From Lepisosteus oculatus (lineage: Eukaryota > Chordata > Actinopteri > Semionotiformes > Lepisosteidae): DNA of 64,000 nt. Under the pieces are notes generated by a model. The model did no database searches. It was not told the origin of the DNA and saw nothing but the letters and a program-made list of their open reading frames with translations. Below, in pieces: positions 1 through 64,000 of this stretch. Position 1 is the stretch's first letter; each line of letters begins with the position of its first letter. Location of the stretch: contig NC_090706.1 in NCBI RefSeq assembly GCF_040954835.1, positions 23,507,148-23,571,147 of the forward strand, given 5' to 3'. A program made the position numbers and the translations under genes.

Positions 1-2605
1 TTTTTGTAAATTACTTTTTCAAAGTTCAATTCAGATTGTACAAAGTTCACACTGCTAAATTTTAGTTTCTATCATCTCTCCACACATTAAAAAATACTTA
101 TTTATAAGGTCTCTTCAGAAGGAATGAGATTGCATTAAAAAACTGGACTGAGACAGTGTTTCTACGAGATTCAATTATTTCTGATCTAAAAATTTGTAAA
201 AAGATACATATTGTATGCCGACACTTTCACAGTAGGGCACACAGACATTGGTGTTTTTATGACCAAGAAACATTTAATCAAACACCCAGACGTTGTTCTG
301 GTATAAATAATATTGGTATTAATATAAATCTCTCATAGACAACAGATTTAAATTATTGTCTTAGCACCCATTTTAATGAATGAATATTTTGAATTAAGAA
401 ATGGCACTATATGTGAGACTTCCTCTGTAATATTTAACTTTTGATGATCATCTGAACGGATGTGAAGTAGTCAGCTTTTAAAGACTAATGAACTCTTATG
501 TGCAATGTGTTTCTTATTTAAAAAGTCACTAATGGCTTTTAAGAACTATAGATTAAAACAAACCACTGGAAGTTTTCTCCTTGAACCATGATCATTTTTT
601 TATCTCATGTATTATGCTAATACTGTATATAACTAAAGAAGCTGGCTATGCCCTTCTTGTTGGCTCAGTTTTAAATCTGAGTTAATACAAGATAGTACCG
701 TGTGGGATAAGACTTTAATTTGTTCAAACCATGCTGATGCTCGTGTGGTAAGATGTTACTTTTAACTTTGGAAAACTGGCACTGACATTTGAAAAAGCAC
801 CATTCATAATTTTCCACAATTACTTGCTTGTTTTATAACTGGCAGTATGTAGTGTGGTCAAATGCCATTGCTTCACACAACAGAATTATTAATTAAAATC
901 CAAATGGGGTAAAATATTTAAGAAAAATTATATAACCATTTACAGTATAATGATTTTCAAAATTGGGACTATTGAGACTGAGTGGTACACAAACACAAAT
1001 CTCATGTACAGCATGCTTTTTCAGAGATACAAATCAGTTATTTAACATGAAACGAAGAGAAGCTCCATCATTATTTATTATTCAAATGCTTCTAATTAAT
1101 TCCGCCCAATATAGAGTAACATAATTATATGAATAATTTCCAAATAAAAATATGCAGAAGTATTACACTGAGCATTAAAGTACAGTACTTTAATGTAAAT
1201 AAACAAATTTGCAGAAGGTTAAAATCTGCACCCTTTTTTATTAAGTACCATTTACTAATGAGAAAATTGTGAGTAAAGTATAATCTTAGAAATGTAGAGC
1301 ACTTAAAAATTATCTAGATACTCTATTTTAATGAGTTTTTGTTAAATGAAAATGAGTTAATCTGATGATTGAAATTAGATAGTTAAGATGATCAAACAAT
1401 TTTACTTTCTAGATTAGTGAATGACAGTCTAATGATTTCATTTCAATCTTAAACAACTGTTTCATAATGAACATAGAATAGTTGTATATTGATGAACTTA
1501 GAAATTAGAAACTGCATGTTCAATTACTGTAGAAAAATGAAGAATTTAGAGAAAAATATTTAATTTCATACTGAATTTTCTATTGGACTCCAGTATCTTA
1601 ACTGTGGGCTTCTTTTTTGACTACACAGCAAATGTGAAATCATGCTGTGAAATTATTTGTGACTCTAAATGCCCTGAATTGAGTATTGGAAGTTACCCTA
1701 GAATAAAATCCCATTGTATTCAATGTCATCTTTCTCATAGACACTAGACGAGCACCCCACATGGTGTGAACAGTCTTGTCTCATTTGTCTCATACAATAA
1801 ATGGTTTGTATGTAAAGACATTAGCTCTGTAAAAGAGAAAAGGGGCAGAACTGTGACAAAGATGTAATAAAGTGTTCTGAAATCTTTTTTGTACTTCGTG
1901 TCCAATCTGACTCAGTAAATGAGAAAAAAATAAACATTTTTGTGGTTCTGTTTATGGCCAGACAAGGAAAATGATCTACAGAAGCACTACTAATATTCTG
2001 TGGGTTCCTTCTGAACTCATGTACTGTATTTTATAATCAAACCTGTCATGCATTTCTGAGTCTTAGGAATTTCCCTCATGATCAATAGCTGACCGGTTGT
2101 TCTTTAAGTTTAACAAACACAACATTCCTATTTTTAAGTTCACTTTCACAACATGTAAGATTGGCCAGATTGCCTCTAATCTTTCAGAAGAAACATAAAT
2201 TATTTCTTCTATATTACATGTATTTATCTCCACAGAGACCGGCATCTGCATATTTTTGCAAAGCCTCTCAGAAAACTAAGAGTAAATCGTGCTCTATAGC
2301 AATAATTGAAAAAAAAATATTAGAGTTAAATCTTTACATAATTAAGAGCAGTTTGAAGGACTCTTTATTAACTTAACATTAGTTTATGTTTTATGCAGTG
2401 AGTACTTCTAAAGAATGTTGTTATGTCACCTTGCGTGTCCTTGTTTTGTTTTTTTTCAACTTCCTTCAGGCACCCCCCCCCCCATTAATCCATCACTACA
2501 CCATCACTGCAGTTCTGACATCATCATGAATCAACTCCCGGCTAATCAGCAACCAGACCTCAAGTTCAATTTTTTTGTTTGATTGTGCTTGTATTACCCT
2601 GCTCG
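1..2605. other. Intergenic or 3' UTR-like AT-rich stretch, no gene seen
   Basis: I see no coding exon or recognisable repeat family here. Several AATAAA-type signals occur between about 1790 and 1935, so this could be the 3' end of a + strand transcript that starts left of the window. That is only a possibility. A run of C lies at about 2473-2482. Confidence 0.4.
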
Positions 2606-2768
2606 TAATAGGTTTATTCCATGCTGAAAAAAAGAAGAAAGAGAACACAATGTTTCGGCGGTGGAGCCTTCTTCAGGTGTGAGAAGGCCTTCTACACCTG
2701 AAGAAGGCTCCACAGCCGAAACGTTGTGTTCTCTTTCTTCTTTTTATCAGCATGGAATAAACCTATTA
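2606..2768. repeat. 75-bp-arm palindrome with hammerhead-like core, possible Penelope-type terminus
   Basis: The left arm (2606-2680) and right arm (2694-2768) are near-perfect reverse complements around a 13-bp spacer. Differences are a G/A in the GGCGG/CAGCC segment, one T/C, and a small A-run change. Each arm ends in AATAAACCTATTA. The right arm contains CTGAAGA (2698-2704), a GGC/GCC stem (2706-2708 with 2715-2717) and GAAA (2718-2721). This is the order of a hammerhead ribozyme core, with one extra A before stem II. Hammerheads and inverted terminal copies are known in Penelope-like retroelements. Assignment to that class is inference. Similar sequence seems to continue to about 2815. 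Confidence 0.6.
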
Positions 2769-5700
2769 CTTGTTCCTTTGCAGCCTACGCATGCTGACGC
2801 AGCTACCCACCTGAACTTACCCTGCTCATTACTCCTTATTTTTTCTCATTATACCCCGTTCCTGGCTTGTGTATTGTGTATTCGCCTATTACCTGTTTTC
2901 CACTATTGTGCAAAAATCACATAGAAAAACTAACATTGTGCTCTTAAATGCTCTTTTTAACAATGCAAGCTAAGAATGGATTATTAATTGAATGACAAGT
3001 TAACCTATCATGATCTGATATGAAAGTCTGACTTCACCATAAATTACATTATTAAACAGAATTTTGAACAATTCAGCAGTCTTATGAATATTTTTTTTGC
3101 CTCTTGAACCCCACTATATCCACAAACAGTATTATCTAACTGTTGGTGTTTTGGTCTCATCAGACTTTACACTTCATCTTGAACAAGTAGCTCTTTGACA
3201 TCAACCTTTCCCAGGAAAACAACCTGCACCCTGCACCGGCCTCAAATCTGCACTTTAAGCGGTTTTCCCAGTGTTATTACCTCTACCTGGAACTACCTGC
3301 TTGATCTGTCCTGAAGCTGAGAGTGAACAGTCTACAGTGGGCCAAGGCTTTTCATTCACACCTCTCGGTGTCTCTGCTGTCTCTGTTGGCTGCAACTGGG
3401 ACACGGTCCATGTAGCCACAGCAACAGGTGTCCTCCCTCTTTACTTCCTTCAGCTGGCAGGGTGTCAGCCCTCAACTCTTCTCTCCTCAGGACCATCACT
3501 TCAACTGCTGTCGTTCTTCAGGATCATCACTTTTAGATCATCAGTTTACAGTAACTACTGTTGTTTTTCCAGATCACACTTTAGCTGAATTTTTTTTCTT
3601 CCTTTGGGGGTTCCATTGAGGAGTCCATCCTCATCCATTCTGCTGTAGCACACATAAGCAAGTGGCTAGTGACTACCAGTTCCCATTCATAGTGTAGTTG
3701 ACCTCAGGCTACTCCTTCCGGGTCGGTGCAACATCTTCCGCAGCCCACCACAGAGTGGCTTGCATATCCGAACATATTAAACAAAACTTACACATATTAT
3801 TGAAGAAATCTGTATCAGTGTTTTGGGGGTCCTTGAATCCTTTTTGGGAATTTTGGCAGTTTTGACCTTATTACCACGGCTCTCATTTTCACAGCGAGGC
3901 AAGTTAACAGCAAAGAGAAACAAATTAAATGGACTAGCCCCTTGTATTTGTTATCTTGTAGCATTAACTACCATTTAGATGGAACTATTGTAATATTGTA
4001 ATCTAGTGCCTTAGACGACGAACATTAAAGTGTGCTATTAAGTACACTTTATATTCATCATTTCATTGCATTCATTAGAATTTGACCAAACTACATAAAA
4101 AGCTATTATTAATATTATTTACTCATTTAGCTGAGTAATACTTTGGATACTTTCTCTAATTTGAAAAATAAATGGACAGTACAATTTTATATCCAGTTCC
4201 ATATCCCTATGGGCAAACCAGCCAATAGAGGAATATAAAGCATTATAAGAATCATGGCAGCTCACATTATGCTCTACGGAAAAAAAAGAGAATGAAATTG
4301 ACAATACAATGCAGATGAAGACAATAATAAATAAATATCCATAAGTCACATAGCAGCAATGGAAAAAAAACAATTTTGAACTTCAGTATGCATGGATAAA
4401 ATTAATCACTGAAAACATTTAAGATTCTGACCTTTACAGAATAAGAACTTGAGACCTCCAGTTGATATGCACATCTTACCTCTTTGTAACTCAGCTGTAG
4501 GTTCTTTCTGTTGCTATGGTAACAGTTGTATGTATCCAGGCACAAAAGCAGATGAAACCTGTATCAATCAGAAAATAATGAGAAACAAGACACCATTGGT
4601 CTAGTCTTCCTTTGTTGTGTATCAAGATACATGTTGTAGAATATGTTGTTTTTTGTCCTGTACATCTGACTGGTAGGGCTTGCAATATTTACTGCAATCT
4701 TTAAAACATTCAAGTTTTTATGAAAAAAGAATTTCACTTAATTATCTTTGCAATTTTTAAATGAGTCTCATACTGTATTATGTGGTTACAGAGGGACTAT
4801 GAAGAATGGTATAACATTGTTGGAGCAATGGTGAATATTATCAGTGTGCAACATGAAACCTACATATTAATTAGACTTTATAAATGTAAACTATGTGAAA
4901 AATAGTGAAGAAATACATGTAACAGTAATCTAAGTTTAACCATGATTAGTTTTGGCAATTATATAAAGCAGGTGGAAAAACCTTTGAAGAACTGCAGGAC
5001 TACTTTCCCTGGATACTGACAACTGTAACCGTAGAGACAGAAAAAACACATACACATATTTCCCAAGAGTTAAATAGCAGGTATGAGTTTAACAGCTCCA
5101 GTTCAAAACATCCTTTCCAAGAGAAAACATAGTTGTGATTCTCACATTTTAACAGATGCACATTATATTAGAGTTTTCACATGTGATGTTTAAGCCCTAG
5201 TTATGACTATTGCTGTTTCTTCCAGTCATTCACATTATTTTACAGTACATCTACTGTATGACCTTTAATTCCCCTGTTCATTCTACATATACCTTGATAA
5301 ACAACAAAGGAAGAAATTTCAATAGACTTTTTTATGGTTATTATTTTGTTCCACTGTTTTTTGTTACTGTTTTCATTATTCTGTGCAAGACACTTTTGAT
5401 AAATGCTTACTATATATGCATTATTAATTATAGAATGTTTACACCAAAGACCTAGACTGAATCAAAATTTGAACCATTACATCAACTGCAAATCATCCAC
5501 CCTCTATGGGTTTGCTGAAGCTTTTGTTTAATGAGTGCCGAGTCCACTAAGTGTATCATCATACATGAGCCCCATTAAATAAATTAAGCATTTGAAGCAT
5601 ATGAAATATGAAGTGAGCTTTATATAAAATAGTGAGGTATTGCATACCTGGTAATTGACCTGTCATCGCTTGTTTAGGGGATATAGAGACCCCTCTGATA

Positions 5701-7670
5701 AATTATATATATAGTCTCTGTTCATCACCCAAAGGAAAATTCACCAATGGGGGAACTTCAGGGTGGAAACCATAACTATACCTGATAATTTCCTGACAAA
5801 TCACCAGCTGTAATTTTGCATCTTAAAAGCTTGCACCCAATGCATTTTTCATTGGTGAGGTCACTGGCTTTTCTCTCTCCAACTAAAGTAGCAATCTGAC
5901 TTTTCCAACACACAACTGCAAGCAGTCTGGACTTAAACTTTTCTCCAAGATACCAGGAAGAGAGAGTAGGTCAGTAAACTACAGAATTCCAAAAAAAGAT
6001 ATCATTTCTAAAACAGAAAAAATCCCCTGTTGTATTTTCCCGATCAACAAAATAAGACAGTTGGACTCTTATTGTCGACATTCTGAATATACAAGCATAT
6101 TCAGCACCAAGTTATCTGAACCCAGTTCCCCTACCGGTCTATATTGTGGCCAGATCCAAGAAGACAACTGTGCACAGACTGCTTTAAATACAATTTTTAA
6201 AGACAGAAGCCAGTGCAACCCTACTTCCTTGCAGAGCTGCTTTAATACTAGACAAAGCTCTCTCTCCTCTCACGCACTGTGGCACACTACCAGATAGATT
6301 GAGCAATTTCCAAGTTAAATCATGGACCAACTGAGCCAGCCAAGCTCGGTTGTTTGGCCAATGGATCTTTGAGTATATATCTTCTTCATTTATATTATAA
6401 TTCTTGAGAATTGAACTATTATTCCAAACATGTTTCACGTGCAGTTCATGATAGTAAATGCATATTTACTTGTATCTGCGAATATGAATGTACTGTAAGT
6501 ATATGAGACTGCTAAAACCTATGAGGTAGATCATAATATATGTTATAGTCAATGTATTTTAACTCTAAAGTTATTAACTCTTCACTTTGTAATCCCTCAG
6601 TGAACAATCATCCTTTTATAACAGATCATTATACAAATATATTATATTGTGTTTGCTGTTTGGTACATGTTTTTAGTGTTGTATCAATTAATTGTATATC
6701 GTATATTTAGAATCCATGTGTGATACTGTCAATTATTATGTTTGATTGGTTTCTAAAAGTCATCAAGTACTCTCGCAATTTGATGTTACAAGTGTTACAA
6801 TACAATAGAATAACAAGTGTTACAGTAAATTAAAATAAAATCCTCACATCACTACACTTGCATAGATTTGATCTTCAGTAGAAATATCAAATGTGGCTCT
6901 GTAATCTGTTATGAATAAAATAAGAGAAGTAATCTTAAAGCCTTGCCATTTATTTGCTACACCAAAAGTTTGTGCCTACCTACATATTAATTCAAATAAG
7001 ATTTATTAATGTGCTGCAGGATCAGTGATAACATTATCTGCCACAGAGAACTCAATGTGTCTGCCCACAGTATTTTGTTAAAGACTATAAGTTCTTAATT
7101 ACATATTATCAAAATTTCCAACCCCCCTCCCCCCTAGTCTTTTTCCCCGTGTTTGTCTCACTCCTCTCTGGATTTTGCCATCTGCATAGGGTCCTGAAAA
7201 ACGTTTCGTGACAAATGTGCTGAGAGGGGTTAGAGAAATACACCAGAATCCACACAGCAAAGCACAAATATGATTTGCTGATACTTAAACATGTGCTGAA
7301 CAATGTTTCTGTGAGACAGCTTATTTACAAGCACTTATTGTATCATAACCTACAAGAGCTAACATTTGAAACTCTTGCTGATTTTTTCCAGTGATTGTTT
7401 TTAATATATTTTATTATTGATACAGATAAGAAAGGAAAATATTTTCCTGATATGAAGTTTCTGCTATTCAACTAGGAAGGACAACTTCTAAAGTTTAGGT
7501 GTTTCATGTGAAATAATAGTACTTGTTAGGTGTCATTTTAGTGCATAACAGAAGATGTCACAATTGTACTGCATGCTCAGATCCATACCCATACGCATCA
7601 CCATACTTGCCTGGAAATTCAATATTAGGTCACTGTGTTTGCCTGGAGGGTATTGTACTTTGTAAAGATA
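2769..7670. other. Intergenic, no gene recognised
   Basis: Only short chance frames are present, the longest being about 105 codons near 3271-3588 with no family resemblance. I see no splice-supported coding exon. An A/T-rich stretch around 5690-5715 and C-rich tracts near 7122-7135 are the only compositional features. Confidence 0.4.
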
Positions 7671-8905
7671 CAGTGGATATAAAAATTGTCTACACACCCT
7701 TATTGAAATTGTAGGTTTTTGTGATGTGAAGCCAGATATCATGTCAGATATTTTTCCATCTTTAATGTGACCTTGCAACCAACAAAATTAAAGAGAAAAA
7801 CAAATAGATAATAAGGAAAATTAGGAAAAATAATTGAAATAAAAAACCTGCAACACCCTGGTTGCATAAGTATGCACACCCTTTTATAATGGGGGCTGTA
7901 GCTGTGTGCAGGGTTAACCAATCACATTCAAAATCATGTCCAAAGGTAAGTAGCATACACCTGCCATCAATGAAAGTGATTCTGATTAACCCCAAATAAA
8001 AATCAGCTGTTCCTGTAGAATTGCCTTGAAACTTTCGTGGTTGCATCCTACTAGGATAGCCATGGTCCGCAAGGAGCTGACAAAACATCTACGGGATCTT
8101 TGTTGAAAGGTACCGATCAGGAGATGGGTATAAAAGACTATCAAAGGCATTGGATGTACCATGGAGCACTGATGATAGTGAAGACTATCATCAACAAGTG
8201 GAGAAAATGTGGCACCAAAGGGACATTGACAAGATCAGGACAACCCTCCAAAGTTAGTACAAGTGGCCTACAGCAACATTAAAGGAGCTGCAAGAATTTC
8301 TGGCAGTTATTGGTCACTCCTTGCATGTGAAAACAATCTCCCGTATTCTGCAAACGTCTGGGCTATAGGGTAGGGTGGCAAGATGGAAGCCATTTCTCAC
8401 AAAAAGGAACATCCAGAGCCGTCTAAATTTTCTAAAAAAATACATTCAATCACCCTTAAACGTGTGAGAAAATGTCTTATGGTCTGATGAGACAAAGGGT
8501 GAACTTTTTGGCCTTAAATCTAAAATATATGTTTGGTGGAAAGACAAAACAGCTCATCATCCAAAGAACAACATACCTACTGTGAAGCATGGTGGTGAAC
8601 CCTGGAATAAAATTGCAAAGTCCAGGTGTGCAAAGTTGATAGAGATTTATTCACAAAGACTTACTGCTGTAATAAATGCAAAAGGTGCTTCCACAAAGTA
8701 TTAGTTGGGGGGGCGGGGGTGTGCACACTTATGCAATCAGGGTGTTTAAGGTTTTTTTTTTAAATTATTTTTCTATTATCTATTTGTTTTTCTCTTGAAT
8801 TTTGTTGGTTGCAAGGTCACATTAAAGATAGAAAAAATGTCTGACATGATTTATCTTGATTTTGGCCTGCTCTTGTTTGTAATTTCTTTCAATTGTCTTA
8901 TTTTA
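7671..8905 (+). mobile_element. Decayed Tc1/mariner element with long inverted repeats
   Basis: The left terminal repeat starts CAGTGGATATAAAAA after a TA dinucleotide. Sequence at about 7725-7885 reappears inverted at about 8715-8855, for example GGTTGCAAGGTCACATTAAAGAT on the right against its complement on the left. This gives terminal inverted repeats of roughly 200 bp, as in IR-type Tc1 transposons. A broken transposase frame lies between them. The outermost right terminus is missing: homology stops near 8860 and unrelated sequence follows. The element is dead, from frameshifts, stops and an internal deletion near 8602. Confidence 0.8.
8061..8602 (+). pseudogene. Tc1-like transposase remnant
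   Basis: A start reading MVRKELTKHLRDL matches the N-terminus typical of Tc1 transposases. It hits a stop after about 14 codons. Downstream pieces in other frames still show family signatures. These include a helix-turn-helix-like stretch (TIINKWRKCGTKGTLTRSGQ, 8188-8247), LWSDET-like sequence near 8472-8490 and an NIPTVKHGG-like segment near 8570-8595. After that the sequence jumps directly into the 3' non-coding part, so the catalytic C-terminus is deleted. No functional enzyme can be made. Confidence 0.75.
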
Positions 8906-8908
8906 ACT

Positions 8909-8956
8909 ACAGTGGATATAAAAAGTCTACACACCCTTATTGAAATTGTAAAGCCA
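8909..8956 (+). repeat. Second Tc1 left-terminus fragment in direct orientation
   Basis: CAGTGGATATAAAAAGTCTACACAC and the following ACCCTTATTGAAATTG repeat the left end of the element at 7671 in the same orientation, not the inverted one expected of its right end. The match ends shortly after. It is probably the edge of another truncated copy or a rearranged terminus. Confidence 0.7.
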
Positions 8957-11900
8957 GAAGAGTAGCTCTTTATTCAGAAAATATTATGCTATGCTATTTT
9001 CTTGAAATATCCCAAAGTACCTGAAGTTTAAAGCAAGAGAAAATAACAGTTTTTCAACCATGAGGATTTTGCAAAATATGTACACTCTTATCCACAGAAT
9101 ATAAATCCTCCAAGCACACATTTAAAGCTATAAAGTTATAACTTTACAAGATGAAAAGTTACATAACATCTACATGACACTGTGAGATAATTGTCCAAAC
9201 CGACTCTGTGCTCACCTTTGTGAGAAATTCACGGACACTGTTTATTGAAAGAGAAGGCAAAGCAAACAAAATATTCCACTTCCTTTTCTCTACCAGTGTC
9301 TGGATAAAAAATAAACCTAACATCACATTTTTTCCCAACACTTTGAAATCAGTTTCTGACTTTCTCTTTTACAGTAACAGCTTCAATTTATTAGCATGCT
9401 GTCTAGAATAGGGAAGTAACATTTAAAAACCCAGAGCACTGCCACTTTGGTAAATCAGTTTTTTTGGTTTTCAAATGTGGTATAACTCTTAAAATGCTAC
9501 TTGTCAGCTTCTGACTTCCTCTTTTGAGTAAGTAAAATGACTTGATATAAAAAGTACACTTAATTAAACTGTAAATGCCAAAAGTAAAAAAACAAAATAT
9601 ATTATATGTCAATATATTTCATATGTTCAGCCACTTTCTATGAATAATAAAATGAATCTCAGTAGACAAAGTACACAAAGATTGTTTTTGTGGATAATGA
9701 AAGCTAGGTCATAATAACCTGTTCTTAAAGATGAGAATTTTGAGTCCTTAGTCATTAGGATTTTATTTGAAACTATAAAGAGAAAAATGTGTGACTCTAA
9801 AGGTCCAATTCAAATGTTCTTTGCTCTGATTCAGGGAAGAAAACAATGATACTTTTGTATGGGTTTTCATCAGTACTGAACAACTTTACAGTGATGTCAC
9901 AGCTGAAATAAAAATCAGTCTGAAGAGCAGTCACTTTTGGCATGGAAGAAAATAACAGACATTCATATGACAAACATAACAATTTTTATTGATTAGATCA
10001 ACTTAAAAGAGGAACCTTAAATGTCACTTTAAGGACAAGAAAGAAGGTTTTTGCAAATTGCAATTTAACATCCATTTTGGTGCTGTTCAAACTTTCTACA
10101 ACAATTAAACACCACTACTAACACATCTGATGTATGTTTTGAGGTAGCATTTATGTGTAATTACTAAATTCATTTCAGGTAACAAGACTAACAGTTCACA
10201 TTTTTTGTCAGCTCATCATTTTTCTGCTTATTGAGGTATTTAGCTGAAAGGTAATTTTCACTAAAGCCTTCATTCTACAAACCAGTATATAATACAGTAG
10301 ATCACATAGATCACAGATCATGGCATGATTTTACTGGTCTAAAATGTTTAAATTCTACAATCACCTACATAAACAATACAAAAGAAATTATTATTGTGGG
10401 TCCTCTTTATCATTTTGTTTATGGAGTACTTCACTGTAAAAAAAAAAAGAATGTTCATGCATTATATAGTATAAAACATCTGATTTTATGTTATCATCTT
10501 GATACAGTAATCTTGTGTGCTGCTGTGTCATACAGTAGCACGCATTACTTGGGTTTTTTACGATAAGTCACTTTCATGAAGTACCAGATAATGATCTGGA
10601 GGCAAAGCTCACTCCTGCATTATGTATTTTGTGGGTATCAATAATAAGAGATTTTGCAGATTAAGTAGCTGCTGCAGCAGAAAAAAGTAGGTGTGAGATA
10701 GAGCTTTAGGTAAACCTATTTCCTTCCTGTGGCCGATACAGAGATACTACTGATACAACTAACTTGTTCTATGAAGTATTTGTCTATTCCAGGTATTAAA
10801 AGAAGCATAAAACCCCCGTAACAGAGCTGTTTCTTGGCAAAGCAAAAAGTGATAATAAACCCCTAGTCTATATCAAAGGGGAAATACAAGCAAGGTGCTA
10901 TTATTTTAATTGCTCGTTATTTTTGTAAATAGGAATAATGAAGAATCACTTTATTATAACATTTTAAAGTTAAAGATTTGTCTTTGCTTAGGGAATTTTC
11001 TGAAGTTGTTCATTGCATTATGATTCTAAAATCTCACAAAAAATAGACTAAAATAAGACCAGTGATACGATGTCTGTTGTAATTTCCCAGGGATAGACTA
11101 TTCTCACTGCCAGAACCATACAGTATACCATTAAGAATTGTTCTTTTTTGCTCCATTGATGATATTGATTTTTACAAACACAAGCCATTCCAGTAAAACA
11201 TGGCATTGGGGTCAAAGAGAAACATTCAGTTTTCTTTCATTTTTATCCTGCTAAAAATTAAGAAAATATTACAGAACGTATAGTTTTAAAGAGGAAACGT
11301 TTGGATAAGAAGTATTTGATTTGTTTTTATAGGTTACTTGGACACAGTACAAATGGCTGGTACTGGAAGGTGATCTATTTTTGCAGTATTCAAGAAGAAA
11401 GAAACTTATAAAAAATACCAAAAGGCCAAAGATTGTTTTCTACACAGAGATGTGATAGTTGATCTATCACAGCTATTTTTCTCATGGGCAGGAAAGAAAA
11501 TGAGACACCCAGCAGATAGTGGCAGTACCAGAGTGTGCTGTTCAAATCCCCAAAGCATCTAGTTCCGTATGGCATCTATATGGCATCATCTGTGGCATCT
11601 ATACACTATGTTCAATTAGAATGGAAAACATAGAATTCATATCTGCAATATTTGTATATAAGTTGTTATATTTCCATTTGTCTTTCTGTGGGAGTGTTTT
11701 GGAAGAGTGCATGCAGTGTCAGAATTATTTTTCTTTCATTACTTGAACATTTTTTTTTCTAGTGGGGTGGGGGACTTTCCAGTGTTAAAACATTGTGACA
11801 GAAAAGGTAAAATATTGCTTCTAATGGAGTTGTTCCCATTGGTATCCTTGGTAATACTTTATAATAAGGTTCAATACTGTGCCCTTGATTAATCCTGTAT

Positions 11901-12547
11901 TATCCTTTCATAAATAATGAAGGATTAGTAAAGGTTAATGGTTAATAAACACCCCTCATAAGTTCACATTTATATGAAGGGATGATGAGCCAAAACTGAA
12001 AACTGCACATAACAGTTGATGTTGTATGTTCATTATATATAAAGGGTTAATAAAGGATTGATACAATTTTTAATAGAAATATTCATTTTAAAAATATGTA
12101 TGCATTTTTTGTAATTCAACAAAATGGGACATAGCTTGTTCTTGATTCAACAATCTAATCCCAATCCATCTGTTCCAGATTCCAATGACAATTTTACAAA
12201 GAAGTTTATTTTTCTTCAGACCAAAATGCACTACATTTTATTTTTCTACTTGTGTCCATTTCATAACTTTAGTACTTTATATTGCCTATGTCTATTAATT
12301 TCAGAACTTGAAATACATTAATCTTGTCCCCTCATAGTTTCTGTTTTGTTCAAAGAGAGGAAGATTTTATGCCATGTCATTTTATGTCTTTCACACCAGG
12401 AACTGCCTTTGAAATGACTCGAGAGCTGTCATTTTTATAATGTGGCAATCAATATGATAATCTGATTACCAAAAAAAGTCTTACCCATACGTTGCTTTTC
12501 ACAATATTTTATATTGGATATTTTTTTAGTTGGGTGAGAATTTACCA
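8957..12547. other. Intergenic, no gene recognised
   Basis: AT-rich sequence with short unrelated frames only. I could not support any exon, RNA gene or repeat family here. Confidence 0.35.
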
Positions 12548-12790
12548 ATTGGTCCATCCATCTTCTAAACCCTTTTATCCACTACAGGGTTGCAGTGGAA
12601 GCTTTAACCTGGAAAGCAGGACACACAGACACACACACTCACACCAGTTTTTCTCGAATTAACTTACCAGGATGTCTTTGGACCTGGAGGAAATAAACAC
12701 AATAAACACATAAACACAGGGAAGACATACAAACTCCAGGCAGATAGGACCCCAGGAACTGAACCCAGGGTCCCAGCATGTCGAGGCAGA
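12548..12790 (-). mobile_element. tRNA-derived SINE, decayed, minus orientation
   Basis: The block begins with the family's 3' tail in reverse (TCCATCCATCTTCTAAACCC) and runs through 'cacaccag', 'gaagacatacaaactcc' and 'gaactgaacccagggtcc', ending near the tRNA-like head. This order is the reverse of the + copies at 17776, 37681 and 44716. Confidence 0.7.
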
Positions 12791-13916
12791 AATATTCATA
12801 AAATATTTGTCACTTCATATAAATAATAATATCTAATATCTTTTTTCATTATTAGCTTCCTTAATATAAATTATATAATGATCTAAATGTAATTTTCTAA
12901 AAAAAATAGAAAAAAGCTGGTTCTTACACTGGGATAGTATTGGGATGAACATTGGCCAAATAAGCAAAAAGATATTGGAGTGGCAGATTGCTTGAGTAAA
13001 ATACAATATAAATGAGTACAAATGTACTGTAAATTGTATTGGTTGATAGTGCCAGCAAATACTGTATGCTGATCATAATCCTCTCATCCTCTCTGAAATA
13101 TGGAAAACTTTAGAAGTCAACAATATTGAAACCCTCAGAAGACTAATCTGAGACATTGCTCTGAGAATTCCAAGAATTGACACTGTTGGTTATACTGAAC
13201 CCACACATACAGTATACATCTAAAAATAACAACAGTATTAAGATTTCAAAAATGTTGTAGTAACATACAATATTCTTTAACTATGCCTATGTGACTATGC
13301 TGCAGTATACCTTGTTGAAATCTATGAATTGGTGCTATCAGCAAATACAGATGTTCAAAAATTGTGAAGCTGACAGCAAACAGAACATTTGTTTCTCAGG
13401 TTGTTGTAAATAGGTGCTTTTTTATTACCTAAGGAGAGCTGAAACCCATTAAAAGGACAGGAAAAGGAAGGTTTTCATATCAAAGACAGAAATAATCATA
13501 GCCCAAATATTAAATTACTGTATTTGATTATATGCAGATTGAATGATTCTTATAATGTACAGCATAGATAATGAATATTAAATAACTTCCTGAAAAGATA
13601 CTAGGAGGCACTAACATAATGTATTGACTTGCTGTATATAAAACATGACGCAACATGCTATGTTTCAACAGCTCTTCAGAGTTTATCACTATAGCGCATG
13701 CCTACATGTGCCATCAATTTTAATTCATAACGAAGAATTAAAGTATTGAATATAATTGGTCAATCTGAGTGGAATTTAAACCTCAAAGATTAAAGGGTTT
13801 TAGATTAACATTTTTACTGGTAACTTTTGCTGCTATTTGTTCAATCCAAATAAGTGGTAGTTGCTCATAAATACAGGTATTATTGGTAAAATGCTTTTTC
13901 TGCCAAACTTTCACAA
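12791..13916. other. Intergenic, nothing recognised
   Basis: AT-rich, without a supported gene or repeat. TACTGTA/TACAGTA heptamers recur at 13027, 13060 and 13210. Confidence 0.35.
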
Positions 13917-14462
13917 CAAGTTGGACCCTCAGAATTAAATCAATGGTCTAATGTTATAATTGTATAGAGCTCTTTTAGGCCTTGTTTAGAATACTGTGTA
14001 CAGTTTTGATTGCTGTTATAGAAAAGACATAGCTGCTCTGGACTCAGTGCAGTGAAAAACAACCAGATATGTTCTGGAGCTTAAATGTCCTATACTGGCA
14101 GGCTGGAGAAACAGAACTTATTTAGTTTTGAATTAAGATGATTGTCAGGGGACCTGATACAGTATTTAAAAACTCCTCAGAGGCATGGACATAATCAACC
14201 CAGGGGATTTCTTAGTGAAAATGAAAGAAACCAAAAAAGTGGAAAGCATATGATAACTGCATTTAAAATGAAAAACAGGGGCCAATTCTTTACCCAAAGC
14301 ATTGAGGGAGTAGAAAACAAGTTGTTGAAGCTGATGTCCTGGCTTCTTTCAGGAGACATCTGGATGAGATCTGTTAATAAATTAAATACAAAGACTGGCT
14401 AATTAGGCTGAATGGCCTCCTCTCATTTGCAAACTTTCTTATATTCTTCCTATGTTCTTATA
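13917..14462 (+). repeat. Interspersed LINE-like 3' fragment, family uncertain
   Basis: The segment carries text common to an abundant fish repeat ('ttctttacccaaagcattgaggg', 'aggagacatctggatgagat', 'gctgaatggcctcctctcattt') and ends in an imperfect run of TTCTTAT/ATGTTCTT units at 14436-14462. A more decayed relative lies at 21120-21420 inside chemokine intron 2. I infer a LINE 3' end but cannot name the clade. Confidence 0.5.
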
Positions 14463-14687
14463 GAACGTATCCTGGATGTACAGTATAGGACATAGGGAAG
14501 GACTGAGGCAGCACAAGATAACTGTCCTGTGGATTAGACATGAGAATAACACAATTTAGAACAGATAATCAAAACTTGCTGTCCTGTCTTTTTGGATTGT
14601 TGCACCTGGCTAAAACTCACTTGAAACCGCTAAGAAAAGTTCCACACAGGCCATATAATCTATGGCAATATGACCTTTTTATGCAAT

Positions 14688-15209
14688 ATAATAATAATAA
14701 TTGCTTACACTTATATAGCGCTTTTCTGGACACTCCACTCAAAGCACTTTACAGGTAATGGGGACTCCCCTCCACCACAACCAATGTGCAGCATCCACCT
14801 GGATGATGCGATGGCAGCCATAGTGCACCAGAACGCTCATCGCACATCAGCTATCAGTGGGGAGGAAAGCAGAGTAATGAAACCAATTCATAGATAGGGA
14901 TTATTAGCTGGCCATGATTGGTAAGAGCCAATGGAAAATTTGGCCAGGACGCTGGGGTTACACCCCTGCTCTTTTCGAGAAACGCCCTGGGATTTTTAAG
15001 GACCACAGAGAGTCAGGACCTCGGTTTTACATCTCATTCAAAGGACGGCGCCAGTTCACAGTATAGTGTCCCCATCACTATACTGGGACATTAAGACCCA
15101 CATAGACCACAGGGTGAGCGCCCCCTGTTGGCCCCACTAACACCTCTTCCAGCAGCAACCTTAGTTTTTCCCAGGAGGTCTCCCATCCAGGTACTGACCA
15201 GGCTCACAA
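14688..15209 (-). mobile_element. 5S rRNA-derived SINE3, minus orientation, 5' head truncated
   Basis: It starts with an ATA-rich tail and CTTACACTTATATAGCGC (the L2-like 3' tail in reverse), then the family body. It ends inside the 5S-derived head at 'gtctcccatccaggtactgaccaggctcac'. That head is the reverse complement of the 5S rRNA internal promoter region. About 60 bp of head is lost where it meets the LTR-like segment at 15216. Confidence 0.85.
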
Positions 15210-15215
15210 AGGAAC

Positions 15216-15693
15216 TGTCAGGAACAGTTCTTTCCGGGCCCTATGCGGGCGACACGATCCAAAAGGTGAAGAAACAATAGGGAAAAATATCATGCAGGAG
15301 TCGGTCAGGAGACAGGGGGGCGTGTCCATGCAGTGCTAGTGTCCGGGGGGAGTGAATCCAGGGCGAACAATCCAAGGGTAAATCCAGAGGGGGAATCCAA
15401 GACGGGAGGTTTAGTCCAAGACCAGGGGATCCATCCATAGTTAAAACCAGAACCGGGTCGGTACCAGCGGGGCAGGGAATCAGGAACAGGAAACTAAAAC
15501 CATAACGGAGCCAGACGCGGCAAGACCCCGGGCTCTCACGACACGGAAATCAATGAGAAGCCCCAAACAATCGTCTGCGTCTGGCTTTAAAGGTGGAACT
15601 AAAGAGGGGCTGGAATAAGGAACAGGTGTGGGGAATGGGACAGAACGAGGAAGGGCTGGAGCGCCCTTAAGAGGAGGAGTAACGATCGTGACA
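15216..15693 (-). mobile_element. Probable solo LTR, minus orientation
   Basis: This GC-rich 478-bp block contrasts with its AT-rich surroundings. It begins TGTCAGGAAC and ends GATCGTGACA, giving the TG...CA ends and short TGTCA/TGACA inversion typical of LTRs. Read on the minus strand, a TTTAAAG TATA-like box lies near 15586-15592. Flanks are GGAAC and GGAAT, at best an imperfect 5-bp target duplication. No internal retroelement genes adjoin it, so it would be a solo LTR. Confidence 0.5.
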
Positions 15694-15712
15694 GGAATAA
15701 AGGAACTGGAGC

Positions 15713-16022
15713 TTTCAAAGGAACTGTGACTGTGTCTTTTTGGGTGCCTGTAAGCATGTAATATATTTAACATGCTTTTATCACCTTTTGTATGAATTGT
15801 GATTGATTTCTTATCATGAATCTTAGGTTCTAAATCTTAGGTTACAGTTACAGCTTCTATTCTGTGCAGGGGCAATACGACCTACAGACAGGTTCCTCAG
15901 ACAAGAGTCATTCATCTTGTTGCTATTCATCATCTTATAGGAGAGGTAGTGGCATTTGGATACATTGATGTCACTACATGCTTACAGGCACCCAAAAAGA
16001 CACAGTCACAGTTCCTTTGAAA
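15713..16022. repeat. 48-bp perfect inverted repeat around a 214-bp loop
   Basis: 15713-15760 and 15975-16022 are exact reverse complements over 48 bp. Identity stops abruptly on both sides of each arm. The loop shows no coding potential. It could be a small MITE-like element or a template-switch inversion. No clear target duplication flanks it. Confidence 0.85.
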
Positions 16023-17775
16023 ACAGCAAGGCCCCTGTTCTGCCAATACCAATCCTATTCAATATCAGTCGACTACATTAATGCCAACACCTGCTGAATC
16101 ACAGTCATAGGCAGATAGTGAAGTGGCCTATGCTCAATTGGTGGAGTCTGGGTTATAGCTTGCAACATGGCAAAATACTTAGAAGATCCCAACTAAGCAG
16201 TGAGCTTGGAAATCAAAGTGTAGAGTCATGCTGTTTTGTCAACAAAACTCTTTCTAGCAGCCTACTACAAAAATGAATAAAGTCAATTCATTTTATCAGG
16301 AGACACATCTCCACACCATGCAGGATGCCTGACCAAACTCATGTTGTATCTTTTATTCAGAACCACAAAGGCAAATTGCTTCAACTGTACCATGTGTTTC
16401 AATATAAACTAAAGCCAACCCTATAGTAAAGAGTGGAAAATCCACCAGTCATCAAAATGCTTAGGGGAATTTCACAAAGCAAAGTGTTAACCACTAGGTC
16501 TAATATTAGGTATAGTATTACCTATTACCAAACCATGCGTAACTGACTGACAAACACTGGCCTGGCGTTTTTCATGTGTGTTTTATACTTATTTTCTTGT
16601 TATTGTTGTTGATAAAGAACTGTAAATGAATTCAAGGAAAACCCACTATAATTTTATGTTTCAAACATTTAAACTATGTTTTACCTTGCACTATTTGTGC
16701 TTCTATGTTTATCGTATGACCAATGTTCTTCAACAAAATACTAATTCCATGTTCAATCTAAAACTATGGCTAACGTGTCATTTGGTAGTACTTCAATATA
16801 GGCATAAAGTATATGCAAGGCATGTATTGCTATTTTATTTTACTGAATCACAGGGTCTTGAATACTATATAATATTCTAGGATGTGGTTTATTAGTGACA
16901 GATGGAGGGTATTTATTAGATGTTTATTACTGAATAAAAATCATTATTACCTAGCCAACCTTTATGTATGAGCTGTCCATCAAGTGTTAGATGCTTGTGT
17001 ATCATTTCTATGTAACTAATAGATGCTTTACAGATTTTTGTCTTTTCTGGAGTGTCAATCTTTATTTTAAATATCAGATGTTAGGAATCCTATACCTGTA
17101 AATGAGAAGCTCCTGATTAAGAATAAGAATTGAATAAGACCTTGCAAGCTTATTCCTATGTATAAAGATGTTCGTACAAAAAATCACAATCTGAAATGAA
17201 AAATATTTGTGTGCAAGGTTTTACTGGCTGCTTGTTAAACACAAATATTCAATTAAATGCATATATTCGGTAATAAAGCTGCTATGAAAAGTAAAGGATT
17301 TATGGGAAATGTTCTTTAGACATAAATTCCACATTATTATTTACATATAAGCATACACCAAATTACCAGTATCCATGATACTTTGAGGGTGCTGATTATA
17401 TTTTCAATATACTGTATTAATCCGAATTTATGTTAAATACCCCCATAATGAATGGTTTTGGTCAAAAAGGCATCCTTTTGGATAGTCAGATAGAATTTAG
17501 CTGTTCCCTGAGATTTCTGTAATACCTTTACATAAAATACAAAAAGGACTGCAATTTTAAAAAAGGTCTTAAAGAAAATGTATTGACAATATTGAAACAT
17601 TTTGCAGCTCCTACTCTGAAATGAAAATTACAACAGGAGTAATAAAAATTAGTAGGATGTAGAAACCAATGAAGCAGTTTCTGCTCTAAAGCAAAGAAAA
17701 TATAATCACTTATTTGAATAAAGAAAAGTAAAAAACACAATTGGTCATTCTAATTTGGGTGCGTATGATAAAATA
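16023..17775. other. Intergenic, no gene recognised
   Basis: AT-rich sequence with only chance frames, up to 84 codons at 16626-16880, and no exon signature. Confidence 0.35.
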
Positions 17776-18066
17776 GGCCTGCACAGTGGAGCAGTGGTTA
17801 GCTGTGCTGCCTTGAAGCAGGAGGCGCTGGGTTCAATTTTTGGAGTGCTATTTGTGGGGAGTTGTATGGTCTCCCTGTGTTTGTGTTGGTTTCCTTTTGC
17901 AGTACAAAAACAATTATGGTAGGTTAATTGGTTTCAGGAAAATTGGCCATGGTATGAGTGTCTAGTGTCCTGTCCAGGGTGTACCCTTCTTGCACCTGCT
18001 GCTTGCTGGGATAGGCTCTGGCCCCCCTGCGACTCTGAATCGGAAGAAGCGGTTAGAAAATGAAAA
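17776..18066 (+). mobile_element. tRNA-derived SINE, plus orientation
   Basis: The tRNA-like head (GGAGCAGTGGTTAGCTGTGC, then a degenerate GGGTTCAATTT box B) is followed by the family body 'ctccctgtgtttgtgttggtttcc', 'ggttaattggtttc' and 'gggataggctctgg'. It ends in 'gcggttagaaaatgaaaatga', the usual (TGGA)-like tail site. Similar copies are at 28790, 37681, 44716 and 61022. Confidence 0.8.
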
Positions 18067-19088
18067 TGATAAAACAATTAGAAAATTAGTTTAGATTGAA
18101 AGACAAAAGAACAAGGTTAGTCAAATAACAAAGATAACAAGTCACCATTAAATAAAAAAGGAAAAACTTAGCACAGAATAACACAGTGATAAATGTTGTA
18201 CTGAACTGAACTGTACAAATTTCAGAGATATTAAATATTAGAGAAGCTAGAAAGGGCACCTCAGTCAACTGGCTGAGTGTTTTGTCAAGACAATTGCCAT
18301 CCAGGCCTGTCACTCAGTCATTTTCCCCAGCAGACTAGCTCATGGCAAAATGAAGCATTCAGGTGGGGTCTGTCCTACCTGAGCACAGCATAGGCTTGGT
18401 TTAAATCAAAACTTAAATTCCACATTTACTTGAGGGAGGCTTCTTGTTTCTGTCATAATGGGAAAACCACCACTAAGACTTTGCAATTCAGTCAAAGCCT
18501 TGATGAATTTGGGCTTCGTTGTCTGGTCTGGTCTAAGAATATCTTAGTTTTGCTGGTTAAACTACAATTTAAAGGTAACCACATTAAGAGGAAGCCACTC
18601 ATCAATTCTCTGTGGGTTTTATTGAAAGTCACCTGAGATTAATAAATCCCAACAATCTATTGGAATTAAAAGAAGCTGTCACATGGCCATTAAACAGACA
18701 ATAGCAAAGAAAAATCAAAGTATCATTTGGCTAATTTATTGTTTTCTGGACACAATTCTGGACTAATGTTAATGGGGGTACCCAAATTGTGATGGATGGG
18801 CACTCTGCATGTAAATATAATTATAATTCATAGCTGATTCATAGTAGCACATTTATTAGGTCTACTTGATGCATCTAAACATTTTAGGTTCTTCAAAGGT
18901 TTGGAGTCTCTATTTCATTTTACTAAGGCTTTTCAAATTGGTGTGGTATTGGTGTGAACCACTACAAACCGAAAGGGTGTGTGTAGGCTGAATTTATCAA
19001 ATATTTATTCTTCAGGGTATTGCTGTGGCAATGTAAATGTTTGGAGAAATAGAGACTGCACTTGATTTTTTTCCTACGCAACTTCTGT

Positions 19089-19166
19089 GAAATTTCCCTT
19101 GTTGTTCTTACTTTTATTTTTAATGTCCTGTAAAATTTCCCCTTTCCTCTAGGCAAGTTATAAATA
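19089..19166 (+). promoter_or_regulatory. Chemokine 1 core promoter: TATA box and kappaB-like motifs
   Basis: TATAAATA lies at 19159-19166, 73 bp before the start codon. GAAATTTCCC (about 19089-19098) and AAATTTCCCC (about 19133-19142) are near matches to an inverted NF-kappaB site, each with one or two departures. Placement resembles the promoters of chemokines 2 and 3, where the kappaB-like motif also precedes TATA. Confidence 0.55.
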
Positions 19167-19238
19167 CTGTAGCGGGTAACACCTTTCTCTAAATCCTGAG
19201 GAGAAGATTAAAAAGTATAAGACAATTGCAGTCCGATC

Positions 19239-22200
19239 ATGTCCTGTAAAGTGGTGCTCCTTGTGCTCCTGGCAGTTTGCATTGCTGCCTCTGCAATGGG
19301 TAAGAAATATTGTTTTAGTCCACCTGGCCATGGTTTGACATGACAAATCAAAAATTTAAATACAATCAGAATGTGATGAAAATAAATTTAAGTGAATAAT
19401 GCAAAAGAAGGGTTAAAAGCAAGAATCTCAAGAATAGATTTGAATAGAACTGTCAAAAAACATAAAAGAAGAAATATTTGAACAAGTTGAACAAGATTGA
19501 CTTTAATGCACAACGTCAATGTTGTTTCTTTGTGTAGTCATAGCAATATCTCTTGTATGTTCTTACATAAATAAATTCAAGCAAATTTCCCATACAGGAC
19601 AGTAAAAAAAGTCAGAAATAATAACCAGTTCTAAAATCTTTAATGAAAAAAAAAGTTTTTGTAAGATTTCTGTAATTTGCAATGCAGGGCTTTGTGTGTC
19701 ATGGTTCCGGTGTGCCCAGTGCTTTACTTTTCCGTCTGTACATTGTACATTTCTGGTTTTAGGTTTGTCACACAATGAACAACAAAACGCAAAAAAGCAG
19801 GTGTCAGAACATCCTAAATATTATGTCCTTCTATGCAGATGTCTCCTCGAGCCAACGGTGCCTGTGCATCAGAGTGAGAAACAGGCTGGCAGCTGTCAAG
19901 GACACAAAGACCATAGAGATCCTGCCTCCTACTTCCAGCTGTGAAGAAGCGGAGATCATGTAAGAAACATAAAAGACATTCATATCCATAAATACATTCA
20001 TACACCCTTCTATAATGCAGTAAAATAACAAACTGTGATCAATTTAGTATCATTTATGATCAATTTCTGCCAGATGAATCTGGCAGTTAAAACCAAGCAA
20101 GATATACAGTTCCATTGTTATGAACTGTTTTTCACATCTGTAAACAGCAGAGCAACACATACAATATGACAAGCTGCTACATTAAATAAAGAAGTTCAAA
20201 TATTGGCCATAGTGGTAAATAAGGATCAGGAAATGCAGAATCATTTTCTTTAATACCTACATTTTCTTCAAATACAGCAACTGGTCCAGTTAACAAGAGT
20301 TATTGTAATTGTGTTATGTTTATTTTATGTACATGTACATACATGTATAATATATGGAAACAATATTGTATGTCTTTAAGTTAGACATTGATGGTTTTAG
20401 TTTTGGAAATGCAAAGAAAATACTGGTGAAGTAAAGAATGTATACAGTATATTATGTTTATTTCAGTTATAAGTTTGTGGTGAAGATTTTATAATCTGCG
20501 CCACAGACAGGTTGGACGGCTAGAAAAGCATGGTTATGAGCTAGAAAAATACATCTGCACATCTGTACAATGTAAAACCACAGAATGAACTGCTTATGTC
20601 TTACTGACACACTGAACTTGGAGTAGATCAAAGGTAAAAAAGGATGTGGCTAATTTCACCATGCATGCTTCTCATTAGCTATAGATTCAGCGGCACATTT
20701 TGCAAAATGCAGCTATTATGATGGCTTGAAAATACCCTTGTATACAAGTACCAACATAAACTATAAATACAAAATGGTAAAAGATGAGCTATGAAAGGGG
20801 ATTCACGAAGAAGAGTTGGATTTGCTAAAAGGAACCTTTAGGAATGGGTAACAATTAAACAGTTCAAATTAAACCTATAATCTAGTCTATTAAAGGTTCG
20901 ATTATTTAATTTAATGCACATATAGAACCAAAACCAGCGGGTGTTTAGTACATTAGGACCAGGATTAGGAACACTTTATTCAGAATACTGTATTGTATTG
21001 TATAAAAGTCTGAATGTGTGTATACATGTGTGTATGTGTGTACTGTGTAAACGTTCGGTTGCCAAGTTGAAATTGGAATTAGTCCAGAGTAGAACCAAAC
21101 ATATTTTAAAGCTTTAAAAAAGAAAGAATTATGAATTTACTTGATACAAGCATTCAAAATTATCAAAGGAATTGAGCCTATTTACATCTTTAGAATCAAC
21201 AGTGAAACACAAACCATACAGCTCAAATATAAACTACATGGAAGTGCATATTAGTCAGAGAACAGGAATCAGTCATTTACCCAGTGTTGTGGGAGAATGG
21301 AACAAGCTACCCAGCCTTGTTGTTGAAGCTGGTTAAGATCCATAGATCAATTAAATACTAACTAATGAACTAGATGTGCCAAATCCTCTCATTTGTTAAA
21401 ATTCTAATTGCAAAACAATATTGACAACTTTTTTTAACTGAAGTGCAGTTTTCTCCTGCTCTGGTCCCACAGTCCAACAGTGTGTGCATCCTAAAATTCT
21501 ACTGCAGTCATTAACTGTAGGCACAAGCTTGAAATATTCAAATGTCCCCAAAGCTTCTGTGTCCTGCAGACTTCACCCTTTGAAACTAATACTATGGACA
21601 TTACTATTAAGGTATATTAATTACCGGTTTCAAGCATCACACTTGTGAAAAAAATAAGATTATGGATCACATTCTTCTTTTCAACACTATTATTGCTGAT
21701 TGTAGAAGTAATCAGCAAAGTAGTAAGGACAGTAGTTGTACTGTAGTTTCATTTATGCATTTAATACTGAATGACATGCCTTGTCATTTAGGTTATTTAA
21801 ATTATAAATGTACAGCATAGGTTATGAACAAACTTGGCAGCTTTCACTGGACTGAGATATTTTTAATTTTAAAAGTGCAAAATTACATAAATGTACTGTA
21901 GTTCAGGTTTACACGATACGACAAGTTAAATATTAGTTGTGGTAAAGAGGTTGTGGAGAACATTCAAAACATTGTCAAGTGGTGCGTTTTGGGGAAAAAG
22001 TGGTTTCACTTTATAGACACCTTCTGATTTCTAATCTGAAAAAGTTACTGTGTGTGTTGTTGGAGATATTAAGTAAATCAGATAAGTGCAATATTTATGA
22101 GAATAAATAATTACTGTATGTGTTATAGAGTCCATTTGAAAAATGGAATCCAGTACTGTTTGGACCCAAACTTCAAGAAGCTTCTTTTCAGCCTCAAAAG

Positions 22201-22768
22201 GTAATATAAATACTATGTATTCTTTTGGATCCAGAATCACATAAATAATCCTCTGTGTCCCTTTTCCAAAAGCCCACAGCTGGCTTCTTTTCTACTCTTC
22301 ATGCTTCACTTGTTCTCCTTTGTACAATAAAATTACTATTTTTTAACCCACATCGATTACTGTTTGGTATTAAACAGACATTTTATGTCCCATCGACCAT
22401 CTCATTTTAATTCGTACAACCACATATACTGTACAGTATTAAGTAATATACTGGTTAATGATGTGCCTTGCAAAATATATTGTTTCCTATTTCCATGCAA
22501 AGGAAATTATTGATGCAATAAGCTCTCCATTAAGACCATGTGTTAATCTTCTGTTATGAAATTTGACTTTGAAAAGAGTTGTTCCGCGCATTAAAGTTAT
22601 CTTGCTTTCTTCTTTACAGTATATTCCCCATTTCCCTATCATGACGTTATGACAATATTTTTTCACAGTAGATCTTAGTGTAAACATTTTCTAGCTTGTC
22701 TACGCGTTTGAATTCCATTTGTTATAATTTAAAAAAAATGTTGTCATTCCTTTAGGAGACGCCAGTGA
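19239..22768 (+). CDS. CXC chemokine 1 (ELR-negative, CXCL9/10/11-like), four exons
   Basis: Coding exons are 19239-19299, 19839-19959, 22129-22200 and 22756-22768. All introns have GT/AG ends, with the phase 1-2-2 pattern of CXC genes. The product is 88 residues. It has a hydrophobic signal peptide (about 1-20), then CLC at 28-30 preceded by SQR rather than ELR, and cysteines 55 and 71 completing the two CXC disulfides. Family-like text includes EIIVHL (59-64) and YCLDP (70-74). The tail is basic (KRRRQ). It is a secreted ligand for a chemokine receptor. By known family behaviour, ELR-negative members attract lymphocytes through CXCR3-type receptors, and that role is inferred here. It differs from genes 2 and 3 in shorter exons 2-4 and a 2.2-kb intron 2. 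The exact orthology (CXCL11-like, CXCL13-like or fish-specific) is unresolved. Confidence 0.88.
21120..21420 (+). repeat. Decayed LINE-like fragment in chemokine 1 intron 2
   Basis: Contains 'gttgtgggagaatggaacaagct', 'ttgttgaagctggtta' and 'ccaaatcctctcatttgtt', a weathered version of the repeat at 13917-14462. No coding capacity. Confidence 0.4.
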
Positions 22769-22950
22769 AAGTATCTTCAGTTACAGAGAGGTCAGCACCA
22801 ACGATCTTGCTTTTGAGAGTACTTCGACCTGCAGTCCACACCCAACTCCATATATGACCCTCTTTTTAATTGCTCACTTGTCACGTGTGCTTTGTGGAAA
22901 TGTCCTTGTTTTTGTATACTGTTTTTTTGTTCATCTGAAAAGTCCCTGGC

Positions 22951-22965
22951 AATAAAAAATAAACT
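22951..22965 (+). promoter_or_regulatory. Chemokine 1 polyadenylation signals
   Basis: AATAAA at 22951-22956, and a second AATAAA a few bases on, lie about 185 bp after the stop codon. They are the first strong signals in the 3' UTR. Confidence 0.6.
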
Positions 22966-22969
22966 TCTA

Positions 22970-24542
22970 TTCTGAACTATTTTTTTTCCTGCCACTCCTC
23001 TTAGAGTGTGTATTTTCTTGGCCTGTGCAGAACTACAACTTTTTTTAAAAAATCTTTCCAAATTCCAAAAGTGTCCCTTAAAATCTGCTTGAAGACAACA
23101 GGACGTTGCATGCTGTGAAACTTTACATTTTCAAAACGTAGTGTAAGTTGCCACAACACACTTGCATGATATATTCACTTCCTCACTGGCAAGGTTTTCC
23201 TGGCCTTTCTCTTCAGTGAGTGAAACTGGAATGTACAGTACATATTTAGCCCTTACCAATGTACTGTACTGTACATACTGTAACAAATTAAAACAACAGC
23301 CCACTAAGGAATCAAGGAATTTACAGAATTTCAGTATGACTAAAAAAGAGCTGAAACGAGCTTAAAACAGCCATTATTAGATACTTCGGCTTAGTACAAT
23401 ACAACTTATAAAGCAAATTGTCTCCATATTTACATTAATTGCCATGGAAATTTTAGACTTCTATGCTTAGCTTTCTTTTCTTTTCTCTCTCAAAACATAA
23501 TCTATACAGTTTGTCACAAGTTCTAAAAGTTTAATTATCACATCTAAGATGCATATCTAGGAACAAAGTCAGTTAAACTTTTAATGAAATCTCAGCTCAA
23601 GTTTCACAATTACCTGGAACTTGTGTTGGAACAAGCTTGTTTTCATTATTGACTGTTTTTTGTTTTTAAAAGTATTTAAAAGTTCTGGTGTTCCATTCAT
23701 CTCTTATCGTTAAGCTGCTTATTCCTGATAATAATGTGGCAATCCATAGCCCTTACTGAAACTAAAGGCCACAAGGTGGGACCATACCCTGGACACAATG
23801 CTAGTCCATCGCAGGGAATTTAACCTTTCCAGAATGCCGTAGGCAGATTGGAAGAAAAGAGTACCTGAATACACTTAGATCATGTGAGTCAACACAAAGG
23901 TATCGGTCTTAATGTAAAACTATGTATTGTAACATCCTCAAACGAATCATTTTTAAACATTTATACTTAGCATACAACATAAAAACTCTTTGTATATTGC
24001 AACCCAACCTATTCTAAAAACATCACTTGAACATACTTTATAAATACCCCTGCATATATATTATTATTGGAACACAAAATCTAGAGCAAATAGAGAGGTA
24101 ATCAATAAATTAGGCAGTCTCTGGTTTTAAGAAATAATTGTGGAGTGTCTGTCAAAATGTAAGATATTTTTTCAAGATGTATACTGGTGGTTATTTCATG
24201 AATCCAGTGAGCAACAGTAAAGGGAGTCTGTAGAGGAAGTAACATGATTGTTTTCTTCTTTCTAGCGACAAAGGGCTGGTGCACACCCTCATCACATGAC
24301 GTCTTAGGTCTATCACCCACTTTTATTCACTTGTTCACCTATTGTTATTGTTATTGTTGTTGAAACATAGTCACTTTATTTGCGTTTTTTACTCTATATT
24401 AGTGTAGATTGGTGAAATTATTGTGCGTATAGTTAATCTATGTATTGGTTAAGCATTGGTCTTACCTGCTGTGGATCCACAATCTTGTAGTTATCTGTTT
24501 GCTCCGCCATTTTGTGCCAGGATTGCACAGCCTGTCTCTGGA
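22970..24542. other. Intergenic with a decayed SINE
   Basis: A weathered minus-orientation tRNA-SINE relic spans about 23695-23880 ('ggtgggaccataccctggacacaatgctagtcc'). The rest holds no recognisable gene. Dense TACTGTA/TACAGTA words occur at 23235-23281. Confidence 0.4.
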
Positions 24543-24815
24543 TTAAATGGAGACTTCCTGTCCATTAGTTGGAGCCAAGGGTGAGACTTCAAGTAATTAA
24601 TCGGGCACTCATAATGTAGCAAGTCTGAATCTTACTGTTTTAGGATGTATTTTTCCATCTCTTTTTATAAATAGTTTTTTGCTCAGAGCACTGTTAGTTT
24701 TTTGTCAGTATGTTTATGACGTGTTATCACCCCTGGATTTGCTTTAAGGTGATTTTTTCACACCTTTTGTTATTGTACCTACAGTAGGCTTTAAAAATTT
24801 CCAATAAGCACAGAA

Positions 24816-25455
24816 TAATAATAAACTTTATTTTATATAGCGCCTTTAAAGATGGCTTCTCAAAGCGCTTTACAGAATGACAACAACAATAAATAAAAAG
24901 AATACACAAGATAGAACACAATTACAATACACAGAGGAGACCGTGAATGGTTGTACCAAGTACAGTAGGAGCAGAGGGGTAAAGAATGGAACCAGTTAAG
25001 TAAAGGTTCTTCTAAAGAAGAAGATTTTGAGTCTGGATTTGAAGGAGCTTAGAGAAGGTGACTCTCTGGTATCCTTTGGGAGAGAGCTCCAGAGCTTGAG
25101 GGCATAACAGGAGAAGGTGCTGTCACCCATAGACGGTCTTGGGAGACAGATAGGAGACCAGAATCAGAAGAGCAAAGGTTTGCGAGATGGGGAGTAGGGC
25201 GATAATAGTTCAGACAGTTACTGAGGTGCCAAGCCATGCAGAGCCTTATAGGTGAGCATGAGGATTTTGAAGTCCACATGGAATTTGACAGGAAGACAGT
25301 ACAAGGACTCCAGGATAGGAGTAATGTGATCACTTGCTCTAGACCTGGTCAGGATTCTGGCTGCTGAATTTTGGCAATACTGCAGTTTGTTTAATGTAGA
25401 TTTAGAAACCCCAGCGGGTAGAGCATTACAGTAGTATATTGGGGAGAGCACAAAT
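24816..25455 (-). pseudogene. L2-type LINE, 3' end of ORF2 plus 3' UTR, minus strand
   Basis: On the minus strand, 25451-25218 reads through the C-terminal RT-distal region typical of L2-clade ORF2. It includes LQYCQNSAARILTRSRASDH and LMLTYKALHGLAPQ. A frameshifted continuation runs toward 25049. The 3' UTR ends at 24816-24870 with TATATAGCGCC and CAAAGCGCTTTACA, then a TAATAATA tail. The element is 5'-truncated and frame-disrupted. Its 3' tail closely matches the 3' tail of the 5S SINEs in this window. Confidence 0.8.
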
Positions 25456-25477
25456 TCGGGTTTAAATGGAGACTTCC

Positions 25478-28400
25478 ATTAAGATTACATGAAGATTCCA
25501 ATAAGATCACAATCAGAACATGGCAATGAAATCACATTATATACAGTACAATACTTATTCTACATGCATTGGAAAGATGATGAGGGTAAATTCTTACAGT
25601 TACAGTACAAGCTAAAAGAGAGAATGGGGTTGTGTTAAGTATTCATATCTGATTTAGCCCACACCCTCCATGCATGAGCCTGTTGAACTGCAAAGTAGTG
25701 TAGGAGTTCTTAGTAAATTGGCTTCCTTAGCCACAGCCTAGCTGTAAGAGAGGGGCTGTCCCTTGACCTTCTGTACACAATCATCTGGATGATAACATGA
25801 GCTAACTGACCACACATCACCCACTCATCACCATCCACACAACAAATGTAACATCTCTTGCATTAAATTTATCCAAATGTTTCTAGCGCCAGCCACACAT
25901 TGCAGTTTTTTATAGAATGTGCTTAGTCTACAGTAATTTTTCAGCACTTGAACTAATAAAGTCATGAGTCTGAGCTACATTACAGTTTGACTCATTCTCT
26001 GATTTAGTGGGACATCAACACAACTGAAAAAAAAACCATATTAAATGAAAATAGATATTTAACCAACAAGAATTGCTGGGGTCCTATTGTAGTGTTATGC
26101 CAGCCGAAACAATCAAAACCCCTTACCAAAAAAAAAATCGGTCACCAAATCAACACCTTGAACAGGATTTGACGTAATTTACGGGTTTTGAAATCTTTGC
26201 GGCCCAAACCCACTTCCTTCTTCCAACAGCATCGTCTTCACCTTTAGGCTGTGACAAGGGGGATGGGATGTGATACTGAGCTGCATGTTCCATTGGTTTC
26301 ATCAGTTTTTGACAAGATTAGGGTGAGGGTCAGTATGAGGTCTCATAATCCACAAGTCAAACACACATTGCCTGCCACTGAGCCAGCCTGTTAATGTACA
26401 GTACAGTCAGACTCATATTAAGGAAAAGGCTATGCTCTTCAAAAAGAGAATAGAAGCGGTGGAGGGCCAAAAAAAAACCCTGTGACAATCACAAATTGCT
26501 CTTGCATAACATGATATGATTAGACTTATACCAGACCAGGGGAAGAGGAAGGATGACATCAGACATGAAAATGAAAACTAAAAGCTTGGCACCAGATTTC
26601 CCTTTTTAAGAAAGAGGGATTTCCAAGTCTGCTGCATTTCTTATAACTGCTGCCGTTGATCATCTTCCTCAAGCAAAGGCATCTGTATTGAAGACCCTGT
26701 TCCTTGCATCCTTGCACGTGCTTTTTCCTCAATGTGTGTGCAGAAATGTGTTACAGTGCAAAACTATTGTGCTATAAGCATTTTCATGTCTTTTTCTTTC
26801 TCTTTTCATTTAAAATGAAATAAATGTTAAAGCACTTCATTACTGCAGACACTTTCAGTACTAACAACTAATGCAAATAAAATAATTCAATGTAATAAAA
26901 AGAAATGGATGCTTAAATGTATATTAGAAAGTAAAAGACTAGAAAAGTGATTTTCCATACCAAGGGCTAGAATGTGTCTCCAGGAACGAGGTTAACTAAC
27001 ATGTGCATTAATGAGTTGTACTGTCAGGATGTGTTTTAATAAACCTGTTAAATTTTACTTTTGTTAAGGGAGCTCTCAACCTTGCTTCATATTTATACTG
27101 TAGTGACAGTGTCCATAATGATACCAGGATCTTGATTTAGCATCTTTATCAATACATGAGAGTTCCACTGCTTCTCTCGCAAATGTACTGAGGTATTGTT
27201 TCTCACAGGATAGCAACATTTGCTGTGGCAATAATACACCTAGAAAGTTAACAATGTTTTAAGAACAGATTTGACGGCAATGTTTAAGCTATATATCAAG
27301 GCAGTGCTAATGCTTTACCTGTATGTTAAGGAAACATGAATATTACCTATCAGATAACATTCATAAAGAGGCTATGAGGTATTATTAAGACATTTCATTG
27401 ATTGATATGCTATTAAAATATACAGTAGTAATAATGTAACCAGGATGGAGATAAAAAACATCAGAAAAAAATTATTGTGCAGAACACTAGTTTCCATCTG
27501 TATATTCTCAGTGTTTCATTGCTCTGGTACAAACACTTGACCCCATCTACCACACTGCACCCAGTGCACAAGCACCTGAAGTTACCGCTGACCACTATTA
27601 CAGACCAGCTTGCACAATAAGTATGGGAAGACGGAGTGGACAGTTATACTCTGTACTGTAATTGAACTCTGACAACTCTCTGTGCAGTTTCTATTACGAA
27701 ACTGGAGTTGTCTCTAAGTATAATTAATCTCATGGCAATAGGGATGTGTGCATTCAAAGAATAGTGGTGTATATCATCATCATCCTCATCACCCTCGCGC
27801 TCCAGCATCTCCCAGGTCCACACTGCAGCAGAAAGACAATTCACAATTCACAACAGTAGCACTATTGATTGAAATGTTCTACTAAACACTGTTTTACTAG
27901 ACAGGACCACACAAAGGACAACTTAAAGACAAAAAAATCACCATTCCACATCTTGCCCAGATTTTCCCCCTTTTTGTCTCAGTTGAGAAGAGGGAACTTT
28001 GAAAGAAAAAAGAGGAAAGGAATCTCACTTTTCTCTGTTCAGCACTGGTTATGCTGCCTTGCATTCTTTTTAAAAAACAAAACTAAAACTGAAACAGTCC
28101 TTAAAATCCCCAGGTTCTAATCCTATTCTTTTAAATATGTTCCATGGCACACATACCAAAAGAAAGTAAAAATACAACTTTCGTCTCTTCCTCTGTCAAA
28201 CTCTCCCTCTGTGTTTGTTTGTGTTTAGATCACAGGGAAAATCAATGCAGTAATTCAAGGTCACAAACTTATAAAATTAATAAAACCATGATGAGTACTT
28301 GTTATAAAGGGAAATAACACAAAATAAGGGCAGCAAATAAAACAAATGCCTTGAATGTCTAACATGCTGTAATCAAATGTATAGTGTACCAAAACATTAA

Positions 28401-28789
28401 GGTTACTAATATTAAAATGATGTTGTATAAAATATTATAAACTCCATTAAACATAATGTAGAAGTGCTTGACTCACACTCAAATAGAAAAAAATGTCACT
28501 AAACGTTAATGAATTCATATTGGCACAAAATTCAATACATATATTGTATTGTATCATATTTATTTAAGTAAAATCACATTCTAACCATACTTTATGACAA
28601 GATAATTGCTACATTATTACTACATTTATCAAATGTATAATTAATGGTTTCTAACATTTCTATTTACCATTCTGAAAATGTGTATAGATCACTACTGTCT
28701 TATTATAAAATGTTCTTGCTTTGAATCAGAGTCATAAGAAGATAAGGCTGGGGGGGATATTGTTATAAACACTATATTTAACTATTACT
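25478..28789. other. Intergenic, no gene recognised
   Basis: No supported exon. One minus-strand frame at 27644-27844 has an acidic DEDDDD stretch and a plausible upstream splice acceptor near 27817, but no family match. Confidence 0.35.
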
Positions 28790-29076
28790 TTTATGGGCAG
28801 CATGGTGGCACAGTGGTTAGCATTGGTTAGCATTGCTGCCTCAAACCACTGGGGCCCTTGGTGCAATTCCCTGGGTGTTATTTGTATGGATTTTGTATTT
28901 TTTCCCCATGTTTGCATGGGTTTTTTGCAGGTGCTCCAGTTTCCTCCCACAATACAAAGACATGATGGCAGGTTAATTGGCTTCTAGGATAATTGGCCCT
29001 ATGTGTATATGTCCAGGTGGTACCCTGCTGCTTGCCAGAATAGGCTCTGGCACCCCCATAACGCTGAATAGAACAC
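28790..29076 (+). mobile_element. tRNA-derived SINE, plus orientation
   Basis: GGTGGCACAGTGGTTAGCAT starts the tRNA-like head, with a small internal duplication of GGTTAGCATT. The body 'ccccatgtttgcatgggtt', 'ggttaattggcttc' and 'aataggctctggc' follows, and the copy ends near 'cgctgaat'. Confidence 0.8.
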
Positions 29077-29239
29077 ATTTTATAGATGATACATAAAAGT
29101 TAGAAAGCAATAATTATAAATGCAATATAATGAATGTAGTAATAATGTTGTAATGACCCTTTCATAAGGTATAGCAATAATGTGACCATTTTATTTACTT
29201 TGTAGATATTGTATTTTGTGCTAATAAGAATTCATCAAC

Positions 29240-29320
29240 ATTTATCCATCTATCCATTAATCCATTTTCTATCTGCTTCTTTCTATTCAGGGTCATGGGG
29301 GACACACAACATGTGTTACT
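29240..29320 (-). mobile_element. tRNA-SINE 3' fragment, minus orientation
   Basis: TTTATCCATCTATCCATTAA followed by 'ccattttctatctgcttctttctattcagggtcatggggg' is the reversed SINE 3' end. Only about 80 bp remain. Confidence 0.6.
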
Positions 29321-32194
29321 GCTTTGGAGCCGAGTCATAAGTAGATATGTCAAGGGAAATACTTTTAAGACATTGTGTTTACATAGCCAATTACAGTACT
29401 TGTACTTCCAATACTTCCACTTACTCCTTAGCACTTTAAGCTACAGTAGGTTCATTTAGGGGAAACCTTATTGTAAAGTTAAACACTCCAGCACATCCTG
29501 TTTCAGTCTTAGTAGCTGTCTATATTAGAAACTCAAAACAGGATCTGAAATCTTTTGTCGCCATCCATTACATAATACTGAGCCAGAGAAACAGTCAATG
29601 CCACAATGTATGTGTTGGAGTAGAAAAGTGGAAAAACAAGATGACCTAACTGACCTGCTTCAGAGCTCCAGTCCTTGAGACTGAAGGTTTTCAATTATTC
29701 AATTGAAATTCAAGACCCAAGGTGCTGTTATAACAAATCACCTTAACTCAGTGTCACTAACACAGACAAAAAAAGAAAGTTTACTGCAAGACAAAGTTGT
29801 GTCTTGCTTTTACACATAAAGAACCAGGGCTGATTAACTGTATCATTTACAAAAATGTCATGGTAACCTGTTACATTATGACCTTCAGGAGATGATGATG
29901 TTTTTCCCCTAGATAGAGACATTTAAGGGTTTTAACATTGTCTGTCTCACTTTACACTATTTAAAGTCTTGTCTCATTTTAATGTTATGTTAATAAAATG
30001 GCTTTCAAACGTAAAAATACCAACAACAAAGGTATAGGGCTGCAGTAGAGTAATGTGTCTTTGAAATCGGAAGGCATGCTCAGTTTGACTTCTACATATA
30101 TTGTATCTGAAAAGATAATAACAGTAGGCCCACGCTCCTTGTGTTTGGAAAATGTTAAGCTGCCGAAACTAAGATGTGGTCTTCCAAAACTTCTTCTATT
30201 TTTATAAATTTAATGAAATGTCAAGGAAAATGAATATAATTTCCTCCGTAGATAATTTCAAGTGTCTAGGTCTACAGTGGAAACATGCTAGATGAACTGA
30301 GGTGTTAACCACTGACCGAGAGCTACAGCTCCAAGCACAGCACACGGGGTGTGCGCACCAATTTCAGAAACAGCAACCAAGCACAAAGTGTGTGTGGGGG
30401 AAAGTCAAAATACCCCACATGAGCTACAGTATAGTACCACAAGGTTCATTCACTCACAAACACGCTCAAGCCTTCAGTGGGTTCCACGTCCAACGCTAGC
30501 AAAATTAATTGATAGCCTAGCATATGGATGGTCAATTAAAAGTCTTAGAAAGATGTCGTGGAGGAAGAAGTTCACATGATGTTTTGTGTATTTAATTATT
30601 TCCCTTTACCTTTCATAAATGAAACTTCCTTGTCAGTATCAAAATACAGAAACCATCTCAATTTTGTTTCATCCATTCATATGACTGCACACACCATGTG
30701 GCTTTACATAATGAGGTAAATAAGCAGTTACCCTTCAGGTCTCAGAGTTCAGAGGTTTGAAAACTGCTCTCAACAGATACACCTTCAGTCCTATTTTTTC
30801 CTAACAGACATTCTAACGAGCTCAGATGCTCATGCCATTATGTCTTGTGATCTCTGATACCCTAGAGGGCATTGTAATGAGTATAGACTGTACACAATCT
30901 TGCATCTGTTTAGTAACTGGCTTTATTCCATTGCTGTCTGCACTTGATACATTCTTTACAGAAACCCTTACCCTTACAGGTATCTGTTCCATGATGGTCT
31001 TGGTTCTCTTCCCAGTGGACACTTATTCTGCCCTCTTGGATTGTCTCTTATCCTACATATCAGCAGGTGAGATGATAGATTCATCCTCTTGTGGAAAGTG
31101 AACTGAGATACAGAAAAGCAAAACGCTTGCTGCTCTGGCCTTGTGGCACTGATACCAGAAGCTTTAATAAAAACAGAAAGATTTCTGTGTGTTTGTACCT
31201 CTGTGATTCAATGCAATCACAAAACTTGTCTTCAAAAGTCCTTGTTTTTTTTGTGAGTGTTATTCATAGGTTTAAATTTAAGAAATTGACATGTGACATA
31301 TTTAACACAGCTCTGGGTTAAGACAAATCTCTGTGGTATTTCTGTTAAAAGGTGCCAAGGCAGAATATGCCATATTCACATGGCCATACAATGTGAGGAC
31401 TGTTGGTGCTTTGCATCAACTATTTGATTTCCTGCCAATTTCATCTGATTAACAGAAGCAAATAGGGGACTTCCAGTGTAAAGTGATTGTAAATGTATAT
31501 AATAGATGACACAATTCACCTATTATTTTGCTGCAAATGAACTAAATGAAGTCTTTTTTTCAAAAGTGGCAGAACAATGCATATTGCTGTATTAGAAAAT
31601 GTATCTGATTAACATAAAAACAGCAGGAAATCCCCTCTGGAAAGTGCTTTTAGAATTGTTTGAAACAGAGCAAATAGTTCAACTCTCATTCAGTGGCAAC
31701 AAACTACCTGCGATACAGACTTCTTTAGCTCTAATGCACAGAAGATCCTGTGGTTACATCACGCAGGGGCCCTTTTTTAATCAATAATCTAATCTTCTTT
31801 CATGAAACCAAATATTTTTCAGAATGCAAAAGACACTCCACTCCACAAAGGGTGATGAAGTGGGTGGCCATAGAGAAAGATTAAGGTAGCAGGTTTCTCA
31901 GAGGAACTGATTGTGCATGATTAGACTGAATTATCTACCACAGGTTTAGTGTCCATAAAAACCATTTGAAATTAGGTGAGCTTTAATCTTAAGTAAATCT
32001 AAAAATAACTGTAACCAAAAGTGTATTGTTCACTGTGTTATAAATATTAATAAGAATATGCAACATAAAAAGTTTTCATTAAGATATCACTGGTAAAAAA
32101 TAATGTTTTCACATAAAAATTAACTTTTTAGAATTTCTAATAAAGGAAGATGAAAAACCTTATGAATATAAATATGGTTAAAAATAAGTGGAGG
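29321..32194. other. Intergenic, no gene recognised
   Basis: Chance frames only. 30826-31101 is open for 91 codons on the + strand and contains a good donor (CAGCAG|GTGAGA near 31065) and acceptor-like tracts, but resembles no family I know. Confidence 0.35.
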
Positions 32195-32515
32195 AGATAC
32201 AGCCCATCTGGTTCATTCAGTTATGATGTTCATTAATATGTCTGAGTAGCCTGTTCCAGACTGCTACAACTTTTTGTGTAAAGTAGTGACTCCTGTTCTC
32301 AGATGCACTTCAATTAGTATCCACCTCTGTCCTCTTATTAATGGTTCACTGTTGATCCTGAAACTGTGCACTGGATTGACATAAATATTTGAGTCAAGTC
32401 CCCCATAGTCCTCTCTGTTTACATTTTTAAAAGAATCAGTTATTGTAAACTCTCCAAAATGTAACTGATAACTCTTCTTTGGACAAATTCTAGAGTATAG
32501 CCGTTTGTAACAAGT
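32195..32515 (-). repeat. Interspersed repeat fragment, minus orientation, LINE-like
   Basis: Reverse-strand text such as 'gtagcagtctggaacaggctactcagaca' and 'agaacaggagtcactactttacac' matches the style of a common vertebrate LINE 3' repeat related to 13917-14462. The clade is not determined. Confidence 0.4.
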
Positions 32516-32817
32516 CAAACAATTATAACATTACTCGATTTAAAAAATGTAATTTTTATTGTACACATTAACATTTGGCTGTCTTTTTGTATTGCTTACC
32601 TTTATAGTATTTATGAAGAAAAGCCTAGCAATTTCTGGAGATTGTTTGTGTAGTGACACTGTTAATTGTAAAAGGGACGGTGTTCACAGCTGCAAGATTT
32701 AGTAGGTTTGAGGTGAAGTATGAAAACCAAAATCCAAAATCAATCAAGCAGCTGGAGCCAATATGTTATAACCAGCATGGCAATGTAAATCAGAGTCACA
32801 TACTTAATCAAACTTTA

Positions 32818-33339
32818 ACAATAATAATTCCTTACACTTATATAGCGCTTTTCTGGACACTCCACTCAAAGCGCTTTACAGGTAATGGGGACTCCCCTCC
32901 ACCACCACCAATGTGCAGCATCCACCTGGATGATGCAACAGCAGCCATAGTGCGCCAGAACGCCCACCACACATCAGCTATTAGTGGGGAGGAGAGCAGT
33001 GTAATGAAGCCAATTCATAGATGAGGATTATTAGGAGGCCATGATTGGTAAGGGCCAATGGGAAATTTGGCCAGGTTACACCCCTACTCTTTTCGAGAAA
33101 CGCCCTGGGATTTTTAATGACCACAGAGAATCAGGACCTCGGTTTTACATCTCATCTGAAGGACTGCACCTGTTTGCAGTATAGTGTCCCCGTCACTATA
33201 TTGGGGCATAAGGACCCACATGGACCACAGGGTGAGCACCCCCTGCTGGCCCCACTAACATCTCTTCAAGCAGCAACCAGGCTTACACCTGCTTAACTTC
33301 ATTGGGTTGACATTTGTGAGTTGCAGAGTGATATGTCAT
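32818..33339 (-). mobile_element. 5S rRNA-derived SINE3, minus orientation, head deletion
   Basis: Near full-length, from the AATAATAATT tail to 'gagttgcagagtgatatgtcatg'. About 40 bp of the 5S-derived head, including the GATGGGAGACC box, is deleted at about 33275-33281. Confidence 0.85.
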
Positions 33340-33944
33340 GAGACAAAACACAGAAACAAATGCACAAAGAAAACAAGGCACACAACAGGTAAAAATATGG
33401 AAATGACAAAATATGACAGTCTGCTTCAGACAGACTGTAGCAGATGACTCAAGCCTTTTCCTTTTTAAATATCTTACTTTTCTGAACAAATAACCTTTTG
33501 TAGAACTCTGTAAAACATTATTTGATTAGACTGTGGAGTACAGATATTATAGCTACGTGACTTTATGAATCAATGTTTTGGTTAGAAAACACACCACGAC
33601 ACTTTCTCCTGATTTTCTGAAAAAACAATTTTCTGAGAAAACTGGATTTAAATATAGCTATTAACCACAGCATGGTATTGTTTTGTCTCTTCACCAGGTC
33701 ATTCCAGGTAATAGAACATGTCCAATTTGGAGCAATCATTTCTGCTACTGTATTGTCAATTTTCTCATTACCATCAGCAGTGTTTTATTATTTAATACTT
33801 CTTTTTATTTCTCAACCCAGAAAAAATGTGGACTGAAAAGAAAAAAAGTCTAAATATTTCATAAGACCGGAGCTAAACCCACACCAGCAGAAGAAAAAAA
33901 AACTTCTTCAAATAGCACATTTCCGCTACCAGTGGTTGCCCTGT

Positions 33945-33954
33945 GGAATTTCCC
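33945..33954 (-). promoter_or_regulatory. NF-kappaB consensus site of chemokine 2
   Basis: GGAATTTCCC is the reverse complement of GGGAAATTCC, a full match to the kappaB consensus. It lies 37 bp upstream of the TATA box. The aligned position upstream of chemokine 3 carries a one-mismatch version. This predicts induction by inflammatory signals. Confidence 0.65.
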
Positions 33955-33990
33955 TAAAGAGGGCAAGAGCTGAGGTAGTTCCTCGGGGGG

Positions 33991-33999
33991 TATATATAA
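33991..33999 (+). promoter_or_regulatory. TATA box of chemokine 2
   Basis: TATATATAA, 91 bp before the start codon, preceded by a G-rich CCTCGGGGGG stretch. It occupies the same place as TATATAAG in chemokine 3. Confidence 0.75.
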
Positions 34000-34089
34000 G
34001 AGTTCATAACAGACAGGTTCATCACAGCTTCAGTTCCCTCTCCAGAATCAACGAAAGGAAGTGGGTGGCACCTCTTGCAAGTCTGAACC

Positions 34090-35115
34090 ATGAGCACCAA
34101 AATCCTCCTGATTGTAACTCTTGCTGTCTCTGTGGCTCTTTCACAAGGTACAGTATGTTCCTCATTCTGCAGCTCCTGCTTCAGTCTGATTTAGAAATAC
34201 TAGTTTTTTTAGCAGCAGGGCAGCCTTTAAAATGTGAAACATGCAAGACCATTTTTACTTGTAGATTGAGAATTTCATTTTTTTCACTTTCAGATCTTGG
34301 AGCTGGAAGTTCGCGGTGTCTGTGTCATCGTGTCCGGGACAAGATGGTGGGTCACCCCAAATCCATCAAGAATTTGGAAATCTACCCTCCGTCCAGCTCC
34401 TGTGAACACACGGAGATCATGTGAGTCCACTATATTGATGCAATTTAGAATTTTTATATGTTTGTGCAGTTATTTTAAAACAATTCCTCTTTCTCATTGA
34501 GTGCAGTACAATTATTGTGGTATCTGAGCAAATATCAAATATTTTAGTTACGTTTTTACCAATCACAATAATGTGTGTTATTACCTTAGACATCTTCTTC
34601 ATCTTTTCTGGTTCTTCTCTGAATAAGAATAATGTGGTTTATGCTCTGTTGTTCCCAGTGTCAGCACATCATAATGAGCTGTTCTTGTTTGTTTTCAGTG
34701 TCAACCTGAGAAATGGGGTAAAGTACTGTCTGGATCCCAATGCAAAGAAGATCAAAGAGTTTATCATGAACTTCCAAATGTAAGTAAACATATTTGATAC
34801 AAACTTGCACTTAATACAAATTCAAGTTTTATTGAACTTCTTGAAAAAGGAATTATTAGTTATAATTCCATAGTTTCATAAATATGTCATTAAGTCATTA
34901 TGTGTGTTAATCAAACTTAATGGTGTGTTTAAGCAAACAAAATACCACCACAGATGTATGAATGAAAATGCCAATCACCAAGAGATACAGTACATTAGTT
35001 CTTATTTTTAGCTTTCTCTGTGGGTGGAAGAATGTTCATATTTTCATGCAGAAAAACTCATACAATGTTTCTATTCCCTCTTCACAGAAAGAAGGCAAGC
35101 CCAGCCGGAAAGTAA
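34090..35115 (+). CDS. CXC chemokine 2 (ELR-negative, CXCL9/10/11-like), four exons
   Basis: Coding exons are 34090-34147, 34294-34420, 34699-34779 and 35088-35115, all with GT/AG introns and the usual 1-2-2 phases. The product is 97 residues. It has a signal peptide (about 1-19), then SSR-CLC with cysteines at 28 and 30 and no ELR. Cysteines 56 and 72 complete the fold. EIIVNL (60-65) and YCLDPNAKKIKEF (71-83) are classic CXC strand-3 and C-helix signatures. It is a compact 1-kb gene. Exon sizes (58/127/81/28) are identical to chemokine 3, and both begin MSTK, so they are tandem duplicates. The start is fixed by the TATA distance and the signal peptide. It is a secreted leukocyte attractant, and the receptor (CXCR3-like) is inferred from ELR-negative status. 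The basic tail KKASPAGK may bind glycosaminoglycans. Confidence 0.93.
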
Positions 35116-35488
35116 TGGATACTATTAGGTGTTCACAAGCTCCGCACTGTGACAGAGAATTCTCCACAGAACTGTCTCTTTAACTGTTGATCCAGTCCCA
35201 TCATACCAATTGGAAATGTGCAAATAGTTACTGCGCTATGTTCTTTAGAAGAATGATCATACTTTCTCTGCTATGCACATTGCAAGCTGTTTCTTTGTGT
35301 CATAAAAGCTCTGTTTGAAGTATTTTTTCAATTTAATGTTGTTAATTTTGCACTTTATAGATTTATAGATCTATAGCTAAAAATATATTTATATGTATAG
35401 ATTGGTCTACGTACTGTATATAACTTGATTCACAGTACGTCATAGAATTTATGATAGAATTTATGATATTTCATTTTATATTTTGTTA

Positions 35489-35550
35489 TTATTTATTAGC
35501 TACAAATTGAGGATATGTACAACAGAGTTTATTTAATTGTTAAAAATAAA
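35489..35550 (+). promoter_or_regulatory. Chemokine 2 AU-rich elements and poly(A) signal
   Basis: TTATTTATT (35489-35497) and TTATTTAAT (35529-35537) fit the AU-rich destabilising nonamer. AATAAA follows at 35545-35550. AU-rich 3' UTRs are typical of short-lived cytokine mRNAs. Confidence 0.65.
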
Positions 35551-35579
35551 GCTTCTGTTTTAAAAAAATAAGTCATTTG

Positions 35580-36654
35580 TTTTTGCAGCTTTATTATTTT
35601 TATTTTACCAATACAACAACAACTTCACTAATGTTGGAAGTTAGAAAAGATTATACCTTTGGTTTCCTGCCTTGAGAAATATTCTGTATAACATTTTGAA
35701 ACTTTACATATTTTACTGATCAAAAGTTATGTATTTTTTTATTTCATATAAATTAGTAACAATTTATTTATGTATAATTTGAGAGAGTATTCTATTTTAC
35801 ATTTGACATTTAAGTTCTGGCACATTACTAAAACATGTTTATTTTTCCTTTACTTTATTACATTTTAATACAATCCTCAATGATAATACACATATAATAA
35901 TACCTTTGGGTTTAAGAAACAGCGGACATGAAATTGTTCTTAAAAGTTTCTCACAATGAGAGTCCATTACACAGCACTATAATATCTCCCTTTAATTCAG
36001 AGAAAGAAGAAAATGTGTGATATGAGCCCCAGGAGAAATATACCAACATTTCCAACCTCACAGAACACAATTCGCTAGCAGGGAGAGAGTCTGTGTCAGG
36101 CACTATGCTTTTATTATGTGCACCTGTGTGAGATTCAACATGCGTCCTTCCAACTAGAGTCGCCACCTAGCTGCATACTTTCAAGACACCTTGAGACAGG
36201 ACAAGATTTACAAAAGACTCCTAAATAAATGTGTATTATCTTACAAATTGAAAATAAACCTTTACTAAATTACCATTTTAATTTAATACTCCAAGGCATG
36301 TAGCAATACCATAGTCCTTCATGAAAAAGTAATAAATAAAATTCCTTTGGAGAATACAATTTTCAATTGGCCCTTCAGTAACTGTCCAGTAACAGCCAGA
36401 ACCTTATAGTTCTGTGTTACAGTTATAATAGATAAATTCACTTTTTGTCCTTTATTGTTTTGCTTTAAATCTTAAGTGCCCTCAGATGAGAATGACACAG
36501 GGGAACTGGTCCCTGGTATAAAAAAGGTTGAGAAACACATTTGTTTATTGACTGTTTGCCATTTCTGGAACAGTCATCTATTGTTCTAGCCTTCTTAAAG
36601 AATTCAGAAAACATTTTTTACCCAGGACCTTTGTGCAGCCATCTTTCATGAGAT
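35580..36654. other. Intergenic, no gene recognised
   Basis: AT-rich. A fragment near 36505-36540 ('ctggtataaaaaaggttgagaaacac') resembles the end of hAT-type non-autonomous elements, but too little remains to call it. Confidence 0.35.
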
Positions 36655-36925
36655 TAATCCATTCATTTTCTTACTATTTTATCCAGTTTAGTGTCGCGGT
36701 TGGGTCAGAAACCATCCCAGCAACCAACAGGCAGGATACATTCTGGACAGACACATATAGATTCATGCACACCAGAGTCAAATTTCAGAGTCAAGCCAAT
36801 TACAATACCAGTACTGTATGTCTTTGGGCTGTTGGGGGAAACATGGAGGAATTCCTCATGATCACAGGAGAGCATACAAACTCCACACACATAGCACCTC
36901 ATGTTCAAAATTGAATCCTGGACCT
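36655..36925 (-). mobile_element. tRNA-derived SINE, minus orientation
   Basis: Reads 'ttaatccattcattttc' (reversed tail), then 'ggatacattctggacagacac', 'tctttgggctgttgggggaa', 'catacaaactccacacac' and 'attgaatcctggacc' (reversed box B region). It directly abuts the inverted segment at 36920-37610, as does the + orientation SINE beside the other copy. Confidence 0.7.
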
Positions 36926-37610
36926 TTATATGTACAATTTACATGTACAACACATGTTCAAGTGAGGAGCTGTGTCATGAACTGCAAAGGAAGAGAAGTT
37001 AATTTAAAGCTGAGAAGCAGAATTATAGCCAATATACTGAACCCTTCTTTTTTCTTCTTGCCTTCTACTTAAACCCTGCTTGTTAATTTATGCTGAGAAA
37101 TAGCTGACCGGCAAAGCTAAATTTTGTAATCTTATTCATACTGGCTCTCTGAGCCTGGTTGTGGGTGTTATATTGAATTCCATGAAAATGCTTTAACTAC
37201 AATCCGCACAAAGAATCCTATGAATAATAAAACATAATTCAGCATTTTGTTTCTATTATTTCACATTCCACAAAAATACAAGCAAATATTAAAAAGAAAT
37301 CCGATTAAAATATAGCTTGCTAAAAATATATATGGCATGATATTATGTTATCTTTTACCAGATACATACTTCATGAAAATCATACAAATAAAGAATTTAC
37401 AGTGGCTATTAATTCAGAAAAAAAATTTAAGTTATGTAATTGTATGTCACAGAATCTATCACTTTATTTTTAAATCAAATTTAGATATATATATAGCCAT
37501 TATTTATTAAATTAAAATAGTATACAAAGTATAACATATGTTACAGATATTTTTATTTCGCACAGATGTAATATTTGTTTTTGGAGCTCACAAACTGTTT
37601 TATTTATGGT
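36920..37610 (-). repeat. Segment inverted relative to 52100-52975
   Basis: The reverse complement aligns over most of its length with 52100-52975. Shared landmarks in order are GAGYTCCAAAAACAAATATTA, TTTAATAAATAATRGCTA, TTAGCAAGCTATATYTTAAT, TTCATAGGATTCTTT, GGAATTCAATATAACACC, GGCTCAGAGAGCC and GACACAGCTCC. Identity by eye is about 70%. Its nature is unknown: either an unnamed interspersed repeat or an old inverted duplication. Confidence 0.75.
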
Positions 37611-37680
37611 TTCACTCACCAGCAAAGATTTTCTGTTCCATGCCTATTTGTGTATAAAATAGTAACTATATTATTAATGT

Positions 37681-37990
37681 AGGGGGGCACAGTGGTGCAG
37701 TGATTAGCAGTGCTGCCTCGTGATCCTCGGTTAATTTAAGGCCTGAGGTGCTATCTGTGTGGAGTTCATATGTTCTCCCAGTGTTCACATAGGTTTCCTC
37801 AAATTTACTCCCTCACTCCCAAAAACATACTGGGATATTCTACATCGATGTGAGTACATGTCTGTCTGTGTATCTGTCCTTTGATGGACTGGTGTCCTGT
37901 CCAGGTTGTACTCTTTTGCTTGCAGAGTTAGGGTCTGGCAAACTTGCAAACCTTAATTGGAAGAAGCAATTAGAAATTGGACAGATGGGT
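37681..37990 (+). mobile_element. tRNA-derived SINE, plus orientation
   Basis: GGGGGCACAGTGGTGCAGTG starts the head. The body has 'gtgtggagttcatatgttctccc', 'tggactggtgtcctgtccagg' and the tail 'gaagcaattagaaattggacagatggg'. Confidence 0.8.
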
Positions 37991-38442
37991 TATTCAAGTA
38001 TTATTTGTGACAGAGAACACTATGTGATATATGTTTCAGTCCAGGGGTCATAGATCATTGAGCACAGACCTGGAGCTCATACCTCCAAAGTGCATAAATG
38101 GATTCTAAATTAATAAACAATTGGCTTCAGCAAAGGTAAAAAAATCTAGTTGGTTGTAAATGCAAGGGTCATGACATATTGGCAAACGAGCTCTTCCCAT
38201 AAGTCTGGAATAGATAGTGGTTGGACATCGATGCACAAGCAAACACTAAAACGTCTCTCTTTTTTGTGAAACTGAATCACCAAATAAGTAAAATGGCAGG
38301 AAAAAGCACTATTTTATTAAACGCACTAAGAATATTATATTATATGAAGATATCTGATTAAAAATGCCCTTATGTTTTCTGGCAAAACTAAGATGAGCCT
38401 TTATGTTCTTTTTGCTCAGCAGTGGTTTTCGTCTTGGAACTC

Positions 38443-39025
38443 GCCAGCAGCCATATCACCCTGCAACTCACAACTGGCAACCCACTGAAGCTAAGCAGGT
38501 GTGAGCCTGGTCAGTACCTGGATGGGAGACCTCCTGGGAAAAACTAAGGTTGCTGCTGGAAGAGGTGTTAGTGGGGCCAGCAGGGGGCACTCACCCTGCA
38601 GTCCATGTGGGTCCTAATGCCCCAGTATAGTGATGGGGACACTATACTGTAAAACAGGCGCCGTCCTTCGGATGAGACGTAAAACTGAGGTCCTGACTCT
38701 CTGTGGTCATTAAAAATCCCAGGGTGTTTCTCGAAAAGAGTAGGGGTGTAACCCCGGCGTCCTGGCCAAATTTCCCGTTGGCCCTTACCAATCATGGCCT
38801 CCTAATAATCCCCCTCTATGAATTGGCTACATTACTCTGCTCTCCTCCCCACTGATAGCTGATGTGTGGTGAGCGTTCTGGCGCACTATGGCTGCCGTCG
38901 CATCATCCAGGTGGATGTTGCACATTGGTGGTGGTGGAGGGGAGTCCCCATTACCTGTAAAGTGCTTTGAGTGGAGTGTCCAGAAAAGCGCTATATAAGT
39001 GTAAGCAATTATTATTATTATTATT
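38443..39025 (+). mobile_element. Full-length 5S rRNA-derived SINE3 with target duplication
   Basis: The head starts GCCAGCAGCCATATCACCCT and keeps the pol III internal promoter: an A-box-like AAGCTAAGCAGG (38488-38499) and the C-box region GCCTGGTCAGTACCTGGATG then GGAGACC (38505-38531). The body follows. The 3' tail AAAGCGCTATATAAGTGTAA then ends in (ATT)n. AACTC at 38438-38442 and 39026-39030 is a clean target duplication inside the Tc1 element. It is the best-preserved copy in the window. Confidence 0.92.
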
Positions 39026-39040
39026 AACTCTGCTGCCATT

Positions 39041-39346
39041 TCAGGCCATTTTTCCCAGTCTCTTTCTTATGGTGGAGTCATGAACACTGACCTTAACTGA
39101 GGCAAGTGAAGCCTGCAGTTCTTTGGATGTTGTTGTGGGTTTTTTTGTGACCTCTTGGATGAGTCGTCGCTGCACTCTTTGGGTAATTTTGGTCGGCCGG
39201 CCACTCTTGGGAAGGTTCACCACTGTTCCATGTTTTCGCCATTTGTGGATAATGGCTCTCACTGTGGTTCGCTGGAGTCCCAAAGCTTTAGAAATGGCTT
39301 TATAACCTTTTACAGACTGATAAATCTTAATTACTCTGTTTCTCAT
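39041..39346 (-). pseudogene. Tc1 transposase N-terminal DNA-binding fragment
   Basis: 101 codons on the minus strand read as the paired-like helix-turn-helix region of Tc1 transposases. IYQSVKGYKAISKALGL, VRAIIHKWRKHGTV and SGRPTKI (the GRPR-like linker) are visible. Upstream codons are interrupted by a stop, and the DDE catalytic part is lost beyond the SINE junction. Confidence 0.85.
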
Positions 39347-39841
39347 TTGTTCCTGAATTTCTTTGGATCACAGCATGATGTCTAGCTTTTGAGGATCTTT
39401 TGGTCTACTTCACTTTGTCAGGCAGGTCCTATTTTAGTGATTTCTTGATTGAGAACAGGTGTGGCAGTCATCTGGCCTGGGTGTGGCTAGAGAAATTGAA
39501 CTCAGCTTTCCAAAGATGTGATAAACCACAGTTGATTTATGTTTTAACAGGGGGGGCAATCACTTTTTCACACAGGGCCATGTAGGTTTGGATTTTTTTT
39601 TCCCTTAATAATAAAAACCTTCATTTTAAAACTGCATTTTGTGTTTACTTGTGTTATCTTTGTCTAATATTTCAATTTGTTTGATGATCTGAAACATTTC
39701 AGTGTGACAAACATGCAAAAAAATAAGAAATCAGGAAGGGGGCAAACACTTTTTCACACCACTGTATATGTATATTTTGGGTAGTTATTTCAGTGGCATT
39801 CAAAAGTGTTTGGGAAGAATATACCTATGTATCTCAAAATT

Positions 39842-41500
39842 CAATTAAATTTATTTTTATATAGTGCCTTTCACAACAGGGTTAACCCAAAGCATTTAAC
39901 AATGCAAGTGATCATAAATGTTGTGAATACAGAACAGAAAAGACCAGAAGACAATGGAGGAGAGGAACCAAGAACTCCTTAGGAAGGAGAAAAAACTCTA
40001 GGGGCCCAAGGTAAACAGGCTGCCCAACCCCTTTGGGCATGTTAACATTATACAATTAAAAAAATAAATAGATGAATGAGAATATTAATCCATTCATCAT
40101 GTCTTCTGTATGTCAGTACTCCATGAAGATCTCTGTAGACCTCCTAAACGATAGCTATATCCACGATGTCCCTCCTGGATCCATGGCAGTGATGCAGCAT
40201 CCAACTCAGATGGTGCCCAGCCAACATAATGAAAACGATTACTTAAATATGAAGTAAACCACTTAAGGACAGTTCCAAATAAGCCAACCTCAAACTCAAG
40301 CCTGTGTAACAAGACAGAGTGATCAACTGTGTCAAAGGCAGCACTAAGATCTAGAAGCACAGGCACTGTTGCATTCCCCGTGTCAGTAGCTAACAGAATA
40401 TCATTTACGACTCTTGTTAGTGCAGTTTCAGTGTTGTGGCCTGGGCGGAAACCAGACTGAAATTTCTCAAGTATATTATTTATAATAATAATAATAATTG
40501 CTTACACTTATATAGCGCTTTTCTGGACACTCCACTCAAAGCGCTTTACAGGTAATGGGGACTCCCTTCCACATCCAGCTTGATGATGCGACGGCAGCCA
40601 TAGTGCGCCAGAACACTCACCACGCATCAGGGACCAGTGGGGAGGAGAGCAGAGTAATGAAGCCAATTTATAGAGGGGGATTGTTAGGAGGCCATGATTG
40701 ATAAAGGCAGATGGGGAAATTTGGCCAAGATGCCGGGTATTTGATTCTAGATACGACTGAAATTGGGCCACAAGTATTCTCTCAAGAATTTTAGCTAGAT
40801 ATGGGACGTTTGAGACAGGCCTGTAGTTGTTAAGAACTTGTGGATCAAAATTTGGCTTCTTAAGGAGCAGTCTAACAACCGCTACCTTAAATTGATCAGG
40901 TACTGTGCAACGCCTGATGCAAAGGACATGTTCATCATACTAATTATAGGTCCTGCCAGTACTTCAGGAGAATCTTTGACTAGCTGAGTGGGGATGGGAT
41001 CTAGCGGACAGGTGGTTGACTTTGTCTCAATAATTAATTTCTTGAGTTCTTGTTCATTAACTAATTGAAAAACACAATAGAGGTTCTTATATTGTTTCTG
41101 TATTTCTTGCGACTTCTTTGGGGCTTATTTGATTGCGTCTGAAGTCTGATGGTGTTAATTTTATCTTTAAAGAAGTTCATAAAATCATCACTACTAAAGT
41201 TAGATGGTACTATAGAATCGTATTTGTCTTATTTGTAAGAATAGCTATAGTCTTAAATAGGTAGTGAGGGTTATTTTTATTGCTTTCTATAACTTCAGAG
41301 TAGTAAACTTAACGAGCTCTATATACAGGTAGGGCTTTCTTGCAGTATATTGTTGTAGGCTATCAGTCCATGCCGACTTGAATACTTGTAGACCAGTAGA
41401 CCTCAATTTGCACTCTAGTTTGCAGTACTCCTGTTTAAGGGATCGTTTGTGATCATTATATCATGGAGAAATAGCAGGGTTGTTCAGAGGCAACTCGCAA
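39842..41500 (-). pseudogene. L2-type LINE ORF2 reverse-transcriptase region, minus strand, split by a 5S SINE
   Basis: Reading leftward from about 41500, the minus strand shows an NKNNP-type linker, FFKDKINTIR, DPIPTQLVKDSPEVLAG, NYRPVS and [19 protein letters not shown]. After the SINE come FQSGFRPGHNTETAL and LLDLSAAFDTVDHS, the RT fingers/palm signatures of the L2 clade. The frame is broken in several places. The 3' end near 39842-39870 has TATATAGTGCCTTTCACAAC, an L2-like tail. The element is inactive. Confidence 0.85.
40482..40737 (-). mobile_element. 5'-truncated 5S SINE3 inserted in the L2 LINE
   Basis: Only the L2-like tail and about 230 bp of body are present. TATTT at 40477-40481 and 40738-40742 is a target duplication. 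Removing the insert rejoins the RT frame between QSYLE and the FQSGFRP block. Confidence 0.85.
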
Positions 41501-42480
41501 ACTATAATGGAAGAACAATCATCACTGATGTTCGCAACGGATGTGGCTAAAAAAAATATTCTTAAAGAACAGAAATCTGTCATTGTGCCCTGTTTCAAGA
41601 GCTGGCTCTATGAGATAATCTCCACGATTACAAAGGAGAGGATTTGTCCTCATACAATTTCATAGGATCTGGGGTAGCTTTCTTTAATGTTTTGAAGAAG
41701 ACTGAGCTTTGTACTTTTCCCTGATTGTTTTACACATCCAATAATTATGTGATTACTTTTACTGCAGATTTTGATTCTATACCAACTTTAAACAAGAAAA
41801 CTGTAAAAAGTCCTAAGCAAGTTTTAGCTATTTGTTCTTTGTCCAGGTGTAGTTTTTTCTTTGTTTTTGTTTTATTTAACATGTTTTGTGTATTTTGTGC
41901 TGTTTTTTTCTTTTTGAAATTTTCAAAATTTCTTAAAATACTGAATAAATAAAAAATTATCATAATTATAAATTATTATAATTATTAACAACATATATCA
42001 AAATTTCAGATGATGCCAAAATCAGAGGAGTGTTGCATCAAATATTGAAGCAGATATTCAATATTTCACAGTCCAAATATTTTTACAGTCCAAAATCATC
42101 AAATACTAAAGCAGTAAATGAAATTCAAAATATTGAAAATGGAAATGGAAAAGTGAAAAATGAAAACTACAGTAACATAGACGAGTGCCCAGATATTGCA
42201 GGTACATTATGTACATTAGAAATACAGGACTACAGGTATAGATCTTGAAGAGACAGTGAGTTATAAAATATTTCCAGAGGATTTTAAAGTATAGTAATAA
42301 AGGTGTGCTGTACTGTGTTTCATTTCCCGAATAGATGAAAAGCATATAAAAAGCAGAAAATGCATCGGGTGTATTTTGAAATCCTGAGTCTTAAAATAAG
42401 AAGCAGTAGAGTCCCGCTAGGGCCATTTCAGTGACTAAAAGTTCCTGAAGTGTCACAGTTTCATTTCCAGTGGCCCTGAA
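41501..42480. other. Intergenic, no gene recognised
   Basis: May include the 5' part of the LINE up to about 41700. The remainder is AT-rich with no exon. Confidence 0.3.
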
Positions 42481-42489
42481 TTTCCACGT

Positions 42490-42499
42490 GAAATTTCCC
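42490..42499 (-). promoter_or_regulatory. kappaB-like site of chemokine 3
   Basis: GAAATTTCCC, inverse GGGAAATTTC, is one mismatch from the kappaB consensus. It sits 39 bp before the TATA box, as in chemokine 2. Confidence 0.5.
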
Positions 42500-42538
42500 C
42501 TGCAGAGGAAAGAAGCTGAGGTAATCCTCTGAGGGGTG

Positions 42539-42546
42539 TATATAAG
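42539..42546 (+). promoter_or_regulatory. TATA box of chemokine 3
   Basis: TATATAAG, 93 bp before the start codon. The surrounding 'agctgaggta...cctc.g.gggt.tatataag' text is shared with chemokine 2. Confidence 0.75.
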
Positions 42547-42639
42547 TGTCCATCGCAACCAACTGAAGCACAGCTTCAACAGCCTCTCTTCTCTCATCAC
42601 CTAAAGGAAGTGGGTTTCACCCTTTTGCAAGTCTGAACC

Positions 42640-43834
42640 ATGAGCACTAAAGTCCTTCTGATCGTGGCTCTTGCTGTCACAGTGGCTGTTTCGCAACGTA
42701 AGTACAATTCTCTTTTGCTGCTTTTTAGCTTGATACTGCATATCTGCTTTGGCATTTAGAGTACAGGGATGGTGTGTCTATTAGAATTGCCTTGTTTCCA
42801 GTCACATATCTAACAAGATAAAACTAGTGTGAATAATGGGAAAACATTAAAATGTAATGCGCTAGTCATTTAGAGAATAATGCTGTTGTCTGCAGTTTAC
42901 TACAAAAAAATAAATCATTTTTCCTGTCTTGACCAATCTTGAAACTCCCAAAAAATGGACAGTATGTTTGTTGTGGAAAGCCCTATAGTTCTAATTGTTC
43001 TTTTGTCCTCAGATATCGCCAGTGACAGCTCTCGATGCCTATGTCAGAGGACCCGACAAAAGATTGTAGGAAATCCCAGACAAATCAAGAATGTGGAAAT
43101 CTTCCCTCCCTCCAACTTCTGTGAAAACATGGAAATCATGTGAGTACAGAGTATGGAGGCAGCTGACAGATGAAGCAATAATATTATTATAATATGACTA
43201 TTTATAAAAACATATTTGTGGAAATCCCTTAGAAAGATTATATGCAATGTAATTAACATCCTGCACATTAAATGCATGTTAAGACATAGACCTTTTTGTA
43301 TAATTGAGCATTATAGATTTTCCTCAGCATTTCCGCCACTCACCATGTCAGAGAGTGATGATTCCTTCTGGTACATTTTCAGTGTCAACATGGATGGTGG
43401 GGCTCATTATTGTTTGGATCCAAACATGAAGAAGATCAGAGAAATCCTCCAGAAGCTAAGAACGTAAGTTGTGTTTATTTTAAGTTCAAACATTCTCCTG
43501 TGTTCGCAAAAATCTAGGAAATATTTGTTTTAATAACCAGAGGAGGTGGGTATGCAACTGACTATAGACGAAGATCATGTACTGTTATATATAACTTTTA
43601 CAGATGCCATGTATATTTTTGTTCAGTTTAATATATATTTACAAGCATATAAGGAATTGTTTCATAATGGAATTGTTGAAGACTTGAATTGCGCTAAGAT
43701 CATCTACATTATATTTAAATTCTCAGTGTCTATTGCCTTGTAATTGTACTGAAGATTGTACATGGGAAAACATTGTATTCATGTGCTGTATTATCTCTTT
43801 CCGCAGGAAGAGATCAAGCAAAAATCTCAATTAA
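42640..43834 (+). CDS. CXC chemokine 3 (ELR-negative, CXCL9/10/11-like), four exons
   Basis: Coding exons are 42640-42697, 43013-43139, 43383-43463 and 43807-43834, with canonical splice sites and phases 1-2-2. The product is 97 residues. It has a signal peptide (about 1-19), SSR-CLC (cysteines 28 and 30, no ELR) and cysteines 56 and 72. EIIVNM (60-65) and YCLDPNMKKIREIL (71-84) lead into the C-terminal helix and basic tail TKRSSKNLN. It is the tandem paralogue of the gene at 34090, with identical exon lengths and shared promoter and leader sequence ('aaaggaagtgggt' and 'gcaagtctgaaccatgag'). The two mature proteins differ mainly in the 31-45 loop and the 30s-40s turn, which contact receptors in known chemokines. 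The role is a secreted, inducible leukocyte attractant, inferred from the family. Confidence 0.93.
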
Positions 43835-44130
43835 TGAACATACTGGAATCAGAAGCATCAATGAACCTCTTTCTGGGCACTTTAAAATTCCTTAAACTAT
43901 TGTACTTTTAAATTGTAAAATATACAGTGTGAGTTTTAAACATTTTAAAAGTCTTATTTTAATTATTTAAAATTCCATTTTTTTAACAAAGCAAATTCAA
44001 TTTTATGAATTTTTATTAAAGAAAGCCACTATGAGGGCATTAACTTAAGAATACATGCATTTCTTACTGACATATTATTTATCCATCTGAAACTGAGAAT
44101 ATGTGTGTTTTCATTGCACTTTATATTTGC

Positions 44131-44136
44131 AATAAA
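44131..44136 (+). promoter_or_regulatory. Chemokine 3 polyadenylation signal
   Basis: AATAAA about 300 bp after the stop, followed by another AATAAA-like AATAAAA at about 44148. Sequence before it is AU-rich, including ATTATTTATC. Confidence 0.6.
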
Positions 44137-44715
44137 GAATTTTTCATAATAAAACTTATTGTATGTGTTTTTCCCTCATTCAGTACCGTGAGATTTAATA
44201 TTTCACTTAAGCATTGTGTTGAGCATTAGGCCTGACCTTAACCTTGTCTTCCACTGCACAAGACAAGAGGTCCAAAGACAAGAACAAAGACAAACAAAAA
44301 CAAATAAAATTACACAAGGTCATTTCTACAGCACTATAATTAATTTCTGCAGTTGCCTCCTGCTTTTAAATACTGATATTTTCTGCTCACCTATTCTTTG
44401 GCAAGCACAACTTTTACATTCATTTAGTTTTTCCGTCTCCTTATTATCTCGCTGGATAGTAGAAGGTTTTTTTTATTTGTAGAGATAAGTGTGGCAGTTT
44501 GTAAACTTACGTATCACTGGCTCTCACCCTGAGTTTCAGAGTTTCTTTTAGAAAGCCCTATACTAGTCTAGATGATCTCCATACAAATTTTCTCAAGTGT
44601 GTGAAACAACCACTGTAAATCTGTCAGCACTGAGAACTGCTTTTCATATTACTAACACCGTAAATATAACACAACAGACTGGCATGCTATTTGGTCCAAA
44701 TTAGGTATCCATATC

Positions 44716-45046
44716 TAAAGGTGGTACTACGGTACAGTGGTTAGCATTGCTGCCTTGCCCTGAGTCATTCCAGGTTACTGTCTGTGTGGAGTTTGTATGT
44801 CCTCCTCATGTTCGCATGGGCTTTTGCCAGGTGCTCTTGTTTTTTCCCACGGTCAAAAGACATGCAATAGGTTAATTGGTTTCTGGAAAAATTGGCCATG
44901 GTGTGAGTGCATGTGTGTGTTCATGTCTCTGTGTGCCCTGTGATGGACATCTATCCAGCCTTGCGCCTATTGCTGACTGGGATAGGCTCCTGCTCCCCTG
45001 CCACCCTGTTCTGCTTAACAAGGTTTAGTAAATGGATGGATTGATC
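44716..45046 (+). mobile_element. tRNA-derived SINE, plus orientation, full length
   Basis: The head (GGTACAGTGGTTAGCATTGC) leads to the body 'gtgtggagtttgtatgtcctcc', 'ggttaattggtttctgg' and 'gggataggctcctgctcccc', with the tail 'taaatggatggattga'. This is the most complete tRNA-SINE here. Confidence 0.85.
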
Positions 45047-46603
45047 CCTATCTAAAGCAGAATTTTGAAAAGGCATTTGACAGAAAAGAAAACTCTGAAA
45101 CCCGCCCAAATGTATTGGACAGTCTTTCCAAAGAGTAACTTTCCTTGTTTGTAAGAGTGAAAGAAATGGCACAATAAAACAACACTAATGTTTGCACTAA
45201 TATTTTGCAGCCCTTACTTGTGGAATGGAGCTGTAATTGAGTTCAATGGCTTTTCTCTTTCTCTTATGTAGCAAGGGAACTTATATATACAGTACCTCGA
45301 TACATCTGTCTCTATTGTTCTCAGGAAACCTAGATGACAGATAAACAGATAAGATAAACAGATACTTTATATGCTTGGACAAAGATCTCTCAGAAAATCC
45401 ACTGAAATTCTGATTCAAATGAAAAATTTATTGGAATGAAAAGAGTACATGTGCACTCCTCCCATAAGAATGATCTCTATCGTATCAAAGTTGTATTATG
45501 TACAGTAGGAGCCTGGAAAGTTATTGTTATGACAACAGTAGTAGCCAAAGAAGGAACAGAAACAGAAAATGCAAAACCAAGAGGTACTATAGAATAGCTT
45601 TGTACATAGACAGCATCTCATTCATTGTGCATTATTTGGGTTATACTGTACAGGTTTTGTAATTATTTTTAGAAATTCATGATTAACTCCACACACAAAT
45701 TCAGAAATTCTGAAAAGATATGTAACTATTATGTATGTATACAGTATGTATGTATCTACAATACACTTTTTCTTTTACCTTAATTAGTTGTTCTGTCCTT
45801 CTATTCATTGGATTATAGAATTCTTAAATACGCAGCCAGAAGACGTACTACACATAACCACGCTGACATTAGACCCTGTTCTTTTTTTGGCATCTGAATC
45901 TAAAGTGTGAATCTTCCACCAGGGGCAGTTGTGGGTCTGTTTCCATTACAGACAGAAACTTAATGGTTATAACATAGCAGCACCCATTTTCTGGTCATTC
46001 ATTTTACATTATAACACCCCAGTGCAGGCTTCACATTACGTTCTGCACAACAGTGGAAAACAAAAGAAGAGACAGCAGAAGAAGAGGGTGTAACTTGAAT
46101 CTTTTGCTTTGATTATAGTCTGATCTCTGTCTGCTGTAGTAAAGTGCAGGACAGGTCTCTCTCTACTTTTTATCCCAGATAGCTCTCAACATGGAAGTTT
46201 GCATAATCATTTACACTTTGCTTCTTTTTTGGTATTTTTAAAATATACTAAAGCATGTTCCAAAAATGCAGTTCACAACATGTTCTTTCATGCTCTGCAA
46301 AAAATGTTAACATTAAATGATTGTTCTACACAAGTTTGTGTTCAGCTATGCAGTGTTGTGACTCACCGCAAGACCCTACACACATGCACACAGCATTTTG
46401 ATCTTGTTTTGTCGGTGGGCTCCAATCCAGTCCCACTGTTTACTGTATGTATGAGCACATTACAGGTTCCAAACCAACAAATATATCAGCAAAGTACAGT
46501 AGATGTAATCTCCAGGAGAACACAGAGATTACTGAGCATAGAAACTGATTTTAAGCATAAAACAATGCTACCATCCAACAACAGACACAGTGTTATAAGA
46601 TTA
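45047..46603. other. Intergenic, no gene recognised
   Basis: No exon or RNA gene supported. A long frame beginning at 46199 only survives by running into the 5S SINE at 46604. Confidence 0.35.
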
Positions 46604-47160
46604 ATAAAAAAAATTGCTTACACTTATATAGCTATTTTCTGGACACTTCACTCAAAGCACTTTACAGGTAATGGGGACTCCCCTCCACCACCACCAATGT
46701 GCAGCATCCACTTGGATGATGTGATGACAGCCAAAGTGCACCAGAACACTCACCACACATCAGCTATCAGTGTGGAGGTGAACAGAGTGATGAATCCAAT
46801 TCATAGATGGGGATTATTAGGAGGCCAAGATTGGTAAAGGCCAATGGGAAACTTGGGCAGGACACTGAGGTTACACCCCTACTCATTTTGAGAAAGACCC
46901 TGGGATTTTTGAATGACCACAGAGAGTCAGGACCTCAGTTTTACATCTCATCCAGAGGATTTTACAGTATAGTGTCCTCTGGATAAGATGGGGCATTAGA
47001 ACCCACACAGACCACAGAGTGAGCACCCCCTGCTGGCCCCACGTCCAGCAGCAACCTTAGTTTTTCCCTGGAGACCTCCCATCCAGGTACTGGCCAGGCT
47101 CACACCTGTTTAGCTTCAGTGGGCAGCCAGTTGTGAGTTGCAAGGTGACATGGCTGCTGG
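46604..47160 (-). mobile_element. 5S rRNA-derived SINE3, minus orientation, full length
   Basis: From AAAAAAATTGCTTACACTTA to 'gacatggctgctgg'. Both the 5S-derived head ('ctcccatccaggtactggcc', 'gtttagcttcagtggg') and the tail are present. It is diverged, for example GCTATTTTCTGG in place of GCGCTTTTCTGG. Confidence 0.88.
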
Positions 47161-47164
47161 CTAG

Positions 47165-50100
47165 GTCCTAATTATTATATTAAATTATGTCCTAATTGTT
47201 ATATTATCTACAGTATTACGTTACAATATACTTAAAAGACATTAAAAACACAAAAATGAGTATTGGAACTAATAGCATTTATAAAGTATCTAATGCCTCT
47301 CAGTATATAATGCTTTATAAAATTTGGTTAAAAATATGGCGATAAATATTTTCCTATTTTTTAGGTACTGAGATTAGTGTGTTTTGTATAACGTTTTTAT
47401 CATTTAAGTTACTTTAGGAACAAAATATGGACAAATTCATACAGGACAAATTAAAAATGATTTCTTGGTAAATTAATAAACACTCACCAAAATTTGGCAT
47501 GTTCACATCTTTAGTTCTGTTTGTGTCATTTTATAACTAGGTTTTTTTCCTGTAGTCTAACAGTCAAAAAATGCACTGTGAGATGTGTCAGTTTCACAGC
47601 CTTCTCGTCATTATTTATAGAGACCCTAATAAAGGGCACCATGAAGTGTTTAAATCCTGCAGAACAAAGGGTGTAGAAACTCCTCAGGTGGCCTGATGGT
47701 GAGGTGTCTTCTATTCATATTTGTTGTCACCGACTCACTCTGAAAATGCTTGCTGACAAGAAAATGACACTGCTCTTCTTCTGAACACACGTCAGTTGTG
47801 ACAACCACTAGTAAGTGACAGTCATATCAGTTTATTGGAAACTCCCAAAGTTCTTTAAGTATTTGCCTTTGTAAATACCACTTTTTCTTTTTCAAGATCC
47901 CAAATGAGAATTTAAAAAGAGGAGAGTAGTGATGAAAGAAGAAATTGAGCTCTCTAACTCCTGCCATGATGCTTCTCCTCAGAGTACTAGATGAGAAACT
48001 TGACTCAGAGGCTTAATAAAAACCAGACCACATTATGTAGCCTGCTGTTGCTCTAGGTTGGACGTGCCCAGTTGTTCAATGACCCCTCCATGAGCTGGGT
48101 ACAGTAAAGGCCATTTCTGCAGATCACAATCCCCTTTCTCTAATTTGGTGGTGTTTAAAAAAGGATGAAAATAAATTAGTAAACCAAAATGAAAATAGTC
48201 AAAATAAAGGATAGGTTTTATGGTTGTCTTTGAATCCATCAGCTGCAGCACACCTGGGGAGATTAAGGATTCCAGTGAAACATATACTCAGTTAAGATAA
48301 GAAGTTACAGATTCAGGGAAGATAGAGATCCAGAGCAATGCATTTCACAAGGAAAAGATGTGAAGCACACATGTTCTACACCAGGGGTGCCCAGACCTGG
48401 TCCTGTCCTGGAGAAAACTAATCACGGTTTCCTAGGTTACCCTTAAGTCACCAATTCATGAGCCTTCTGTACTATTTAATTGTGATCAATTTAGCAGGGA
48501 TTTGTTAAATTAAACAAATTACAGATCATTTGGAGTAAACGATACCCTTCATACCTCAAGTACCAGAGTCTCCTTAATAGAATAAATTACTTACTTAATT
48601 TACTTGGCCAATGACTTTACAAATGTTTGTCGTCTTTTTAAAACAGGCAATTTAGAGTGGCCAATAAGACCTAGAGTGTTGGGGTTTTGCAGGACCTAGA
48701 GCAAAGATCTCTGTTCTGTTCAGTACTGGCATTCTTTTTAAAGTGTCGCTTTGCTGTTTTTACGATACAGCAGTAGGGAAAAATCTCATATTCCAAGGCC
48801 TAATCCTTACAAGATGCACAGAACATCCATCACAAAACTATCAGGATAAAGGCTTCTCAGAAATGTTTTGGTATTTACTTTTTGTTTTATTTTGGTATTA
48901 ATGTATGAAAAATATAACAGGTATTTTCTATTTTGAACATGCAAATAAGCACTTTTAAAATAAGCTATTATGGGCTTTGTGAATCTTTTATGTATGTGCG
49001 TGCTCTTGTTGGCATGTAGTGGTTTTTGTAAGTTTAAAATGTTCAGGTTCAGAATAATTATTTTAAAGTCCCATATTGCCCTCTAAAGGTCAGTTTGTAG
49101 ATCTGCACAAAAAAAGTCCTAAAACACCATACTCCCTACAGGCCAATCTGAAAGTCAATGAAATATTACAAGATGATGAAAAGTTCTGAGGTTTCTTGAT
49201 TTAGTATATAGTCAGTATCTAAGCGTTGCAAGACAAAACTCATCTGATTTCAATGCACTTAAATGACACATTTCATATGTACTTCAATCAAATGGTTTGC
49301 TAAAGCAATTCAAGCATACCACCATATTGTCACAAGGCATTTACTGTATGTGTCTTATAGGGATATATTTCTTATTTAGCTTTGATGTAATCCATCCAAC
49401 TTCTAAAACCATTATTCAATACAGAGTTGTAGAACTTTTATATAAAATAATAAATATTTTATATACAAGAAGTATAGCACAGGAAGATGTTGTATCATCT
49501 TTCTTCAACCTTATTTTCTTTCCATTTTATGTTCATATACCCCAAAGAGACCAATTTTCACATAAATTATGTTATACTTCACATAAATGAAAATGTAATT
49601 GTGGACGTCCACATACTGGACACTGTACTGCTATTGAAATATCAATATCATCAGAAAAACATTAATGTAATTAATTTGTTCTGGTGCTGTGGGAATAAAT
49701 ACAACATACAGTGGCAGAGAAAAACTTGCCTGTTCTGAGCTAGCCAAAATGTTACCTTGGTAACAATTTATTAAACTTTGATTAAAATTGTGAAAGTGAT
49801 TTATTAAAGTCTTCTAGTTATCAGTGAAAAGTACTGAGATTTGTAAAACAAAACTAAATTTCAGTAATTCCCGATAAGGAAATCAAACACTATTACAAGG
49901 TGGAAAATGAGAATTAATTATTCCCATTATGGCATCCCAGAACAAAACTGTACATCTGGATTAAATTAAAGATTTGCTCTCGATTGAGGAAATCAGTACA
50001 AAACACTTAAGCCACAGGTAGCTTTATCTATTTTTACACAGCTCTGATTCACAGTATACCATTTTAAAAGACATGCCCCTAATGGTGAATGGAGAGTAAG

Positions 50101-50325
50101 TTTGCACTTTGCCAGAGGCTAAGGATCTTCTAGGTTTAAGATAACTTTTTGGTCTTGTAAGTCTACATAAGTGTCAAAGTCTTGTTTCTGTGACATCTTG
50201 TTCTTGAGAATGTACCCTTTCGTAACATTTCAGCATTTTGTATTCAGTGAGACTATAAAAAGAGGGAACAGAGTTGCATAGGATAAAGACAAGATAAGAT
50301 AAATAGATATATACAGTAGCATATG
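47165..50325. other. Intergenic, with one possible non-autonomous element
   Basis: 48377-48715 is bounded by CCAGGGGTGCCCAGACCTGG at the left and 'gcaggacctagagcaaaga' at the right. This is reminiscent of hAT-type MITE ends in fish (low confidence). Nothing else is recognised. Confidence 0.35.
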
Positions 50326-50863
50326 TAATAATAATAATAATAATTGCTTACACTTATATAGCGCTTTTCTGGACACTCCACTCAAAGCGCTTTACAGGTA
50401 ATGGCAGCGACGGCAGCCATAGTGCGCCAGAACGCTCACCACACATCAGCTATCAGTGTGGAGGTGAACAGAGTGATGAATCCAATTCATAGAGGGGGAT
50501 TATTAGGAGGCCATGATTGATAAAGTCCGATGGGAAATTTGGCCAGGACGCCGGGGTTACACCCCTACTCTTTTTGAGAAACGCCCTGGGATTTTTAATG
50601 ACCACAGAGAGTCAGGACCTCGGTTTTACGTCTCATCTGAAGGACGGCGCCTGTTTACAGTATAGTGTCCCCGTCACTATACTGGGGCATTAGGACACAC
50701 ATGAGCCGCAGGGTGAGCGCCCCCTGCTGGCCCCACTAACACCTCTTCCAGCAGCAACCTTAGTTTTTCCCAGGAGGTCTCCCATCCAGGTACTGACCAG
50801 GCTCACACATGCTGAGCTTCAGTGGGTTGCCAGGTGTGAGTTGCAGGGTGATATGGCTGCTGG
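50326..50863 (-). mobile_element. 5S rRNA-derived SINE3, minus orientation, internal deletion
   Basis: The tail (AATAATAATAATAATTGC) and the 5S head end ('gggtgatatggctgctgg') are both present. About 45 bp are missing after 'ggtaatgg' at 50405. Apart from that the copy is well preserved, suggesting relative youth. Confidence 0.88.
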
Positions 50864-51856
50864 TCGTATCAGAGAAAAAAATATATTGTGCTGCCTGTTA
50901 AGGGGTACAACAAAAAGGTGTTCTCCAGGCCAAAGAATAAGATGAAAAGTGACTCCAGAGCAACAACTGTCTTGACTGCTCTGCTCTTTCTGAAGAATTT
51001 TGAGTTCCATCAAAATGGCCGATATTTTATTTTTGTAGCTGGACAATCCATAGATTGGTGGAATGATTTTCAAGAATTTAAAGCAGCTGAGGATTTAAAC
51101 TGGTTTCCACTGCTCTGGAAACCCTGTAAAAGTAGATTAAACATTTGCAGGCAGGATCACTGAAAAGTGCACTGGTTTCTCCAAATATAGGTAAAGTCTG
51201 GGCAATATGGGATCCCCAGACTCACAATCAAGATAACATTAACCAATGCCAAGCAAGATTGTCCTTCTCCACTGGACTGATCTGGACGCCACACATGTCG
51301 GCATGTGTAGATGTTGCCACAACAATGGCATTTGCTGGGATTCCAATAAGTGAAAGCAGGAAGAGTACTCATCTAAAAAGAGAATAGCCATCCATACTGA
51401 AGTGTAGTGACATAAAATTGATTACTTTAAATCACTTTGAAGAACACTTAAAGAAATGTGCTAAGACCAGCCCAGTACTCATATTTCAACATTTGACAGT
51501 TCATAGGATGTTATAAAAAGAGAACAACAGCACATGTTAACAAAACAATTAGGGACATAGAAGTTTAGAAGTTTAGGTACAATGAAGAAAGTGATACCTA
51601 CTGATAGTACTTGGCTTCAATACATTTGTCACCTTTGAGCTACAATTTCCATTAAATAACTCAGTTTTAAGAAAGGTAATGGAAATATCTCATAGAAACT
51701 TCTTCTACTTAGTGCTAGTGAAAAACAGCAAGACTTTAGTAGAAAGAAGCAAACTCCAGAAATCGAATAATTCTGTCTATGAAAAAAGTGAACATAAACA
51801 TCACTGTCAAAAGGATCAACCCCATAAAAGTTACTAAAGCCTTTATTTTCATTCAT
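50864..51856. other. Intergenic, no gene recognised
   Basis: Overlapping open frames on both strands at 50819-51387 have no family resemblance and no splice logic. Confidence 0.35.
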
Positions 51857-52012
51857 TTACTTTGTAATCGCTTCTTCCATTTTGGGGTCACAGTGGAGCC
51901 AGAGGAAACCCAAATGTGGAGAGCAAATACATTCCATACAGATAGCACCCCAAGTCCAGAATAGAGCCTTGCGCCATGAGACAGCAATGCTAACCACTGT
52001 ACTGCTCTACTT
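51857..52012 (-). mobile_element. tRNA-derived SINE fragment, minus orientation
   Basis: 'cgcttcttccattttggggtcac' (reversed 3' end) joins directly to 'gaggaaacccaaatgtggaga' and 'gcaatgctaaccactgtact' (reversed head). The central body is deleted. Confidence 0.65.
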
Positions 52013-52099
52013 TAGTAACATAGTTCTGAATGTATGTAGTAACAGGCATGGGATCCAAAATATTTACTGGGGCATGAAACTGTAAATAATACCTTTTCT

Positions 52100-52975
52100 G
52101 AGTTCCAAAAACAAATATTATAGCTGTGAGAGAAAAATATTCTTTTTAAAAATTTAAATAAACTCTATTATACAATGCATACAATTTTCATTTAATAAAT
52201 AATAGCTACTGTATATAACTATAGGTCATTAAATACATTTTCTAATATTTTATACATTCATAAATTGTGATTATTATTACTATTATTATTAATAACAATA
52301 ATATTTTCATTAAGAGTTTACTAAATCTGATTTAAGAATGAAACAATACATTCTGTGACATTTCATTAATACATTTACATAAATAAGCCAAATAATGTAC
52401 ATACATTATACATAATTAAGAGCAACACATTTTAAAATAGTTTTTCTAAATTCATAACCTCCATACAGTGTATCTTTATTTGTATGAGTAAAATATGTAA
52501 ACTATCTTATAAGAGATAAAACAATATCATGCTGTAATTATATTTAGCAAGCTATATCTTAATCAGGTTTCTTATTAATGTTTTCTTGTATTTTTGTAGT
52601 TTTTTGTAGAAATGTCTGTAGTTTTAAATAATTCAACCAAAATGCTGAATTGTCTTATTGTTCATAGGATTCTTTACAGCCATTATAGCTCAAGCTTCTT
52701 CTTGGAATTCAATATAACACCTACTGTATAACAAGGCTCAGAGAGCCAACAGGAATAAGATAATAAGAAATGTAGCGTTGCTGGTCAACTGTTGCTCAGC
52801 ATAAATAAACAGGCAGGTAGAATGAAAGAAGAAAGGTTCAGTATTGTTGTTTATAATTCTACTTCCAGCTTTGAATTATCTTCTACTTGTTCCTTTAGAG
52901 CTCATACACTGACACAGCTCCTTGCTTGAACCTGTGTTGTACAGTGGAGGGTACACATAAGTTGTATCTGTTCTC
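52100..52975 (+). repeat. Segment inverted relative to 36920-37610
   Basis: Partner of the block described at 36920. It is longer by insertions, including an (ATT)n-like stretch at 52270-52300. Its right side is followed by a + orientation tRNA-SINE, mirroring the minus SINE beside the other copy. Confidence 0.75.
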
Positions 52976-53029
52976 TAGCTTAAGCTGATTATGATGAGGG
53001 GCTTCAGATCTTGTCAATAATGCCAAATG

Positions 53030-53560
53030 GTGTCACATGGTGGGTAGCATTGCTGTCTTGAAGTGCTGGGGCCTTGGAATCAATTCTGCACCTTGAGTGC
53101 TATCTGTGTAGAGTTTCTATGTTTTCCCCACGTTTGTGCGGATGTCCTCCCAGAACTGTGAAGCAGCAATTCTAACAACTGTGCTGCCCTAAACTCTTCA
53201 AAGTTCTTTTATTCCCAGATTTTGTCAGTGTATCTCTTATTAATATTAAGTTAAAAGGTTTGTGGTCTGTGTTATCTTCCCAGTGGAGTGAGATGAAAAT
53301 TCACAAGGAATCAGAGCAAAACTGGAAAAGTCAAATCTGTCAGCGGGTTTTTGTTCTCCCTGTGTTTGTGTGGGTTTCCTCCCACAGCCCAATGATACAC
53401 TGCTAGGTTAATTTGCTTCTGGGAGAGCTGGCCCTGGTTTGTCTGTGTCTGTGTGTGCCCCATGATGTGCTGCTGTCCCATTCAAGTTATATCGTGCCTT
53501 GCACCTGTTGCTTTCTGGCTCCCCCTGTATTGGATAAATCAATATGTGTAAGGGTACGGT
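53030..53560 (+). mobile_element. tRNA-derived SINE, plus orientation, interrupted
   Basis: The head and first half (53030-53185: 'gtgggtagcattgctgtc', 'gtgtagagtttctatgttttccc') and second half (53345-53545: 'ctccctgtgtttgtgtgggtttcc', 'ggttaatttgcttctggg', 'gcacctgttgctttctgg') are separated by about 155 bp of unrelated sequence. They may be one interrupted copy or two fragments. Confidence 0.6.
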
Positions 53561-54563
53561 TAGGATTGTATTTCTGTACCTGAAACCCCTAGAGAGTAGA
53601 CAAATTTAGACTGTATCATGGTTATAAAACTTTATAACTTCACTCATTCCCCATTAAATCTTTTCATTTAATATTGAAAATATTCTTTTCAAATGATCAA
53701 GCAAATGATGCAAATGATCAGCCATTTAATGAATTGAGCGATCACGTCTTAAGGCAGAATGGAAATTCATTATCATGCTTACTCAAAAAGTTTATTAAAA
53801 CCTTTTATTTGATTTTCAGTCCATCTCCTTTTTACATTAACTGTTTGGGATGTCTGGCTTTTCTGACAAATTATTTGTGATATTACAAAATATATCTTAG
53901 AATTGTGAGGTGAGTTTGACCAATTTACCAAAAATCAAATGTAATATTTTGCAAACATAAGACAACTCACTGATTTTTTAAAGATTTTGTTTTGTAATTT
54001 TGTCTCTTTTTAAAATGTATACTACAATGAATAAAATTTGTAACAAGTAATGGGCTATTTTTTAGTTCCTCTTTAGCAATGTACTTCTAACATAATTCTC
54101 TGAAATCCCCTGTGGGCATCAAATAGGAAGTATTAAACACAATTTATGAAAACAGCTGTCAAGAAATAGAAAATAGTGCCACTCCAGTGCCACTCCAGGA
54201 AGCCTGTTTGTCGTATCTGTTCCAGAGATTTACTTTTAAATTGTACTTTGGAGACAGCAGGGTTTAGCAAAGAAATTCGAGTTGAATTCATTGCTATTAA
54301 AATCTTAAATATTTCATATAAATAATTATCATATAAAATAATTGTAAAATTGTAAAAATTGTAATGTAAAATCCCATTCATATTTGTTTAATATATTTCC
54401 TTCTCTACCGTATGCAATCCGAGGATTGAAAAAAGACATTGGAAAACACAAACGCTTATACTGTAGCTGCCTCTTAGTCTTACTGCACCAGTAGGTGTGT
54501 CTCCACCTGCTGGCGTAAATGCTAATTAAAAATGCGGTTCAATAATAGTGTCCAATAAATTAT
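53561..54563. other. Intergenic, no gene recognised
   Basis: AT-rich with chance frames only. I looked on the minus strand here for a chemokine relic that an inverted duplication might have carried and saw none. Confidence 0.35.
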
Positions 54564-54799
54564 TGTAACGCAACGGGGGCTCCGGCGGGCGCCCTTGCCG
54601 CATCTGGTCGGCCCCTGCACCGTCCGGGGCTCGAACCCGGGACTTCCGCGTCTCTCTGCAGCGACCTAGCCCCGTGAGCCAAAGAGAGATCTCTCCACAG
54701 CCCAGTAGCTGTGGTCCTGCTATCACAGGGAAGGGCGGTGACGTCACCCGCTCTGGTACGCCGGCTCTTACACAGCGCCTGTCGGCCGTAAGCGTTACA
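54564..54799 (-). repeat. TRIM 3' LTR with tRNA-like boxes and CRE
   Basis: On the minus strand, TGGCTCACGGGG (54681-54670) resembles box A. GGTTCGAGCCC (54637-54627) is a full box B match, flanked by a perfect 5-bp T-stem CCGGG/CCCGG. TGACGTCA, a perfect CRE, is at 54739-54746. Confidence 0.8.
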
Positions 54800-54861
54800 C
54801 TCTCCCCCGCTTAAATCGCCGTCCCCGGCGAAGGGCTATCCCGCCCCGCTTCTGACACCAA

Positions 54862-55097
54862 TGTAACGCAACGGGGGCTCCGGCGGGCGCCCTTGCCGCA
54901 TCTGGTCGGCCCCTGCACCGTCCGGGGCTCGAACCCGGGACTTCCGCGTCTCTCTGCAGCGACCTAGCCCCGTGAGCCAAAGAGAGATCTCTCCACAGCC
55001 CAGTAGCTGTGGTCCTGCTATCACAGGGAAGGGCGGTGACGTCACCCGCTCTGGTACGCCGGCTCTTACACAGCGCCTGTCGGCCGTAAGCGTTACA
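54862..55097 (-). repeat. TRIM 5' LTR with tRNA-like boxes and CRE
   Basis: Same sequence as the other LTR. Box A-like is at 54979-54968, box B at 54935-54925 and CRE at 55037-55044. Being 5' in the element's direction, this copy would act as the promoter. Confidence 0.8.
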
Positions 55098-55599
55098 TTA
55101 TAAATAGTCCGGTATTCTAAAATATATTTCAACAACGCCATTTAATAAAGAAAGACACTGTATTTTAAAAAGAACATTGTAAGACGTTTAGCTTCAATCT
55201 CAAGGTTAATTTTGCATTTAAATTGCCTACTACAGTATTTCGTTATGCATTTGTTAAGGCTTTACAGACTTACAGACGCAAATACCCACTTAACCTGAAT
55301 ATTATTTTTGTTGCTTAGCAATGCAGACTATTTGCCCAAGTGAAACACGTTTATTTTAAACATAACTATGTTGTGATCAATAAAGGCAGACTTTGAAACC
55401 TGCTTTTATGTCTGCTCAACGAAAAGCCTCGTTTGTTGACCGATTTTAAGGTTAAACGAAAGTCAATAAAACAGAGTATACTTACTTCTAATTCAAATTA
55501 AATAATGTTGTACATGAAAGAAAGTGTTTAGTTGAGTCTACTTGCAATCAAAACATTAATACCGGCACCAGCTGTTGAGCATTTATCAAGATTCCGGTT

Positions 55600-55746
55600 A
55601 ATTACAGCGAAATGCTAGTAACTGCTTCCTCTTTAGAGAGCAGTTACATAGATAGGTCGCTATGGATTGTGGGAATCGGAGACACTGCCCAGGCTTGTTT
55701 TATTGGAGCTGCAGGAGACAGTAGACATATTGCTGTGCTTTATTCT
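55600..55746 (+). other. Possible non-coding first exon of macroH2A1
   Basis: Coding starts in an exon whose acceptor is at 58545, so an upstream leader exon is required. A strong donor, GTAAGTAACTG, begins at 55747. It follows the less AT-rich stretch 'cgctatggattgtgggaatcggagacactg', which looks promoter-proximal. The exon start is not defined. There is no CpG island and no TATA box, so this is a candidate only. Confidence 0.4.
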
Positions 55747-57819
55747 GTAAGTAACTGACATTCTTTGATATTAATTTACACCTGTTTCGCCCTGAAAAAT
55801 CAAACGCCGCATTTTTTTTCTGGAAAAACATCATCTGCCTTACCAGTCACGTCTTTAACCCAGTCTACCCATTTTACTTGTAGATCAGGGCCGTGTGACT
55901 TGAATTGTATTTATAGGCTACATTTATGTTTAGCAGAATCGCAGCCCCGCTGATGAAAACAAAAAGCATACTGCTGCGTAATATCTTTGCGGGAGAAAAC
56001 ATGTGTCATGTATAACACAGATTGTTGTCTCATTATTTGTGTCATTAATGTTTGGTAATATTTTGTATATTTCTTTTATGGTAACATTTCAAAACCCGGA
56101 AACCGAACCATTCTAGTTTCTAACACGACATTATTTCCAGTATTTCATTTTTTTTGTTTTATGTAATATGCATATTTAACAACATATAAATATCTATATA
56201 TTAATTATACTTTATATCATAAGATGGAAAAACGTGAAAAATGAGAAAGTGGTAATATAGAACAGTATGTTTTCTGTTTACTTTTAATACCCTTTAGCTA
56301 TACATCCTGAGGGGAGAAAATAGTTCGTGTCTACAGAATATTATGGTTAATGTAGTACACTTTGCACATTCGTATTTCTGATGTTCATTTTTATATTTGC
56401 TACAGCCAAAGACAGTGACAGTGACAGTAACAAAAAAATCAGTGTTTACCGTTTTATAATATAATAGTAATACCGTTTTTAATTCTGTATTAACTTTAGA
56501 ATGTGGTACCAATATTTGGCCTCTTCGAATTGTATAATAACGTTTTATTTGTTATAAAACATTGACTAGAATGCAAATAAAGTAACCAACGTTTTATATA
56601 AAGTGTATTAACTCAGTGATTCTGATCATTCAAAAACCATGCAGAATTGAAGACGCTTGAAAAAAGTGATACCTGAATACAAAACATTTCTGTCACACAA
56701 AAACAGCAGTTATCTACTTCATGTTGCACAAAATGCTTTTCTCCGAGGACCCTGGAATTTTAATTAAGTACCTTACACTGATGTTTATATAAAACCTGGT
56801 ATTCAGCTGTTTTCCTCTCTATTTTTCTCTTATTGTTATGTGTTTTAATACTAATTCCTGTCTTATTAATCAGTATATCTGTAGCTATAGTATTGCATGT
56901 ATTAAATGTAGCTACAATATTGTAGCTGTGAGTAATCTATTTACATTTTTACTGCTCACAGAAGTAATCCCTTTTAGTAATCTGTAACCCACGATTTACA
57001 TTTGAAGTGACATGTTTGCGTTGCTGACGAGTTAGCATATACATTATAGACGTTGCTTTCATAACTCATATGTGAGATGTTTTTATTTTTTATGTCCCTC
57101 CAGAAATCTCTTATTGCTAATTAGATATTTAGTATACACTATTATATATTATTATATCATAATTGTTGTTATATGACACATTTTAAATATTTTCTTTTAC
57201 TTAATGTGTTGTAATCTATTGTTACTCTGTAAAATTAGTGGTGTAATTTGTAAACTCCACATGAGGCACTTAAACAAAAGACTAGTCATTTGGGAGTTAA
57301 GAAGCTGTTGCCTAGCAACCTGTACCTGAAAGGCAAGTGTGCCCCTGAGGAAGTAGAGAATTAAAATGCATCTAAACAAAAGCCAGACAGGTAAAGCCTG
57401 TAATAGGAAGACATAGATCAGTCAGAATGTGATCTACAGTATATAGGAATTAAACTCATATTTTATTACAGCAGTATCTAATTGTTACCGGTGTAGTAAA
57501 CCACCGCATTCTCTTTTAAATTATTTAACTGAGATCTATTTTAAAAAGGTCAATATAATTAAACTAAAATGTTCACAATTTACAGGACTGTGACCTCTTA
57601 AATAAATGAAAGCGCTGCTTGTGTTTTACATTTAGGCCATATTTCTACAAGTATATTATGATTTTACATACTTGTGCTATTGCTGGAAAAGGTGATAGAG
57701 AAAAAACTTAAATTTATCTTTTTTTAAGATGCTGAACAAAATTCAGAACTTTTTTGTGAAAAATGTGTTTGATACTTGTATGTCTGCAACACATAATAAT
57801 GATCATCATAATAATTCAT

Positions 57820-58392
57820 TAATTTATTTTTTAAAATCTTACAATTATATAGCACTTTTCTGGAGACTTCACTCAAAAGACCTTTACATGTAATGGGGAC
57901 TCCCCACCACCACCAATGTGCAGCCATCACCTGGATGGCAGGCATAGTATGCCAGAATACTCACCACACACCAGCTATCAGTGGAGAGCAGAACAGAGTG
58001 ATGAAGCCAATTCATAGATGGGGATTATTAGGAGGCCACGATTTGTAAAGGCCTAGGGAAAATTTGGACAGGATGCAAGGGTAAGACCCCTACTTATTTC
58101 GAGAAACATCCAGGAATTTTTAATGACCACAGAGAGTCCGGACCTCGGTGTTTGCATCTCGTACAAAGGACTGGGCCCTTGGGCTATGTCCCCATCACTA
58201 CACTGGGGCATTAGTGCTCACACAGACTTTAGGGTGAGTGCGCCCTGCTGACCCCACTGACACCACTAACACCACTTCCAGCAGCAACCTTAGCTTTGCC
58301 AGGAGGTCATCCATCCAGGTACTGACAGGACTCACACCTGCTTAGCATCAGTGGGTTGTTAGTTGTGAGTTGCAGGATCATAAAGCTGCTGG
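57820..58392 (-). mobile_element. 5S rRNA-derived SINE3 in macroH2A1 intron 1
   Basis: Diverged but full length, from 'aattatatagcacttttctgg' to 'gcaggatcataaagctgctgg'. It ends about 150 bp before the first coding exon. Confidence 0.85.
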
Positions 58393-58574
58393 CAAATTAT
58401 ACTGCTAAATCGGAAACTGTGAAAGTGTTTTTACCCCCACTAAAATGCTCTTGTTAGGTATTTCAATAAATATCTGTACAGACATGTTGAGGAGAGTAAA
58501 CAGAACATTAGTTTCCGTGGCATTGAGTTTTTTTCACTTCTCCAGACCTACAATTTCAGACTGGCAACAGCACT

Positions 58575-63318
<4,744 letters not shown>

Positions 63319-64000
63319 GTAAATGGGGCATGGCCATTTCTCACCACTGACTTAGAGCTGCCAGGAAAAGAATCAAAACAATCTTCAGTACAAATACACC
63401 TTGAGATACCCATGTTGTTCCCCATGTGGAATCTTACATGTAGTTTCAATTTCAAATAATCTCTGGATTGGCAGATTGTTCTGCAAACTGCAAAGTCCTT
63501 GCATATATTGCTAGATGCTCTAGTAGTATAAAGCAGGAAAATGAGCAAATGAGAGTGTGTTAAATATAAGTTTCATATTTCCAGAAGAGTAAAACTGTTA
63601 AAACATTAAAAATACACTATTTGATTTATTTCTCCTGAAATGATCCTTGAACCTCTCATTCAGTTTATTTTTTGTGAACATTACAAGGAGTAGATTAAAA
63701 AGAATTAGGAAGCACCTTCACAGACATCTTAATTACCATGAGTTGTAATTCTCAAGAAATTGTTTTCCATTCATTCCATGTCAGCTCTAAGTTACGCCAA
63801 AGACATTTTGTGCTGTATGGATTTGAAAAATCCTTTAAAGAACGTCTTTAAATGATCTATCCAAGTATAATTAATAATACAATTATTAATATAAATATAA
63901 ATAATACAATACAAATGGCTTTGTACTGTAGATATTGTATTACTTTGGTCTCTTACTTGTTAAGAGACAATAAAGAAAATCAACCTGAATTTTGTTTTTG
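63319..64000 (+). other. macroH2A1 intron, continues past the window
   Basis: Starts GTAAATGG at the phase-1 donor after GAT CTA G. I find no further macro-domain exon before the end. Confidence 0.6.

Follow-up and report, generated by a model that had tools for sequence, protein, structure and literature searches.

Helenus is the name given by Kojima (2024) to TRIMs that carry tRNA-derived sequence in their LTRs (PMC10886601). According to this description, the hosts are coelacanth, sturgeon and paddlefish, together with several Ostariophysi, zebrafish among them. The fish families are LTR-11_DR with its Ostariophysi relatives, and the coelacanth families are LTR1_LCh and LTR2_LCh; zebrafish LTR-11_DR alone accounts for 5575 LTRs and 2618 interiors (PMC10886601). 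The published traits are 4-bp target duplications in animals, a primer-binding site (PBS) for tRNA-His, -Leu or -Lys in vertebrates, a length of 311–1263 bp, and the motifs TRGCY in box A and GGTTC in box B, and the elements are mostly unable to encode a tRNA (PMC10886601). The description is repeated in one sentence of a 2026 meeting report (PMC12859917), and these two papers make up the literature since 2023 that was found, by title or passage, to deal with a Helenus or TRIMp3 element. Among the matches listed in a search of titles and abstracts, fish TRIM families were described in PMC10886601 only, and the literature search returned no other paper naming LTR-11_DR. The first-pass annotation of the locus reported here had held that well-formed vertebrate TRIMs are rarely described, a statement that is out of date since the fish and coelacanth Helenus elements were published in 2024 (PMC10886601).

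The element reported here occupies positions 54564–55097 of a 64,000-nt stretch of Lepisosteus oculatus DNA (the window). Compared via the published traits, it resembles Helenus in its putative tRNA-like Pol III promoter within the LTR, its 4-bp duplication, its PBS type and its size. Ajax, a TRIM of nemerteans, likewise combines a Pol III promoter with a PBS for tRNA-Leu, but its promoter is 5S-derived and its target duplications measure 5 bp (PMC10886601). Cassandra, a plant TRIM, also has the promoter of a small-RNA gene in its LTR; unlike the element, it carries 5S rRNA sequence and is known from land plants. A Cassandra or other 5S-type TRIM was considered for the locus and rejected, as no 5S match lies inside the element; the three 5S-like matches of the window, starting at 38443, 47043 and 50746, are all located outside it. 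The tRNA-headed SINEs (SINE2) likewise have A and B boxes of tRNA origin, but they are LINE-mobilised and are not known to carry LTRs, a PBS or a polypurine tract (PPT).

The element is complete and bounded by LTRs. Its 534 bp consist of two LTRs (54564–54799 and 54862–55097), identical at 236/236 nt with a start-to-start distance of 298, and a 62-bp interior (54800–54861). A 4-bp target duplication, TTAT, is present on both sides (54560–54563 and 55098–55101), the order being AATAAATTAT, element, TTATAAATAG. The outer ends are of the TG...CA type, and the LTR termini form a perfect 8-bp inverted pair, starting with TGTAACGC and finishing with GCGTTACA. The PPT, GGGGGAGAG, adjoins the 3′ LTR at 54800–54808 on the minus strand. 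The PBS, TGGTGTCAGAAG, has its single occurrence in the window at 54849–54860, also on the minus strand, one base inward of the 5′ LTR. Since PBS and PPT both lie on the minus strand, the element is read on that strand, with 54862–55097 as its 5′ LTR and 54564–54799 as its 3′ LTR; this pair of signals is found beside the LTRs on one strand only. The PBS was compared with the 3′ end of human tRNA-Leu-CAA, and its complementarity to this end covers all of the first 12 bases, 15 of the first 16 and 17/24 overall.

Two LTRs, a total length below 1000 bp, the lack of a recognisable protein, and a PBS and PPT at the two ends of the interior are what characterizes a TRIM. The first-pass annotation had proposed a complete TRIM with a tRNA-Leu-type PBS, and each of the parts it named was recovered; the minus-strand orientation and the tRNA-like LTR promoter are features that it lacked. 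No further copy of the LTR or of the interior was detected within the window by blastn, and the target duplication is the sole point that speaks against an assembly artefact. This anatomy also bears on the idea that a SINE or a tandem duplication imitates an LTR element here, for which one could cite the SINE-like tRNA head in the LTR and the tandem arrays reported for zebrafish LTR-11_DR (PMC10886601). Such a mimic is extremely improbable in view of the TG...CA ends with their inverted pair and of a PBS and PPT positioned where interior and LTRs meet; moreover, the target duplication lies outside the outermost LTRs, and an A-rich or short-tandem tail is not seen at either end.

The absence of differences between the LTRs (0/236) corresponds to a 95% upper bound on the age of the insertion of ~3.2, 1.6 or 0.6 million years, at assumed rates of 2e-9, 4e-9 and 1e-8 substitutions per site and year, respectively, LTR-LTR gene conversion being ignored. 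The CpG observed/expected ratio is 0.96 in the element versus 0.25 elsewhere in the window; each LTR retains 24 CpGs. As the element is CpG-rich in a CpG-depleted window, its insertion is probably recent, unless it was shielded from methylation. The young age that had been claimed from the identity of the LTRs is supported, the CpG content being an independent sign.

The locus had also been described as without coding capacity. This stands as far as recognisable proteins are concerned: three of the four open reading frames (ORFs) that overlap the element have no Pfam match at E 0.01, and one whole frame of the element, with its stops replaced by X, has none at E 0.001. It does not stand for open frames as such, as those four, stop-to-stop frames of 91–101 codons, are among the 37 window ORFs of at least 90 aa. 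For an autonomous partner, 30 of these 37 ORFs were scanned against Pfam (E 0.01). Three gave a match: a chemokine, a Tc1-type transposase DNA-binding domain and a piece of a reverse transcriptase, 134 aa long. Gag and integrase families were not among the Pfam matches listed for these 30 ORFs.

The matched ORFs and several repeats give a picture of the rest of the window. The chemokine match (Pfam IL8, E 5.4e-05) represents a CXC-chemokine-like exon, for which the nearest solved chain, a weak hit, is CXCL10 (E 0.02). This exon and a segment ~9 kb away are 73% identical (34311–34421 and 43027–43161) and are perhaps a tandem pair of chemokine genes. The transposase fragment, of the Tc1/Sleeping-Beauty type, is open over 39044–39367 (Pfam HTH_SB, E 9.6e-17). 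The reverse transcriptase piece (40100–40501; Pfam RVT_1, E 2.8e-08) probably comes from a broken non-LTR element, and it overlaps a partial copy (40480–40737) of a SINE-like repeat. Six long copies of this repeat, ~520–600 bp in length and 76–93% identical in pairs, are located at 14688–15208, 32816–33335, 38443–39034, 46596–47161, 50318–50863 and 57838–58393. A 5S-rRNA-like head scores above the Rfam gathering score in three copies, and the repeat is probably a SINE3 family. Together with the Tc1-type fragment and the CXC-chemokine-like exon, this repeat makes a fish host plausible. An inverted, diverged pair (36926–37778 and 51918–52960), aligned in two pieces of 73% and 69% identity, is a repeat or a duplication, in either case an old one.

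It had been expected that an autonomous partner with the same LTR ends should exist in the genome. Such sharing is not required: it is argued in PMC10886601, with one fungal pair as the direct example, that a TRIM carrying a Pol III promoter may differ from its partner in the LTRs. The same example is relevant to the proposal that the element arose by internal deletion from a Gypsy element of greater length that had this LTR. Some TRIMs do originate in this way (Figure 1 legend, PMC10886601), but long elements are argued to need Pol II LTRs, and the two members of the fungal pair are similar in their interiors, not in their LTRs (PMC10886601). We regard a deletion derivative as very unlikely. 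The literature search matched no paper on a Gypsy element of zebrafish primed by tRNA-Leu.

On the sense strand of both LTRs, an A-box-like motif, TGGCTCACGGG, is followed 44 bp further by a B-box-like motif, GGTTCGAGCCC. The A-box-like motif lies at 54969–54979 in the 5′ LTR and at 54671–54681 in the 3′ LTR, and the B-box-like motif at 54925–54935 and 54627–54637, respectively (all minus strand). In a standard tRNA, 44 bp is the gap between positions 8 and 52. The box consensuses used here were picked after the sequence had been seen. The loose pair, TRGYNNANNNG for the A box and GGTTCGANNCC for the B box, is present in the LTR with 0 mismatches. None of 2000 dinucleotide-shuffled LTRs reached this (5/2000 with 1 mismatch), and the best pairs on the opposite strand of the LTR and in the remainder of the window have 2 mismatches. 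With stricter consensuses, TGGCTCACGGG has one mismatch to TRGYNNARNNG, and GGTTCGAGCCC, which fits GGTTCGANNCC fully, has one to GGTTCGANTCC. The stricter pairs give 1 mismatch (1/2000 shuffles as good) or 2 mismatches (9/2000), which counts against a Helenus reading. With the motifs of PMC10886601 combined in a guessed register (TRGCYNNNYGG and GGTTC), there is 1 mismatch, and 65/2000 shuffles are as good. The shuffle tests accepted box spacings of 28–60 bp and did not require a T-arm, which is an extra feature of the element.

This T-arm, CCGGG-TTCGAGC-CCCGG, is complete and encloses the B box (54922–54938 in the 5′ LTR, 54624–54640 in the 3′ LTR), and the Rfam tRNA model aligns the same stretch as a T-arm. 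The model scores 11.0 bits on the LTR versus a gathering score of 29 (E 7.7), which is not significant. Its alignment places the D-arm part of the model upstream of the proposed A box, and a non-tRNA Rfam family outscored it on the same T-arm; both points count against a tRNA-derived promoter. Over 651 scanned bases, no tRNA was matched up to E 5, and ARAGORN called no tRNA in the element. The best fold of 73 nt lacks a cloverleaf and does not exceed shuffles in stability (z 0.36; 131/200 shuffles fold as well). The idea that the LTR holds a functional tRNA gene was rejected on the basis of the ARAGORN result, the score of 11.0 versus 29 bits and the fold. An intact T-arm and B box, with the A box at the proper spacing and the fold otherwise lost, is the pattern expected under promoter-only selection. 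With the T-arm kept and the remaining tRNA lost, the LTR would look like it contains a captured promoter rather than a captured tRNA, which is not proof of such an origin.

Possible sources of this promoter were compared by local scores against nine human tRNA genes, with 500 shuffles. The highest scores were obtained for Gly-GCC (44), Asp-GTC (40), Ala-AGC (33), Val-CAC (32), Thr-AGT (31) and Glu-CTC (30), followed by Lys-TTT (24), Arg-TCG (18; 60/500 shuffles as good) and His-GTG (14; 347/500). In the three alignments inspected, the match is mainly on the T-arm side, and no source tRNA is therefore named. Fish Helenus elements have been aligned with tRNA-Val-CAC, according to a figure legend in PMC10886601. 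Exact patterns from the element revealed no relatives in four scans of IMG/VR viral contigs and one of public genome contigs. One of the four IMG/VR pattern scans matched anything, namely the 24-bp T-arm pattern on one contig (28 nt at 96.4%); it was rejected as a relative because it forms part of a tRNA-Lys gene identified with ARAGORN.

Other transcription signals are few. Upstream of the A box, each LTR contains the palindromic, CRE-like TGACGTCA (55037–55044 in the 5′ LTR, 54739–54746 in the 3′ LTR). This motif is common in Pol II promoters. Neither CREB nor TGACGTCA is mentioned in the main text of PMC10886601. The sense strand of the element contains no TATAAA, TATATA, AATAAA or ATTAAA, and no TTTT either, the first TTTT being located 31 bases into the downstream flank. 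The palindrome, the missing Pol III terminator inside the element and the imperfect A box (by the stricter consensus) speak for a conventional TRIM whose LTR drives Pol II transcription and in which the tRNA-like stretch is a passenger. Against this reading, the T-arm and the B box have survived unbroken and the A-box motif is kept at tRNA spacing while the remainder of the tRNA fold is lost, and the sense strand is devoid of a TATA box and AATAAA. On balance, this explanation seems rather unlikely.

Placed by the published description, the element is very probably a Helenus-type non-autonomous LTR retrotransposon with a tRNA-derived Pol III promoter in its LTR (“TRIMp3”). The GGTTC of box B is present, with GGTTCGAGCCC set in a complete T-arm. 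In box A, TGGCT fits TRGCY, and CGG comes one base earlier than in the assumed register, resulting in 1 mismatch. The duplication, TTAT, has the 4 bp typical of animal Helenus, and the PBS corresponds in 15 of its first 16 bases to tRNA-Leu, one of the primers given for vertebrates in PMC10886601.

For such a Helenus-type element, Pol III would initiate a short distance upstream of the A box of the 5′ LTR, and transcription would continue across the interior and into the 3′ LTR. Minus-strand synthesis would then be primed at the PBS by tRNA-Leu(CAA), the strong-stop DNA would be transferred to the 3′ LTR copy, and the purine tract would prime the plus strand. Reverse transcriptase and integrase, borrowed from an autonomous element, would make and insert the DNA, producing the 4-bp duplication. 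The donor of these enzymes for animal Helenus is argued to be the Gypsy superfamily (PMC10886601). The Cassandra transcript ends inside the 3′ LTR at an internal Pol III terminator, whereas the element has no TTTT, a difference that counts against the Helenus reading. Without an internal T-run, the transcript probably ends in flanking DNA. The first-strand transfer would still be possible, because R-U5 of the 3′ LTR would then lie within the RNA. It is tentatively suggested, with more doubt than confidence, that this vertebrate TRIM has moved recently and that its promoter is compound, the CRE palindrome acting together with the tRNA A and B boxes. As the element lacks an internal Pol III terminator, its transcript would in this view end at the first flanking T-run, with strand transfer taking place inside a longer 3′ LTR copy, unlike in Cassandra.

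This kind of element is already described in fish. Pol III transcription of Helenus was deduced from sequence conservation, without experiment, in PMC10886601, and a young, complete copy provides a test object for that claim. The locus also illustrates that an LTR element with parts of a tRNA promoter can underlie a small GC-rich block of an otherwise AT-rich, vertebrate-like window.
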